From: an uncultured Verrucomicrobiota bacterium
Lineage (GTDB): Bacteria; Verrucomicrobiota; Verrucomicrobiia; Opitutales; Opitutaceae
DNA length: 64,000 bases
Assembly (NCBI GenBank): GCA_903876795.1
Contig: CAIRBK010000082.1
Coordinates: forward strand, 62,001 to 126,000
Direction: 5' to 3'
Shown here: positions 1 to 64,000 of the stretch, one piece after another
Layout of the letters: each line of letters begins with the position of its first letter
Position numbering within the stretch: position 1 is the first letter of the stretch
Program-made: the position numbers and the translations under genes
Notes under the pieces: model-generated
The model's input: only the letters and a program-made list of their open reading frames with translations
Databases searched by the model: none
Told to the model about the DNA's origin: nothing

Positions 1-137
1 AATTTTACCGCCACCACTTTGGTGAAGCCACCAGCGCCGCGCTGGACGGCCTCGTAAACCACGCCCATTCCGCCTTCCGCTATCGTGCGGGTCATCTCGT
101 AGTGGAGTTCGTTGAAGATGTGTTTGATGGCGGCCAC
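1..137 (-). CDS. Serine/threonine protein kinase, N-terminal part, truncated by window edge
   Basis: Reverse-strand translation ...[34 protein letters not shown] matches the glycine-rich loop and VAVK lysine of Hanks-type kinases; possible GTG start at 137. Confidence 0.75.
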
Positions 138-247
138 GACTCGAAATGGAAGGCGAGTCCTGCGGCGCTGGCAAGAGGGTAAATCATCCCTAGCACGGGA
201 ATTGCTGCACCCGTTGACAGCAGTCTTCCGATGCCTAGCTTGGATTG

Positions 248-565
248 ATGATTTTCCTTAGCCCAAGGGCAGCAGAACAAGTCCGCCGCATGCAAGCCGA
301 TCTTCCCGACGCCACCCGACCCTTGCGTGTGTTGATCGAGACCGGCGGGTGTTCAGGTTTTCAATACGGGATGTCTTTTGACGAGGCCAAGGCCGAGGAT
401 GCGCGCTTCGAGAGCGAGGGTGTGCAAATAGTGATTGACCCCACCAGTCTCGCCTACCTCGACGGCTCAAACATCGACTTCGACGACGGGCTTCATGGAA
501 AAGGTTTCGAAATCAAGAATCCCAACGCCCAGAGCACCTGCGGTTGCGGAAAATCGTTTAGCTGA
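248..565 (+). CDS. erpA: A-type iron-sulfur cluster insertion protein (HesB/IscA/ErpA family)
   Basis: [12 protein letters not shown] and C-terminal STCGCGKSF, the conserved three-Cys pattern. Confidence 0.9.
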
Positions 566-601
566 TTTCGCAGCGGGGCGACGGGTTGGCAGGTCCGAGG
601 T

Positions 602-1300
602 TCATTTTTTTTCCGCTATGTGCAGCGCGACCGCTCCGAGGGTCATGCGGATGGCGGATGCGGACGAGAAGCCGGCGCGGGTTATTTCGGCCGAGATTTC
701 TTCATGGCCGGGATATTTTTCTATTGAACCACAGAGGTATTCGTAGGCTCCGCGGTCGCCTGTGACGCCTGAGGCGATGGCAGGCAGAATTCGCTTAAGG
801 TAGAAAAAGTAGATCGGCCGGAACCATTGAAAGGGCTGGGAAAATTCCAAAAGAAACAGTCGCCCGCCGGGCTTGAGCACACGCCGCATCTCCGTAAGCA
901 CGCGGTGCCTGTCGGCCATGTTGCGCAGGCCAAAGGAAATCGTGACCGCATCGAAGGTCTCGTCCGCCAGGGGCAGCGCCATGCCATCGCCTTGGGAAAA
1001 AACCACGTTGGGGAAGCGTCCGCTGTTTTCCTGCTTGAGCTTCGCCTCATCCAGCATGGGCTGGCAAAAATCCATGCCGGTTATGGCCGTCGAGGCGGGT
1101 AGGCCCTTGCTGAGGCAGAATGCCACGTCCCCGCTGCCCGTCGCCAAATCGAGCACTTTGGCGGGCCTGAGTTCAGAGACCTTCTGAACCAATCGCCACC
1201 GCCACCATATGTCCACGCCACCACTCAGAAGTCGGTTTGCGACGTCGTAGCGACGGGCGATGCGGGCAAACATCGAGTTGACGGCGGTCGGGTCGGGCAT
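602..1300 (-). CDS. ubiE: Ubiquinone/menaquinone biosynthesis methyltransferase UbiE/MenG
   Basis: MFARIARRYDVANRLLSGGVDIWWRWR, VLDLATGSGDVAF, TISFGLRNMADR motifs; start MPDPT at 1300. Confidence 0.93.
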   Translation of the reverse strand: MPDPTAVNSMFARIARRYDVANRLLSGGVDIWWRWRLVQKVSELRPAKVLDLATGSGDVAFCLSKGLPASTAITGMDFCQPMLDEAKLKQENSGRFPNVVFSQGDGMALPLADETFDAVTISFGLRNMADRHRVLTEMRRVLKPGGRLFLLEFSQPFQWFRPIYFFYLKRILPAIASGVTGDRGAYEYLCGSIEKYPGHEEISAEITRAGFSSASAIRMTLGAVALHIAEKK

Positions 1301-1660
1301 GGGAACAAAAGATTTAAAAGAAGGCTGAAATCGAAGCCGTCGCCAGCCTAAAGCCGACCGGTCCCTGGTGCAACCGTCCGCATAAAAACAGAAAATGCGG
1401 GCCGTAGCTATCAACCGACCGTAGATTGTGCCGATAGTGATGTGCTTATACGTTCATTCCGAAATCATTGCGTCTGATTTTAGTTGGAAAATAATCACCA
1501 TGGGAACATTCCTCTGGAACTTAGTTCAATACAGGCAGTTACCTTATCAGAAGGAGTTTTTAAGACTCTTCACGGGTGAAAAAAATGCATCCTTTAATTG
1601 ACGCAATTTGTGACTGGAAAATAACTTATACCACCCATCATTCCACAAACCCAAACAAAC

Positions 1661-1969
1661 ATGTCCAACAATCTCACTAAACGAGAAATCGTTTTGGAAA
1701 TCTACGAAAAGACCGCCTTCCCCCAGAAGGAGGTCGTGGCGACTGTACAACTCACGCTTGATATCATCCAAAAAGCCCTGGCTGAGGGGCGTAACGTCGA
1801 GTTGCGCAATTTTGGCGTACTTGAAGTGCAGCGTCGCAAATCGCGCATCGGTCGCAATCCCAACAAGCCGGCGGCCGAGGTGGTGATCCCGGAGCGGGCA
1901 GTTGTGAAATTCAAGGCAGGCAAGGTCCTTAAACAACTGCTCAAGAAAATCGACATAGCCAAGCTCTGA
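1661..1969 (+). CDS. HU/IHF-family DNA-binding protein
   Basis: MSNNLTKREIVLEIYEKT...ELRNFGVLEVQRRKSRIGRNPNKP, HU/IHF beta-arm signature. Confidence 0.95.
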   Translation: MSNNLTKREIVLEIYEKTAFPQKEVVATVQLTLDIIQKALAEGRNVELRNFGVLEVQRRKSRIGRNPNKPAAEVVIPERAVVKFKAGKVLKQLLKKIDIAKL

Positions 1970-2002
1970 TCCGGCCAGCCGCTCAAGGATCTGAGTTTTG
2001 CG

Positions 2003-2030
2003 AAGCCGGCCCGTGGTGGCCGGCTTTTTT
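2003..2030 (+). terminator. Rho-independent terminator after HU gene
   Basis: AAGCCGGCC-cgtggt-GGCCGGCTT followed by TTTTT. Confidence 0.9.
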
Positions 2031-2136
2031 CATGTCCATACCCCGGGGGATTCGGTGTCGGTCCTGAATCCTCACTTCACTGCGTGCGTTTTTAGAATCG
2101 CCCTCGTCTGAGGTGTTTTTCAAGGTGCCCAGATCC

Positions 2137-3456
2137 ATGGCCCAGTTTCAATCCCTGCCCGGTTTTCGCGAGTTCTATCCCGACGCGTTGGCGCGTCGGA
2201 ATCATATTTTTCGTCTCTGGCGGCAAACGGCCGGGGCCTATGGTTTCCAGGAGTATGATGCGCCGGTTCTCGAGCCGCTTGATCTCTACAAGACCAAGTC
2301 GGGTGACGAAATAGAGAGTCAGCTTTTCAGCTTTACCGACAAGGGTGGGCGGGAGGTCGCTTTGCGTCCAGAAATGACGCCCACCGTTTGTCGTCTCGTC
2401 GGCGAAAAAGCCAATGCGCTCAAGCGGCCCATTAAGTGGTTCAGCATCGCGGAATTCTACCGCTATGAACGCATGCAGAAGGGTCGCGGTCGCTGCTTCT
2501 TCCAGCTCAACGCCGACATCTTCGGCGAGGCCGGTGTCGAGGCCGAGACCGAGTTGATCGCTTTGCTCATTCAGTGCTTCGGTGCCTTTGGGCTTACGGC
2601 TGAAGATTTTTACGTGCGTCTGAGTGATCGTAACCTGTGGTTCTATTACTTGGAGGCGCTCGGTCTTGATGAGCCGCGTAGTCGTGCCGTGCTGAGCGCA
2701 GTGGATCGCCACGAGAAGATGGGGGACGACGCGTTCAAAGACTACACCGACCAATTCGGCGCCTTGGATTCCGGGCTGAAGACGAAGGTACTCGCCTTCT
2801 TGCAGATCAAGTCGCTGGCCACGCTCGAGGCGGCGGTCTCCTCGATCCCGGGTGAAAAACTCGGTGCGCGTCTGGCCGACTGGCGCAAGCTCCTCGGCAA
2901 CCTCACGGCGATGAGTCTGGGCAAATTTGTCGAGGTGGATCTAGGCGTCGTGCGTGGCCTGGCTTACTACACCGGCTTCGTGTTTGAAGCGTTTGATCGC
3001 AAGGGCGAGTTGCGTGCCTTGGCCGGTGGAGGGCGTTATGACAGCCTGATCGGCAAACTTGGGTACAACGACATGCCTGCGGTCGGTTTCGGTATGGGTG
3101 ACATGACGTTTGGCCTGTTGTTGGAACAGCGAGGTCTCACGCCGACCGTGACCCAGCCAACGGACGTTTATGTGGTCATCGGCGGCGAAGCGGAACGACA
3201 GGCGGCTTTTGCCGACATCCAGTCGCTGCGGTCCGACGGTTACCGGGTGGACTACCCGCTCAAGGATCTCGCCTTCGGCAAACAATTCAAGGCGGCCGGC
3301 GAATCGGGCGCGAAGCTCGCGCTTGTTTACGGCGGCGAAGAGCTCGCGAAAGGCGTGGTCAGAATCCGCGACCTCGCGGCGCGCACCGAGATGGAGGTGC
3401 CGCGTGACCAGGTTTCTGTCGTTGTACGCGACTTTTTTTCGGGTGGAGCGGAGTGA
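2137..3456 (+). CDS. hisS: Histidyl-tRNA synthetase
   Basis: MAQFQSLPGFREFYP, LRPEMTPTVCRL, GGRYDSLIGKLG motifs. Confidence 0.96.
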   Translation: MAQFQSLPGFREFYPDALARRNHIFRLWRQTAGAYGFQEYDAPVLEPLDLYKTKSGDEIESQLFSFTDKGGREVALRPEMTPTVCRLVGEKANALKRPIKWFSIAEFYRYERMQKGRGRCFFQLNADIFGEAGVEAETELIALLIQCFGAFGLTAEDFYVRLSDRNLWFYYLEALGLDEPRSRAVLSAVDRHEKMGDDAFKDYTDQFGALDSGLKTKVLAFLQIKSLATLEAAVSSIPGEKLGARLADWRKLLGNLTAMSLGKFVEVDLGVVRGLAYYTGFVFEAFDRKGELRALAGGGRYDSLIGKLGYNDMPAVGFGMGDMTFGLLLEQRGLTPTVTQPTDVYVVIGGEAERQAAFADIQSLRSDGYRVDYPLKDLAFGKQFKAAGESGAKLALVYGGEELAKGVVRIRDLAARTEMEVPRDQVSVVVRDFFSGGAE

Positions 3457-3585
3457 GCGGGGGCCGCGCTTAAGGCAGTTGCCCGGACCAAACGCGCCGG
3501 GCTGCGTCTGATGCGCCTCGTTTTGGAGGTCTGCTTATTGAGTTGGCAGATATTGAAACATGGAAAACGTTGCCGATCTCCAAGT

Positions 3586-4854
3586 ATGACGAACCGCTTT
3601 TACAGCCCCTTTGACCAAGAGGCGTGGGGTGGGGTGCGGAAGCGGGATTACCGCACGCCGTTTCAGGTGGATCGCGACCGTGTCATTCATGCACATGCGT
3701 TCCGGAAGCTGCAGTCTAAGACGCAGGTGTTTCTTTCGGGTGAATATGATTTTTACCGCACGCGGCTAACCCACTCGATGGAGGCGGCCCAGATCGGACG
3801 TTCAATCTGTCATTATCTGCTTTCGCAGGGAGGACCGCTTGGCCCCGAGTTCTTCATTGATGGCGATCTGGTCGAGGCGGTTTGTCTCTCGCATGATCTG
3901 GGGCATCCGCCGTTCGGGCATTCGGGCGAACGCACGCTGCAGGAGTTGATGAAGCCCTACGGTGGCTTCGAGGGCAATGCGCAGACGTTGCATCTTTTGG
4001 CGGAGACGATCTACCAAAACGAATCCGGCGTGAGCGGTATGATGCCGACGCGGGCGCTGCTCGACGGAGTGTTGAAATACAAAAAGCTCCACCGCGAGTT
4101 CCCCCAGCCTCCGCGCAACCATTTCCTCTACGATCCGCAGTGGGTTTATCGCGATTTTGTTTTTGGCGGGGCCGCTATTCCGGTCGAGCTTCATGCGGGC
4201 GAGTCGCTCAACGCCTTCAAGAGCGTCGAGTGCCAGATCATGGATTGGGCCGATGATGCGGCCTACTCACTCAATGACATCGTCGACGGCGTGAAGGCGG
4301 GGTTTCTCTCGATTGATCGCGTCGAAAGCTGGGCGGCGAGCGCGGGCATCGACCCCGAGAACCAGCGGCATCTCGAGACGCTGTTCAACGCGATCCGTGG
4401 CGACCGACTTGAAGCGGTGTTCGCCGAAAAAATCGGGGGCTTTATCACGGCCTGCCGGCTGCGTCATCGCATGAATTTCATGGCACCCCGGTCCCATCGA
4501 TATGCTTACGAACTGGTGGTTGCGCCCGAGGCTTTGCGGGAGGCTCATTTTTTCAAGACGATGGCCAACGACATCATCTTCGAGAGCCCGCAGCTCCAGC
4601 AGATCGAGCACAAGGCGCGCAACGTCCTCTTCAGCCTCTGGGATTCGTGCTGGCGCAACTATGTCGAGAAAGGCGACCGCGTGATCAACATCCTGCCACC
4701 GCGTGTCGGGCGTCTGATTGACGTCGAGACCGATGTCGCCGGCAAGGCGCGCAGGATCTGCGACTGGCTCGCCGGTCTGACCGATGGAATGATCGTACGC
4801 ACCTTCAAACGCCTGAATGATCCGGAATTTGGGTCGATCCGAGACTTGAGTTGA
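3586..4854 (+). CDS. dgt: Deoxyguanosinetriphosphate triphosphohydrolase-like HD protein (dGTPase)
   Basis: RDYRTPFQVDRDRVIHAHAFRKLQSKTQV, HDLGHPPFGHSGE. Confidence 0.93.
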   Translation: MTNRFYSPFDQEAWGGVRKRDYRTPFQVDRDRVIHAHAFRKLQSKTQVFLSGEYDFYRTRLTHSMEAAQIGRSICHYLLSQGGPLGPEFFIDGDLVEAVCLSHDLGHPPFGHSGERTLQELMKPYGGFEGNAQTLHLLAETIYQNESGVSGMMPTRALLDGVLKYKKLHREFPQPPRNHFLYDPQWVYRDFVFGGAAIPVELHAGESLNAFKSVECQIMDWADDAAYSLNDIVDGVKAGFLSIDRVESWAASAGIDPENQRHLETLFNAIRGDRLEAVFAEKIGGFITACRLRHRMNFMAPRSHRYAYELVVAPEALREAHFFKTMANDIIFESPQLQQIEHKARNVLFSLWDSCWRNYVEKGDRVINILPPRVGRLIDVETDVAGKARRICDWLAGLTDGMIVRTFKRLNDPEFGSIRDLS

Positions 4855-4883
4855 GGGGACCGATGGTCCGTGCGCGCAGGCGT

Positions 4884-5480
4884 CTACGGCTTGAGATAGC
4901 CGGCGTTTACAGCCTCCTCAATCATGCGCGTGGCGTAGTCCCAGACGGCGGGCGCACCGTCCGCGATGTGCTGGTTGCGGGCTATCACGCGGTCCCGGGT
5001 TACACCATGTTGCCGCCAAGAGGCGCCTTCGGTGAAAAAATTCTGGAGCATCGGCTGCAGCCGGTCCATGGCGGCGGCGAACTTCGCTTCGGGCGTCGTG
5101 CGCGCCTCGAATTCGTCCCAGTATGCGCGAAACTCGTTGGCCTGATCGGCCGGTAACAGGCCAAAAATACGTTCGGCCGCACGCGCCTCGCGGTCGTGCT
5201 GGTCGGCCACCCTCGCTGCATCGTAGGCAAACGTATCCCCCGCGTCGATTTCGACGAGGTCATGGATGAGCAGCATTCTCAAAACTCGCGAAACATCCAG
5301 ATCACGCGTATTCGCGTGTTCGGCCAGAACCACGGCCATGAGACAGATATGCCAGGAATGCTCGGCATCGTTTTCTTGTCGTCGGCTCTGCGTGAGAAGG
5401 GTCTGCCGCAGGATTTCCTTGGCTTTGTCCACCTCGATGATGAATCGGATCTGTTGTGCCAATCGCGCATGTGCGGTCAT
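4884..5480 (-). CDS. HD-domain hydrolase (YfbR/HDDC2-like 5'-nucleotidase family)
   Basis: RRQENDAEHSWHICLMAVVLAEHA ... LLIHDLVEIDAGDTFAYD. Confidence 0.85.
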   Translation of the reverse strand: MTAHARLAQQIRFIIEVDKAKEILRQTLLTQSRRQENDAEHSWHICLMAVVLAEHANTRDLDVSRVLRMLLIHDLVEIDAGDTFAYDAARVADQHDREARAAERIFGLLPADQANEFRAYWDEFEARTTPEAKFAAAMDRLQPMLQNFFTEGASWRQHGVTRDRVIARNQHIADGAPAVWDYATRMIEEAVNAGYLKP

Positions 5481-5663
5481 CCTCGCAGCAATGGCCGCTT
5501 CCCCAAATTTGGCGAGATAGGACTTGCTCCAGAGTCTTGGGTGCCGGGGTCTTCGGCCCGGTTTAACCGAACGGAGTGCGGATCGGAAATTGAGTGCCGG
5601 AGGGTGAAAACCTTTTCCTTGCTTGCCGCCGCCGGGGGCTCTTCGATCAAAGGCTATTTTCCC

Positions 5664-7250
5664 ATGAAAATCCTCGTCGCCGACAAGATCTCACCCAAGG
5701 GAGTTGCCTACCTGCGTCAGCAGCCGGGCTTTGAAGTCATCGAGGCCTACGGTTCTTCTCCCGAGAAGATTCTTGAGCTCGTGAAGGATGTTCACGCCAT
5801 CGCGGTCCGCTCTGAGACCAAGATCACCCGCGCCGTTCTCGAGGCGGCCCCCTTGCTGAAGGTCGTTGGTCGCGCCGGCGTAGGCGTTGACAATGTAGAT
5901 GTGGATGCCGCCACCGAGCGAGGCGTCGTTGTTATGAACACCCCGGCGGGCAACACCGTGGCCACCGCCGAGCTCACCTTTACGCACATCCTCTGCGGTG
6001 CCCGCCCCGTCGCCCAAGCCGCCGCCTCCATGAAGACCGGCCAATGGGACCGCAAGAGCTTCAGCGGTATCGAACTCTTTAAGAAAACCCTTGGTGTCGT
6101 CGGGTTGGGCCGCATCGGTGGCGAGGTCGCCAAGCGCGCCCAAGCCTTTGGCATGACCGTGTTGGCCTACGATCCCTATCTGTCGCCTGCCCGCGCCAAG
6201 GCCATGCAAGTTGAGTCCGTCACCCTCGATGAACTCCTCGCCAAGTCGGACTATATCACGGTGCACATGCCGATGACCGACGACACGCACCACATGATCG
6301 ACGAGGCCGCCTTCGAGAAGTGCAAGAAGGGCCTGCGCATCTTCAACTGCGCCCGCGGCGGCATCATCAAGGAAACCGCACTGATCGCCGCCCTGAAGTC
6401 CGGCAAGGTCGCCGCCGCCGGTCTCGACGTGTTCGAGGAGGAGCCCCTGGCCAAGGAAAGCGAACTCCGCTCTCTCCCGAATGTCGTGCTCACTCCCCAC
6501 CTCGGCGCCTCCACCACCGAAGCCCAAGAGGCGGTCGGCATCGAGGTCGCCGAGCAGATCGCCGATCTACTTGTAAGCGGCGCCGTGCGCAATGCCGTCA
6601 ACCTCCCCTCGGTTGACGCAGCCACCGCCAAAATGCTCGCCCCCTACATCGACCTCGGCGCCAAGCTCGGCACGCTCGTCCAACAGATCGCCCCGCAGCA
6701 GATCGCCACGCTTCGCATCGTCTACGCCGGCAAGATCGTCGACATCGACGCGAACGCCATCACCCGCTCCATCGAACGCGGTTTTCTCCGCCGAATCAGC
6801 GAGGATGTGAACACCGTCAACGCTCCGTTCGTGCTCCAGCGTCTCGGAATCCAGGCCGAGGTAGTGAAGAGCAACGTCGCTTGCGACTACGCCGAGCTCA
6901 TCACCGTGGAGGCCGTCACCGCCACCGGCGAGTTGTTCTCCGCTTCCGGCACGCTCATCGGCAAGACCAACGAGCCCCGCATCGTCGGCATCAACGGCCG
7001 CGAGGTCGAAGTTGCCGCCGAGGGCAAGCTCCTCGTCCTCGAAAACGTCGACCAGCCCGGCATGGTCGGCGCCGTCGGCACGCTCCTCGGCAAGGACAAG
7101 GTCAACATCGCGGACATGTCCCTGTCGCGCCTTACGCCCGGCGGCACCGCCTACATGGTGGTGCGCGTGGATAACGAGCCGAGCGAAGCCGCCCGGAAGG
7201 AGATCAAGGGCAACCCGGCCATCAAGCAGGCCAAGTTCATCCAGCTCTGA
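5664..7250 (+). CDS. serA: D-3-phosphoglycerate dehydrogenase
   Basis: MKILVADKISPKGVAYL; GRAGVGVDNVDVDAATERGVVVMNTPAGNT; C-terminal ACT domain. Confidence 0.96.
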   Translation: MKILVADKISPKGVAYLRQQPGFEVIEAYGSSPEKILELVKDVHAIAVRSETKITRAVLEAAPLLKVVGRAGVGVDNVDVDAATERGVVVMNTPAGNTVATAELTFTHILCGARPVAQAAASMKTGQWDRKSFSGIELFKKTLGVVGLGRIGGEVAKRAQAFGMTVLAYDPYLSPARAKAMQVESVTLDELLAKSDYITVHMPMTDDTHHMIDEAAFEKCKKGLRIFNCARGGIIKETALIAALKSGKVAAAGLDVFEEEPLAKESELRSLPNVVLTPHLGASTTEAQEAVGIEVAEQIADLLVSGAVRNAVNLPSVDAATAKMLAPYIDLGAKLGTLVQQIAPQQIATLRIVYAGKIVDIDANAITRSIERGFLRRISEDVNTVNAPFVLQRLGIQAEVVKSNVACDYAELITVEAVTATGELFSASGTLIGKTNEPRIVGINGREVEVAAEGKLLVLENVDQPGMVGAVGTLLGKDKVNIADMSLSRLTPGGTAYMVVRVDNEPSEAARKEIKGNPAIKQAKFIQL

Positions 7251-7265
7251 GACGGATACATAGAG

Positions 7266-7322
7266 GTAGGAGCCTGCTTGCAGGCGATTTCTAAACCCAT
7301 CGCGAGCAAGCTCGCTCCTGCT
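7266..7322. repeat. REPIN-like pair of inverted REP hairpins between serA and plsY
   Basis: Arm 1 GTAGGAGCCTGCTTGCAGGCGAT; reverse complement of arm 2 GCAGGAGCGAGCTTGCTCGCGAT; each contains its own inner stem. Confidence 0.65.
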
Positions 7323-7333
7323 TCAGTCCACCC

Positions 7334-8047
7334 ATGTTGATACCGCTTATCACCGCCGCCGTCGTCGGCTATCTGCTCGGAGCACTTCCGTTCGGCTTGC
7401 TCGTGGCGCGCGCTCACGGGATCAACATCTTTGAGCATGGCAGCAAGAGCCCTGGCGCGACCAACGTGAAGCGCGTCCTTGGCAAGAAGGCCGGAAACAC
7501 CGTCTTCGTCCTCGACGCCGTCAAGGGCGCGCTGGCCGCCGGGTGGCCTTTACTCCTGGCCTCGTGGGCCGCACACCGCGCCTCCGCCGTTCGCGACGCG
7601 GCCGGATGGACCGTTTACACGGCCAACGTCAAGGTCCTCACGCCCGAGCTGGTCACTCCGGTCGCCGTAACCGGTCTTTTGTGCGCGGTTATCGGACACA
7701 GTTTTTCCTGTTTCACCCGCTTCAAGGGCGGCAAGGGCGTCGCGACTTCCGCCGGAGGCTTCGTGGTGCTGATGCCGGTTGTCACCCTGATCGCCTTGGC
7801 CGTCTGGCTGGCGACGTTCTACGGCTCGCGCTATGTTTCGCTCGCTTCGATCCTCGCCGCTGCGGCCATGCCGGTAGCAGCGTTTTTTCTGAAGCAGCAC
7901 ACACTGGTCGTGGTCCTTGCCGCCGTTATCGGTGCCTTTGTGATTTTCCTGCACCGCGCCAACATCAAACGCCTGCTCGACGGCACTGAAAACCGTTTTG
8001 TCAAAAAGTCCGCCCCTGCCACCGCCGAATCTCCAGTCCAACCATGA
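7334..8047 (+). CDS. plsY: Glycerol-3-phosphate acyltransferase PlsY
   Basis: GYLLGALPFGLLVAR, GSKSPGATNVKRVLGKKAG, FKGGKGVATSAG. Confidence 0.94.
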   Translation: MLIPLITAAVVGYLLGALPFGLLVARAHGINIFEHGSKSPGATNVKRVLGKKAGNTVFVLDAVKGALAAGWPLLLASWAAHRASAVRDAAGWTVYTANVKVLTPELVTPVAVTGLLCAVIGHSFSCFTRFKGGKGVATSAGGFVVLMPVVTLIALAVWLATFYGSRYVSLASILAAAAMPVAAFFLKQHTLVVVLAAVIGAFVIFLHRANIKRLLDGTENRFVKKSAPATAESPVQP

Positions 8048-9348
8048 GCACCAGCACCATCAACATCGGCATCTGCGGCCTCGGCACCGTCGGCCAGGGC
8101 GTGTGGAAACACATCGAGTCCAACCGTGCGGCCCTCGAGTCCCGCCTTGGCGTCACGCTCAACCTTGCCCGCGCCTCCGTGCGCGACCTCAAAAAGAAGC
8201 GCACCGTGCGCATCGCCGCGTCGAAGCTCACCGACGATCCCTTCGAAATCGCGACCGATCCCGACATCCACATTGTGTGCGAATTGATCGGCGGCACCAC
8301 GCTGGCCCGCGATCTCACGCTCGCCGCGCTCGCCCTGGGCAAGACCGTCGTCTCCGCCAACAAGGCGCTTCTCTGCAAGCACGGTCCGGAGATATTCGCC
8401 GCCGCCCGCAAGCACGGCGGACACTTCTTCTTCGAAGCCTCCGTCGCCGGCGGCATACCGATCATCAAAGCCCTGCGAGAGGGCTTGGTCGCGAATCGTT
8501 TCAAGCTCATTTACGGCATCCTCAACGGCACCTGTAACTATATTCTCACGCGCATGGACCGCGAAGGTTTGTCCTACCCTGAGATTCTCAAGGAGGCCAA
8601 GGAGCTCGGCTACGCCGAGGCGGACGAGTCCCTCGACGTCGAGGGCTGGGATACCGCGCATAAGGCCTCCATTCTCGCCTTTCTGGCTCATGGCACCTGG
8701 GTACCCACCGAGAAGATGCTGGTCGAGGGTATCACCCAGATCACCCAGGCCGACCTGGCCTTCGCGCGAGAGCACGGTTTCGCCATCAAACTCCTCGCGG
8801 TGATCTCGCAAGAGACCGACACAGGAGAGGTTTTTGTGCGGGTCCATCCGACCCTGATCCCCAGGACCAAGGTGCTGGCCAACGTCAACGAGGTTTACAA
8901 CGGCATCTCCGTCACCGGTGACGTCGTTGGCGAGACCGTGTACATCGGACGCGGCGCCGGCCAGGATCCTACCGCCAGTGCGGTCATCAGCGACATCGTG
9001 GACGCCGTCATACTCCTTAACCGCGGCAACGCGCATCTGCCCGCCCCGATTGAGACAATGGCGCCGATCACCCCGCTTCAGAGTATCACCGGTGTTTATT
9101 ACCTGCGGCTTGAGGTGAAAGACGAGCCCGGTGTGTTGGCCAAGATCGCCACCGCCACCGCCACGCTCGGAGTGAGCATCGCCAGCGTGCTCCAGCGTCC
9201 CAGCGAGACCCCCGGTGCCGCCTCGTTGATACTCACCACCCACCGGTCCAATGAGAAAGCCATCCGTGCCACCGTTGCCCGCCTGAAAAAACTTTCCAGC
9301 GTCCTCGGCGAGCCCGTGCTGCTACGCATCGCCGACTTCGTCGGCTGA
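8044..9348 (+). CDS. hom: Homoserine dehydrogenase with ACT domain
   Basis: GICGLGTVGQGVWK, GGIPIIKALREGLVANR, GILNGTCNYILT; overlaps plsY by 4 nt. Confidence 0.96.
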   Translation: MSTSTINIGICGLGTVGQGVWKHIESNRAALESRLGVTLNLARASVRDLKKKRTVRIAASKLTDDPFEIATDPDIHIVCELIGGTTLARDLTLAALALGKTVVSANKALLCKHGPEIFAAARKHGGHFFFEASVAGGIPIIKALREGLVANRFKLIYGILNGTCNYILTRMDREGLSYPEILKEAKELGYAEADESLDVEGWDTAHKASILAFLAHGTWVPTEKMLVEGITQITQADLAFAREHGFAIKLLAVISQETDTGEVFVRVHPTLIPRTKVLANVNEVYNGISVTGDVVGETVYIGRGAGQDPTASAVISDIVDAVILLNRGNAHLPAPIETMAPITPLQSITGVYYLRLEVKDEPGVLAKIATATATLGVSIASVLQRPSETPGAASLILTTHRSNEKAIRATVARLKKLSSVLGEPVLLRIADFVG

Positions 9349-9377
9349 TTTGCCCCGACCCTTTACCAACCCAACCC

Positions 9378-10595
9378 ATGGCCAGAATTGTTCAAAAATA
9401 CGGCGGCACCTCGGTCGGTGACGTCGAACGCATCCGCAAGGTCGCCGAGCGTGTGAAGGCGATCCGCGACGAGGGCAATGAACTCGTCATTGTCGTGTCC
9501 GCCCGAGCCGGCGTCACCAATGAGCTTATCGCCCGCGCCAAAGCCGTGTGCGCCAACCCCAGCGAACGTGAGATGGACCAGCTCCTGGCCATCGGCGAGC
9601 AGGAGACCATCGCCCTCACCGCCATGGCCCTGCACGGCGTCGGAGTGGACGCCGTTTCCTACACCGGCGCGCAGGCTGGCATCTTTACCGACACCGTCCA
9701 CACCAAGGCCAAGATAAAGACGATCAACGCCAAACCCATCGAAAAAGACCTCAATGAGGGCAAGGTAGTCATCGTCGCCGGCTTTCAGGGCATCAACGGC
9801 GAGGGTGAGATCACCACGCTTGGCCGCGGCGGTTCCGATCTCACCGCCATCGCGCTCGCCGCCGCCCTCAAGGCCGACAAATGCGAAATCTACACCGACG
9901 TGGACGGAGTTTACACCGCAGACCCGCGTGTTGTTAAGGATGCCAAGAAGCTCCAGGAAATCTCCTACGATGAGATGCTCGAACTGGCTTCATCCGGCTC
10001 CAAGGTCATGCAGTCCCGCTCCGTCGAGTTCGCCGCCAAATACGGCGTCGTTTTCGAAGTCCGCTCCTCCTTTAACTACAACCCAGGAACCATCGTGAAA
10101 CAGGAAATCGCCTACATGGAAAAGGTCGTCGTGCGCGGTGTCGCCGTCGATAAGGATCAGGCCAAGGTCATCATCTCCAACATCCTCGACAAACCCGGCT
10201 CCGCCGCGAGGGTCTTCCGCGCCCTTGCCGACGCCAATATCATCGTCGATATGATCGTCCAAAACGTGGGCCGCAACGGCATCGCCAATCTCACGTTCAC
10301 CGTCCCGCTGACCGATAGCGTCAAGGCCCAGCGCACCATCGAGCCGTTGCTCGATGTCCTCGGCGGCGGCCAGATCGCCATCCACGAAAACATCGCCAAG
10401 CTCTCCGTGGTCGGCGTCGGCATGAAGACCCACTCCGGCGTTGCCGCCACGCTCTTCCAGGCCCTTGCGGACGCGGGCGTAAACATCGAGCTCATCAGCA
10501 CCTCCGAGATCAAAATCTCCGTCGTGATAGACAAGTCCAAGGCCGACGACGCCGCCCGCGTCGCCCACGCCGCGTTCGAATTGGATAAGCTCTGA
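9378..10595 (+). CDS. lysC: Aspartate kinase
   Basis: IVQKYGGTSVGDVERI, TLGRGGSDLTAIALAAAL, two ACT domains. Confidence 0.96.
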   Translation: MARIVQKYGGTSVGDVERIRKVAERVKAIRDEGNELVIVVSARAGVTNELIARAKAVCANPSEREMDQLLAIGEQETIALTAMALHGVGVDAVSYTGAQAGIFTDTVHTKAKIKTINAKPIEKDLNEGKVVIVAGFQGINGEGEITTLGRGGSDLTAIALAAALKADKCEIYTDVDGVYTADPRVVKDAKKLQEISYDEMLELASSGSKVMQSRSVEFAAKYGVVFEVRSSFNYNPGTIVKQEIAYMEKVVVRGVAVDKDQAKVIISNILDKPGSAARVFRALADANIIVDMIVQNVGRNGIANLTFTVPLTDSVKAQRTIEPLLDVLGGGQIAIHENIAKLSVVGVGMKTHSGVAATLFQALADAGVNIELISTSEIKISVVIDKSKADDAARVAHAAFELDKL

Positions 10596-10605
10596 TTTCA
10601 GAAAA

Positions 10606-10666
10606 CTGGCGGGTGGCGTGTAGTCAGTGGAGAGCATCCGATCTCCGATCACTCGCACCCCGCCAG
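10606..10666. other. Long imperfect inverted repeat/hairpin between lysC and thrC
   Basis: CTGGCGGG (10606-10613) pairs with CCCGCCAG (10659-10666); inner AGT/GGAG ... CTCC/ACT pairing. Confidence 0.55.
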
Positions 10667-10679
10667 ACGCCGCTTCAAA

Positions 10680-12041
10680 ATGCGCTTCGTCTCCACTCGC
10701 GGACAAACTCCTCCGCTCGGTTTCTCCGAAGCTGTCGCCACCGGTTTGGCACCGGACGGCGGACTCTATCTGCCGGAGACGCTTCCGCAGTTCACTGCGG
10801 CCGACCTGGCGCGGTTTGAACCGCTCCCTTATCACGCGTTGTGCTTCGAGTTTTTGAAACTCTTCGCCACCGACATCGAGCCGTCCATCCTCCGCGCGAT
10901 CATCGCCAAGAGCTACACGACCTTCACGCATCCCGACATCGCACCGATCGTGAAACTCGACGCGCGCACCTCGGTGCTGGAGCTTTTTCACGGACCGACA
11001 CTCGCCTTCAAAGACTTCGCCCTCCAGCTCCTCGGCAATCTCTACGAATACCAGTGCGCCAGGCGCGGGCAGACGATCAACGTCCTCGGGGCCACCTCCG
11101 GTGACACCGGCTCGGCCGCGATCCACGGACTGCTCGGGAAACCCGGAACCGCGATTTTTATTCTTTATCCGAACGGCCGCACCTCGCCGCTTCAAGAGCG
11201 CCAGATGGCCTGCACCGGAGCGGACAACGTTTATGCTCTCGCCATCGACGGCTCGTTCGACGACGCGCAAGCCGCGCTGAAGGAGCTTTTCGCCGACCAG
11301 GAGTTCCGCACGCGCCATCGCCTCTCGGCGGTCAACTCCATCAACCTGGCCCGCGTCCTGGCGCAGTGTGTTTATTATCTCTACGCCTACTTGCGGCTGC
11401 CTGCCGCGACGCGCGCGCAGACCGAATTTGTCGTGCCCACGGGTAATTTCGGCAACGTGCTGGCCGGCTGGTTGCTCCAGAAAATGGGCGTGCCGATCCA
11501 CAGCTTCAAGGTCGCCACCAACCAGAACGACATCCTCTACCGCCTTTTCACCACGGGTGATTACCGCGTCTCGTCGGTCGCGCCCTCACTGGCACCGTCG
11601 ATGGACATCCAGGTGTCTAGCAACTTTGAGCGCTTCCTCTACCTCAGTCTCGGACGCGACGCGGCCAAAGTTCGCGAGGTCATGCAGACGTTCAAGACAA
11701 CGGGAGGCTACACCTTCGAACATTTTGATCGCGACACGTTCAGTGCCTCGCGTTGCACCGACGCCCAGATCCCCGGGATCATCCGGGATGTTTACAACCA
11801 ATACCGCTACGTGCTTGATCCGCACACCGCGTGCGGGTTCGCCGACTTGGCGAAAGAACGCCCGAGCCTTGTGCTGGCGACGGCGAGCCCGGCGAAGTTT
11901 CCCGATACGATCATCGCCGCCATCGGCGTTGAACCGAAAGATCCGGGCTTGGAGATGCTCAAACAGCGTCCGCTCAAGAAGCACCTTTTGAAAGCCGAAG
12001 CCCCCGCAATCCGGGCTTTCATCGACGCCCACGCGGTCTGA
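10680..12041 (+). CDS. thrC: Threonine synthase
   Basis: MRFVSTRGQTPPLGFSEAVATGLAPDGGLYLPE, FHGPTLAFKDFALQLLG, LGATSGDTGSAA. Confidence 0.95.
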   Translation: MRFVSTRGQTPPLGFSEAVATGLAPDGGLYLPETLPQFTAADLARFEPLPYHALCFEFLKLFATDIEPSILRAIIAKSYTTFTHPDIAPIVKLDARTSVLELFHGPTLAFKDFALQLLGNLYEYQCARRGQTINVLGATSGDTGSAAIHGLLGKPGTAIFILYPNGRTSPLQERQMACTGADNVYALAIDGSFDDAQAALKELFADQEFRTRHRLSAVNSINLARVLAQCVYYLYAYLRLPAATRAQTEFVVPTGNFGNVLAGWLLQKMGVPIHSFKVATNQNDILYRLFTTGDYRVSSVAPSLAPSMDIQVSSNFERFLYLSLGRDAAKVREVMQTFKTTGGYTFEHFDRDTFSASRCTDAQIPGIIRDVYNQYRYVLDPHTACGFADLAKERPSLVLATASPAKFPDTIIAAIGVEPKDPGLEMLKQRPLKKHLLKAEAPAIRAFIDAHAV

Positions 12042-12110
12042 TGCGCCTCCGCAACGCCGGCGCAAAAACGACTCGACAAGCACCGCAGACCCCGGATTGT
12101 TCGACCAGAC

Positions 12111-12179
12111 ATGCAGTTCTCCTCGATCATTTTCGCGATTATCATTGCCCGTCAGCCCGGGCAGGATGTCGCGGCGTGA
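12111..12179 (+). CDS. Putative 22-aa Ile-rich attenuator leader peptide MQFSSIIFAIIIARQPGQDVAA
   Basis: Short ATG...TGA ORF with Ile codons ATC ATT ... ATT ATC ATT, directly before mutually exclusive hairpins and a terminator upstream of cimA. Confidence 0.8.
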   Translation: MQFSSIIFAIIIARQPGQDVAA

Positions 12180-12207
12180 ACCCTAAGGACCACCCAAGAC
12201 TTTCCTG

Positions 12208-12238
12208 AAACCCCGGGCCATTCGCCCGGGGTTTTTTG
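12208..12238 (+). terminator. Intrinsic terminator, terminator arm of the cimA attenuator
   Basis: AAACCCCGGGC-cattc-GCCCGGGGTTT followed by TTT. Confidence 0.92.
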
Positions 12239-12304
12239 TTTTTCCAACCTTCACCAATCCGCCCAACCTCCTCCTTTCGGCGCACCGTCTCCGATCCTCT
12301 TCCC

Positions 12305-13870
12305 ATGAGCACCCAGACCGTTAAAATCTACGACACCACCCTGCGTGATGGCACCCAGGGTGAAGGCATCAGCTTCTCGGTCACGGATAAACTCCTGATT
12401 ACCGAGAAGCTGGACCAGTTCGGCGTAGACTACATCGAGGGCGGCTTTCCGGGCTCCAATCCGCGCGACATCACTTATTTCCAGGAGGTGCGCTCCTTGA
12501 AACTCAAGCACGCCCGCCTCGCCGCGTTCGGTGCCACCCGCCGTGCCGGCATCAAGGCCTCCGAGGACGCCCAACTGAAGACCCTGCTCGACAGCGGCAT
12601 GCCCGTGCTGACCATCGTCGGTAAAACCTGGACCCTTCACGTCACCGAAATCATCCGCACCACTCTCGAGGAGAACCTCGCGATGATCGAGGATTCCGTC
12701 CGCTATCTCTCGGCCCAAGGCCGCGAGGTCATTTACGACGCCGAGCACTTTTTCGACGGTTACAAGGCCAATCCCGACTACGCGCTGCAAACCCTCGCGG
12801 CGGCCGTTCGCGGCGGGGTGAGCAACCTTTCCCTGTGCGACACCAACGGTGGCACGCTGGTCGAGGACTTTAAGAGCATCGTCGGCCGCGTCGTGAAGGA
12901 GTTTGGCGGCGACAAGGTCGGCGTGCATTGCCACAACGACAGCGGTCTCGGCGTGGCGCTCTCGCTCGCGGGCATCGGAGCGGGCGCGACGCTCGTTCAA
13001 GGCACCGCCAATGGCTACGGTGAGCGCACCGGCAACGCCAATCTCTTCACCATCCTGCCGAGTCTCTTCCTCAAGATGGACCGCACCGCGCGCTGCGCCG
13101 CCAACCTCGGCCAGCTCCGCGACCTTTCGCTCTACTTCGACGAACTCGCCAATCTAAAGCCCGACACCAAGGCGCCCTACATCGGCGCATCGGCTTTTGC
13201 GCACAAGGGCGGTCTCCACGCCAACGCCGCGCAGAAGGTGAAGTCCTCCTACGAGCACATCGACCCGGCGTTGGTGGGCAACCGCACGCGCGTGCTCGTC
13301 TCCGACATGGCCGGTCGATCCAGCATCGCCATGAAGGCGAAGGAGCTCGGCCTCGATCTCGATGAGAAATCGCCCGCGATGAAGACCCTTATCGACGAAC
13401 TCAAGGACCTCGAGTTCCGCGGCTACGAGTTCGAGGCGGCCGACGCCTCGCTCAAGCTCCTCATAGCCCGTGCCCTCGACCAGACCCAAACCTTCTTTGC
13501 GGTCGATGGCTACCGCGTGAGCGTTGAGCGTCGCGGGGGGGAAACCATTTCCGAGGCCACGGTTAAGCTCAACATCAACGGACGCTCCACCCATACCGTT
13601 GCCGAGTGCTCCGGTCCGGTGGGCGCCCTGGACAAGGCCCTGCGCTTGGCACTGGAGGACGTTTATCCGCAGCTCAAGCGGCTCGAGTTGCGCGATTACA
13701 AGGTGCGCATCCTCGACAGCCGTGCCGGTGCCAATGCCCGCACCCGCGTTTTCATTGAAAGCGGTGACGGCCGGGAGATATGGGGCACGGTCGGCGTGAG
13801 CGACAACATCATCGACGCTTCCTGGGACGCGCTCACCGACGCGGTGAACTTCCTGCTGCTTCAGGGCTGA
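12305..13870 (+). CDS. cimA: Citramalate synthase
   Basis: VKIYDTTLRDGTQGEGISFSVTDKLLITEKLDQFGVDYIEGGFPGSNPRD; citramalate/isopropylmalate synthase family with C-terminal regulatory domain. Confidence 0.93.
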   Translation: MSTQTVKIYDTTLRDGTQGEGISFSVTDKLLITEKLDQFGVDYIEGGFPGSNPRDITYFQEVRSLKLKHARLAAFGATRRAGIKASEDAQLKTLLDSGMPVLTIVGKTWTLHVTEIIRTTLEENLAMIEDSVRYLSAQGREVIYDAEHFFDGYKANPDYALQTLAAAVRGGVSNLSLCDTNGGTLVEDFKSIVGRVVKEFGGDKVGVHCHNDSGLGVALSLAGIGAGATLVQGTANGYGERTGNANLFTILPSLFLKMDRTARCAANLGQLRDLSLYFDELANLKPDTKAPYIGASAFAHKGGLHANAAQKVKSSYEHIDPALVGNRTRVLVSDMAGRSSIAMKAKELGLDLDEKSPAMKTLIDELKDLEFRGYEFEAADASLKLLIARALDQTQTFFAVDGYRVSVERRGGETISEATVKLNINGRSTHTVAECSGPVGALDKALRLALEDVYPQLKRLELRDYKVRILDSRAGANARTRVFIESGDGREIWGTVGVSDNIIDASWDALTDAVNFLLLQG

Positions 13871-13905
13871 TACGCCGGCGTCACCCTGACCCTGCGAATC
13901 AAGTC

Positions 13906-14823
13906 GTGCGCTGCTTTTACCACCCGGATTATACCTTCCCCCTGCCGGAGGCTCATCCGTTTCCTATGGATAAGTTTTGGCGTGCGGTCGCGATGATCCG
14001 CGAAGCGGCCCCGCCGGGTATTTCCATCCACGGAGTCGAACCGGCGCCCGAGTCGGAACTCCTGCGTGTCCATACCCCGGCCTATCTCAATAAAATCCGC
14101 TCCGGTTGTCTCGAACCCGCGGAAGCGGTGAAACTCGGCCTCCCGGCCGGGGAGGCCCTGCTCGTCCGTTCGCGCCTGGAGGTTGCCGGCACGATCGCCG
14201 CGATGGAGGCGGCTTTGGCCGACGGCCTGGCCTGCAACCTCGCCGGCGGGACTCACCACGCCTTTGCCGATCGCGGGCTTGGCTACTGCGTGCTCAACGA
14301 TGTGGCCGTCGCCATCCGCGCCCTGCATGTCCGCCGTCCGAACGCCCGGGTCGCAGTGATTGATACAGACGCCCACCAGGGCAACGGCACGCATGGTATC
14401 TTTGCTTCAGACGACCGGGTCTTCACCTATTCTATTCACGTGGGCAAAAACTACCCCGCCCACAAAACTCCGGGGCGGCTCGACGTCGAGCTGCCGCGCT
14501 ACGTCGGAGGACTGGATTATCTTGAGCAACTGGAAGCCACGTTGGCGCCTGCACTCAAGGAATTCGCCCCCGATCTTGCGTTCTGGATAGCCGGTGCGGA
14601 TCCCCACGAAAACGACCGCTTCGGGCAAATGCGTCTGACCGACGCGGACATGGCTACCCGTGACCGTCATGTGCTCGATCTCGTCACTCGCATGCGCGTC
14701 GCGACCGTCGTCCTTTATGGCGGTGGTTACAACCGGGATCGCGTTCACACCGCACGTCTGCACGCGCGCACCGTGCTTCTGACCGCCAGTTATCACGCTG
14801 ACCACTACGGATGGGAGAAATAG
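13906..14823 (+). CDS. Histone deacetylase-like / acetylpolyamine aminohydrolase family protein
   Basis: LAGGTHHAFADRGLGYCVLNDVAVA, VIDTDAHQGNGTHGIF, YGGGYNRD; GTG start. Confidence 0.88.
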   Translation: MRCFYHPDYTFPLPEAHPFPMDKFWRAVAMIREAAPPGISIHGVEPAPESELLRVHTPAYLNKIRSGCLEPAEAVKLGLPAGEALLVRSRLEVAGTIAAMEAALADGLACNLAGGTHHAFADRGLGYCVLNDVAVAIRALHVRRPNARVAVIDTDAHQGNGTHGIFASDDRVFTYSIHVGKNYPAHKTPGRLDVELPRYVGGLDYLEQLEATLAPALKEFAPDLAFWIAGADPHENDRFGQMRLTDADMATRDRHVLDLVTRMRVATVVLYGGGYNRDRVHTARLHARTVLLTASYHADHYGWEK

Positions 14824-14893
14824 CCTGGGTCGTGCAGCAAGGGGCTTGAGGCGAAGCCAGGACGCAGAAGGCTGTGAAACCCGACGGACGAGT

Positions 14894-15547
14894 TTACCAA
14901 CCGGCAAATGTCTTGGCGACGGCCGCCTTGTCAGATGCTCCAAAAAAAGAAGTTCCGGCCACGAAGGTATCGACGCCGGCCGCGCGGCATTCCGGTCCGG
15001 TTTTGAGATCAATGCCGCCGTCCACTTCCAGGCGGAACGTCAGACCTCGCTCCTCTCGCCAACGGGCAATCCGTGCGATCTTGGGCAGCATGTCCCGACG
15101 AAAGGGTTGCCCGCCGAAGCCGGGCTGCACGGTCATGACGAGAACGAGGTCTACCTTGTCCAGGAGGGGTTCGATGGCCTCGGCGGGGGTGCCGGGGTTT
15201 AAAACGATGCCGTTTTGGCAGCCCAGCTCGCGAATGCGCGCAAGGGTGGAGGTGTGGTCGTAGACGGGCTCGATGTGGATGCTGATGAGATTGGAGCCGG
15301 CCTTGGCAAAGGGCTCTATGTAGCGCTGGGGCTCGTCGAGCATCAAGTGGGTGTCAAAAAACAGCCCTGAGATTTTCCGCAGTGCGGCGACGGTCTGCGG
15401 ACCGAAGGTCAGATTGGGGACGAAGTGGCCGTCCATGATGTCGAGATGGATCCAGGGGATGCCAAGGGACTCGACGCTCTGGGCGCTGGAGGCGAGGTTG
15501 GCGTGGTCGCCGGCGAGAATCGATGGGGCGAGGACAGTGGCGTGCAT
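14894..15547 (-). CDS. rpe: Ribulose-phosphate 3-epimerase
   Basis: LAPSILAGDHANL, WIHLDIMDGHFVPNLTFGP, VLVMTVQPGFGGQPF. Confidence 0.95.
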   Translation of the reverse strand: MHATVLAPSILAGDHANLASSAQSVESLGIPWIHLDIMDGHFVPNLTFGPQTVAALRKISGLFFDTHLMLDEPQRYIEPFAKAGSNLISIHIEPVYDHTSTLARIRELGCQNGIVLNPGTPAEAIEPLLDKVDLVLVMTVQPGFGGQPFRRDMLPKIARIARWREERGLTFRLEVDGGIDLKTGPECRAAGVDTFVAGTSFFGASDKAAVAKTFAGW

Positions 15548-15698
15548 GCGGAAAACCCCAATCAGGGGGCTGGGTATGCGCGAAGAAAAGCGCGAATTGC
15601 GGACTGAAGAGGGAAGGGGGCGATTTTAGGGAGAGGATCGCCCCGGGTAGGCCCGGGAAATCCCGGACGATTATTACGAGGAGAATCGAGCTAAACGA

Positions 15699-16208
15699 TC
15701 ACCACACATCAAGCGCGGCGGCGCGGATGTTTTTGGCCAGGGTTTCAGCCAGGACGGGCACGTTTTGGAATTCGGCCTGAAGTTGTTGGCCACCATCGGT
15801 GAAGATTTCGCGCGTGGCCGTGGCCTTGCGCTTTTCGAAGAGAAAGGTGTTCGTGCGGTTGTCGCGCAGGGATATTTCAGAATCGAGTGAGATATCGAAG
15901 TTGCGGGCCAGGCCACTGTCGCCGGGGCGACCGGTTTTCTCCGAACGGCCATATTTCACGAGGCGCACGGTGAGCGTGGCATCGGCCTCTTCGGGCGTGT
16001 TTACCAAGATGATGCGCGGGTCGTTCAGAAAGGATTCGCGTAGCAGGGTGCTGACTACGGCGACCGCCTGGGGAACCTTGGCCTCGTTGACGACCGGGGC
16101 GACATAGAGCGTGCGAAAAGAGAGCTGGCCGCCTGTCCCGAGTTTGTAGTTGGAGCAGCCGGTCGAGAAAAGAAGAGCTGCCGCACAGAGAAAAATGAAT
16201 GCACGCAT
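15699..16208 (-). CDS. LptE-like LPS-assembly lipoprotein
   Basis: Lipobox LLFSTGCSNYKL; LptE-like pattern (YVAPVVNEAKVPQAVAVVSTLLRESFLND). Confidence 0.7.
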   Translation of the reverse strand: MRAFIFLCAAALLFSTGCSNYKLGTGGQLSFRTLYVAPVVNEAKVPQAVAVVSTLLRESFLNDPRIILVNTPEEADATLTVRLVKYGRSEKTGRPGDSGLARNFDISLDSEISLRDNRTNTFLFEKRKATATREIFTDGGQQLQAEFQNVPVLAETLAKNIRAAALDVW

Positions 16209-16248
16209 TTAAGGTAAAGTGCCCGTGAAAAGCAGGGGCGTACGGGCC

Positions 16249-17316
16249 TCAGAACAGCCAAAAACTACGCTTGGGAGTGGGGCGGGGGAGTTCGGGAGTC
16301 TTGGCCTTGGACTCGGCTTTTTCGACATCGGCGAGGCGTTTGCGGGCCAGTTCGGCCGAGGGCGAGTCGGGATAGGCCGTGATGGCTTCGTTGTAGAAAA
16401 CGCGGGCTGCCTTGAAATTGTCGCGCTTGTAGAAATAAAAGTCTCCGATTTTGATTTTGCTGTCGGAAAAGGTCTTGCGCACATCTGCGAGCCCTTTTTC
16501 GACGCCGGGGACGTTGCTGTCGGCCGGGAAGAGAATCAGAAAATCTTGGAAATAGGTGATGGCCTGCTGGGTGGCGCCTTGATCGTAGTAGGGTCCTTGG
16601 ACGAGTGAGGCGTGAGCTTGCGCGAGTTTAAAATAGGCTTCGGGGGCGAGCAGGCTCTTCTGGTAATCGTTGATCATTCGATCTAGCGCGTCGATCGCGA
16701 GGTCAGGCTCACCGAGTTTTTGATGCCCGCGAGCGACGTTCATGAGTGCGAGCGGAGCGTAATCGCTGTAGGGGGCTGTCTCGACGATCACATCGAAATA
16801 GGTAACGCCCTTGGCGCGGCTCTTCAAACCTGGGATCAGGCCGAAATAAAGGGGGCGTTTTCCTTCGAGGAGATCGTTGGCGATGCGGTATTGTTGGCCG
16901 ATGATTTCGTTGAAATGCTGCGAGTTGGGGTATCGACCCACGACATTCTGGAAATTTTCGAAGGCCTTGGCGTATTGCCGACGCGACTGGCGGATGAGGC
17001 CGGCGCGATAAAGGGCCTCCGGGGCGTAGATGGAGTTGGGATACCTCTTGGCGATCTTCTCGTAACGGGACATCGCGGACGACTTCTTGCCGTTCTCCTC
17101 ATCGGCGCGTGCCTTGTTCATCGAATCGAGCGCGTTACGGCCTTCATCCGGCAGTATGCCGGAGAGAGCGCCGCCCTCGACTTTCCAGCCTGTTTGCGGG
17201 GTCCATACCAAATCGGCCCGCAAGGGGGTGGTCGAGACCATCGCCGCGACTAAACCAACAAGTGAAAAGAGGGACAGAATGCGGGCGAATAGTTTGGGCA
17301 TGTCGTAAAGAGTCAC
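16249..17316 (-). CDS. BamD-like outer membrane assembly / tetratricopeptide protein
   Basis: N-terminal signal region; repeated TPR units (YEKIAKRYPNSIYAPEALYRAGLI, FQNVVGRYPNSQHF, NEAITAYPDSPSAELARKRL). Confidence 0.8.
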   Translation of the reverse strand: MTLYDMPKLFARILSLFSLVGLVAAMVSTTPLRADLVWTPQTGWKVEGGALSGILPDEGRNALDSMNKARADEENGKKSSAMSRYEKIAKRYPNSIYAPEALYRAGLIRQSRRQYAKAFENFQNVVGRYPNSQHFNEIIGQQYRIANDLLEGKRPLYFGLIPGLKSRAKGVTYFDVIVETAPYSDYAPLALMNVARGHQKLGEPDLAIDALDRMINDYQKSLLAPEAYFKLAQAHASLVQGPYYDQGATQQAITYFQDFLILFPADSNVPGVEKGLADVRKTFSDSKIKIGDFYFYKRDNFKAARVFYNEAITAYPDSPSAELARKRLADVEKAESKAKTPELPRPTPKRSFWLF

Positions 17317-18302
17317 CAGCGAACCAGCGCGGAACCATAGGTCAAGCCCGCCCCGAACGCGACGAAGAGGGTGGTTTCGCCCGGTTTGATGCGGCCGGAG
17401 CTGCGGGCCTCGTCCAGGGCGAGGGGAATGGATGCGGCCGAGGTGTTGCCGTAGCGCTCGAGATTAACAAAGAATCGCTCGGCGGGCAGTTCGAGATAGC
17501 GGGCGATCGCGTCGATGATGCGCAGGTTGGCCTGGTGGGGGATTACACAGCCGATTTGAGCCGGTGTAATCTGGTGCTGGGCGAGGATATCCCGGGCGGC
17601 CTCCTCCATCTCACGCACGGCGATCTTGAATATCTCACGACCCTTCATGCTGACAGTGCGAGGGGTGCGGGCACCCGTCGCGGCCGGATCCGGTGTGTTG
17701 CTGCCTCCATCGGGGATGCAGAGCAAGTGGGTATGGGCTCCCTCAGTATAAAGTTTGGTGCCCAGAATTTGGCCGGTGCCGCGTGTCGGTCCGAGCACCA
17801 CAGCGCCGGCACCGTCACCGAACAGCACGCAGGTGGTGCGATCCTTCCAGTCCAGCACCGACGAAAACTTTTCCGCGCCGATGACGAGCGCATGCCGGTA
17901 ACGACCGGAGCCGAGCATGGCCCACGCGGTATCGAGCGCATAGATAAAGCCCGAGCAGGCGGCGTTGAGATCGAAGCACGCTGCGTGGGTTGGGACGCCC
18001 AGCTGGTGTTGCACGAAGCAGGCGGTCGCCGGCATGGGCAGGTCCGGCGTAACGGTGGCGACGATGATCAGGTCGATATCGGCGGCGGTGACTCCCGCGT
18101 CGGACATGGCCAATCGCGCGGCGGCGGCCGCCATTTGCGAGGTGGTCTCGTTCGGCGCCGCGATATGGCGCTCACGGATGCCGGTGCGGGTAAAAATCCA
18201 CTCGTCGGAGGTGTCCACCAACTTGGAAAGATCGTCGTTGGTGAGGATTTTTTCGGGGGCGTAGGAACCGGTGCCGAGAATGGCTATGGCGGGGGAACCC
18301 AT
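17313..18302 (-). CDS. fabH: 3-oxoacyl-ACP synthase III
   Basis: GTGSYAPEKILTNDDLSKLVDTSDEWIFTRTGIRERHIA; DLNAACSGFIYAL; VIPHQANLRI. Confidence 0.96.
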   Translation of the reverse strand: MGSPAIAILGTGSYAPEKILTNDDLSKLVDTSDEWIFTRTGIRERHIAAPNETTSQMAAAAARLAMSDAGVTAADIDLIIVATVTPDLPMPATACFVQHQLGVPTHAACFDLNAACSGFIYALDTAWAMLGSGRYRHALVIGAEKFSSVLDWKDRTTCVLFGDGAGAVVLGPTRGTGQILGTKLYTEGAHTHLLCIPDGGSNTPDPAATGARTPRTVSMKGREIFKIAVREMEEAARDILAQHQITPAQIGCVIPHQANLRIIDAIARYLELPAERFFVNLERYGNTSAASIPLALDEARSSGRIKPGETTLFVAFGAGLTYGSALVRW

Positions 18303-18358
18303 TTTGTGCGAAACGAAAAATACTTCCGGGATGCGTCCACCACCCGGTGGTCGGGCAC

Positions 18359-19447
18359 TCAGGCGGTGGAGCTCTCCCGCGCCAAAGGGGTCGCCGACTG
18401 AGGCGGGCGAATGACGGCGTTGGCCCGTGCGGCATCGGCCGCGATGAGATGAAGCATGTCAGCCTTGATGATCTTGCTGGCGGCGTGGATGGCGTTTTTT
18501 ATGGCTTGGCGATTGCTGGAACCATGAGCCTTAAGCACGTTGCCACGGAGGCCGAGTAGCGGGGCGCCGCCGTAAACCTCGGGGTTCATGCGTTTTTTCA
18601 GCGCCTTGAACGCGCCTCGGGACAGTATCGCCCCGCTCATGCGCAGTGGGTTGGCCTTCAGTTCGGCTTTGAGCGTGTCGGAGAAAAAGTGTGCCAACGA
18701 CTCCCAGCTTTTCAGAAGAAGGTTGCCGACAAAACCGTCGCACACGGCGACTTCGCAGTGGTCGGTGAACACTTGGAAACCCTCGGTCGGTCCCGCGTAA
18801 TTGACGAGATCACCGATGTTTTTGAGGTGTTCATGGGTCGCGCTTATGAGGGCGTTGCCCTTACCTTCCTCGGTGCCGATGGTGAGCAAGCCGACACGAG
18901 GGCGTGACACCCCGAAAACCACTCGGGCGTAGTGGGCACCCAGAATCGCATTGTGCACAAGGTGCTCGGGCTCGGCCTCGGGGTTGGCCCCCGCATCAAT
19001 CAGGATAAAGTGGCCGTTCTTACGGGGAATGATCGCGGCCAGAGCCGGCCGGTCGATGCCGTCAAGCGTGCGCAGTTTGATGGTGCCTCCGGCCATGAGG
19101 GCTCCGGTGTTGCCGCAACTTACAACCGCCGCCGCCTCGCCGGATTTCACCAGGTCAATGGCGCGAAACATCGAGGCATCCTTTTTCCGCTTTAGCGCGG
19201 GAATGGGTTTGTCCTCCATGGTGATGACCTCGGAGGCATGAAAAAGCCCCAACGAGGGATGCTCGACGAGGCCGTGCTTGACGAGCAAGGGCTTAAGCAC
19301 GTCCTCATCACCCACGAGGGTGATGGGGTTGAGCTCGTCGAACTCCGTCAAAGCGAGCTTTACGGCCGCCACCACTTCGGGTGGGCCCAGATCGCCTCCC
19401 ATCGCGTCAACCGCGATGCGCCCGGTTAATCCGGAAGATGAAACCAT
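18359..19447 (-). CDS. plsX: Phosphate acyltransferase PlsX
   Basis: IAVDAMGGDLGPPEVVAAVKLAL, VVSCGNTGALMAGG. Confidence 0.95.
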   Translation of the reverse strand: MVSSSGLTGRIAVDAMGGDLGPPEVVAAVKLALTEFDELNPITLVGDEDVLKPLLVKHGLVEHPSLGLFHASEVITMEDKPIPALKRKKDASMFRAIDLVKSGEAAAVVSCGNTGALMAGGTIKLRTLDGIDRPALAAIIPRKNGHFILIDAGANPEAEPEHLVHNAILGAHYARVVFGVSRPRVGLLTIGTEEGKGNALISATHEHLKNIGDLVNYAGPTEGFQVFTDHCEVAVCDGFVGNLLLKSWESLAHFFSDTLKAELKANPLRMSGAILSRGAFKALKKRMNPEVYGGAPLLGLRGNVLKAHGSSNRQAIKNAIHAASKIIKADMLHLIAADAARANAVIRPPQSATPLARESSTA

Positions 19448-19489
19448 CGCGAGGGATGGTGGATGCCCGTTTGATGCGAGACGCGAGGC

Positions 19490-19669
19490 TTAGACCTCGA
19501 CGTTGACCACTTGGCGGCCGCGATAAGTGCCGTTGGTGGGGTTCACGTGATGGGGGCGGAAAGCGGAGCCGTCGGTGGGATCTTTGGCGATTTGAGGAGC
19601 CTTGAAAGCGTTGGCGGCGCGGCGGTTGGCGCTACGGCGTTTGGATTGCTTGCGTTTCGGATTAGCCAT
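19490..19669 (-). CDS. rpmF: 50S ribosomal protein L32 (below the ORF-track length cutoff)
   Basis: Reverse-strand translation MANPKRKQSKRRSANRRAANAFKAPQIAKDPTDGSAFRPHHVNPTNGTYRGRQVVNVEV*, upstream of plsX as usual. Confidence 0.93.
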   Translation of the reverse strand: MANPKRKQSKRRSANRRAANAFKAPQIAKDPTDGSAFRPHHVNPTNGTYRGRQVVNVEV

Positions 19670-19801
19670 GGTCGGTGTAGGTTAAAGGGTGGGTGACGTT
19701 CGTGTGACGAGGTCTTTTATTGGTGGTAAAGGTTGAACGTAGAGCCCGGCGCTTTCGTGCGTCAAGTGCCATCTCGGATCCCAGCGTGTTCTTTGGCGGT
19801 T

Positions 19802-20806
19802 TCAGTTCACCAAGAACCAGGCACCGATAACCAGTGCCAGCGCGATTCGATACACCGCAAAAACGCCGAGTCCGTGGCGGGCGAGGTAGTTGACGAGAAA
19901 TTTGACGGCAAGAGCGGCCGATATGGCCGCGACCAGGCTGCCCAGGATCACCGAGGATGTGCCGAAGACTTGGATCATCGCGGGGCCGGCCTTGTAGCCT
20001 TTAAGCAAGGCGGCACCTGTGAGAATGGGCAGGCCGACCAGAAAACTGAATTCGGCCGATCGGGCGGGGGATAGGCCGGCAAAGTAACCGCCGACCATCG
20101 TCACCATCGAACGGCTCATGCCCGGCCATAGGGCGAAGCATTGCATCAGGCCGATGCCGAAGGCCTGGCGGATGGTCAGGTCGGAGGGCTCCAGGCGGGA
20201 GGCGGCGGAGGCGCGCTGTTGTTTGCGCCAGCGTTCGGCGGCCAACATCAGCACCGAGCCGCTCACGAGTGCGGCGACCACGGCTTCGATTGAAAACAGA
20301 TACTCGTCGATAAAATTGCCGGCGGTGAGGCCGAGCAAGACTGCCGGGATGCACGCGACGATGATGTTCCGAAGCAGGCGCAGGCCGGCACTGTTCTGTC
20401 CGATCAGGCCGCGCAGGATGCCCGTGAGTTGTCCCCAGTAGATAAGAACAACCGCCGCGATGGCGCCGGCTTGGATCACCACGGTGTAGGTGTCGGCGGC
20501 GAGTTTAAGGGTGAGCGCCACGCCCTCGGGGTGTTGGGCGGACGGCTTTTTATACCAGAGCGGATCGCCGGCGGCATCCAGCAGTGGTTCCTCTTTTTCC
20601 AGGCCCAGCGCATGGCTGGCGATGATCAGGTGGCCGGTGGATGAGACGGGCAAAAACTCCGTCACGCCCTCGACAATCCCCAGGATGACCGCGTCGCGGG
20701 CGCTGAGCTCGGCGAGCGGTCCGGTGGGCTTGTCGGCCGTGGTTTGCGAGAATGCGGGCAAGGAGAGCCACCAAGCGGTGCCTAGGATTAATAAGAAGCG
20801 GAGCAC
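19802..20806 (-). CDS. uppP: Undecaprenyl-diphosphatase
   Basis: ILGIVEGVTEFLPVSSTGHLIIASHALGL; PGMSRSMVTMVGG. Confidence 0.95.
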   Translation of the reverse strand: MLRFLLILGTAWWLSLPAFSQTTADKPTGPLAELSARDAVILGIVEGVTEFLPVSSTGHLIIASHALGLEKEEPLLDAAGDPLWYKKPSAQHPEGVALTLKLAADTYTVVIQAGAIAAVVLIYWGQLTGILRGLIGQNSAGLRLLRNIIVACIPAVLLGLTAGNFIDEYLFSIEAVVAALVSGSVLMLAAERWRKQQRASAASRLEPSDLTIRQAFGIGLMQCFALWPGMSRSMVTMVGGYFAGLSPARSAEFSFLVGLPILTGAALLKGYKAGPAMIQVFGTSSVILGSLVAAISAALAVKFLVNYLARHGLGVFAVYRIALALVIGAWFLVN

Positions 20807-20886
20807 CCGCGTGTGCTCCCAGAACGCCGGTGTTCTGTCGAGTTTATGCTTCCCTCGCGCCGAGGTTTTTCGCTTCCATCCGCGTC

Positions 20887-21933
20887 ATGCCCGACTTGAT
20901 CGATCTCATCGCCCAAATGCAGGAGCGCCAGAATTTGACTCCCGACAACGTCGAGATCGCCGCCGCCGCCCTGGCTTCACCCGAGGTGCCCGACCAGACC
21001 AAGGTCGCTTTTTTGTCCGCCCTCGGCGACAAGGGCGAGACGCCCGAAGAAATCGCCGCATTCGCCCGGGCGTTTCGTTCACGGGCCATCGACCCGGGAG
21101 TCGAGGCTTGGTCGGCCGACTCGATCGATATCGTCGGCACCGGCGGCGACATGGCTGGCGGATTTAACATATCCAGCATGGTCGTGTTTACCTTGGCCTG
21201 CGCGGGAGTGCCCGTGATGAAGCATGGCAATCGAGGGATCACCTCCAAATGCGGCAGTGCCGATCTTCTGGCCGGGCTGGGGGTTGATCTGGAGGCTCCG
21301 CACGAGAAGGTGCGCGGTGCCTTGGCTGCGCTGGGCTTCGCCTTTTTCTTCGCCCCGGCCTATCACCCTACCTTCAAGCACATCGCGCCAACCCGTAAAC
21401 TCCTCGCTGCCCAGGGGCGCCGCTCGGTTTTCAACATCCTCGGTCCGCTCATCAACCCTGGTCGACCGGCCCATATCCTCCTCGGTGTTTTTTCCGAGCC
21501 CTGGGTGGAAAAACTGGCCGATGTGCTCGACATTCTGGGCACCCGCGCGGGGCTGGCCGCGCATGGCGTCATCGGTCCCGACCGAGGTATTGATGAACTC
21601 ACCACAGCCACCCCGAACCGCGTGCGTGGCATCGGCCGCCTTCGCCAAATCGAGGGTTTTTGGCGGCCCGAAGAGCACGGGTTTTCTCCCGCGCCCTTCG
21701 CCGACCTTGAGGGCGGCGACCTTGCGACCAATCTCGCAATCGTTGAGGCGCTACTCGCCGGACGTGCTCCGACCGGCCTGACTGACACCATCGTCTATAA
21801 CGCCGCGACCGCGCTCTGGATCGTCGGCCGCACGAAGTCGGTCGGCGAAGGCACAGGCTTTGCCCGCGAGCTTTTGCTGGGGGGCGCCGTGAGGGACCGG
21901 ATTGCGGCCACCCGAGAGTTTTTTAAAAAATGA
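20887..21933 (+). CDS. trpD: Anthranilate phosphoribosyltransferase
   Basis: DIVGTGGDMAGGFNISS, VMKHGNRGITSKCGSADLLAGLGV, FNILGPLINPGRP. Confidence 0.95.
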   Translation: MPDLIDLIAQMQERQNLTPDNVEIAAAALASPEVPDQTKVAFLSALGDKGETPEEIAAFARAFRSRAIDPGVEAWSADSIDIVGTGGDMAGGFNISSMVVFTLACAGVPVMKHGNRGITSKCGSADLLAGLGVDLEAPHEKVRGALAALGFAFFFAPAYHPTFKHIAPTRKLLAAQGRRSVFNILGPLINPGRPAHILLGVFSEPWVEKLADVLDILGTRAGLAAHGVIGPDRGIDELTTATPNRVRGIGRLRQIEGFWRPEEHGFSPAPFADLEGGDLATNLAIVEALLAGRAPTGLTDTIVYNAATALWIVGRTKSVGEGTGFARELLLGGAVRDRIAATREFFKK

Positions 21934-23252
21934 AACGCATCTATTTCGGCACCGACGGGGTGAGGGGCCCCTATGGCGGTCCTGTTGTCAACGAAGCGTT
22001 TGCCGCGCGTCTCGGGCAGGCGGCCGGCCTTTGGGCGGGCGGCCGGGGTCGCGTACTGATCGGCCGCGACACCCGCTCTTCGGGGGATGCGCTGGTCCGG
22101 GCGGTCGCCGCCGGTCTCGCGGCAGCCGGATTGAAACCCGTCTCCCTGGGCGTGCTGCCCACGCCGGCAGTGGCTCGCGCCGTGCGCATGACAGGTGCCG
22201 TCCTCGGGGTCGTCGTCACCGCCTCGCACAATCCGGCGCCGGACAACGGCATCAAGTTTTTCGCGGGAACGGGCATCAAGCTCACCGACGAGGACGAAGT
22301 TCGTATCGAGTCCCTGTTGCCCGACGAGGCGTGTACTCCGCTCGCCGTGGTGCCCGCTCAAGACGGCGTCGCCGACTACATCCTGGCCGCCGGGCGTCTG
22401 CTGCCGGCGGACGCCTTGGCGGATTGGCGCGTCGTGCTGGACACGGCGAACGGCGCCACGGTCGGCACCAGTCCGGTTGTCTTGAGGGCGCTCGGTGCGG
22501 AGGTGGTCGGAATCGGCAATGTCCCCGACGGGCATAACATCAACGCCGGCGTGGGCAGCGAGCACCCCGGGGAACTTGGCGCGCTTGTCGTGGCAGCGGG
22601 AGCACGCATCGGCATCGCCCACGACGGGGATGGCGACCGTTGCGTCCTGTGCGATGAAACCGGGTCGGCGCTAGACGGAGACGAGATCCTCGCGATTTTG
22701 GCACGACATGCCCTCGGTCGTAGCCAGCTCGCGTCCGCCACGCTGGTGGTCACGGTCCAGAGCAATCTGGGAGTGGATGCCGCCATTGCCGCAGCAGGTG
22801 GGCGTGTGGTTCGGACCCCCGTGGGCGACCGTTATGTGATCGAGCGCATGCTCGCCGAGGGCGCCACGCTCGGAGGGGAGTCCAGCGGGCATATCATCTG
22901 TTCGGATACATCGCCGACGGGCGACGGGCTGGTAGCCGCGCTCAAGGTCATCGAGGTCATGCTGGCCGAGGGGCGTCCGCTTTCGGAGCTGAGGCGGGTT
23001 TTGAGGAAATTCCCCCAAGGCACCCGCAACCTCAAGGTTAGAGAGAAACGCGACCTCCCGGGCTGCGCCACGCTTTCCGAGGCCATAGCCGCCCTGGAGG
23101 CAGATTTGGGAGCCCATGGCCGGGTGCTGGTGAGGTTTTCCGGCACCGAGGCCAAACTGCGACTGTTGGTGGAGGGGCCGGACGACGACATCGTATCCGC
23201 CGGGCTTGAACGGCTCGTTCGGGCGGCGGCGGTTGATTTGGAGCTTCTCTGA
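21930..23252 (+). CDS. glmM: Phosphoglucosamine mutase
   Basis: RIYFGTDGVRGPYG, VVTASHNPAPDNGIKFF, HDGDGDRCVL. Confidence 0.94.
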   Translation: MKRIYFGTDGVRGPYGGPVVNEAFAARLGQAAGLWAGGRGRVLIGRDTRSSGDALVRAVAAGLAAAGLKPVSLGVLPTPAVARAVRMTGAVLGVVVTASHNPAPDNGIKFFAGTGIKLTDEDEVRIESLLPDEACTPLAVVPAQDGVADYILAAGRLLPADALADWRVVLDTANGATVGTSPVVLRALGAEVVGIGNVPDGHNINAGVGSEHPGELGALVVAAGARIGIAHDGDGDRCVLCDETGSALDGDEILAILARHALGRSQLASATLVVTVQSNLGVDAAIAAAGGRVVRTPVGDRYVIERMLAEGATLGGESSGHIICSDTSPTGDGLVAALKVIEVMLAEGRPLSELRRVLRKFPQGTRNLKVREKRDLPGCATLSEAIAALEADLGAHGRVLVRFSGTEAKLRLLVEGPDDDIVSAGLERLVRAAAVDLELL

Positions 23253-23285
23253 TCGGTCAATCTAGCGTTGACCGCCCGGGTTGGC

Positions 23286-24701
23286 ATGGGTTCGTTCATG
23301 ACATCCCCTATGCCTGAAGTCCCCGTCTCCTCGCTTGACCCCCGTGTCCAGAAACAGATCGAAAACTCCCAGATCGCGCTTCAGCGCGGTCAACTTGACT
23401 ACGTTCTGGACGTCACGACCCAGGTTTTGAAAAACGCCCCCGGCTGCCTGCCGGTCCGCCGCCTGCAGCGCGTTGCGCAGCTTCGTCAGATCGCCGGCAA
23501 AACCAAGCTTTTCGCCAAGGCGTTCGGCTCTGTTACCCAGGCCGGATTCCTTTTCGGAGGCGGCAAGAAAGAGCCTTCCAAACTGCTCGAAGCGGCTGAG
23601 AAGATGCTATCCAGCGACCCGACCAGCGTGCCAGCCCTCAAGATGCTCGCCGATGCCGCGCACGGCTTGGACTTGCCCGAGACGGTCGCTTTCGCCTGGG
23701 AGGCGATCCATGAGCTCCACCCCGCTGATCGGGAGGCTCTGCTTAACTTGGGCGAGGCTTATCTCGCCGCCAAGCGTCCCAAGGATGCCCTTCGTGCCGC
23801 CGATGAGTTGCTCAAGCTCAAGCCCCAGGACGGCGACGGGCTCGCGTTGATGCGCAAAGCCGCCGTGGCCCAGACCACCGACAAGGGCAATTGGGAGGAA
23901 AAAGGCTCTTTCCGCGACAAGCTCAAGGACGAGGCTCAGGCGGTCATGTTGGAGCAGGCCTCCAAAGTCGTCACGTCCGAGGAGATGACCCAGAAGTTGA
24001 TCGACGAGGCCCTCGAGCGCCTCAAGGCCCAGCCCGACAACTTAAACCACTACCGCAGCATCGTGGACGGCTACAAAAAGCTTAACAAACTCGAGCAAGC
24101 CGTGGAGTACATCCGCAAGGCCCGCAGCCTGCCTGCCGGTGCGGCCGATACCACCTTGGCCAAGCAGGAGAGCGACCTACAGACGGCGATTCTTGAGCGT
24201 CGCATCCAGGAAATCGAGGCGCAGGTCGCGCTTTCGCCCGGCGACGCAGCCCTGGTCGAATCCCTCGCCAAGGCCCGGCGCGAATTTGCCGAAATCCAGC
24301 TCGCCGAGGCCAAGTCATTTGTGGAGCGCTATCCCAACGACTACGGCGCCCGGTTCACTCTGGCCAATCTTCATTACGCGGCCGGTGATTTTCAGAACGC
24401 CATCGCCAACTATCAGCAGGCGCAGAAGAACCCCAAGGTTCGCATCCAGGCCATCACCGGCATGGGCAAGGCCCTCAAGGCGAGAAAGATGTTCGACCTC
24501 GCGGTTGCTCAATTCCAGACCGCCAAAGGCGAGCTTCAAGTCATGGACGACCTGAAAAAGGACGTCATCTACGAGTTGGCGAGTTGCTTTGAGAGCATGG
24601 GGAAAAAGAACGAGGCTATCGCTGAGTTTAAGATCATTTACAGCGAGGACATCGGCTTCCGTGACGTGGCCGACAAGATCAACGCCTTTTATTCGAGCTG
24701 A
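23286..24701 (+). CDS. Tetratricopeptide repeat protein
   Basis: Multiple TPR-like repeats (WEAIHELHPADREALLNLGEAYLAAKRPKDALRAADELLKLKP etc.). Confidence 0.8.
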   Translation: MGSFMTSPMPEVPVSSLDPRVQKQIENSQIALQRGQLDYVLDVTTQVLKNAPGCLPVRRLQRVAQLRQIAGKTKLFAKAFGSVTQAGFLFGGGKKEPSKLLEAAEKMLSSDPTSVPALKMLADAAHGLDLPETVAFAWEAIHELHPADREALLNLGEAYLAAKRPKDALRAADELLKLKPQDGDGLALMRKAAVAQTTDKGNWEEKGSFRDKLKDEAQAVMLEQASKVVTSEEMTQKLIDEALERLKAQPDNLNHYRSIVDGYKKLNKLEQAVEYIRKARSLPAGAADTTLAKQESDLQTAILERRIQEIEAQVALSPGDAALVESLAKARREFAEIQLAEAKSFVERYPNDYGARFTLANLHYAAGDFQNAIANYQQAQKNPKVRIQAITGMGKALKARKMFDLAVAQFQTAKGELQVMDDLKKDVIYELASCFESMGKKNEAIAEFKIIYSEDIGFRDVADKINAFYSS

Positions 24702-24722
24702 GTTCTTCCGACGTTGGCAGGT

Positions 24723-25616
24723 TTATCGGGCGGGTCCCCCGGGACCCGCCTTTTTAATGTCATCCGAGGCGAGGTCCCGCTCTGTGATTATTACGGCGAG
24801 GGCCAGCAATGCCAGGCTCCCCAGCAGCCGAGGGATGCTTTCGGGAGTTTCACCGAAAAACAGCAGTGAACAGGCCACGGCAAGCGGCACCTTGGCATTG
24901 TTGAATGCGGCCAGCGTGCCTGTGTTCACATGGAGTGCACCGTAGTTCCAGAGGAAAAATCCGGCACCCGAGGCTAGCACGCCCAGGTAGGCGAGCACGG
25001 CCCATTGGGAAACCGACGGGGCAAAGCCGCCCCAGTCCGTCATCAGCAACGATGTCGCCGACGTGGCGGCCAGCGCGCCCGCGCACGGCCAGAAGAAAAT
25101 CGCCGAATCTTTCAATCCGGCGGGCAGGGTGGGGCGGATGCGTTTGTAGGCGATCTGTCCGGCGGCGAAGCAGAGGTTTGCCGCCTGCACGATAAGAAAG
25201 CCGGTGATGATGGAGTCGCTCGCGTGTTTTTCCCAAATCAAGATGGCGGCCCCCGCCACCGCCAGGCCTGCCGCCGCCATATGTCGCCAGCGGGTGCGGT
25301 TCTCCACTGCGGCGTAGAGCAACGCCACATATGCGGGCGTCAGAGTGGTCGCGAGTGCGACTTCGTGCGCCTTCAGGTAGCCAAAGGCGGTGATGTAGAG
25401 CACATACATCAGGCCAAATTGGACCGCGCCCAATGCCGAGAGCGAGATTACGTCCCTGCGGGGCAGGGCGCGCGGACGTAGAAACGGCAAAAAGACCGCC
25501 GCTGCGAACGCCATGCGCACGGCGCTCACCGCGACCGGGTCCAGCCCTGCCAGGCGACCTTTTATGAGACCGAACGAAAAGGCCCAGAGGATGGAGACCG
25601 CGAGAAGAAAGATCAT
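24723..25616 (-). CDS. DMT superfamily (EamA) transporter
   Basis: About ten hydrophobic segments; LWAFSFGLIKGRLAGLDPVAVSAVRMAFAAAVFLPFL; ASGAGFFLWNYGAL. Confidence 0.9.
   Translation of the reverse strand: MIFLLAVSILWAFSFGLIKGRLAGLDPVAVSAVRMAFAAAVFLPFLRPRALPRRDVISLSALGAVQFGLMYVLYITAFGYLKAHEVALATTLTPAYVALLYAAVENRTRWRHMAAAGLAVAGAAILIWEKHASDSIITGFLIVQAANLCFAAGQIAYKRIRPTLPAGLKDSAIFFWPCAGALAATSATSLLMTDWGGFAPSVSQWAVLAYLGVLASGAGFFLWNYGALHVNTGTLAAFNNAKVPLAVACSLLFFGETPESIPRLLGSLALLALAVIITERDLASDDIKKAGPGGPAR
24729..24755 (+). terminator. Rho-independent terminator of TPR gene, embedded in the 3' end of the convergent EamA gene
   Basis: GGCGGGTCCC-cc-GGGACCCGCC followed by TTTTT. Confidence 0.88.
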
Positions 25617-25686
25617 TATGAAGGGTCGCTTGTGGACGCAATGCGGGGTGCGTCGGCCGGAATGCGTTTTGCGCGGCCTTGCACCG

Positions 25687-27183
25687 TCATTTGCCGTCGC
25701 CGGCCGCCGGCCCCGCCGTATAGCCGAAAAGGCCGCGTTTCTTGATGGCGGTCACGACGGGCTCGGGCACCATCGACTCCCAGCTCGGATCCCTGTTTTG
25801 GATGCGTTGCAGCACATCGCGGGAGAAGATGTTGAGGATGTTTTTGTCGAAACCCACGATGCACTCGATGTAGTGGTTTTCGAGAAGATGTGCGTAGAGG
25901 TTGCTCAGATGCGAGTCCACCTGGAGGTTTTTGGCGGTGAGCAACACGCTGGATGCGAAGGAGGAGCCGGCGGTCTGTTCGCCCGCGGCCGGGTAGCCGA
26001 CCTCAAGGTAGCGGTCGTAGGCGTGCTGCTGCATCGGATAAATGTATAGCCTGACGGCGTTGCGGAAGAGTCGTCCGAAGTTTTCCAGGATGCCCCCGGG
26101 CAGATTCTCGTAGTACTTTTCGTTGAAGATCTCCAGGAGGTTGTTGATTCCCAGGGCCACGCCGATCATCTCCTGTGTGTATCGACGGAAGTAGGACGTG
26201 AGGCGGTAATACTCCGAGTAGTCCGAGATCAGCACGGTGAAGCCGATGTCGCCCAGCAGGTCGACGCGCGACAGGAAATCGTTGGCATCGAGTCCGCCCG
26301 ATGCGAGCAGGTTGTTCATGGTGATTTCCATAAGGACCACGACGTCCTTCCCCTTGACTTGAGGTTCCTGCATGAACTGGGCGCAGGCGCAGTTGAGCAT
26401 GTCGACATTGACATGGGTGACGGGACGGAAACTGCCGCGCTCCACCAGCACCGCTTTTTTATAGAGTATCTCGGAGGGCTGGAGCACTTCGCCATCCGGG
26501 CCGAACATGACGGCGTTGGTGAGCTTGTGGCGCACCAAGTAGAGCGACATGAGCCGGTTGTCCACCTTGGCAAAGGCGGGCCCGGTCATCTTAAGCATAT
26601 CGACCTCGATGCGCTCGGGGCCGATGTTGTCGAGCAGGGAGCGGATGAGTTCCTCGGGATCGGCGCGGAGGTAGAAAGCTCCGTAGATCAGGTTGGTGCC
26701 CACGACGCCGAGGGCCTGTTGTTGGAGAAGGTTGTCCTTATCCCACATGCGGACGTGGATCATGATGTCGCTGTGCGGGCCGTGGGGCTCGGTCTGGAAA
26801 CGGATGCCCATCCAGCCGTGGCATTCGTTGGTGCCTTTGTAGCTACGCGCAGCCACGGTATCGGCAAAAACGAAGAAGGTGGTGTTGGCCCCGCGCTTTT
26901 CGCCGAGGCGTTCGATCAGCAGCGTGTATTCGTGGTCGAGCATGAGACCGAGACGCTCTCGCGAGACGTAGCGGGGGGCTTTGCCATAAATCGCGTCGCT
27001 GAAGGTCATGTCGTAGGCAGACATTGATTTCGCCACGGTGCCGGCGGCCCCGCCCGCCTGGAAAAAAATGCGGGCCACCTCCTGACCTGCTCCAATCTCG
27101 GCAAAGGTGCCGTATTTAGGCTCGTCGAGATTGATCGTGAGCGCCTTTCGGTTGGTGGTCATCAGGTCTTTTTGCTCGGACAT
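25687..27183 (-). CDS. Conserved ~500-aa protein of unknown function
   Basis: Long single ORF MSEQKDLMTTNRKALTINLDEPKYGTFAEIGAGQEVARIFFQAGGAAGTVAKSMSAYDMTFSDAIYG...; well-conserved-looking composition; no motif I can assign to an activity. Confidence 0.75.
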   Translation of the reverse strand: MSEQKDLMTTNRKALTINLDEPKYGTFAEIGAGQEVARIFFQAGGAAGTVAKSMSAYDMTFSDAIYGKAPRYVSRERLGLMLDHEYTLLIERLGEKRGANTTFFVFADTVAARSYKGTNECHGWMGIRFQTEPHGPHSDIMIHVRMWDKDNLLQQQALGVVGTNLIYGAFYLRADPEELIRSLLDNIGPERIEVDMLKMTGPAFAKVDNRLMSLYLVRHKLTNAVMFGPDGEVLQPSEILYKKAVLVERGSFRPVTHVNVDMLNCACAQFMQEPQVKGKDVVVLMEITMNNLLASGGLDANDFLSRVDLLGDIGFTVLISDYSEYYRLTSYFRRYTQEMIGVALGINNLLEIFNEKYYENLPGGILENFGRLFRNAVRLYIYPMQQHAYDRYLEVGYPAAGEQTAGSSFASSVLLTAKNLQVDSHLSNLYAHLLENHYIECIVGFDKNILNIFSRDVLQRIQNRDPSWESMVPEPVVTAIKKRGLFGYTAGPAAGDGK

Positions 27184-27324
27184 ACCCACATCGTTGCAGG
27201 CAGTCGCACCGAATCGCAATCCTGAGAACGCGGCGGCCCATGTCCGGCATCGGAGCACTTGATGAATTGCCAAAAAAACCGCTTGCTTCCGTCACGGGCG
27301 TCCGGCTTTGTGACCCTTCCAGTT

Positions 27325-27401
<77 letters not shown>

Positions 27402-27661
27402 TTTTCCCCGCGTTGAGGTTTTGCACGACGCGCGGTTAATTCCTTTAACCGTCCTGTCGCGGCGGCGCCGTTGCCTCCAGGAATCCTTTGTTCGTCACCG
27501 TTCTTAATCGTCTTGTTTGCCCTATGTTGGGATTGCTTAGGCGAGTTCTTCTTTGTTCGCCTGAAGAAGGACTATGTTCACTTGAATGGACACGTATGCC
27601 TACGTGTATCTATCGCCTTGCTCATTTGGACTTTTTAAATCAACTCCGGTGTGTGAAGCGC

Positions 27662-28567
27662 ATGAGGTTCTTTCCGTCATTTGGGATTCTTTTCTTGGCC
27701 TTGGTCTGCCGGCAAAGTTTGCAGGCGGGTTCAGCAACTGACATCAGCGGACTCTATTACACGGGTCTTAATAGCACTGGCGGCCTGCAACCGGGTGGTG
27801 GTCGCGATTCCAACTGGGATGTAACCTATGCTTATGTCAACGGCTCGCGCTTTCGTAACGAAAGCACCTACACGAGCGCCTCCGGGGCTTATGTGCTGAG
27901 CAGCGCCTACATCGACAGTGCATATGTGAGCAATACCAGTTCCGCGCAATGGATCACCGCTCCAGGGGCGATGACTGCCTCGGTCGGCGGCTCGGCCAAT
28001 ATCGGCGGTGTTTACCTGCCGGGCAACGGAACTACCGGGACCAACGCGGCATTCTACGTTTATCAGCTCGCTTTCAGCATCATTGGCACGGGCTCGGGCG
28101 TAGCTACCAATCAGATAGCGATCAGTCTCACCATTGCCGCAGACGACGCCTACAGCATCTACGTGAGTCAAAATCCGGTTACAGTGACCGGGGGTGGGGC
28201 TATCAACGCCGATTATGCGGTCTCCGCTTCGGGCACCAATGCCTGGAACAACACCACGGCGGTCAATCTGCAAAATTACGGTTCTGGCGGTGCCAACAAC
28301 ACGACGTTCAATATTGGAACGAACTACCTGACGATCGTGGTTTCTAACACCAACAGCATCGTCGGCTCCAGCGCCAACTCCGATTTCAACCCAAGCGGCT
28401 TGCTGGTTTATCAGGTCGGATCGCTGGCCACGATCGATGGTCGCCCGATTCCCGAGGTCGGCTCGAGCCTCCCATTGCTCGGGGCCATGGCTCTTTATGG
28501 CGTTTCCATCTGGCGCCGACGTCGGCCGGCTAGCCAGGCCGGCGTAGCAGGCAACAAGCCTACCTGA
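27662..28567 (+). CDS. Secreted protein with PEP-CTERM-like C-terminal sorting signal
   Basis: Signal peptide MRFFPSFGILFLALVCRQSLQAG; low-complexity Ser/Thr/Asn/Gly body; C-terminus PIPEVGSSLPLLGAMALYGVSIWRRRRPAS (motif, TM, Arg cluster). Confidence 0.78.
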   Translation: MRFFPSFGILFLALVCRQSLQAGSATDISGLYYTGLNSTGGLQPGGGRDSNWDVTYAYVNGSRFRNESTYTSASGAYVLSSAYIDSAYVSNTSSAQWITAPGAMTASVGGSANIGGVYLPGNGTTGTNAAFYVYQLAFSIIGTGSGVATNQIAISLTIAADDAYSIYVSQNPVTVTGGGAINADYAVSASGTNAWNNTTAVNLQNYGSGGANNTTFNIGTNYLTIVVSNTNSIVGSSANSDFNPSGLLVYQVGSLATIDGRPIPEVGSSLPLLGAMALYGVSIWRRRRPASQAGVAGNKPT

Positions 28568-30347
28568 TCGCCTGTGCTATTCGCGAGGATTCGTGCGTGC
28601 TGAGCGTGGCGGGGTCGAGTGTGGCCAGGACTTCTCCGGCTTTTTGCTTCTCTCCCGTTGCGGCCAAAGCCAGTCCGTAGGCCAAGGCGATCTCCGGGCC
28701 CACTTCATGTCCGGTGAGGGCCGGCTGAAGGAGCTTGATGGCTTCTGCTGCGCGGTTTTGCACCAGCAGAGTCAGCGCGTAGGTTCCCAGATAGGCCCGA
28801 TTCCCGGGGTATTGATGGTGATTATCGGCTGCGATTTGCTCCGCGAGTCGAAGGTCGTTGCCGGTCAGCGCGGCGAAAAACGCATAGTTGTTGGCAACCG
28901 AGTGATCCTTGGTGCGCAGAGAGCGCAGGCGTTTGAACACTCGAAATTGTCCGTCGCTATCGTGTTCCACTTGGTAGTGCCGGGCGAGCGTGCCCAAGGA
29001 TTGGACGGCGATTTCCGGTATCTCGGTGGCCATCCATAGAAGCATCAACGCTTCGTTTCGCAAGCCCCAGGCGTATAGGGACTCAGCTACAAAAAGCGTG
29101 CGACCTCCGTCGGTCGCCGCACGCGCCGAAAGCGTTTCCCAAGCATACGTGGCCTCGGCCGTTCGTTCCGAGCGACGCGCGGCCAGGAGTTCATAGCCGA
29201 GGCGCAAGGGCTCAAGGTCACGCCCCCAGTCGCCGGAGGATACCCACTCCATGAGGCCCGGCCAGTCGGCGACGTGACGAAGTGACTCGGCCGCGCTCAC
29301 GGCGGCCGGCGGCTTACGCACCTTCTCCGTAGGCAGGTTTTTGATCCAGCCTACCGCCTCGGCGGAGCGGCCGATTTGATTTAGCCAGCTTACGAGCAGG
29401 GCGATGTTTGCGGTATCGGTCTCGTGACTCGCTTTCATCGTCCAGAGCACCTCGGCGAAGCGGCGTTCGTCCGTCTTGGACAGGGCAAGCAGGCAATCCG
29501 GCAGGTCTCCCAACGTGCAGCGTGGGTGTCCGCGGAGTGAGTCTGCCCATCTCAGCATGGAGGTTCGGTCGTCGTGGGCCAAAGCATCCTGGAGCAGGTT
29601 GCGACTGGCGTTGGCACCCCACTCGGGATCCTTGACCCACTTGGCGAGCAGATCGAGCCCGCGCTGCCGCGCATCGGGAATACTCGAGCGCAGGAGGACT
29701 ATGCCCAGCGGCACTTCGTTTATCGCCACGGCGCCCTCAATGCTCAATGCATTTTCAAAATGCATGCGTGCCGTTCCGAAGTCGAGGCGGCGTCGCGCGA
29801 GTTCACCCGCGATGCGCTGGGCCCGCGCCGAGCCTACGAACTCGGTGGGTGGCAAGCTGGCGAGTGCCTGTCGGGTTTCGTCCGGCTGTCCGGCCAGCAG
29901 GGCGTCCGAGGCCCAGGTCAGGACGCGATCGGAGTTTGCCGGAACGAGTTCGGCCGCCTTGCGCGAGTAAATGAGAGCGCTGTTTGTATTACCGAGCCGC
30001 CTGGCGAGATCGCCGGCGAGTTGCCAGGTTTCGGGTCGCTGGGGAGCGATCTTGATGGCCTCCTGTATTGATTCCGAGGCCTGCTCTAGCCTGCCTGCCA
30101 CGAGCCATTGTCGCGCCATGTCGACGGCGGTGCGCTGGCGCCACCAAGGATAAACCCACAGGGTCGCCGTTACGGCGAGGACACCTGCGACACAGGGGAA
30201 TAAAAGCGACAACCTGAGGCCCCGTCGTGATTCCCATAGATCCAGACACGCCCACCAGATTTCTCGCATATCCAAAGTCCTCAAAAGTGACCATGCCCGG
30301 TGGGGAGATTGGACGGGCTTTGGCGGCTCTTTTTTGGCGGGATTCAT
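28560..30347 (-). CDS. Membrane-anchored tetratricopeptide repeat protein
   Basis: Single N-terminal TM (LSLLFPCVAGVLAVTATLWVYPWW) then TPR-like repeats. Confidence 0.8.
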   Translation of the reverse strand: MNPAKKEPPKPVQSPHRAWSLLRTLDMREIWWACLDLWESRRGLRLSLLFPCVAGVLAVTATLWVYPWWRQRTAVDMARQWLVAGRLEQASESIQEAIKIAPQRPETWQLAGDLARRLGNTNSALIYSRKAAELVPANSDRVLTWASDALLAGQPDETRQALASLPPTEFVGSARAQRIAGELARRRLDFGTARMHFENALSIEGAVAINEVPLGIVLLRSSIPDARQRGLDLLAKWVKDPEWGANASRNLLQDALAHDDRTSMLRWADSLRGHPRCTLGDLPDCLLALSKTDERRFAEVLWTMKASHETDTANIALLVSWLNQIGRSAEAVGWIKNLPTEKVRKPPAAVSAAESLRHVADWPGLMEWVSSGDWGRDLEPLRLGYELLAARRSERTAEATYAWETLSARAATDGGRTLFVAESLYAWGLRNEALMLLWMATEIPEIAVQSLGTLARHYQVEHDSDGQFRVFKRLRSLRTKDHSVANNYAFFAALTGNDLRLAEQIAADNHHQYPGNRAYLGTYALTLLVQNRAAEAIKLLQPALTGHEVGPEIALAYGLALAATGEKQKAGEVLATLDPATLSTHESSRIAQAIR

Positions 30348-30359
30348 GGAGCGGTCAGT

Positions 30360-30387
30360 TTAATTGAAAAATTGATCGTTCAATTAA
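30360..30387. promoter_or_regulatory. Perfect 8-bp inverted repeat in divergent intergenic region (possible operator)
   Basis: TTAATTGA-N12-TCAATTAA in an AT-rich patch between divergent TPR and VanZ genes. Confidence 0.4.
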
Positions 30388-30455
30388 CTGTTCTAAAGGC
30401 TCCTTGCGAGGAAAGGGCATATTCGCCCCTTGGATTTTTCCGGCGCAGCCTCACC

Positions 30456-32956
<2,501 letters not shown>

Positions 32957-32972
32957 GCTTTCCCAGGCACCG

Positions 32973-33008
32973 TCCCCGCACGGCCCCCGGGCGGGCCGAA
33001 CGCGGGGA
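32973..33008. terminator. Hairpin between convergent ligA and MCP genes, possible terminator
   Basis: TCCCCGC ... GCGGGGA enclosing GGCCC/GGGCC stem; no clear T tract. Confidence 0.45.
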
Positions 33009-33025
33009 TGCGGTTCAGTGAGGTT

Positions 33026-34507
33026 TTACGCAGGCTGGGCGACGCGTTTGGCGTTCGTGGCGGACGGGGGGACACAGAGGTCGCGTCCGTCCACGAGTTG
33101 CATGAGACTGATGACGTTGTGCTGAAGCTCGACGGCCTGGGCGTTGAGTTCTTCGGAGGCGGAGGCGGTTTCCTCGGCGGCCGCGGCGCTGGACTGGACG
33201 ACCTTGTCCATCTCGCCGAGCGCGCCGTTGATTTGGGCGACTCCCTGGCTTTGCTCCTCGCTGGCTTTGGCGATTGTGCTGATCGACGTGTCAAGGTCTC
33301 GGATACGCTGGGTTATCTCGTCGAAACCTTGGGCGACTTCGGTGCAGAGCGCGGCGCCCTGCCGGCTGGAGCTCATCGAGGCGTTGATTTTATCGGCGGT
33401 TTCCTTGGCCGCAGACGCCGCCCGCAGGGCCAGGGAGCGCACTTCTTCGGCCACCACGGAGAAGCCCGCGCCCGCCGGGCCGGCGCGGGCCGCCTCGACG
33501 GCGGCGTTGAGGGCGAGGATGTTGGTCAGGAAGGCAATTTCGTCGATCGTCTTAAGGGTTTTGGCGATGTCCACACTGGCGGTCTCGATGGCATTCATGG
33601 CGGAGAGCAGGCGTTTCATGCGTTCGGAGCCGTTGTCCACCAGATTGCGGGTCATGGACGCTGCGGCGCGGCACTCATGCACCGTGAGGGTGTTTTGCTT
33701 CAGGATGCCGGACATCTCCTCCATGGCGGCGCTGCTTTCTTCGACGGAGGACGCTTGTTCGCTGGCGCCTTGGGCGATGGACTGGCTGGCGGCGGACAGA
33801 CTGGAGGCCGCCGAGGAAACCTGAGCGGCACCAACGTCCAGTTGAGCGGACACCTGACGCAAGCGGGCGTTGATGCTCCGGGAGATGATGACGGCGGCGG
33901 TGATGCTCAGAATAAGGGCGGAAATCGAGATGCCGATCACCCAACGGAACGACTCATAAACGGTTGCCTGCATTTCTTTTACCCCGAGCCGGGCGGCGGC
34001 TTCATTTTCATGGGTCATTTCGCCCACCAGCGCGGCATAGGCATCGTAGGCGGGACGGAATTGCGCGAGATTGAGAGCATCGGCTTCGACTTTTCGCCCC
34101 TCGCGACTTAGAGCCAGGAAGTGCTCGCGAATGTCCACATAGCGGCTGCGGATGGCCTGGAGTTGATCGAAGTTTTCCCGGTCCTTTGGGCGGGTCATGC
34201 CCTTGGCGTAGTCGTCAAAGAATCCGGTCAGCGCCGCCGACTTTGCTTTGATCTCACTCTCCCAACGGGCTTTTTCATCGGGTGTGGCCGCATTGAGATG
34301 ACGAACCGCGTTGAGTTGGTTGCGAATCACCTCGGGCTCGATGTTGGCGAGAGCCTTGAGTCCGGGAAGCGCATTGACGCTCAGGTTGACGAGTTCCCGG
34401 TTGATCAGCGTGAACTTGACGATGATGGCAACGCAGAGCAGGCCGATGGCCCCCAGCAGCAGCATGAAACCGATGGCGATGCGTTGGGCGATGGTGAGTT
34501 TTGACAT
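33026..34507 (-). CDS. Methyl-accepting chemotaxis protein
   Basis: N-terminal TM and sensor-like region; IDEIAFLTNILALNAAVEAARAGPAGAGFSVVAEEVRSLA hairpin tip. Confidence 0.95.
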   Translation of the reverse strand: MSKLTIAQRIAIGFMLLLGAIGLLCVAIIVKFTLINRELVNLSVNALPGLKALANIEPEVIRNQLNAVRHLNAATPDEKARWESEIKAKSAALTGFFDDYAKGMTRPKDRENFDQLQAIRSRYVDIREHFLALSREGRKVEADALNLAQFRPAYDAYAALVGEMTHENEAAARLGVKEMQATVYESFRWVIGISISALILSITAAVIISRSINARLRQVSAQLDVGAAQVSSAASSLSAASQSIAQGASEQASSVEESSAAMEEMSGILKQNTLTVHECRAAASMTRNLVDNGSERMKRLLSAMNAIETASVDIAKTLKTIDEIAFLTNILALNAAVEAARAGPAGAGFSVVAEEVRSLALRAASAAKETADKINASMSSSRQGAALCTEVAQGFDEITQRIRDLDTSISTIAKASEEQSQGVAQINGALGEMDKVVQSSAAAAEETASASEELNAQAVELQHNVISLMQLVDGRDLCVPPSATNAKRVAQPA

Positions 34508-34657
34508 CAATATGAACGGGGCCAAAGGCTCATCGGCACAATAACGCGCGACTGAAGCGAGGGCGCTTGAGGGTGCGAGACCAGGGCCCGTGGCAACCCG
34601 GACGGAACGGTGTGAGCATGCTCGCCGCGCGTCGGGGATTCATGCATGCTGTCGCCC

Positions 34658-35818
34658 ATGACGGACGAACACTTTCTCGACGATGTGCAACGGAGGGCGT
34701 TTCGGTTTTTTTTCGACACCGCGCACCCGCACAGCGGTTTGATTCCAGATCGGGCCAGGGCCGACGGTTCGAAACCGGGCGACATGGCCAGTGTCGCGGC
34801 GGTGGGCTTCGGTCTGACCGCGCTAGCCATCGGGGCGGAACGTGGCTGGGAGTCTCAGGCGGAGTGCCGCGCGTGCGCCGAGCGGGTGCTGCGGACCCTG
34901 TGGCGCGACGTGCAGCACGAAAGAGGGTTTTTCTATCACTTCGTGGACATGCGCACCGGGGTGCGGGGCTGGAATTGCGAGGCGTCGAGCATCGACACGG
35001 GACTGGCGGTTTTCGGGGCGTTGTCCGCCGGGCGTTTTTTTGGAGGGGCGGTCGCGGAGCTTGCGCAGGCCATCGAGGCGCGGGTGGACTGGCCTTGGTT
35101 GGTCGATGAGGGCGGTCGCATACGCCACGGATGGACGCCGGAAAACGGCCTCATGCCGCATAGTTGGGACCAGTATTCCGAGCACTACGGGATGACCTGG
35201 TTTGCAGTGCATGGCGCGAGCCGGCCGACGCCCCCGGAGACGTGGACGGCGTGGCGGCGCGAGCCTTGGGTTGAATATGCGGGCGAACGGTTCCTGCAGC
35301 ATCCGCCGCTGTTTGTGCACCAGTTTCCGCAGGCTTGGATGGATTGGCGCGGCTACATCGACCCGGTCGGGGGCGTGAATTTCTTCGCCAACGCCTGTGC
35401 GGCTACGCGGGCGCAAAAGCGGTTATGCATCGACCTGCGCGACCGTTTTCCTGGATACGGAGAAAATGTGTGGGGGCTCACGTCGTCGGATGGCGCCGCC
35501 GGTTATATCGACTGGGGTGGGCCGGCGGTGCTCGCGGGCGAGGTGGATGCTCGCATCGACGGCACCGTGGTGCCATGCGCCGCAGCGGGATCTCTGCCCT
35601 TTGTGCCGGGCGAGTGCACGGCGGCACTGCGCGAGATGCACGCGCGCTGGGGCGACAAGATCTACGGACCGTATGGCTTTGCCGATGCGTTTAACCCGCA
35701 GACCGGCTGGGTCGGAGCCGACGTCATCGGAATCGACCAGGGCATCACGTTGCTGATGGCGGAAAATCTGCGCTCAGGTCTGGTGTGGAAACTGATGGCG
35801 CCTTGGCGACCCAAGTAG
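34658..35818 (+). CDS. Glucoamylase-like protein (glycoamylase domain, GH144-like)
   Basis: LDDVQRRAFRFFFDTAHPHSGLIPDRA, ASVAAVGFGLTALAIGAERGW, WDQYSEHYGM, GPYGFADAFNP. Confidence 0.8.
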   Translation: MTDEHFLDDVQRRAFRFFFDTAHPHSGLIPDRARADGSKPGDMASVAAVGFGLTALAIGAERGWESQAECRACAERVLRTLWRDVQHERGFFYHFVDMRTGVRGWNCEASSIDTGLAVFGALSAGRFFGGAVAELAQAIEARVDWPWLVDEGGRIRHGWTPENGLMPHSWDQYSEHYGMTWFAVHGASRPTPPETWTAWRREPWVEYAGERFLQHPPLFVHQFPQAWMDWRGYIDPVGGVNFFANACAATRAQKRLCIDLRDRFPGYGENVWGLTSSDGAAGYIDWGGPAVLAGEVDARIDGTVVPCAAAGSLPFVPGECTAALREMHARWGDKIYGPYGFADAFNPQTGWVGADVIGIDQGITLLMAENLRSGLVWKLMAPWRPK

Positions 35819-35874
35819 AACGGCCTTACTAAGAAACGGCGATGAGGCCGCGAAACGCCCCAGCCCCGTCGTGT

Positions 35875-36897
35875 TTATTGTCCTGCATCCGTCTCACCCA
35901 CCAGCGGTCGCATCGACGTTGCCTGGCGGCCGTCGTGAGCAAGTGCGTAGAGCGGGACGTGAGGGTTTTTATCGAGCCGTTTGACCAGGACGGGGTCGGT
36001 GCGCTTGGGCAGCTCCAGCCAGTGGAGCCCAGTGGAGTCGCAAGCGAGGAACCGCGCGTAGGGCTTGAAGACTTCGGGGCGACCCAGGAGGCGGGCGGAG
36101 TCGGCGGGGAAGGCTGCGTTTGCAGCCGTGCGATCCAGGACAAGGCAACTGTAGGCTTGGCTGCGCAGGTCGATGCCGGCTCGATGGGCGAAGCGGACCC
36201 AGTTGGAGTCGTTCTGGATGCCTGCGGGGGGAGGGGCGAAGAAATGGCACCAGTCGCGCTCGTTGGCGGCGTGGAACAGCGGGCAGGTTTCACGGTGCGT
36301 GCACGGGGCGATGATGCGATGAGGTCCGTCGCGGAGTTGGTCGCGAACGAAGGCGAGGGCGCGGCTGTCGGCGTGCGTGCCAGGCTCGATCCAGAGCACG
36401 GCGTTGGCTCCGGCGACTAGGGCGAGGAGGGCGGTGCGTTGGTCGGCAGAGAGCTCGTTAAGCACATGGCTGAGGACAAGCGTGTAGTCTGCGGGCAACG
36501 TGGCGGGTGTCGGCTCGCCGGTGCTCGCCGCAACGGAAAAGTTGGGAAAGTTTTCGCGTGCGCGGGTCACGGCGTAGGCCCTGGCGTGCTCGGAGTGGTC
36601 CCACACATGGAGGGCTGCGAAATGGCCGGGGCCGAAGGCTGCGGCGACGCGACGACCGGCGATGCCGCTGCCGCAGCCCCAATCAAGCAGCGTGGTGCCC
36701 GCCTGGGGGGACCAGCGCCGCAAGGAGAGCTCGCGGAGCAGCGCGTCCCATTTCCAGCCGATGCGTTCGGCGAAGGTGAGATCGTAGCTGGCGAGATCGG
36801 CCGGCGAAGTCCAATAGGGGCCCCGGGTGGCGCCGCCATTGAGAAAGCCCGCGCGAAGACGGTCGAGTGCAGCCCAGTCGATTTGGTCCCAGGTCAT
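35875..36897 (-). CDS. Rsm22-like SAM-dependent methyltransferase
   Basis: LLDWGCGSGIAGRRVAAAFG, LVLSHVLNELSADQR, IIAPCTHRETCPL. Confidence 0.75.
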   Translation of the reverse strand: MTWDQIDWAALDRLRAGFLNGGATRGPYWTSPADLASYDLTFAERIGWKWDALLRELSLRRWSPQAGTTLLDWGCGSGIAGRRVAAAFGPGHFAALHVWDHSEHARAYAVTRARENFPNFSVAASTGEPTPATLPADYTLVLSHVLNELSADQRTALLALVAGANAVLWIEPGTHADSRALAFVRDQLRDGPHRIIAPCTHRETCPLFHAANERDWCHFFAPPPAGIQNDSNWVRFAHRAGIDLRSQAYSCLVLDRTAANAAFPADSARLLGRPEVFKPYARFLACDSTGLHWLELPKRTDPVLVKRLDKNPHVPLYALAHDGRQATSMRPLVGETDAGQ

Positions 36898-36925
36898 TTT
36901 TTAAAAACTTTTAGATGCAAAATCG

Positions 36926-36931
36926 TATAAT
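36926..36931 (+). promoter_or_regulatory. Candidate -10 element upstream of 36953 gene
   Basis: Perfect TATAAT in an AT-rich divergent intergenic region; no convincing -35. Confidence 0.3.
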
Positions 36932-36952
36932 CTATGGCTTAACGTCGCCTGC

Positions 36953-38857
36953 ATGAGCGTCATCGTCACCCGAGTTTCGATTCCGTTTTGTCTGCCCCGG
37001 CGATTTTTTTCAACGGGCCTTGGGCTTGTTTTATTTGTGTTGTCCGGTGTCGCGATGTCGGCGGAGACGGCGCAGGCCATTTTGGATCGTTCGGCCGGCA
37101 CCTATGCTGGATTGAGATCTTGGACGGTGGAACTCACGACGCGCAACCTCGACGTGATGCTCATGTCGACTCCCGTTGAAGATGAGCCGAAGTGTGTGGT
37201 GCGTTCATCCAAGAGTCAGCAGATCAGTCTCAAATTGTGCGTCTTGCAAAACGAGTGGATGGCTACGGTTCGCGATGGCATCGAGGTCAAAGGGGCGGAA
37301 GGCGATTCCGAGCGCGCGTTGCCCAACGGCTACTTTGTGCTGATGCGTATGGCGGGAGAGAACCGGCAGTCGGTTTTCGGTCCGCAAGGCGTTTCGTTTC
37401 AATCCATCGCCAGTGACGCCGGCATCGGCCTGCTCCGAGAAAAGATCAGCACCATCTGGGAAGACGATGTCCTGCTGCCGCTCATCCTAGTGGAAAAGAA
37501 CGGTTCCGCTGCAGCGTCCTTCGATTTGAAGCAGCCCGAGCTCGCGAGCGAGGAAGGCGGAGTCTACCGAATAATCGCTCGCAATACGAAAGGCCGGCCC
37601 GTCGAGGTGTGGATCGACAAGGCCAGCCACTTTGTCGTTCGCTCGCTGGTTTATTTCCGCCCTCAGGTGCCTGGACCCGAGCAGCAGGTCGGGTCGAGCC
37701 CGTTCGTGACGCTGCGCGAGGCGCGGTACTCCCAAAGCCTGAATCCGAACCTTTCGTCGAAGGATTTCAACCTGAGCCTGCCGTCGCGGCTGCCGCCATT
37801 TGATCCGGAGGGTCTCGGTTTCGGTGGTGCGGTGGAGTTGGTGAAACATGCTGGACTGCGCACGACGGCGGACTTGTCGTTCACGGACGAACACTTTCAG
37901 GCGATGGTGAAGGTGGCCGGCGGGGAAAAGGCAGCTTCTGGTTTTAAGGTGAACATCAAGGGCGGCGACTTTGTGCTCACCAATCTGAGCACGCTCCTTG
38001 GCGGGAACCGACTGGTGATTTCAGACGCCAGCGGTCGGGACCTGCCTCCCACGGAGGCCTTTGGTGCCGTGGGTGCGGATATTGCGTTACTACGGATCAA
38101 TCCCAAGGCGGGAGGCCTGAAGCTAGCCGCCAACGTGGCCGATGCGGTGAAGCAGGAGGACCGGATAGGTTTCCTAAAGTTCTGGACTGAAGGTGCGCAG
38201 CCACAACCCAACTACGGCTACGTAAGGACCATAACGCCGAGGTCGGTGGATTTCGGTTACGATCTCGACCCCGAGAGCCGGGGTGGACCGATTCTGGGTT
38301 TTTCCACCTATGAGGTTGTGGGGGTTGTCACGAATGTCGAAACCCGGCGATTGTTGCCGCGCGGCGCCAATGTAAACACGGGGATTTTACCCAGGTTTTC
38401 GGTCACAGAAAGCCGCTGGTTCGGCACGCGTATCGACACGATATCCAAGTGGGAGCCCATCAATTTGACGCGCTTCCGCGCCCAGCATGAAATCATCACC
38501 AAATTCCGGGCGACAACCGATATGTTCATGGCGTTTGTCGAGTTCAACCTCGGCAAGATCGGACCCGGCGAGCGCATCGCGAAACTGGTATCCGAGTTTA
38601 AGGCACAGGCGGTCACGTTCAAAAACAACAAGCCCGAAGTCGCACGATTGAGAAAGGATCTGATCTACGCCCTTCGCACCATGGCGGAAGCGGATGTCTA
38701 TGCGTTTGAACGTGGAGACTATTTCAACTACTTTCTGACCACGGCCAACTGGACGGATAGCATTCCTGCGCAACTGGAATATCGCCGGGCGGTCATCGAG
38801 GTTCTAAAGCAATACGAGACTAATCCGGAGGTATATCTCGGCCGGCTGGGATTATAA
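36953..38857 (+). CDS. Secreted LolA-like (DUF2092-type) domain fused to a degenerate trypsin-like domain
   Basis: N-terminal signal; ILDRSAGTYAGLRSWTVELTTR ... DKASHFVVRSLVYF; then SGFKVNIKGGDFVLTNLSTLLGG ... GADIALLRI ... ESRGGPILGFSTYEVVGVVT aligned by eye to S1C proteases. Confidence 0.65.
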   Translation: MSVIVTRVSIPFCLPRRFFSTGLGLVLFVLSGVAMSAETAQAILDRSAGTYAGLRSWTVELTTRNLDVMLMSTPVEDEPKCVVRSSKSQQISLKLCVLQNEWMATVRDGIEVKGAEGDSERALPNGYFVLMRMAGENRQSVFGPQGVSFQSIASDAGIGLLREKISTIWEDDVLLPLILVEKNGSAAASFDLKQPELASEEGGVYRIIARNTKGRPVEVWIDKASHFVVRSLVYFRPQVPGPEQQVGSSPFVTLREARYSQSLNPNLSSKDFNLSLPSRLPPFDPEGLGFGGAVELVKHAGLRTTADLSFTDEHFQAMVKVAGGEKAASGFKVNIKGGDFVLTNLSTLLGGNRLVISDASGRDLPPTEAFGAVGADIALLRINPKAGGLKLAANVADAVKQEDRIGFLKFWTEGAQPQPNYGYVRTITPRSVDFGYDLDPESRGGPILGFSTYEVVGVVTNVETRRLLPRGANVNTGILPRFSVTESRWFGTRIDTISKWEPINLTRFRAQHEIITKFRATTDMFMAFVEFNLGKIGPGERIAKLVSEFKAQAVTFKNNKPEVARLRKDLIYALRTMAEADVYAFERGDYFNYFLTTANWTDSIPAQLEYRRAVIEVLKQYETNPEVYLGRLGL

Positions 38858-38872
38858 CAGTTTACCCGATGA

Positions 38873-40093
38873 TCAATCTACGAGCGTGAAGTCCAGCCTT
38901 GCGGCCAAGGCTTGGCGGCGGATGCCGTAGAAGGCGGCGAATGCGCGGAGGCGGCCGGCGAGGGCGGTATCGGAGCCGCGAGGGCGCCCCGTTTTGATCG
39001 CGGCGATCATCAGGTTTTTGGCGGTGTGTTCGGTCGAGATGAACTCAAACACCTTGGTTCGGTAGCCCGCCCATTCCAAAAGCAGGGCGCGCAGGGCGTC
39101 GGTAACGAACTCTGCCTGGCGTTCTTGGAAAATGCCGTGCTGGAGCGCCTCGGCCAGCACGTCGGGGGCGGCGAGTTGACGACGCAGTTCCTTCTGGCAA
39201 CAGGGGGAAACGACGAGCAGGCGCGCGCCGGCGGCGATGCCTTTGGCCAGGGCATCGTCGGTGGCGGTGTCGCAGGCATGGAGGGCGACCAGCGCGTCGA
39301 GGTTTTCAAGCGCTACGGAGGCGATGTCGCCGGCGGCGAATCGCAGGTGCGGGGCCAGCCCGTGGTCCCGGGCGAGGTCGTTGCAGAGCGCGACCAACTC
39401 GGGCCGGGCCTCGATGCCGGCGACTTCGGCGCGAGGACCGAGGTGCGCGGCGAGGGCGAAGGTGAGGTAGCCTTTGCCACAACCCATGTCGGCGATGCGG
39501 AGGGGAGGCGGCTCGCCCGCGCCCGCCGTCAGCTCGGAGCCGGCGGGGGTGAGGCCGGCTTCGGCCAGGAGCGTGGCAAGGAGTTCGGTGAATTTTTGGA
39601 TCTGGCGGAACTTGTGGGCCATGCCTTCCCGGGGGAGTCCGCGGTCGTTGGTGACGCCGAGGGCGCGCAGCCACGGGGCGTCGCCAGGGATCAAGTGAGC
39701 CTTGGCTCGGTCGTGGTTTTCGGAGGCGGGCGCGGGGGAGCTGGCGGCGGTCTTCACGGAGAGACGGCCTGTGCCGTCGGAATGGGTCTCAAGCTGGGCC
39801 GTCTGCATCGGCGTGAACAGATGGGCGTCGAGGAAGTCGCCGCCGATGAGGGGCTCGATCAGGGCGAGGGCCTCGGCAGGCGGATGGTTTTTGGTGATGT
39901 CGCGGGTGGCGTGCCGCCAGAGCAGGGAGAGGTGCGGGCCGGCCTTGAGGGTGACGGGGCGGACGAAGAGGTTGTGCAATGTACCGTCGGGGCAGGCCGG
40001 GGAGCGTTTGCCGAGCGTGAGCTTCACCAACATGCCGTCGTGCACGGCGGAGCGCAGGAGGGCGAGGAAGTGGTTGCGGGCGTCGGGGGGCAT
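38873..40093 (-). CDS. Class I SAM-dependent methyltransferase
   Basis: RIADMGCGKGYLTFALAAHLG, ALHACDTATDDALAKGI, VVSPCCQKELRRQL. Confidence 0.82.
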   Translation of the reverse strand: MPPDARNHFLALLRSAVHDGMLVKLTLGKRSPACPDGTLHNLFVRPVTLKAGPHLSLLWRHATRDITKNHPPAEALALIEPLIGGDFLDAHLFTPMQTAQLETHSDGTGRLSVKTAASSPAPASENHDRAKAHLIPGDAPWLRALGVTNDRGLPREGMAHKFRQIQKFTELLATLLAEAGLTPAGSELTAGAGEPPPLRIADMGCGKGYLTFALAAHLGPRAEVAGIEARPELVALCNDLARDHGLAPHLRFAAGDIASVALENLDALVALHACDTATDDALAKGIAAGARLLVVSPCCQKELRRQLAAPDVLAEALQHGIFQERQAEFVTDALRALLLEWAGYRTKVFEFISTEHTAKNLMIAAIKTGRPRGSDTALAGRLRAFAAFYGIRRQALAARLDFTLVD

Positions 40094-41100
40094 CAGGGCA
40101 GGTAATCGGTGGTCATGACCTGATCGACCGTAAGTTTGCCCTTGGGCAGGATGGCGAGTTCTTCGAGCTGGCCGATTTGCGTGAGGAAACGCTCGCGGCT
40201 GATGCGGCCGATGTTGGCCGGGCCTCCGCCGGGGCCGCGTCCGGTCACGAGCTTTTCATCGATGATCATTTTGCGCGAGAAAGCCATGAACTCGTCGGTG
40301 TTGTTGGGATTGGCTTTCTTTAGGAGTTCGTGGGCGGGGGTCGGATCGCCGTCGATGTAGTCGGTCCAGCCTCGGATATAGGCCTTGATGAAGGCGCGGG
40401 CGGCGTCGGGATGGGCGGCCACCCAGGCGCGGTTGGCGACAAGGACCGTGTAGGCGTCGAAACCGCTGTCCCAGGCGTAGAGGAATTTCGGCATTTTCGC
40501 CCCGCCCTTCACGATGTGGTAGGGCTCGGCGATGTAGAAGCCCTGCTGGATAAAGTTTTTGTCAGCCATGAAATTGGCGACGGAGAAGTTCTGCGGGATG
40601 AGGTTAAAATCGATGCCGTATTTTTTGCGCAGGTACGGGAGGAAGGCCCATTCCGGGCGGGCCATGAGGGTTTTGCCGTCGAGATCCTCGAAACGGGACA
40701 CGGGGTTGTCGGCGTGGAGCATGAGCACGGACGGGTCGTTTTGGAAGACGGCGGCGACCTGGACTACGGGCAGACTCTGGGCGATCGCGAGGAGGGTGTT
40801 GGTGCTGTCGGCCTGGGCGAAGTCGGCCTGGCCGGTGGCGAGCTTCGGCATCACGAAAGCATTGGGGCCACCGGGGATAAGCTCCACTTCGAGCCCGGCC
40901 TCCTTGAAGAAGCCCTTGGCCTGTGCCTGGAAAAAACCTCCGTGCTCGGGTTCGGCGACCCAGTCGAGTTGGACGACAATCTTGGTGGGTTTGGGTGCGG
41001 CTGTGGAGTCGGCCGGGGCGGTTTTTGGGCCGCAGCCGGCCAGGGTGAAAAAGGAGGCGGCAAGCGCGGAGAAAACAAGGACAAGGCGGCGGGTATTCAT
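40093..41100 (-). CDS. NMT1/THI5-like ABC transporter substrate-binding lipoprotein
   Basis: Lipobox FFTLAGCGPK; VVQLDWVAEPEHGGFFQAQAKGFFKEAGLEVELIPGG; start overlaps pabC stop. Confidence 0.88.
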   Translation of the reverse strand: MNTRRLVLVFSALAASFFTLAGCGPKTAPADSTAAPKPTKIVVQLDWVAEPEHGGFFQAQAKGFFKEAGLEVELIPGGPNAFVMPKLATGQADFAQADSTNTLLAIAQSLPVVQVAAVFQNDPSVLMLHADNPVSRFEDLDGKTLMARPEWAFLPYLRKKYGIDFNLIPQNFSVANFMADKNFIQQGFYIAEPYHIVKGGAKMPKFLYAWDSGFDAYTVLVANRAWVAAHPDAARAFIKAYIRGWTDYIDGDPTPAHELLKKANPNNTDEFMAFSRKMIIDEKLVTGRGPGGGPANIGRISRERFLTQIGQLEELAILPKGKLTVDQVMTTDYLP

Positions 41101-41918
41101 AAAAGAGATTGAAGCTCGGCGGCGCGATAGACGTGGGCGAGGGCGCGGGTCACCGGAGTATGTTCAAGATCGAGTCGGCGTTCGTCGAGCCGGGAGACGG
41201 GCATGACGCCGAGCCGGGCGTTGGTGACAAAAATCTCCTCGGCGTGTTCAAGATCCGCGCGCGTGAGGAGGGCTTCGCGGGCCCGGTCCGGCCCGAGCAA
41301 GGCAAGCACGCGACCGCGGGCGATGCCGGGGAGCGGACCGCATGCTGACGGCGGCGTGAGGGCGACGCCGTGGCGCACGACAAAAACGTTGGTGGTCGCG
41401 CCCTCGATGACGATGCCGGCGGGCGTAAGGAAGAGGGATTCGTCGAAACCCTCGGCCAGCGCGGCGCGTTTGGCGCGAATGTTGGCGAGGTAGTTGATGG
41501 TCTTGTGACCGGAGATGGCCCCGGTGCGTTCTCCGGTGAAGACGGTGCGCAGATGGAAACCACGGGCGTAGGTGTCGGCCGGGTAGAGGCCTGGGCGCGT
41601 GGTAATGAGTTCGCCGGGGGTCGGGTCCCGGGCAAAAAGGACGATTTTGGCGAAACCGTCCGTGAGTGCGTTGGCGGTGATAACTCGCTGGAGGCGTTCG
41701 TGCAGGGTCTCGAGGTCGTCGGCGTAGGCGAGATCAAGGGCGCGGCAGCTGGCAGTGAGGCGGACGTGGTGGTGAGCGAGGAAGACGGGGCGGGAGTTGA
41801 GGACCTTGATGGTTTCAAAAATCCCGTGTCCGTAGAGAAAGCCCTCGCAGGTCGCGGGAATGCATGCGGCGGTGGCCGGCAGGAGGGTATTGTCGAGGAG
41901 GACGTGGGCGGCGGACAT
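41097..41918 (-). CDS. pabC: Aminodeoxychorismate lyase (class IV aminotransferase)
   Basis: GFLYGHGIFETIKV, KTINYLANIRAKRAALAEGFDESLFL; downstream of pabB. Confidence 0.85.
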   Translation of the reverse strand: MSAAHVLLDNTLLPATAACIPATCEGFLYGHGIFETIKVLNSRPVFLAHHHVRLTASCRALDLAYADDLETLHERLQRVITANALTDGFAKIVLFARDPTPGELITTRPGLYPADTYARGFHLRTVFTGERTGAISGHKTINYLANIRAKRAALAEGFDESLFLTPAGIVIEGATTNVFVVRHGVALTPPSACGPLPGIARGRVLALLGPDRAREALLTRADLEHAEEIFVTNARLGVMPVSRLDERRLDLEHTPVTRALAHVYRAAELQSLL

Positions 41919-41930
41919 GGCGTGAGGGAA

Positions 41931-43889
41931 TCAGTCGCGGCGGGTCAAAGCCTCGTGCATGGCGCGGCCTTTATCGAGGGTTTCCTGGTATTCGGCGGCG
42001 GGGTCTGAGTCCCAGACGATGCCACCGCCGACGTGGTAATAGGCGCGGCCGTCCACGCAGGTGAGGGTACGGATGGCGATGTTGAGGTCGGCGTTGCCGT
42101 CAAAGCCGAGGTAGCCGATCGCGCCGGTGTAGACGTGGCGGCGGTGCGGCTCCAGCTCGTCGATAATTTCCATCGAGCGGATCTTGGGTGCGCCCGTGAT
42201 GGAACCGCCGGGAAAGGCGGCCCTCACGCAATCGATCACGTCAAGCCCTTCGCGCAATGTGCCGGACACCGTGGCAACGAGGTGATGGACGGTCGGGTGC
42301 GACTCGAGTCGCCAGAGATCGTCCACGCGCACCGAGCCGTAATCGCAGACGCGGCCGAGGTCGTTGCGCTCCAGATCCACGATCATCAGCAGTTCGGCGC
42401 GGTCCTTCTCGCTGGCGACGAGTTCGGCGGCGAGGCGGGCGTCGGCGGCCGAATCGGCGGAGCGAGGGCGGGTGCCCTTGATCGGTCGGGTTTCGACCCG
42501 TCGGCCGCGCACGGTGAGAAAGCGCTCGGGAGAACTGCTCACGATCTGTACAGGCCCGAAGCCAAGGTAAGCGGCGAACGGCGCGGGGCTGCGTTGCCGG
42601 AGACGCTGGTAAAGGGTGTAGGGCGCACAGGGCAGCGAGGCCGAGAATCGTTGCGTAAGGTTGACCTGGTAGACGTCGCCTGCGGCGATGTAGGCTTTGA
42701 TGCGGTTGATGGCCCCGGCGTAGGTCTCGGCGGTGAAGTTGGCTGCGGGGGAAGCCGGGGCGACGGTTGCGTCGTCTGACGGGCGGAGCGGGGCGTCGAA
42801 GGCGGTGCGTAGGCCAGCGAGCAGTTCCGCTGCGGGTGTGGACGCGACCGGATTCGCGACCAGCCAGGTGCGGCCGGAGGCATGCTCATGGGCGATGAAG
42901 GCGTCGTAGAAGCCGAATTCGCAATCGGGAACCGAGGGTAGATCGTCGGGTTTGGCGCGCTGAATTTTTTCCAACTGCGTGCACAGCTCGTATCCGAAAA
43001 ATCCGACGGCACCGCCGGTGAAGGGCAACGCGGGAGGCGGCGAGAGGCCGGACACAGTGTCACCTATTAGGTGACACTGTGGGTTTGGTTTAGCGTGGTT
43101 GCGGAGAAGATTCTGAAGTTCGGCAAATACGGAGGTGTCACCCATTAGGTGACGCTTTGGATTGGGCGCGCGAAGGTCGAGGGTGGTGAGGCCGGACTTG
43201 CAGCGGAGGACAAGAAAGGGGTCGAAGCCGATGAAGGAATAGGCGCCGAGGCCGCCCGTGGTGCGGCCGCTGTCGAGAAAGAAGGCGTGGTCGCGATCGG
43301 CGAGCGTGGCGAAAAACTCGTGGGGCGGTGCGGGCAGCGTGGCTTCCTCAATGATGATCGGTGGCGTCAGGGCGAGGTCGCTACGCAGGGCAACGCCGCC
43401 GCGATCCACGCGCGAAAGATGTGCGCGCACGGGTTGTCCGCGGATGCTGAGATCGGGGTCGAGGTCGGCCAGAGGAACGAGGACAAAGGCCCGCTCGTGA
43501 AGGCGCGGGTGCGGGAGCGTCAGACGATCATCGTCGAAGGCGGCGTCGCCATGACAAAGGACGTCGAGGTCAATGGTGCGCGCGCCCCAGCGTTCGTGGC
43601 GGACGCGTCCGAGTTGTTGTTCGACCTCGATGCAGAGGTCGAGCAGCGCGGGCGGCTCCAGGCTGGTTTCCAGAGCGACGACGAGGTTGAGGTAGTCGGG
43701 CTGAGGGGCTTGGCCGGGCAGGCAGAGCGCGGCTGTCTCGTAAACAGGGGAAACGCGGGCAACGCGCACCCCGGGAGCGGCGGCGAGCCGGCCGAGGGCG
43801 CCGGCTAGCAAGGCGCGGCGGTCGCCGAGGTTACCGCCCAGTCCGAGGAAGGCGGTCTGCACGCGTTTTACTGGTTTCGACGGCGACAT
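41931..43889 (-). CDS. Fused HPPK (FolK) - aminodeoxychorismate synthase component I (PabB)
   Basis: One ORF: FolK GLGGNLGDRRALLAGAL...RHERWGARTIDLDVL...LPHPRLHERAFVLVPL, then PabB IKGTRPRSADSAADARLAAELVASEKDRAELLMIVDLERNDLGRV...AAFPGGSITGAPKIRSMEII. Confidence 0.9.
   Translation of the reverse strand: MSPSKPVKRVQTAFLGLGGNLGDRRALLAGALGRLAAAPGVRVARVSPVYETAALCLPGQAPQPDYLNLVVALETSLEPPALLDLCIEVEQQLGRVRHERWGARTIDLDVLCHGDAAFDDDRLTLPHPRLHERAFVLVPLADLDPDLSIRGQPVRAHLSRVDRGGVALRSDLALTPPIIIEEATLPAPPHEFFATLADRDHAFFLDSGRTTGGLGAYSFIGFDPFLVLRCKSGLTTLDLRAPNPKRHLMGDTSVFAELQNLLRNHAKPNPQCHLIGDTVSGLSPPPALPFTGGAVGFFGYELCTQLEKIQRAKPDDLPSVPDCEFGFYDAFIAHEHASGRTWLVANPVASTPAAELLAGLRTAFDAPLRPSDDATVAPASPAANFTAETYAGAINRIKAYIAAGDVYQVNLTQRFSASLPCAPYTLYQRLRQRSPAPFAAYLGFGPVQIVSSSPERFLTVRGRRVETRPIKGTRPRSADSAADARLAAELVASEKDRAELLMIVDLERNDLGRVCDYGSVRVDDLWRLESHPTVHHLVATVSGTLREGLDVIDCVRAAFPGGSITGAPKIRSMEIIDELEPHRRHVYTGAIGYLGFDGNADLNIAIRTLTCVDGRAYYHVGGGIVWDSDPAAEYQETLDKGRAMHEALTRRD
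43053..43081. repeat. Perfect palindrome inside PabB coding region, copy 1
   Basis: CACAGTGTCACCTA-T-TAGGTGACACTGTG, 14-bp arms. Confidence 0.85.
43137..43153. repeat. Palindromic core inside PabB coding region, copy 2
   Basis: GTCACC-CATTA-GGTGAC, centre 78 nt (26 codons) from copy 1, same reading frame. Confidence 0.8.
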
Positions 43890-44220
43890 GATCGAGGATG
43901 CCGGCGATGGGGACGGACGGTTTTTTGATGGTGATGGCGACCTGTTCGACGACGGGGCAGGCGGCGAGTATCCGGTCGATGACATGGCTGGCGAGGGCCT
44001 CGATGAGTTTGAAGCGGTCCTTTTCGACGGTCTCGCGGCAGATGCCGTAAACGCGGGTGTAATCGACGGTTTTGTTGAGGTCGTCGGTCGCGGCCGCCTC
44101 GGCGATATCGAGGGTGAGGACGAGGTCGATCACGAAGCGCTGGCCGAGGGTGTTCTCCTCGGGGAGGTCGCCGTGGTATCCGTAAAATACCATGTTCGAG
44201 AGGGTGATGCGGCCGGTCAT
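43831..44220 (-). CDS. folB: Dihydroneopterin aldolase
   Basis: ITLSNMVFYGYHGDLPEENTLGQRFVIDL, VDYTRVYGICRETVEKDRFKLIEALASHV. Confidence 0.93.
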   Translation of the reverse strand: MTGRITLSNMVFYGYHGDLPEENTLGQRFVIDLVLTLDIAEAAATDDLNKTVDYTRVYGICRETVEKDRFKLIEALASHVIDRILAACPVVEQVAITIKKPSVPIAGILDHVAVETSKTRADRLPRTGR

Positions 44221-44265
44221 GTGGTTTGAAGTAGCGGGGAGTGAGTAGCGGGTAGCGAGTATAAA

Positions 44266-45102
44266 TCAACCGTGACGGCGAACGGCGGCGGCCATGCGGG
44301 CGGCACGGGCGTTGGCCTCGACGTCGTGGACTCGGTGGAACTGAACACCTTGGGCCACGGCCAACGCGGTGAGGGCGAGGGTGCCTTCGAGGCGATCGGC
44401 CGGGGGTAAATCAAGAACGTGGCTGATGACGGATTTGCGCGAGACGCCCAGGAGGAGCGGGTGGCCTAGCGTGAGGAGTTCGTTCAGTCGGGCCAGCACC
44501 TCGAGGTTCTGGGCTTGGGTTTTCCCAAAGCCGATTCCGGGGTCGAGGATGATGCGGGCCGGGTCGATGCCGGCGGAGCGAGCAATGCCGAGCGTGCGCG
44601 TCAGGAAGGTTTTGATGTTCGCGATCACGTCGCCGGGAGCCTCGCGGAGCGCCTGGTCGTTGTGCATGAGGATAGCGGCGGCACCGTGACGGGCGATCAC
44701 CGCGGCCATTGCGGGGTCGCTCTGGAGGCCGTGAACATCGTTGACGACATGCGCGCCTGCGGCGAGGGCGGCGTCGGCCACGGCGGCGTGGTAGGTGTCT
44801 ATCGAGATGGGTGCGGCGGTGTGGCGGACGAGTTCGCGGATGACGGGGACTACACGACGAATCTCCTCGTCGGGGCCTACCTCGACGTAACCGGGACGGG
44901 TGGATTGTCCGCCAACGTCGATGATAGAGGCACCCTCGGCGACCAAGAGGCGGCCGCGGGATACGGCGGCGGGCAGCGAGGCGTGTTGTCCGCCGTCGAA
45001 GAAAGAGTCGGTGGTGACGTTAAGGATGCCGACGAGGTGGGGGGTACCGTCAAGGAGGAGGCGGCGGTCGCGGCAGATGAGTTCGCGGGCGGTAGACGGC
45101 AT
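44266..45102 (-). CDS. folP: Dihydropteroate synthase
   Basis: LVGILNVTTDSFFDGGQH, IIDVGGQSTRPGY, IILDPGIGFGKT. Confidence 0.95.
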   Translation of the reverse strand: MPSTARELICRDRRLLLDGTPHLVGILNVTTDSFFDGGQHASLPAAVSRGRLLVAEGASIIDVGGQSTRPGYVEVGPDEEIRRVVPVIRELVRHTAAPISIDTYHAAVADAALAAGAHVVNDVHGLQSDPAMAAVIARHGAAAILMHNDQALREAPGDVIANIKTFLTRTLGIARSAGIDPARIILDPGIGFGKTQAQNLEVLARLNELLTLGHPLLLGVSRKSVISHVLDLPPADRLEGTLALTALAVAQGVQFHRVHDVEANARAARMAAAVRRHG

Positions 45103-45159
45103 CAGAAGTTTTTTAGGTTGGTAGAAGTCGTGCCAGCAGTGGAGGACTAGTCACCCTAG

Positions 45160-45329
45160 GGTGTGTGCCTGACTTGACTCAGGTCGTCGAACTCCGCGAG
45201 TGAGAGGATAAGCAGGCTGGGCACGCGTTGCCCTCGACGGCACGACCCGCCGGGTCGCCTCCGTCTCGGTCGCCTGGGCCGAGCCCGCTACTCCTCCCAC
45301 ACCGACCCGATTTATCTCCGAAACACACC
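45160..45329. mobile_element. Putative 170-bp MITE-like non-autonomous element
   Basis: Ends GGTGTGT...ACACACC (7-bp inverted repeats) flanked on both sides by CTAG (45156-45159, 45330-45333); lies in a decayed region. Confidence 0.4.
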
Positions 45330-45332
45330 CTA

Positions 45333-45474
45333 GCCGGACAATCGTGTCGGTGAAGGCAAAGCTGAGGATGCGGCGGGCGTCGGAGAGCCCGTAAACGTGC
45401 ACGGTATACCAGTCGGTCACGAGTGCGAAGCCGGGGAGCACAGGCAGGGTCCGTGTGAGCGTATGGCGGTTCAT
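45333..45474 (-). pseudogene. Possible 5' remnant of ABC transporter permease
   Basis: MNRHTLTRTLPVLPGFALVTDWYTVHVYGLSDARRILSFAFTDTIVRL resembles the N-terminus of NitT/TauT-type permeases and stops at the element boundary. Confidence 0.35.
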
Positions 45475-45485
45475 GCGGCGACAGG

Positions 45486-45801
45486 TTACATGGCGGTGTG
45501 CAGGTGTCGGGAGACCATGACGACGGAGTGTGTGACAAAGAACGCGGTCCATCGCTGCGGGGCGTGGATGGCGAGCAAGTGCTCTTTGATCTGTTCGCGA
45601 GTGATCTCCTCGAGGGCGCAGAAGGGTTCCTTGAGCAGCAGGAAGGTGGGTTGCAACATGGGGGGCGGGCGATGGAGACTCGCATCTTTAATCCGACGGA
45701 GAGCGGTCGGATGTGGCGGCCGGCGAGCACGGGGGCCGTGCGGAGCCATTGAAGCGCTTGGCAACGGATTGGAGATGGACGAGTGGGCGGGGGACGCTCA
45801 T
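45486..45801 (-). pseudogene. Degraded NitT/TauT-type ABC transporter ATPase
   Basis: Three frames: MSVPRPLVHLQSVAKRFNGS (N-term), HIRPLSVGLKMRVSIARP (compare LSGGMKMRVSIARAL), MLQPTFLLLKEPFCALEEITREQIKEHLLAIHAPQRWTAFFVTHSVV (compare LLLLDEPFGALDEITR...VLFVTHS). Walker A region absent. Confidence 0.75.
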
Positions 45802-45872
45802 GCGGCGGGTCGGGGCAATGAACATGCGCGTGGTCGGTGCATGGGCAACCGCATGGCCGATATGCGGCAAAG

Positions 45873-46745
45873 TCACTTCACACGAGCCAGCGCTTCGGAC
45901 GCCTCGATGAAGGCGGGCTCGAGTTTAAGGGCGGCCTGGAGCTCGCGACGGGCGTCGGCTGGACGGTTGTCTTTGGCCGCGATCAGGCCGAGGCGGTAAT
46001 GGGCGCCGGCGTGGTTGGGCTCTTCGGGGCGCGGAGTTATTTCCAGGCACCGGCGAAGGGCCTGCTCGCCGCGGGCGAGTTCGCGGCCTGTCTCGGAGGC
46101 GATGCGACCGAGGGTGTAGAGAGCCAGGTAGTTGTCGGGTTGGGTGCGCAGGAACGCGTCGCAGGCGGCCAGGGCCTCGTCGTAGCGTTTTTGGCTGCAA
46201 AGGGTGTTGGCCTTGACGATCGCGCCGCGGGCAGGGTTGCGCGCGGCGATCTCGGCGATGTGTTCGTAGGCGCGGTCGAAGTCTCCGCCGGCGAAAGCCG
46301 GGGCTCGCGTGTAGAACTGGATCAGGCCCTCGCGGTAGGCGATGTTGTCGGGATCGAGTTTGGAGGCCTGCTCCAGGGCATTGCGACCTCTGCGGGCGTA
46401 GCCGATGGCGCTAAACGTGCGGCCCAGCTCGGTGGCTCGAAGAAGGCTGGCGCTGCCGTAGTCGGCGAGGATGCGGGCATCCTTGGGGGAGAGCTCGGCG
46501 GCTTTGGCCAGGGCCACGACGGCATCCTCGCGGTGCTGGAGTTTCAGTTCGCAGCGGCCGAGATACCAGAGGGCGAGGGCGTTTTGGGGTTCGCGTGAGA
46601 CGATGACCGAAAGGTGTTCGCGCGCTTCCGGTACGTGTTTGGTCTCAAAAAGTTCGATGGCCGCCCCGAGGGGGAGGGTTTCGGCATGGACGGGATGGCC
46701 CAGCAAAATCAAACCCGTGATGAGGAGGAGGGACGGGTGTTTCAT
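45873..46745 (-). CDS. Secreted tetratricopeptide repeat protein
   Basis: Signal MKHPSLLLITGLILLGHPVHA; TPR repeats. Confidence 0.85.
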   Translation of the reverse strand: MKHPSLLLITGLILLGHPVHAETLPLGAAIELFETKHVPEAREHLSVIVSREPQNALALWYLGRCELKLQHREDAVVALAKAAELSPKDARILADYGSASLLRATELGRTFSAIGYARRGRNALEQASKLDPDNIAYREGLIQFYTRAPAFAGGDFDRAYEHIAEIAARNPARGAIVKANTLCSQKRYDEALAACDAFLRTQPDNYLALYTLGRIASETGRELARGEQALRRCLEITPRPEEPNHAGAHYRLGLIAAKDNRPADARRELQAALKLEPAFIEASEALARVK

Positions 46746-47950
46746 TCGAAGCGAAGGGCCTCGATGGGATCGAGGCGGGACGCTTTGCTGGCGGGGAAGT
46801 AACCGAAGATAACGCCGATGAGCGCGCTGCCGCCGAGGCCGGCCAGAACGGACCAAACTGGGATCAAGGTATTCCAACCGTTAAGATAGGAAAACAATTC
46901 GGAGATGCCGATGCCCAGGCCGACGCCGATGGCGCCGCCGATTCCGGAGAGGATCATGGCCTCGATCAGAAACTGGACGCGTATGTCGCTGTCGTGGGCA
47001 CCGATGGACAGGCGTATGCCGATCTCGCGGGTGCGTTCAGTCACGGAAACGAGCATGATGTTCATGACGCCGATGCCGCCGACGACGAGCGATACGCCCG
47101 CGACTATCCCGAGAAGCATCGTCATGGTCTTGGTGGTGGCGGTCGCCGCCTGGGCCAGTTCAAGCTGGTTGCGCACGGTGAAGTCGGGCTCCCGGCCGCT
47201 GCGGCGCTGAGTCAGGAGATCGGTGATGTCCTGCTGGATTTTCTCCATGCGATCGGGAGAGGACGCCTGAACAAGAATGGAATTGAGATTGGTGCGCCGG
47301 CTGACTCGCTTCATGGCGCTGGTGTAGGGGACGATGACAACATCGTCCTGGTCCTGGCCGAAGAGGTTGTAGCCTTTGCCCTTGAGGACACCGACGACCT
47401 TGAAAGGGATGTTGCGGATGCGGAGGGTCTGGCCCACGGGGCTGCCATCGGGGAAGAGCTGATCGACGATGGTTTTCCCGATGATGCAAACTTTGGATAC
47501 GCTGCGCACGTCCTGGTCGGTGAACATGCCGCCTTCAATCAGATCCCAAGCGCGGATGGAGAGGTAGTCGGGACCTTCGCCGATGATGGAGGTATTCCAA
47601 TTCAGACCGTTGGCGAGCACCTGCGCGCGATCGCGCACCTCGGGGCTTACGGCGACGACGTCGGCGACCTCGCGGGCCACGGCGGCGGCGTCTTCCGGGC
47701 TGAGGGTGCCGGCGCTGCCACCTCCGCCGCGCAGACCGCCGGTGGTGAAATTGCCGGAAAAAATGCTGATGACGTTTTGTCCGAGACTGGCGACCTGGGC
47801 TTCGACCTGGGCCTTGGCGCCGTTGCCGATGCTCACGATGGCGATGACCGCCGCGACGCCGATGATGATGCCCAGGCCGGTGAGTACGGAGCGCAGCTTG
47901 TTGCGCCGGAGCGCGCGGATCGCGATGAGGCAGGTGGCGAGGAATCTCAT
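46742..47950 (-). CDS. MacB-like ABC transporter permease
   Basis: ALRRNKLRSVLTGLGIIIGVAAVIAIVSIGNGAK; VTERTREIGIRLSIGA. Confidence 0.92.
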   Translation of the reverse strand: MRFLATCLIAIRALRRNKLRSVLTGLGIIIGVAAVIAIVSIGNGAKAQVEAQVASLGQNVISIFSGNFTTGGLRGGGGSAGTLSPEDAAAVAREVADVVAVSPEVRDRAQVLANGLNWNTSIIGEGPDYLSIRAWDLIEGGMFTDQDVRSVSKVCIIGKTIVDQLFPDGSPVGQTLRIRNIPFKVVGVLKGKGYNLFGQDQDDVVIVPYTSAMKRVSRRTNLNSILVQASSPDRMEKIQQDITDLLTQRRSGREPDFTVRNQLELAQAATATTKTMTMLLGIVAGVSLVVGGIGVMNIMLVSVTERTREIGIRLSIGAHDSDIRVQFLIEAMILSGIGGAIGVGLGIGISELFSYLNGWNTLIPVWSVLAGLGGSALIGVIFGYFPASKASRLDPIEALRFE

Positions 47951-48717
47951 GCGGGATGGTGGATGAGCTTTGCGGCGGTTTCGGCGGCCTGGAGTTTGGC
48001 GATCTCCACGGGGGCCAGGGAACGATTCGCCACGGTTTCATCGCGCACGACCTGGCCGTCGCGCACGATCAGGTTGCGTTTGCAAAAACGGGCGATGTCG
48101 AGCTCGTGAGTGACCATGACGATGGTGATGCCCTCATCGTTTAACTTTTGGAAAACGCCCATGACCTCGATGGACGTGCGGGTGTCGAGGTTGCCGGTGG
48201 GTTCGTCGGCCAACAGGACCTGGGGGCGGTTAACCAAGGAGCGGGCGATGGCGACGCGCTGCTGTTGACCGCCCGAGAGCTGGCTGGGGAAGTGGTCGTG
48301 GCGTTTGGCAAGGCCGACGATCTCCAAAGCCTGCATGGCACGGTCACGCATTTCCCGCGACGAGATGCGCTCTTTGGAGTAGAGCATGGGCAGTTCGACG
48401 TTCTCCAGGGCGGTGGTGCGCGGGAGCAAGTTGAAGCCTTGAAACACGAAGCCGAGCTTTTGATTTCGAATGTCGGCGCGTTGGTTGCGCTCAAGGCGGG
48501 AGACGTCGATGCCGTCGAGCAGGTAGCGTCCGCTGGTGGGCTGGTCGAGGCAGCCCAGAGTGTTCATCAAGGTGGATTTGCCCGAGCCCGACGCGCCCAT
48601 GATAGCGATGAACTCGCCCTTGTTGATCGCAAGGGAGATGCCCCGCACGGCGTGGACTTTGACTTCACCGCTGTCGTAGACGCGGTGGATGTCTTCCAGT
48701 TTTACGACGGGCTGCAT
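47947..48717 (-). CDS. MacB-like ABC transporter ATP-binding protein
   Basis: [45 protein letters not shown]. Confidence 0.94.
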
Positions 48718-48734
48718 ACGAAGCCTCGGGTTGT

Positions 48735-50120
48735 TCAGCGACGCTGGCCGAAGCCACCTCCGGGAGGGCCGAAGGGGCTCGCCGAAGCGCCGGCGGTCTT
48801 GGCGGACGGAATGCTGATTCCGGTGAGCACGACATCGCCCTCTTTGAGGCCTTCGAGAACCTCGGTCCCGGAGCCGTCGTTGATGCCAAGTTTAACGGTG
48901 ACTGCTTCGATCACGGGTTTTTTGGGGTCGGGCTTGACCAGTCTGTAAACGGTGCGCGACACCGGCGCGCCTGTGTTCCCGCCGCGGGATCCAAAGGCGG
49001 GCAAATCGATGCCGCGCGCCTTCGCGAGCTCCTGGACCTTGGCGAGGACCTCGGGGGAGGGCCGGCCGGAACCCGGGGTGAATCCTGCCTCGGCCATGAG
49101 CTCGCGGCGGATCTTGCGCAGTTGTTCGTCGGAGAGCGCGGGCTTGGCCGGAGCGGTCTTGCCGTCGGGACCGGGCGCGGTGTTCACATTGACGCCATCG
49201 GGAATGCGCACTCGCAGGGCGGCATTGGCAAGGCGCACGGCCTCGTTGCGCCGCGCGACGACGATGGACACGTTGGCTGTCATGCCGGGCTTAAGCTTCA
49301 GGTCGGCGTTGCTGACGTCGATGATGGTGGCGTAAACGACCACGTTTTGCTGTGTCTTAGGCGAGTTGCGGATCATCGAGACGCTTCCGCGAAACTGGGT
49401 GGAGGGGAAGGCATCGACGGTGAAGTTGACGGTTTGGCCAACTTCGACGGAGCCGATGTCGGCCTCGGAGACGGCGGCGTTGATCTGCATTTTCGACAGA
49501 TCGTTGGCTATGGTGAACAGGGTGGGGGCGTTGAGACTGGCGGCCACAGTTTTACCGACGTCGGTGAGGCGATCCATTACAATTCCGTCGATGGGTGTGT
49601 AGATGTTGCAGCGGGCCAGATCCACGGCGGCGTTGTCCACGGAAGCCTGCTGGATTTGCAGTTGGGCCTCCGCCTGGGCAAGCTGGGCTTCGGCCTGATC
49701 GAGTTCCTGTTGGGAGACCAGTTGTTTACCGAAAAGAATGCGGGTGCGCTCGGCGTTGAGTTTGACCAAAGTATGGTTGGCCCGGGTGTTGGCGAGTTGG
49801 GCCTTGGCCTGGTTAAGGCGCGACTGGTAAGTGGCCGGATCGATCTGGGCGAGGAGATCGCCTTTTTTCACAGTTGAATTATAGTCCACGAGCACTGCGC
49901 TGATGAGCCCTGATATTTGCGAACTCACATCAACGGTCACAACCGGCTGAAGGTCACCGCTGGCGGTTACGGATTGAATGACGTCTGCTCGCGTGATCGT
50001 GGTAGTGGTCAATTCGATTTCCGGCGAGGCTTCCCTTGTATAAAGGTAATACCCGACACCGCCGAACAGGAAGAAAGCAGCGAGAAGAAACCAAATTTTG
50101 TAGGAGCGGGCTTGAGCCAT
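48735..50120 (-). CDS. MacA-like periplasmic adaptor (HlyD/RND adaptor family)
   Basis: N-terminal TM; VTASGDLQPVVTVDVSSQISGLISAVLVDYNSTVKKGDLLAQIDP; coiled-coil hairpin. Confidence 0.92.
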   Translation of the reverse strand: MAQARSYKIWFLLAAFFLFGGVGYYLYTREASPEIELTTTTITRADVIQSVTASGDLQPVVTVDVSSQISGLISAVLVDYNSTVKKGDLLAQIDPATYQSRLNQAKAQLANTRANHTLVKLNAERTRILFGKQLVSQQELDQAEAQLAQAEAQLQIQQASVDNAAVDLARCNIYTPIDGIVMDRLTDVGKTVAASLNAPTLFTIANDLSKMQINAAVSEADIGSVEVGQTVNFTVDAFPSTQFRGSVSMIRNSPKTQQNVVVYATIIDVSNADLKLKPGMTANVSIVVARRNEAVRLANAALRVRIPDGVNVNTAPGPDGKTAPAKPALSDEQLRKIRRELMAEAGFTPGSGRPSPEVLAKVQELAKARGIDLPAFGSRGGNTGAPVSRTVYRLVKPDPKKPVIEAVTVKLGINDGSGTEVLEGLKEGDVVLTGISIPSAKTAGASASPFGPPGGGFGQRR

Positions 50121-50271
50121 GATGAAAGGGAAAGAGGGAGGTTTTGGTGAGCGCCAGTATCAGGGAATTTAGAATGCAGACCTCCTCAAGTCGCGGGACA
50201 AGATTGACGTCAAGAAGCCTCGGCTCCGTCCGAAGTTAAATTTTGGAGACAAACTTGCACGATTGCCGTGG

Positions 50272-50769
50272 TTATGGGGAAGATTCATCCCGGCGCGCGA
50301 AAAGCTTGCCGAGCGCGGTGGCTACATTGGCCGGGACAAAGTGGGTGATGTCGCCGCCGTATCGGGCGACCTGTTTGACGAGCGAGGAGCTGGTATAGCT
50401 GAACTGCTCGTGAGGCATGACGAAGAGCGTCTCAATGTTGGGTTGGAGATGACGGTTCATGAGCGCCATGTTGAATTCAAATTCGAAGTCGGAGAGGGCG
50501 CGAAGACCGCGTATAATGGCGTCGGCCTTCTGTGCCACTGCAAACTCCACAAGGAGACCATCGAAGATAGTGGCGCTTACATGAGGATGGCGGCCGAGAT
50601 TGGCCTGGATCATTTCAAGGCGTTCTTCAGCGGAAAAAACCGGTCCCTTGCCTGGATTGCGGGCGATGGCTACGGTGATTCGGTCGAAGAGCTTGGCCGC
50701 GCGTTCGAGTACGTCGAGGTGACCGTTGGTGAAGGGATCAAACGTGCCGGGATAGATGCAGTGACGCAT
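50272..50769 (-). CDS. coaD: Phosphopantetheine adenylyltransferase
   Basis: IYPGTFDPFTNGHLDVLERA, YTSSSLVKQVARYGGD. Confidence 0.95.
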   Translation of the reverse strand: MRHCIYPGTFDPFTNGHLDVLERAAKLFDRITVAIARNPGKGPVFSAEERLEMIQANLGRHPHVSATIFDGLLVEFAVAQKADAIIRGLRALSDFEFEFNMALMNRHLQPNIETLFVMPHEQFSYTSSSLVKQVARYGGDITHFVPANVATALGKLFARRDESSP

Positions 50770-50877
50770 GAGCGTGACGATGATTGGCGTGCTTCAGGGC
50801 TCCGGCGAGAACCAAATCGCGCGTTTCAAGGGTTGCCTTTGAATCGGGCGGGGCATGTCCTTCGCCACCTCGTCCCC

Positions 50878-51471
50878 ATGAATCTGCCGAATCTCATCAC
50901 CCTCTCGCGCATACCGCTGATGTTTGTGGTGGTCTGGCTCATGTATCAGAAGTGGGGAGGGGCGGCGACCCTTGCGTTTTGGTTGTTCATAGCGGCCGCC
51001 GTGGGCGACTGGCTGGACGGATACCTCGCCCGCAGGCGCAATCAAATATCCCTTTTCGGCAAGTTCATGGATGCGCTAACCGACAAAATTTTCGTGGTCG
51101 GCATCATGATCGCGATGGTGGAGTTGAATACGATACCGGTGTATTGGGTGCTCATCGTGTTATGTCGCGAGTTTCTGATTTCAGGAATGCGCATGATGGC
51201 AGCCGCCAAGGGCGTGGTAGTTTCGGCCGAGCGGGGCGGAAAAACCAAGACGCTTACCCAGCTGATCGCGGTGGGATTCTTGCTCTTTGTTCCCATGGCT
51301 CAGGTCGATCTTGCCGGGTGGCTGCAAATCGACGTGTCGGCCTACGTTGTGGCCACCCAGTGGATTCATCACGTAGGGCTGTGGTTGTTCATCCTGAGTG
51401 TTTATTTCACGGTGCGTTCCGGCTGGGACTATCTGGTCAGGTATCGAATGGTGTTTGATGACATAAAATGA
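50878..51471 (+). CDS. pgsA: CDP-diacylglycerol--glycerol-3-phosphate 3-phosphatidyltransferase
   Basis: NLPNLITLSRIPLMF; DWLDGYLARRRNQISLFGKFMDALTDK (CDP-alcohol phosphatidyltransferase motif). Confidence 0.92.
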   Translation: MNLPNLITLSRIPLMFVVVWLMYQKWGGAATLAFWLFIAAAVGDWLDGYLARRRNQISLFGKFMDALTDKIFVVGIMIAMVELNTIPVYWVLIVLCREFLISGMRMMAAAKGVVVSAERGGKTKTLTQLIAVGFLLFVPMAQVDLAGWLQIDVSAYVVATQWIHHVGLWLFILSVYFTVRSGWDYLVRYRMVFDDIK

Positions 51472-51995
51472 GCCGGTTGAAGCAGCCGATCTGGCCCCGG
51501 TTTTTGCCGACGAAGTGGGTGGTGGGCTGCGCCACGCTCGGTCCGGTGGGTTTGGCCCGCCACGCGCCCGGCACGTGGGGTTCCGTCGCGGGAGTGTTGT
51601 ATTTTACCACGTTCTTCGCCGGTCGGGTCGGCGACGTCGGTTTGGTGCTGTTTAGCCTGGTCGGCCTTTATTTCTCGGTGGCGATCTGCGGCGAGGCGGA
51701 ATTCCGTCTCGGCGAACGCGATCCCGGCAAGGTGGTCTTGGACGAATTTGTCGCCATGCCCCTGTGTTTCATCGGCTGGGCACGCTTCGAAGGCGTGGCG
51801 CCCAACTGGGCGGTATTTCTCTGCGGGTTCGCCCTGTTCCGGCTCTATGATATCGCGAAACCGTTCGGGATTAAAAAACTTCAGGATCTGCCGGGAGGTT
51901 GGGGTGTGACTATCGACGATACGGCGGCGGCGCTGGCTTCGTGCGTGACAATGCACGGCCTGCACCTGGCGTGGACGTACGGGCTCGCCCACTGA
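51468..51995 (+). CDS. pgpA: Phosphatidylglycerophosphatase A
   Basis: [60 protein letters not shown]. Confidence 0.9.
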
Positions 51996-52057
51996 GTGGG
52001 TGGCGGGGAGTTTTACCCGGTCTTGAGCTTGGCGCAAGGGTGCGCAAAGTGGGCAAC

Positions 52058-53722
52058 ATGCAACTTATTCCGCTGGGGGACTGCGCCGTGATGGTTGTGT
52101 TTGGTGCCGGGCGGCCAGCCGCGCTCGTCGAGGAGGTCGCAAAGCTCGCCCGCGCCCTTAATCATGCACCCTTGCACGGGGTGACGGACATCGTGTCCGC
52201 GTTTGCCACCGTGACGGTGCACTACGACCCTGCCGTGCTCGGTCCGGGGGCGGCCCATGAAAAGGTGGTTGCGTGGATCAAGGCCGCGCCTGACCGACCG
52301 ATGCCTCGTGTTGCGGCGGCCAACGAAGTGGTCCTGCCGGTTTGCTACGGAGGCGACAACGGCCCTGATCTGGCGGCCGTGGCCGCCCGCGCCAAGTGGT
52401 CCGAGGAGAAAGTCATTCGAGCCCATGCCGGGGCCGTTTATCACGTGGCCGCAGTGGGTTTTTCTCCGGGGTTTCCTTATCTTCTCGGATTGCCCGCCCG
52501 CTTGGCCACGCCCCGGCGCGGCACTCCGCGGGCGAGCGTGCCTGCCGGCAGCGTGGGAATCGGCGGCGAGCAGGCGGGGGTCTATCCCTTGGCCGCTCCG
52601 GGGGGATGGGCGCTGATCGGAAGGACTCCGGTGAGGCTCTTTCGTCCCGAAGATCCCGTCCGTCCAACGTTGCTTGATGCCGGCGATGTGGTGAGGTTCA
52701 CGCCGATCACCGGAAAGCAGGCCGCGCAATTGGAGGAGCGTCCGGTTGTTTTGGTCACGCCCCGTGTCACCAAACAATCGGCTGTCGTCGAGGTGCTGAA
52801 GCCCGGAGCATTGACCGCGGTTCAGGACCTCGGGAGGCCGGGCCAGCAGCACCGCGGCGTCTCGGTGGGCGGCTCGATGGACCGCACCGCCGCCAGGGTT
52901 GCCAACCTGCTGCTGGGAAATCCCGGGGGCGCGCCCCTTCTGGAGCTTACGTTTACAGGACCCCAGCTTCGGTTTTTGCGAGACACATGGATCGCCGTAA
53001 CCGGCGCCCGGATACGAGATGTTCCTGGCTGGAGGCCGCTGCCGGTCAAGGCCGGGGAGGTGATGCAGCTGGCCGAGTTCACCGTTGGCGCGCGCGCTTA
53101 TTTGGCCTTCGCGGGCGGTTTGGAGATCGCTCCGGTATTGGGCGGATGCGGGACGGATATGCGGGCCGGAATCGGCGGTTGGTGCGGGCGCGCACTGAAG
53201 GCGGGAGACAGGCTGGGGGCCCGGCCGGGGGTGGTGAACGCGAGCGGCGGATGGAGCGCTTCGGCGGAATTTGACGCCTCCACGGCCGGCGATGTCACCG
53301 TGCGTTTTATCCGGGGAGCGCAGTGGTCCTGGTTTTCGGCGGAAAGCCGCCGGGTTTTTCTGGCGAAGGGATTCAAGGTCTCCGGCAAGTCGGATCGCAT
53401 GGGCCTGCGACTGGAAGGCCCGAAGCTAAGGATCGAACCCGAACGTGAATTGGTGTCGGAAGGGGTGTCGTTCGGCTCGGTGCAGGTGCCGCCGGATGGG
53501 CAGCCCATCGTGTTGATGGCCGACCGGCAGACCATCGGAGGTTATCCGAAAATTGCCGAGGTCATCTCGGTGGATCTGTCCAAGCTCGCTCAAGCCCGGA
53601 CGGGGACGACGGTGCGGTTCCAGGAAATCGCACTGGAGGAGGCGCAGGCGCTATATCGGGAACAGGAACATTCGCTCGCTCTTTTTTCCGTGGGGCTTCG
53701 CGCCAAACTGGCCCTTTCGTGA
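52058..53722 (+). CDS. Fused 5-oxoprolinase subunits B and C (KipI-KipA-like)
   Basis: PxpB part [22 protein letters not shown]...[23 protein letters not shown], PxpC part [30 protein letters not shown]...[16 protein letters not shown] in one ORF. Confidence 0.9.
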
Positions 53723-54471
53723 AAACAGATCCCGTCATCGATCTTAACTGCGATCTGGGCGAGGGGGCGGGGCATGATGCCGAGTTGATGCCGCTCGTGA
53801 CCTCCGCGAATATCGCCTGCGGTGCCCATGCCGGCGATCCACCTACGATGCGTGAGACCGTGAGTCTGGCATTAAGGCATGGTGTGGCGATCGGCGCTCA
53901 TCCTGGATTTGCCGACCGGGAATTTTTTGGACGCCGGGAGCTTTCGCTGGACCGAGCGGAAATCTACACCCAGGTGCGGGCACAGGTGGAGCTGCTGTGC
54001 GAGATAGCCGCCAGGGAAGGTGGTCGCGTTACACATGTGAAGCCTCATGGCGCGCTTTATAACATGGCGGCTCGAGAAACCGGGGTGGCTGCGGCCGTTG
54101 TCGCCGCAGTGGCGGACGTCGATCCCGGTCTGCGGCTTTATGGCTTGGCCGGGGGGCGGCTGATCGAGACCGGCCGCAACTTGGGACTGCGGGTTGCGGC
54201 GGAAGTCTTTGCCGACCGCACTTATCAGGCAGATGGCTCGCTGACGCTGCGGGGCAGGGAGAATGCTGTGATTGAGAACGAGGCGGATGCCATTGCCCAA
54301 GTGCTGCGCATGGTCAGGGAAGGCGTGGTGCGTTCCATCGACGGCACGGACGTCGCGATGCAGGCCGACACACTGTGCCTGCATGGCGACGGACCGCAGG
54401 CGGTCAACTTTGCCAGAGGAGTGAGGCGGGCCTTGTTGGGGGCGGGGGTGCGAATCAGCAAGGTCCGCTAA
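53719..54471 (+). CDS. pxpA: 5-oxoprolinase subunit A (LamB/YcsF family)
   Basis: [46 protein letters not shown]. Confidence 0.93.
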
Positions 54472-55316
54472 GGCCTTCGTGCTCCGTCAACCGCAGGTCG
54501 GAAAGCCGTCCAGAAAATCAGCGCCAGGCCGATAACCATGATGAAAAACGAATAAAAAGTCCCGCGGCTCAGGCCGAAAATCAAAGCGATGCCCGCGTCA
54601 GGTTCGCGGAAAAGCTCTCCGATTATACGCACGATGGCGTAGCCAGCCAAAAACTCTCCCGCCAGGCGTCCGGGTTGGCGTGCAATCACCGTGGTTCGCC
54701 AAAACCGCCACTGCATGAAGGCCAGCAATAAGGCCCCCTCGAGCGCGGCTTCGTAGAGTTGCGAGGGATGACGCGGCGGGATCAGGTGGATAGGTCTTCC
54801 ATCCGGGGCGCTGTCGGGGAAGATGACTGCCCACGGCACCTGGGCGACCTTTCCCCAAAGCTCGCCGTTGATGAAGTTGGCGACGCGACCGAGCAGCAGA
54901 CCCAAGGGTGCGACCGAAACGATCAGGTCCCCGAGGTGCAGGAAGGAGATATGCCGGCTGCGTGCAAACCAGGCGATCGCCACGGCGACCCCAATGAATC
55001 CCCCGTGGCTGGCCATGCCGCCCTGCCAGACTTTGAAAACGGCGAGCGGGTCATCGACCAAACCTCGCCATCCCTCATACAAAAAAAACGAGCCGAGCCG
55101 TCCTCCTGCCATGACGCCGATGACGATAAAGATTATAAAGTCAGCGATCAGCTCCGACGGCAGACGCGAACGTCCGGCGCGTGCGTAGATGTGCAACAGC
55201 CAGGCACCGCCCACAAAACCCAAGAGATAGGCCAGCCCGTAGTAGCGGATGCCGATAGTGTCGGAGAAGCGGATCAGAAATGGACTCAGGTCATGGACCC
55301 AGTAGGCAAGAAACAT
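54468..55316 (-). CDS. lgt: Prolipoprotein diacylglyceryl transferase
   Basis: GIRYYGLAYLLGF; RVANFINGELWGKVAQVPWAVIFP; HPSQLYEAALEG. Confidence 0.95.
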   Translation of the reverse strand: MFLAYWVHDLSPFLIRFSDTIGIRYYGLAYLLGFVGGAWLLHIYARAGRSRLPSELIADFIIFIVIGVMAGGRLGSFFLYEGWRGLVDDPLAVFKVWQGGMASHGGFIGVAVAIAWFARSRHISFLHLGDLIVSVAPLGLLLGRVANFINGELWGKVAQVPWAVIFPDSAPDGRPIHLIPPRHPSQLYEAALEGALLLAFMQWRFWRTTVIARQPGRLAGEFLAGYAIVRIIGELFREPDAGIALIFGLSRGTFYSFFIMVIGLALIFWTAFRPAVDGARRP

Positions 55317-55518
55317 GGCGGAAAAGGGGCGGTTTATTCGGTGAGGCGAGGTGCGAACACGATACCTGTGCGGCAAGACCGGTTGCGGCATGGGATCGCG
55401 GACAATTACCGATGTCAGTTGCTGGGCCAGAAGGCTTAACTTTCAAGGTTATTCCCTTGACCGGACTTGAATGCAAAAAATACTTCGCGGCAGTCTCAAA
55501 TTCTTACACCCCACCCCT

Positions 55519-56022
55519 ATGAAGATCAGATCTTTTGCCGCAGCCTCGTTGGCTATGTGTGTATTGGCCGGTTTATCCGGTTGCGCCTTGGTTTCCAAAG
55601 GCCGCACTCAATCCGTCGTGGTGCGTTCCAACCCTGAGGGCGCCACCGCTCTCATCAACGGCCACGAAGTGGGCAAGACTCCCTTGCGAGTCGCACTCAA
55701 GCGCGCCTCCGTCTACGAAATCGAGCTGCGCAAGCCTGGTTTTGAGAACGCTCCCACAGTTTTACTGCCTGCGGGCAACGAGTATTCAAAGCGTTTCCTG
55801 CGTTGGGGTATCGACGTCGATCTGGGTGCCACGACGGACTTGGTCCCTGGCGAGTTGAAGGTCGATTTGATCCCTGCTTTGCCTCCCGGAACTGAAGGCG
55901 ATCGTTTCCTGGAAATGACTTATCGCGTGCTTCAGGCTGACGCATTGCTTGCGGCCAAGGAAATCTCGCCCGCCGACCACAAGTATCTGGTTGGTGCCAT
56001 CGTGAAGTTCTACTCGAACTGA
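55519..56022 (+). CDS. PEGA-domain lipoprotein
   Basis: Lipobox LAGLSGCALV; VVVRSNPEGATALINGHEVGKTPLRVALKRASVYEIELRKPGFE. Confidence 0.82.
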   Translation: MKIRSFAAASLAMCVLAGLSGCALVSKGRTQSVVVRSNPEGATALINGHEVGKTPLRVALKRASVYEIELRKPGFENAPTVLLPAGNEYSKRFLRWGIDVDLGATTDLVPGELKVDLIPALPPGTEGDRFLEMTYRVLQADALLAAKEISPADHKYLVGAIVKFYSN

Positions 56023-56048
56023 GCAAACGGCGGGTTAATTACGAGTCG

Positions 56049-56074
56049 CGGCGCGCGAAGTGACTTGCGCGCCG
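56049..56074. other. GC-rich hairpin between PEGA lipoprotein gene and gcvT
   Basis: CGGCGCGC-gaagtgactt-GCGCGCCG; no T tract. Confidence 0.5.
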
Positions 56075-56101
56075 TCTCTGCGGTGGCCGTAGTTTCGTCT
56101 A

Positions 56102-57208
56102 ATGAGTGAACTGAAACGCACGCCTCTGCGCGATTTCCATGCCGTCAACGGAGCGCGCCTGGTCGATTTTGCCGGCTGGGAGATGCCGGTCCAATACCGC
56201 TCCATTCTTGAGGAGCACAAGGCCGTGCGCCGCACCGCCGGACTTTTCGATGTCAGCCATATGGGCGAGGTCGATGTCAAGGGGCCCGACGCCCTGCGAT
56301 ACCTGAATCATCTCGTGACCAACGACGTGGCCAGGCTCTTCCCCGGGCGCGTGCTTTATTCGCCGATGTGCTATCCCAACGGCGGCGTGGTCGATGACCT
56401 GTTGGTCTATATGCGAGCCCCCGAGGACTACTTCCTCTGCATCAACGCGGGTAACATAGACAAGGACGTAGCCTGGCTCCACGAGCAGGCCAAGGGGTTC
56501 AACGTCGCGGTCACTGATCGCTCGGAAGATTACGCGCTGATCGCCGTCCAAGGCCCCGCCGCCGCCGCCATCGTGCAATCGCTCACGGGAGCCAAGCTCG
56601 ACCGCATCGGCTACTACCACTTTGCCGAGGGCACCGTGGCGGGCGTTCATTGCATCATCAGCCGCACCGGCTACACCGGAGAGGATGGCTTTGAACTTTA
56701 CCATGCGGCCGGTGACGCCGTCACCCTCACCGAGGCCGTCGTGAAGGCCGGTGCCGCGCACGGGCTTGAACTTACCGGACTCGGCGCGCGTGACAGCCTG
56801 CGTCTTGAGGCCGGTTATCCTCTCTACGGACACGAGATCACTGCGGACATCTCCCCGCTTACCGCCGGGCTTGGCTGGACGGTGAAACTCGACAAGGGCA
56901 TCGATTTCATCGGACGTGACGCCCTGGCCGCTGAAAAGAAAAACGGCGCGCCCAGCAAAGTCGTGTATTTCAAGACGGGTGACCGCCGCATCGTGCGCGC
57001 CGACGCACCGGTGCTCGGAGCCGATGGCACTCCCGCAGGCAAGGTCCTTTCGGGCACGCTCTCGCCGATTTTCAATGAGGCTATTGGTTCCGCCCTCGTG
57101 GCCTCCGCCTCGGCCACCGGACCGCTGTCGGTCGATATCCGCGGGACTCCGATCCATTTGCAGCTAGTCAAACCTCCCTTTGTCCCACTAAAGAAAGCGT
57201 CCTCATGA
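56102..57208 (+). CDS. gcvT: Glycine cleavage system aminomethyltransferase (T protein)
   Basis: FHAVNGARLVDFAGWEMPVQYRSILEEHKAVRRTAGLFDVSHMGEV; GARDSLRLEAGYPLYGHE. Confidence 0.96.
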   Translation: MSELKRTPLRDFHAVNGARLVDFAGWEMPVQYRSILEEHKAVRRTAGLFDVSHMGEVDVKGPDALRYLNHLVTNDVARLFPGRVLYSPMCYPNGGVVDDLLVYMRAPEDYFLCINAGNIDKDVAWLHEQAKGFNVAVTDRSEDYALIAVQGPAAAAIVQSLTGAKLDRIGYYHFAEGTVAGVHCIISRTGYTGEDGFELYHAAGDAVTLTEAVVKAGAAHGLELTGLGARDSLRLEAGYPLYGHEITADISPLTAGLGWTVKLDKGIDFIGRDALAAEKKNGAPSKVVYFKTGDRRIVRADAPVLGADGTPAGKVLSGTLSPIFNEAIGSALVASASATGPLSVDIRGTPIHLQLVKPPFVPLKKASS

Positions 57209-57588
57209 GCAGCGTTCCCTCCGATCTCCGTTACGCGAAATCCCACGAATGGCTTAAGCCCGCCGGTGACGGCACGGCGACGGTCGGCATCACCGACTAC
57301 GCCCAGAACAGCCTCGGCGACATCACCTATGTGCAACTCCCGAAGGTGGGCGCGACGCTCACCGCCGGCCAGGTTTACGGCGTGGTCGAGTCGGTCAAGG
57401 CCGCCTCCGATCTTTATTCGCCCGTGGCGGGCACCGTTGTCGAGGTGAACTCCGCGCTGGATTCCGCCCCCGAGACCGTGAATGGCTCACCCTACGAGGG
57501 GGGCTGGATGATCAAGCTCAAGCTGGCCGATCCCGCCGCCGTGAGCGCCCTGCTCGACTCGGTTGCCTACGGCAAGCTGATCGGTTGA
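57205..57588 (+). CDS. gcvH: Glycine cleavage system H protein
   Basis: LRYAKSHEWLKPAGDGTATVGITDYAQNSLGDITYVQLP; VESVKAASDLYSPVAG. Confidence 0.96.
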   Translation: MSSVPSDLRYAKSHEWLKPAGDGTATVGITDYAQNSLGDITYVQLPKVGATLTAGQVYGVVESVKAASDLYSPVAGTVVEVNSALDSAPETVNGSPYEGGWMIKLKLADPAAVSALLDSVAYGKLIG

Positions 57589-57613
57589 TCGCCCGCCGAA
57601 CGGGTGGCGCGGG

Positions 57614-58147
57614 TTAGAGTCTCACGCGGCTCCGCTGCGCAACCCAGTCGACGATGGCTTCTTCCTTGTCTCCCAGGCGCCACACGAGGTTGAGGAACTC
57701 AACCGGGTGGATGTCGTGGGTCTTGAAGAAACGACGATCGCCGCCGCAGCAATACATCATCGAAGCCGGCAGTTCTCCGCGGAGCTTTGCGCGGGTCTTG
57801 GGGAGGATGCGAGGAAGCCAGCCGATACCCTGGACACTCTCGTCCTTCGCCGGCCAGGTATCGGGATTGGAGATTACGCCGGATGAGCGTCCCTGCTGGA
57901 CGTTAAGAAAAAAATCGCGACGCAGGTATTCCACGCCGAGGGCGATCTCGAAGCCTGGCTCGCCGTCGTAGTTGTTGTGATCCTCCGCGTAATCGTAGAG
58001 GTGCTGGGCGGTCAGGCCGTTGCCCGCCAGCCAGGCGGATTCTTCGGCGGTGAAAAACGTATCCGCCCCGCGCTGGCCGCGGGCGTAGTGCGCTACGGAC
58101 TGGTCGTAGAGCGAACGGAAAGTGGAGGCGAACGAGTAGTGGCTCAT
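57614..58147 (-). CDS. Conserved protein, DUF5069-like
   Basis: C-terminal GIGWLPRILPKTRAKLRGELP...RRFFKTHDIHPVEF resembles DUF5069-type proteins from memory. Confidence 0.55.
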   Translation of the reverse strand: MSHYSFASTFRSLYDQSVAHYARGQRGADTFFTAEESAWLAGNGLTAQHLYDYAEDHNNYDGEPGFEIALGVEYLRRDFFLNVQQGRSSGVISNPDTWPAKDESVQGIGWLPRILPKTRAKLRGELPASMMYCCGGDRRFFKTHDIHPVEFLNLVWRLGDKEEAIVDWVAQRSRVRL

Positions 58148-58224
58148 GATGATAACGACCGAGACTAGCCCAAGGCGCGGAAAGACGCAAAGGATGTGGC
58201 CACAAACCGACCGAAGCTTGGGGC

Positions 58225-60654
<2,430 letters not shown>

Positions 60655-60736
60655 TTCGGATGAAGTTATCCCAAAACTACGGCCAGTCCGAGTTTTGCAG
60701 TGGAAAATAGGCAACGTCAGGGCCTATGATACGGCG

Positions 60737-62179
60737 ATGAAAATCGTCCAAGCCGCCAGCGAATTGTTCCCTTACGTGAAAACCGGCGGTCTGGCGGATG
60801 CAGTGGCTGCTTTGTCGGCCACATTGGCCGGGCGCGGCCACGAGCTTGTGGTTTTTCTGCCTGGTTACCGCGCGGTGGTGGACCACCCGGATGCAGTCAA
60901 CGCCATGCGCACATCTGGACTGCGGATCGAGATGGGCGATGTGTTCATGACCGGGGAGGTGCGGTCATTTTCACCGGCTCCCCGCGTGACGGTACACCTG
61001 ATCTGCCGCGACGAGTTTTATGACCGGCGCCATCCTTATGGCACACGCGAGCGCGACTACGACGACAACCATGATCGCTTCATTTTCTTCTGCAAGGGCG
61101 TGGTCGAGACGCTGCGTTTCCTGGAGCTCCGCGCCGACGTCGTCCACGGCCATGACTGGCAATGCGGCCTGCTTCCGCTGCTGCTGCGTCATGCGGAACA
61201 GCGCCACCGGATCACCCTGGCCACGAAAACGGTGTTCACCATTCACAACCTCGCATTCCAGGGTGTGTTTCCGATGAGCACATTTCACCGGACGAACCTG
61301 CCCGAGGAGCTGACTGGCATCGACGGCGTCGAGTTCTACGGACAGATGAGCATGATGAAGGGCGGGATATTGTTCGCCGACCGCATCACCACGGTCAGTC
61401 CGCAGTATGCGCGCGAAATCCAGACGTCGGAGTTTGGTTGCGGTCTCGAGGGTGTGGTCGCAAGCCGCTCCGAAGACATCGTGGGTCTGGTCAACGGGAT
61501 CGACGCGCACATCTGGAATCCGGCCACCGATGCGCTCATACCCGCGAACTACACCGTTGGGAATCTGGAGGGCAAGGCGGCGTGCCGTGCGGATTTGCTT
61601 AAGAAAAGCGGCTTCGACCCCAAGTTTTCCGGGCCGGTCTTTGGCATGGTGTGCCGACTCACCGAGCAGAAAGGCGTCGATCTGGTGCTGGCCAACGCGG
61701 GCTTTTTCAAGAAACACAACGTGCGTCTGATCGTGCTCGGGACCGGCGAAAAGCGTCTTGAATCGGCGTTGCGCGAGCTGGCCGCAGAGACGCCGGAGCG
61801 CGTGGCCCTATCCAACAGGCTGGACGAGGGCATGAGCCATCTCATCGAGGCGGGTTCGGACTTTTTTGTGATGCCCTCGCGTTTCGAGCCGTGCGGACTG
61901 AACCAGATGTATTCCCAGGTTTACGGCACGATCCCGTTGGTTGCGCGGGTGGGCGGCCTGGCGGATACGGTGGTGGATATCGATCAAGATCCCGAGGCCG
62001 GGACGGGCGTGATGTTTAGTCCGACCGAAGAAGGTCTGGCGTTTGGCCTGGAGCGTGCCCTGAAGTTATTTGACCAAAAACCGGAGTTCCACGCCGTGCG
62101 GACACGAGCCATGGGCGGCAACTTCAGCTGGGCCAAAACCGTGCAGGCATACGAGGGGCTTTACGCCGACGCCATCTGA
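60737..62179 (+). CDS. glgA: Glycogen synthase (ADP-glucose)
   Basis: MKIVQAASELFPYVKTGGLADAVAALSATL; VHGHDWQCGLLPLLLRH; PSRFEPCGLNQMYSQVYGTIPLVARVGGLADTV. Confidence 0.96.
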   Translation: MKIVQAASELFPYVKTGGLADAVAALSATLAGRGHELVVFLPGYRAVVDHPDAVNAMRTSGLRIEMGDVFMTGEVRSFSPAPRVTVHLICRDEFYDRRHPYGTRERDYDDNHDRFIFFCKGVVETLRFLELRADVVHGHDWQCGLLPLLLRHAEQRHRITLATKTVFTIHNLAFQGVFPMSTFHRTNLPEELTGIDGVEFYGQMSMMKGGILFADRITTVSPQYAREIQTSEFGCGLEGVVASRSEDIVGLVNGIDAHIWNPATDALIPANYTVGNLEGKAACRADLLKKSGFDPKFSGPVFGMVCRLTEQKGVDLVLANAGFFKKHNVRLIVLGTGEKRLESALRELAAETPERVALSNRLDEGMSHLIEAGSDFFVMPSRFEPCGLNQMYSQVYGTIPLVARVGGLADTVVDIDQDPEAGTGVMFSPTEEGLAFGLERALKLFDQKPEFHAVRTRAMGGNFSWAKTVQAYEGLYADAI

Positions 62180-62203
62180 GGAAAACCGCCGTAGCGGACA
62201 GGT

Positions 62204-62881
62204 TTATTTTTTGCCGGCATAGACATAATCCGAGTAGGTCACCGACATGTCTTGGTCGAGTGAACGCACCCACATGGCGCGACCGCGGATTCGGACCTGA
62301 ACCTCCAGAAGGAGTGAAGGGCGGTCTTCTTTCGGAAGAGAGTAGATCATGGTGGTCCGCGCCTCTTGAACCTTCACCATCATGACGGGGGAAAACGGCT
62401 CGGTGTTGGCCAGTTCGATTTTCTGGATTGTTCGCGTGGGGCGATGCAGCGTGTAGGTAACGCGCATAAACTCGGCCGAGCGGTCGTCCTTGTCGCCAGG
62501 TTTGAGGCGAAAGCGATAAACGCCCTGTTCGGGGCTCTCGGAAAGAGTTTCAAAACTCTCGGGAATAATCTGATCCTTTACGTTGGGAGCGGTTTCGTTG
62601 GAGGAACGGCGGGCCTTGAGTTCCGTGTATTTCAGAATTTCGTCGGCGTTGGGCGCGCGGCCGTCCTGCTTGAGCAATTTCCATTGGACCGACTGGCGGC
62701 CGAGCGGGTCGAAGCTTTCCACCCGACTGTGGTCCGCCGCCGTGGTGGTCTGGACAAAGCCCCAGCCCCTGGGTCCCTCGGTGCGGAAGTCTTTGAGGGC
62801 GGCGGTCAGCTCGGGCGGCATGGGGGACGCCGTTATACGGCTGATGAAGACGACGAATAAAAGGGCGATCGAAAGACGCAT
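62204..62881 (-). CDS. Secreted hypothetical protein, possibly LolA-like fold
   Basis: Signal peptide MRLSIALLFVVFISRITASP; beta-rich body; no firm family. Confidence 0.6.
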   Translation of the reverse strand: MRLSIALLFVVFISRITASPMPPELTAALKDFRTEGPRGWGFVQTTTAADHSRVESFDPLGRQSVQWKLLKQDGRAPNADEILKYTELKARRSSNETAPNVKDQIIPESFETLSESPEQGVYRFRLKPGDKDDRSAEFMRVTYTLHRPTRTIQKIELANTEPFSPVMMVKVQEARTTMIYSLPKEDRPSLLLEVQVRIRGRAMWVRSLDQDMSVTYSDYVYAGKK

Positions 62882-62917
62882 CGTGCCGTCAAACGCGAAG
62901 CGGGCGCGGCTGGCAAC

Positions 62918-63460
62918 TCAACTCGGGGGTTGGGGCACCTTGACGATTTTCGCCGGATCGTAGCCTTGGCTGCGAATGCGCTCCATGATGGCGGAGTAGG
63001 TCGCTTCGGGCAACCGACGTTCGCGCGCGAGTATCCACAGCAATCCTCTACCCGGAGTGCCCACGACCGCCCAGTTATAATCGGGATCCAATTCGAGCAC
63101 CAGATAGGTGGTGGCGAGCGGCCAGAGAAAGCGCACTTTCCACTCCGCGTTGGTCCGGGTGTTTACGACCCAAGCGGTGCCATGCCAGGTGTGCTCGGGC
63201 GCATCGAAGTCACCTCTGCGGAATGTAAAGTCGTTGATGAGCTTGCCGTCAGGACGTCGGGCATAGGTGTCGTAGCTGGCGACTTTCCCGTTTTCCAGAA
63301 AGTAGGGGATATTGGCTATGACATACCAGCGGCCGAGATAGCGGTCCATGTCCACATAATCGACGGTGCGAAGCGGCCGGTCGGTTTTCAGGGTGGAACA
63401 GCCGGCCGTAAACAAGAGCAACAGAACGAGACAAGGGCGGATCATGATAAGAATACGCAT
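62918..63460 (-). CDS. blc: Bacterial lipocalin (Blc family) lipoprotein
   Basis: Lipobox LLLFTAGCSTLK; VDMDRYLGRWYVIANIPYFLENG (GxW motif); FLWPLATTYLVLELDPDYNWAVVGTPGRGLLWILARE. Confidence 0.9.
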   Translation of the reverse strand: MRILIMIRPCLVLLLLFTAGCSTLKTDRPLRTVDYVDMDRYLGRWYVIANIPYFLENGKVASYDTYARRPDGKLINDFTFRRGDFDAPEHTWHGTAWVVNTRTNAEWKVRFLWPLATTYLVLELDPDYNWAVVGTPGRGLLWILARERRLPEATYSAIMERIRSQGYDPAKIVKVPQPPS

Positions 63461-63527
63461 GGACCTCGCCTTTGGATGAAGGTTCGGCCGCATTCCGTTT
63501 TCGGGAGCCGGCGGATGTTTGCCGGGC

Positions 63528-64000
63528 TCAGTTGCTGATGAGCATCATCGGGCCCTCGGCCTTGGGGACGCCGCCCTTCCGCTCCAGCGAGACCGCGAAA
63601 ACCTGGGCTACGTCCACGGTTTTCCCGGGTTTGAAGTTCACGCGGGCTTCGCCGGTCGTGGCATCGACGGTGAATACACCGCCGTCCACCGGGATCGGAT
63701 ACTGCGGGTCGATGACCCAGAGCTGATAATCCTTGTCAGGGGCGAGGGCGGGCAATTGGGAGACGACCAGGACGCCCTCCTGGCGGTCGGGATTCCAGAC
63801 GGCGATGGCGCGGGCCTCGGGCGAATTGCCGGCGAGGGATTTGAGTGAGGCGATTTTGAGTCGGGCGATGTCGGCCTGAATGCGCAGATCGTTGATGAGG
63901 CGGTCGGCGGAGGCGAGGCGGTCGAGTTGACCGCGCGAGAGGATGCGTTCGGCTTCGAGGAGGTTTTTGAAGGTGCCGGCTTCGAGGCGGGCGACTCGTT
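63528..64000 (-). CDS. Anti-sigma-K factor RskA-like, C-terminal part; 5' end outside window
   Basis: AIAVWNPDRQEGVLVVSQLPALAPDKDYQLWVIDPQYPIPVDGGVFTVDATTGEARV. Confidence 0.8.
   Translation of the reverse strand, partial: RVARLEAGTFKNLLEAERILSRGQLDRLASADRLINDLRIQADIARLKIASLKSLAGNSPEARAIAVWNPDRQEGVLVVSQLPALAPDKDYQLWVIDPQYPIPVDGGVFTVDATTGEARVNFKPGKTVDVAQVFAVSLERKGGVPKAEGPMMLISN

Follow-up and report, generated by a model that had tools for sequence, protein, structure and literature searches.

A putative isoleucine leader-peptide attenuator upstream of cimA in Opitutaceae (Verrucomicrobiota), with related leaders before ilvA-like genes

Known leader-peptide attenuators and the cimA leader

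Leader-peptide attenuators have been described in Proteobacteria (PMC1183508), Actinobacteria (PMC1262725, PMC11857589) and Firmicutes (PMC2965389). In the enterobacterial trp, his, leu, thr, ilvGMEDA and ilvBN systems, an ORF rich in codons for the cognate amino acid ends at a stop codon shortly afterwards and is followed by a biosynthetic gene, and an RNA segment, region 3, is common to the antiterminator and to a U-tracted terminator (PMC1183508). The locus upstream of cimA analysed here resembles these systems in each of these features. It differs from them in that the enterobacterial ilv leaders carry Ile, Val and Leu codons whereas this one has the mixture replaced by Ile only, in that it precedes cimA, or else a short ilvA-like gene, in Verrucomicrobiota, and in that the start codon is probably at or near the RNA 5′ end and hairpin 1:2 is without covariation support. 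The actinobacterial trp and ilvB candidates (PMC1262725) and C. glutamicum ilvBNC (PMC11857589) likewise combine a leader peptide with a terminator, involve branched-chain genes and were recognized by comparison outside Proteobacteria. In the candidates of PMC1262725, mixed Ile/Val/Leu runs overlap the terminator hairpin and the mode of action is unclear, whereas here the Ile codons lie apart from the terminator, at a spacing suited to the classic mode; neither paper mentions cimA for its attenuators. The His leader peptides before hisS and hisZ in Firmicutes (Naville and Gautheret, PMC2965389) similarly extended attenuation to another phylum by comparative analysis, although amino acid, gene and phylum are different here, and the main text of that paper names no Verrucomicrobiota, citramalate or isoleucine. 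A search of the open literature returned nothing relevant on leader peptides together with Verrucomicrobia/Verrucomicrobiota or with cimA, in agreement with a preliminary description of this DNA which knew of no isoleucine attenuator upstream of cimA in Verrucomicrobiota. The element is very probably of the classic attenuator type, with both its phylum and its gene apparently new for that type, and would bring leader-peptide attenuation to Verrucomicrobiota and to the enzyme through which the threonine-independent route to isoleucine is entered.

The window, i.e., the whole 64,000-nucleotide stretch of Opitutaceae DNA that was analysed, contains the following features at this locus.

10680..12041, forward strand: thrC, the upstream neighbour (TIGR00260 over cut-off; gene order)
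12073..12078, forward strand: TCGACA, -35-like promoter element for the leader transcript (motif kept upstream of leaders)
12111 (ATG) to 12179 (TGA), forward strand: leader peptide ORF MQFSSIIFAIIIARQPGQDVAA plus stop, 22 codons (sequence; Ile-rich ORF with PG.....A end kept in relatives)
12126..12146, forward strand: putative regulatory Ile codons (2 + 3), starting at 12126, 12129, 12138, 12141 and 12144
12147..12155, forward strand: region 1 (GCCCGTCAG), with GCCCG able to pair with 12158-12162 (fold)
12155..12175, forward strand: region 2, 5′ arm of the antiterminator, GCCCGGG CAGGA... (fold, swap tests, sequence)
12198..12218, forward strand: region 3, GAC..TCCTG AAAC CCCGGGC (fold, covariation, swap tests)
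12207..12238, forward strand: intrinsic terminator GAAACCCCGGGC-CATTC-GCCCGGGGTTTT plus T-run (terminator scan, fold, covariation)
12305..13870, forward strand: cimA, citramalate synthase, 521 aa, with HMGL-like, HCS_D2 and LeuA_dimer domains (NCBIfam, Pfam)

The earlier naming of the downstream gene as citramalate synthase is borne out by a score of 687 bits against TIGR00977 (cut-off 450). Genes for threonine synthase, aspartate kinase and homoserine dehydrogenase lie upstream of the leader, and the order hom-lysC-thrC-leader-cimA is found in other genera too. A lysC-like 3′ end (MISTSEIKIS...) is also seen just upstream of cimA in many phyla (L200, L204, L205, L210, L214 and others), the lysC-cimA neighbourhood being widespread.

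Leader anatomy, conservation and alternative RNA structures

The 22-codon ORF with two Ile runs is present in the window as first described, and 0/592 random 420-nt stretches of the window contained a mini-ORF in which 5 Ile codons fall within 12. The last Ile codon (12144) lies 12 nt before region 2, and this spacing is general: in 49 of 54 leaders, the last Ile codon falls 4-5 codons (12-15 nt) before region 2, and likewise in 49 the stop codon is reached 7-8 codons after region 2 begins. Ile accounts for 53%, Val for 2.9% and Leu for 1.5% of the residues at positions -12 to -4 relative to region 2, with 279 Ile codons before region 2 and 6 after it across the same set. The mRNA covered by a ribosome usually reaches about 12-15 nt beyond the codon in the A site. 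With such a footprint, a ribosome awaiting Ile-tRNA would cover region 1 and free region 2, as had been proposed from the position of region 1 next to the second Ile run. The rarity of Val and Leu codons suggests that the sensor is Ile-specific, in keeping with the role of cimA, from whose product 2-ketobutyrate and Ile are derived.

Within the family of the window, 150 Opitutaceae genomes were examined, 149 of them with a CimA match (in some only to distant paralogues). In 40 of the 90 cimA upstream regions read, an Ile-rich mini-ORF is retained with a CCCGGGC-type terminator behind it, and a covariance model was built from 39 of these leaders. Overlaying matches of this model on the CimA matches places the leader at cimA in 45/150 genomes, with cimA lacking it in 105/150, including four congeners. 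The genome of the window has no strong match other than this leader, which scores 95 bits against 26.5 for the runner-up. Weak matches there (26 bits, C97) were rejected as further leaders for want of an Ile ORF, and most weak matches of a second model correspond to a terminator and little else. The search for further attenuators in the genome covered ilvB and hisG, and none was found at either. In other phyla, no candidate Ile leader before cimA was convincing, the Ile-looking ORFs there being mostly lysC ends.

A motif of the form T[CG]GACA, TTGACA or TTGCCA occurs upstream of 53/55 leaders, 29-57 nt before the start codon in 50, and T[CG]GACA or TTGACA is present in 5% of random 75-nt windows. 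In the window, the -10 element would lie near 12095-12101 and the transcription start within a few nt of the ATG. Since normal promoter spacing would put the RNA start usually 0-15 nt upstream of the ORF, a leaderless or almost leaderless mRNA is probable.

The terminator placed earlier at about 12208-12238 is confirmed, with a helix (12207-12235) of 12 pairs at -23 kcal/mol and a shuffle z of -5.0; with the T-run that follows, it ranks first among terminator-like sites within 9000-16000 of the window, and cimA starts 67 nt after it. The 135-nt leader folds with a z of -4.7, and 0/200 shuffles were equally stable. Region 3 is common to the two structures, as 3′ arm of the antiterminator and 5′ arm of the terminator. 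The 7-bp pairing already noticed, of GCCCGGG (12155-12161) with CCCGGGC (12212-12218), is part of a longer 2:3 helix with additional pairs of CAGGA (12162-12166) with TCCTG (12203-12207) and GTC (12168-12170) with GAC (12198-12200), and an energy of -32.7 kcal/mol (12153-12220). For an RNA ending before the 3′ arm of the terminator, the antiterminator is the minimum-energy fold, and the pattern of region 2, region 3 and terminator occurs once in the window and in none of 100 shuffles. Hairpin 1:2, formed by GCCCG (12147-12151), N6 and CGGGC (12158-12162), also forms in the window RNA.

Covariation of all three helices had been proposed as a check and is seen for two. In the terminator, 90% of pairs are kept over 48 leaders and 5 pairs are changed on both sides (A-U to G-C 17, C-G to U-A 9, G-C to A-U 10), giving 40 two-sided cells vs 9.8 in shuffles, with 0/500 shuffles as good. 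Antiterminator arms pair better with their own than with swapped partners (-28.1 vs -23.2 kcal/mol, sd 0.5; 0/5000 shuffles as good); 12/5000 shuffles were as good for 13 divergent representatives and 0/20000 for the arms of 14 representatives without the core, where all shuffle and swap tests remove effects of relatedness only in part. The arms differ between lineages as matched pairs, including CAGGA/TCCTG in the window, TGGAGA/TCTCCA (L080), TGGAAAC/GTTTCCA (L082) and CAGAA/TTCTG (L034). Counting by fixed alignment columns gives weak covariation for the antiterminator, as its register is not constant across lineages. RNAalifold on a MAFFT alignment returned only a 5-pair core, a spurious result of the CCCGGG-like sequence shared by regions 2, 3 and 4, and was replaced by the swap tests and counts on named structures. 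Hairpin 1:2 is possible in most leaders and shows no preference for its own partner (468/5000 region-1 swaps as good), so this part of the earlier description stands as a foldable structure in the window and not as a covarying one.

Proposed mechanism and alternative explanations

Taken together, these features very probably represent an attenuator of transcription that works through the ribosome and responds to charged tRNA-Ile. The locus joins an ORF of cognate codons, a terminator before the gene, an antiterminator arm shared with that terminator, the placement of the codons and a gene for the amino acid sensed. Comparison among leaders supports this predicted function through the Ile ORF, its spacing, covariation of terminator and antiterminator, the promoter-like element and the cognate gene; translation of the ORF, termination of the RNA and control of read-through by Ile are predicted. 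Transcription would begin shortly upstream of the leader ORF. With Ile-tRNA in good supply, the ribosome would translate through to the stop codon, which lies about 22 nt downstream of the 5′ end of region 2, and would there mask or release region 2, allowing region 3 to pair with region 4 and RNA polymerase to stop near 12238. When Ile-tRNA is short, the ribosome would stall on the Ile codons with its leading edge about at the start of region 2, and region 2 would pair with region 3 (12155-12170 with 12198-12218), thereby blocking the terminator and permitting transcription of cimA. The preliminary reading as an Ile leader-peptide attenuator at cimA is thus upheld by the conserved mini-ORF and covarying alternative pairings in the family, while its scope is to be widened: the leader is found at cimA in the family but not at cimA only, as the same leader precedes an ilvA-like gene elsewhere.

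A very improbable alternative is that the leader acts via translation or Rho, or that its peptide senses free isoleucine in the ribosome tunnel in the manner of an arrest peptide rather than a shortage of Ile-tRNA. The conserved C-terminal half of the peptide (PG.....A) can be read as a constraint on the peptide, but its conserved codons coincide with an RNA pairing segment, region 2, and the C-terminal sequence varies by lineage (PGQDDAA, PGHGDMA, SGRRRVAV) together with the pairing partner. In addition, an arrest peptide would need no runs of the cognate codon, and a U-tracted intrinsic terminator is present.

It is very improbable that the structure is the ordinary terminator of a hom-lysC-thrC operon with an Ile-rich ORF in front of it by chance. 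Its location 166 nt after the thrC stop would allow it to end read-through from thrC, yet the whole set of ORF, spacing, antiterminator and terminator recurs at loci with a gene other than thrC upstream (G005, G075) and also before ilvA-like genes. The covarying 2:3 pairing and the promoter-like element between thrC and the ORF likewise argue against a simple operon end and for the attenuator. A T-box or other metabolite-binding riboswitch is scarcely credible: Ile T-boxes with the same regulatory logic exist in other phyla, but no Rfam family, T-box included, reaches its gathering score on the leader, and the conserved information is that of a coding ORF and not of an aptamer.

Related leaders before ilvA-like genes and other amino acid genes

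In genomes with a leaderless cimA, strong matches of the covariance model lie just before an ilvA-like (threonine deaminase) gene. Among the 150 Opitutaceae genomes, 16 have the leader at ilvA, 45 have it at cimA and none has both, compared to an expected overlap of 4.8 (hypergeometric P 0.002, uncorrected for relatedness). The two leader-linked ilvA-like proteins that were tested (315-339 aa) each contain a single PALP domain and lack an ACT domain. Their top-scoring models are those for threonine ammonia-lyase, with scores under the respective cut-offs, so that the name ilvA for the leader-linked gene rests on resemblance and context. A close ilvA of any kind is present in 15/45 genomes with the leader at cimA vs 62/105 of the others. 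In the genome of the window, ilvA was not found (best E 3.5e-12), and the genome uses cimA. Two congeners (G041, G097) have the leader at ilvA and a leaderless cimA, and G134 has neither leader. On a partly resolved CimA tree of 29 family members, 7 rows with the leader at ilvA need 7 changes and 14 rows with the leader at cimA need 7, indicating that leader state is interleaved.

Outside Opitutaceae, leaders at ilvA are convincing in six genomes from three families of the class (G348, G657, G319, G322; G741; G610) and doubtful in G527, from a fourth; no leader at cimA was seen in these families. This distribution suggests that the ilvA position may be older than the cimA position. The likeness of leader ends at the two genes (RRPGHGDMA at cimA, L077; RRPGHGDVA at ilvA, L136) speaks for one homologous element rather than one shaped twice. 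The chances are about even that a single homologous Ile attenuator has been passed between two alternative first enzymes of isoleucine synthesis, guarding a short ilvA-like gene in several families of the class and part of Opitutaceae and cimA in others of that family, frequently ones that lack ilvA, with one gene per genome and never both. Such alternation appears to be unreported. It would mark, from sequence alone, which entry enzyme stands under isoleucine control in each genome, and could be tested as an example of a regulatory RNA that switches targets inside one pathway, and the roughly 60 natural leader variants are material for studying antiterminator evolution.

Unlike those at cimA, ilvA-linked leaders mix Met (ATG) into the Ile runs, e.g., AMIIGMMIIIR (L136, L137, L141, L143-L146, L160, L161). 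Leader peptides of other composition were also encountered. His-run peptides with terminators occur at L281 (G074; 1488, minus strand; MVLNHHHHHSS), where the next gene looks like hisG, L116 (G096; 1491, minus strand; MIRTHHHHAT) and L123 (G130; 1497, plus strand; MVLNHHHHHAC), and are predicted to act in histidine attenuation in genera g38 and g41 of Opitutaceae; the hisG of the window's own genome has no such leader. In another family of the phylum (f22), Ile/Val-rich leader peptides lie upstream of an ilvB-like gene (L118, G490, 1468-1883; L110, G314), and G490 has two in tandem, each with its own terminator. At L109 (G021 C56:233073-233939), an ilvA-like gene with in-frame stops lies behind an intact-looking leader, and is possibly a pseudogene with a surviving attenuator.
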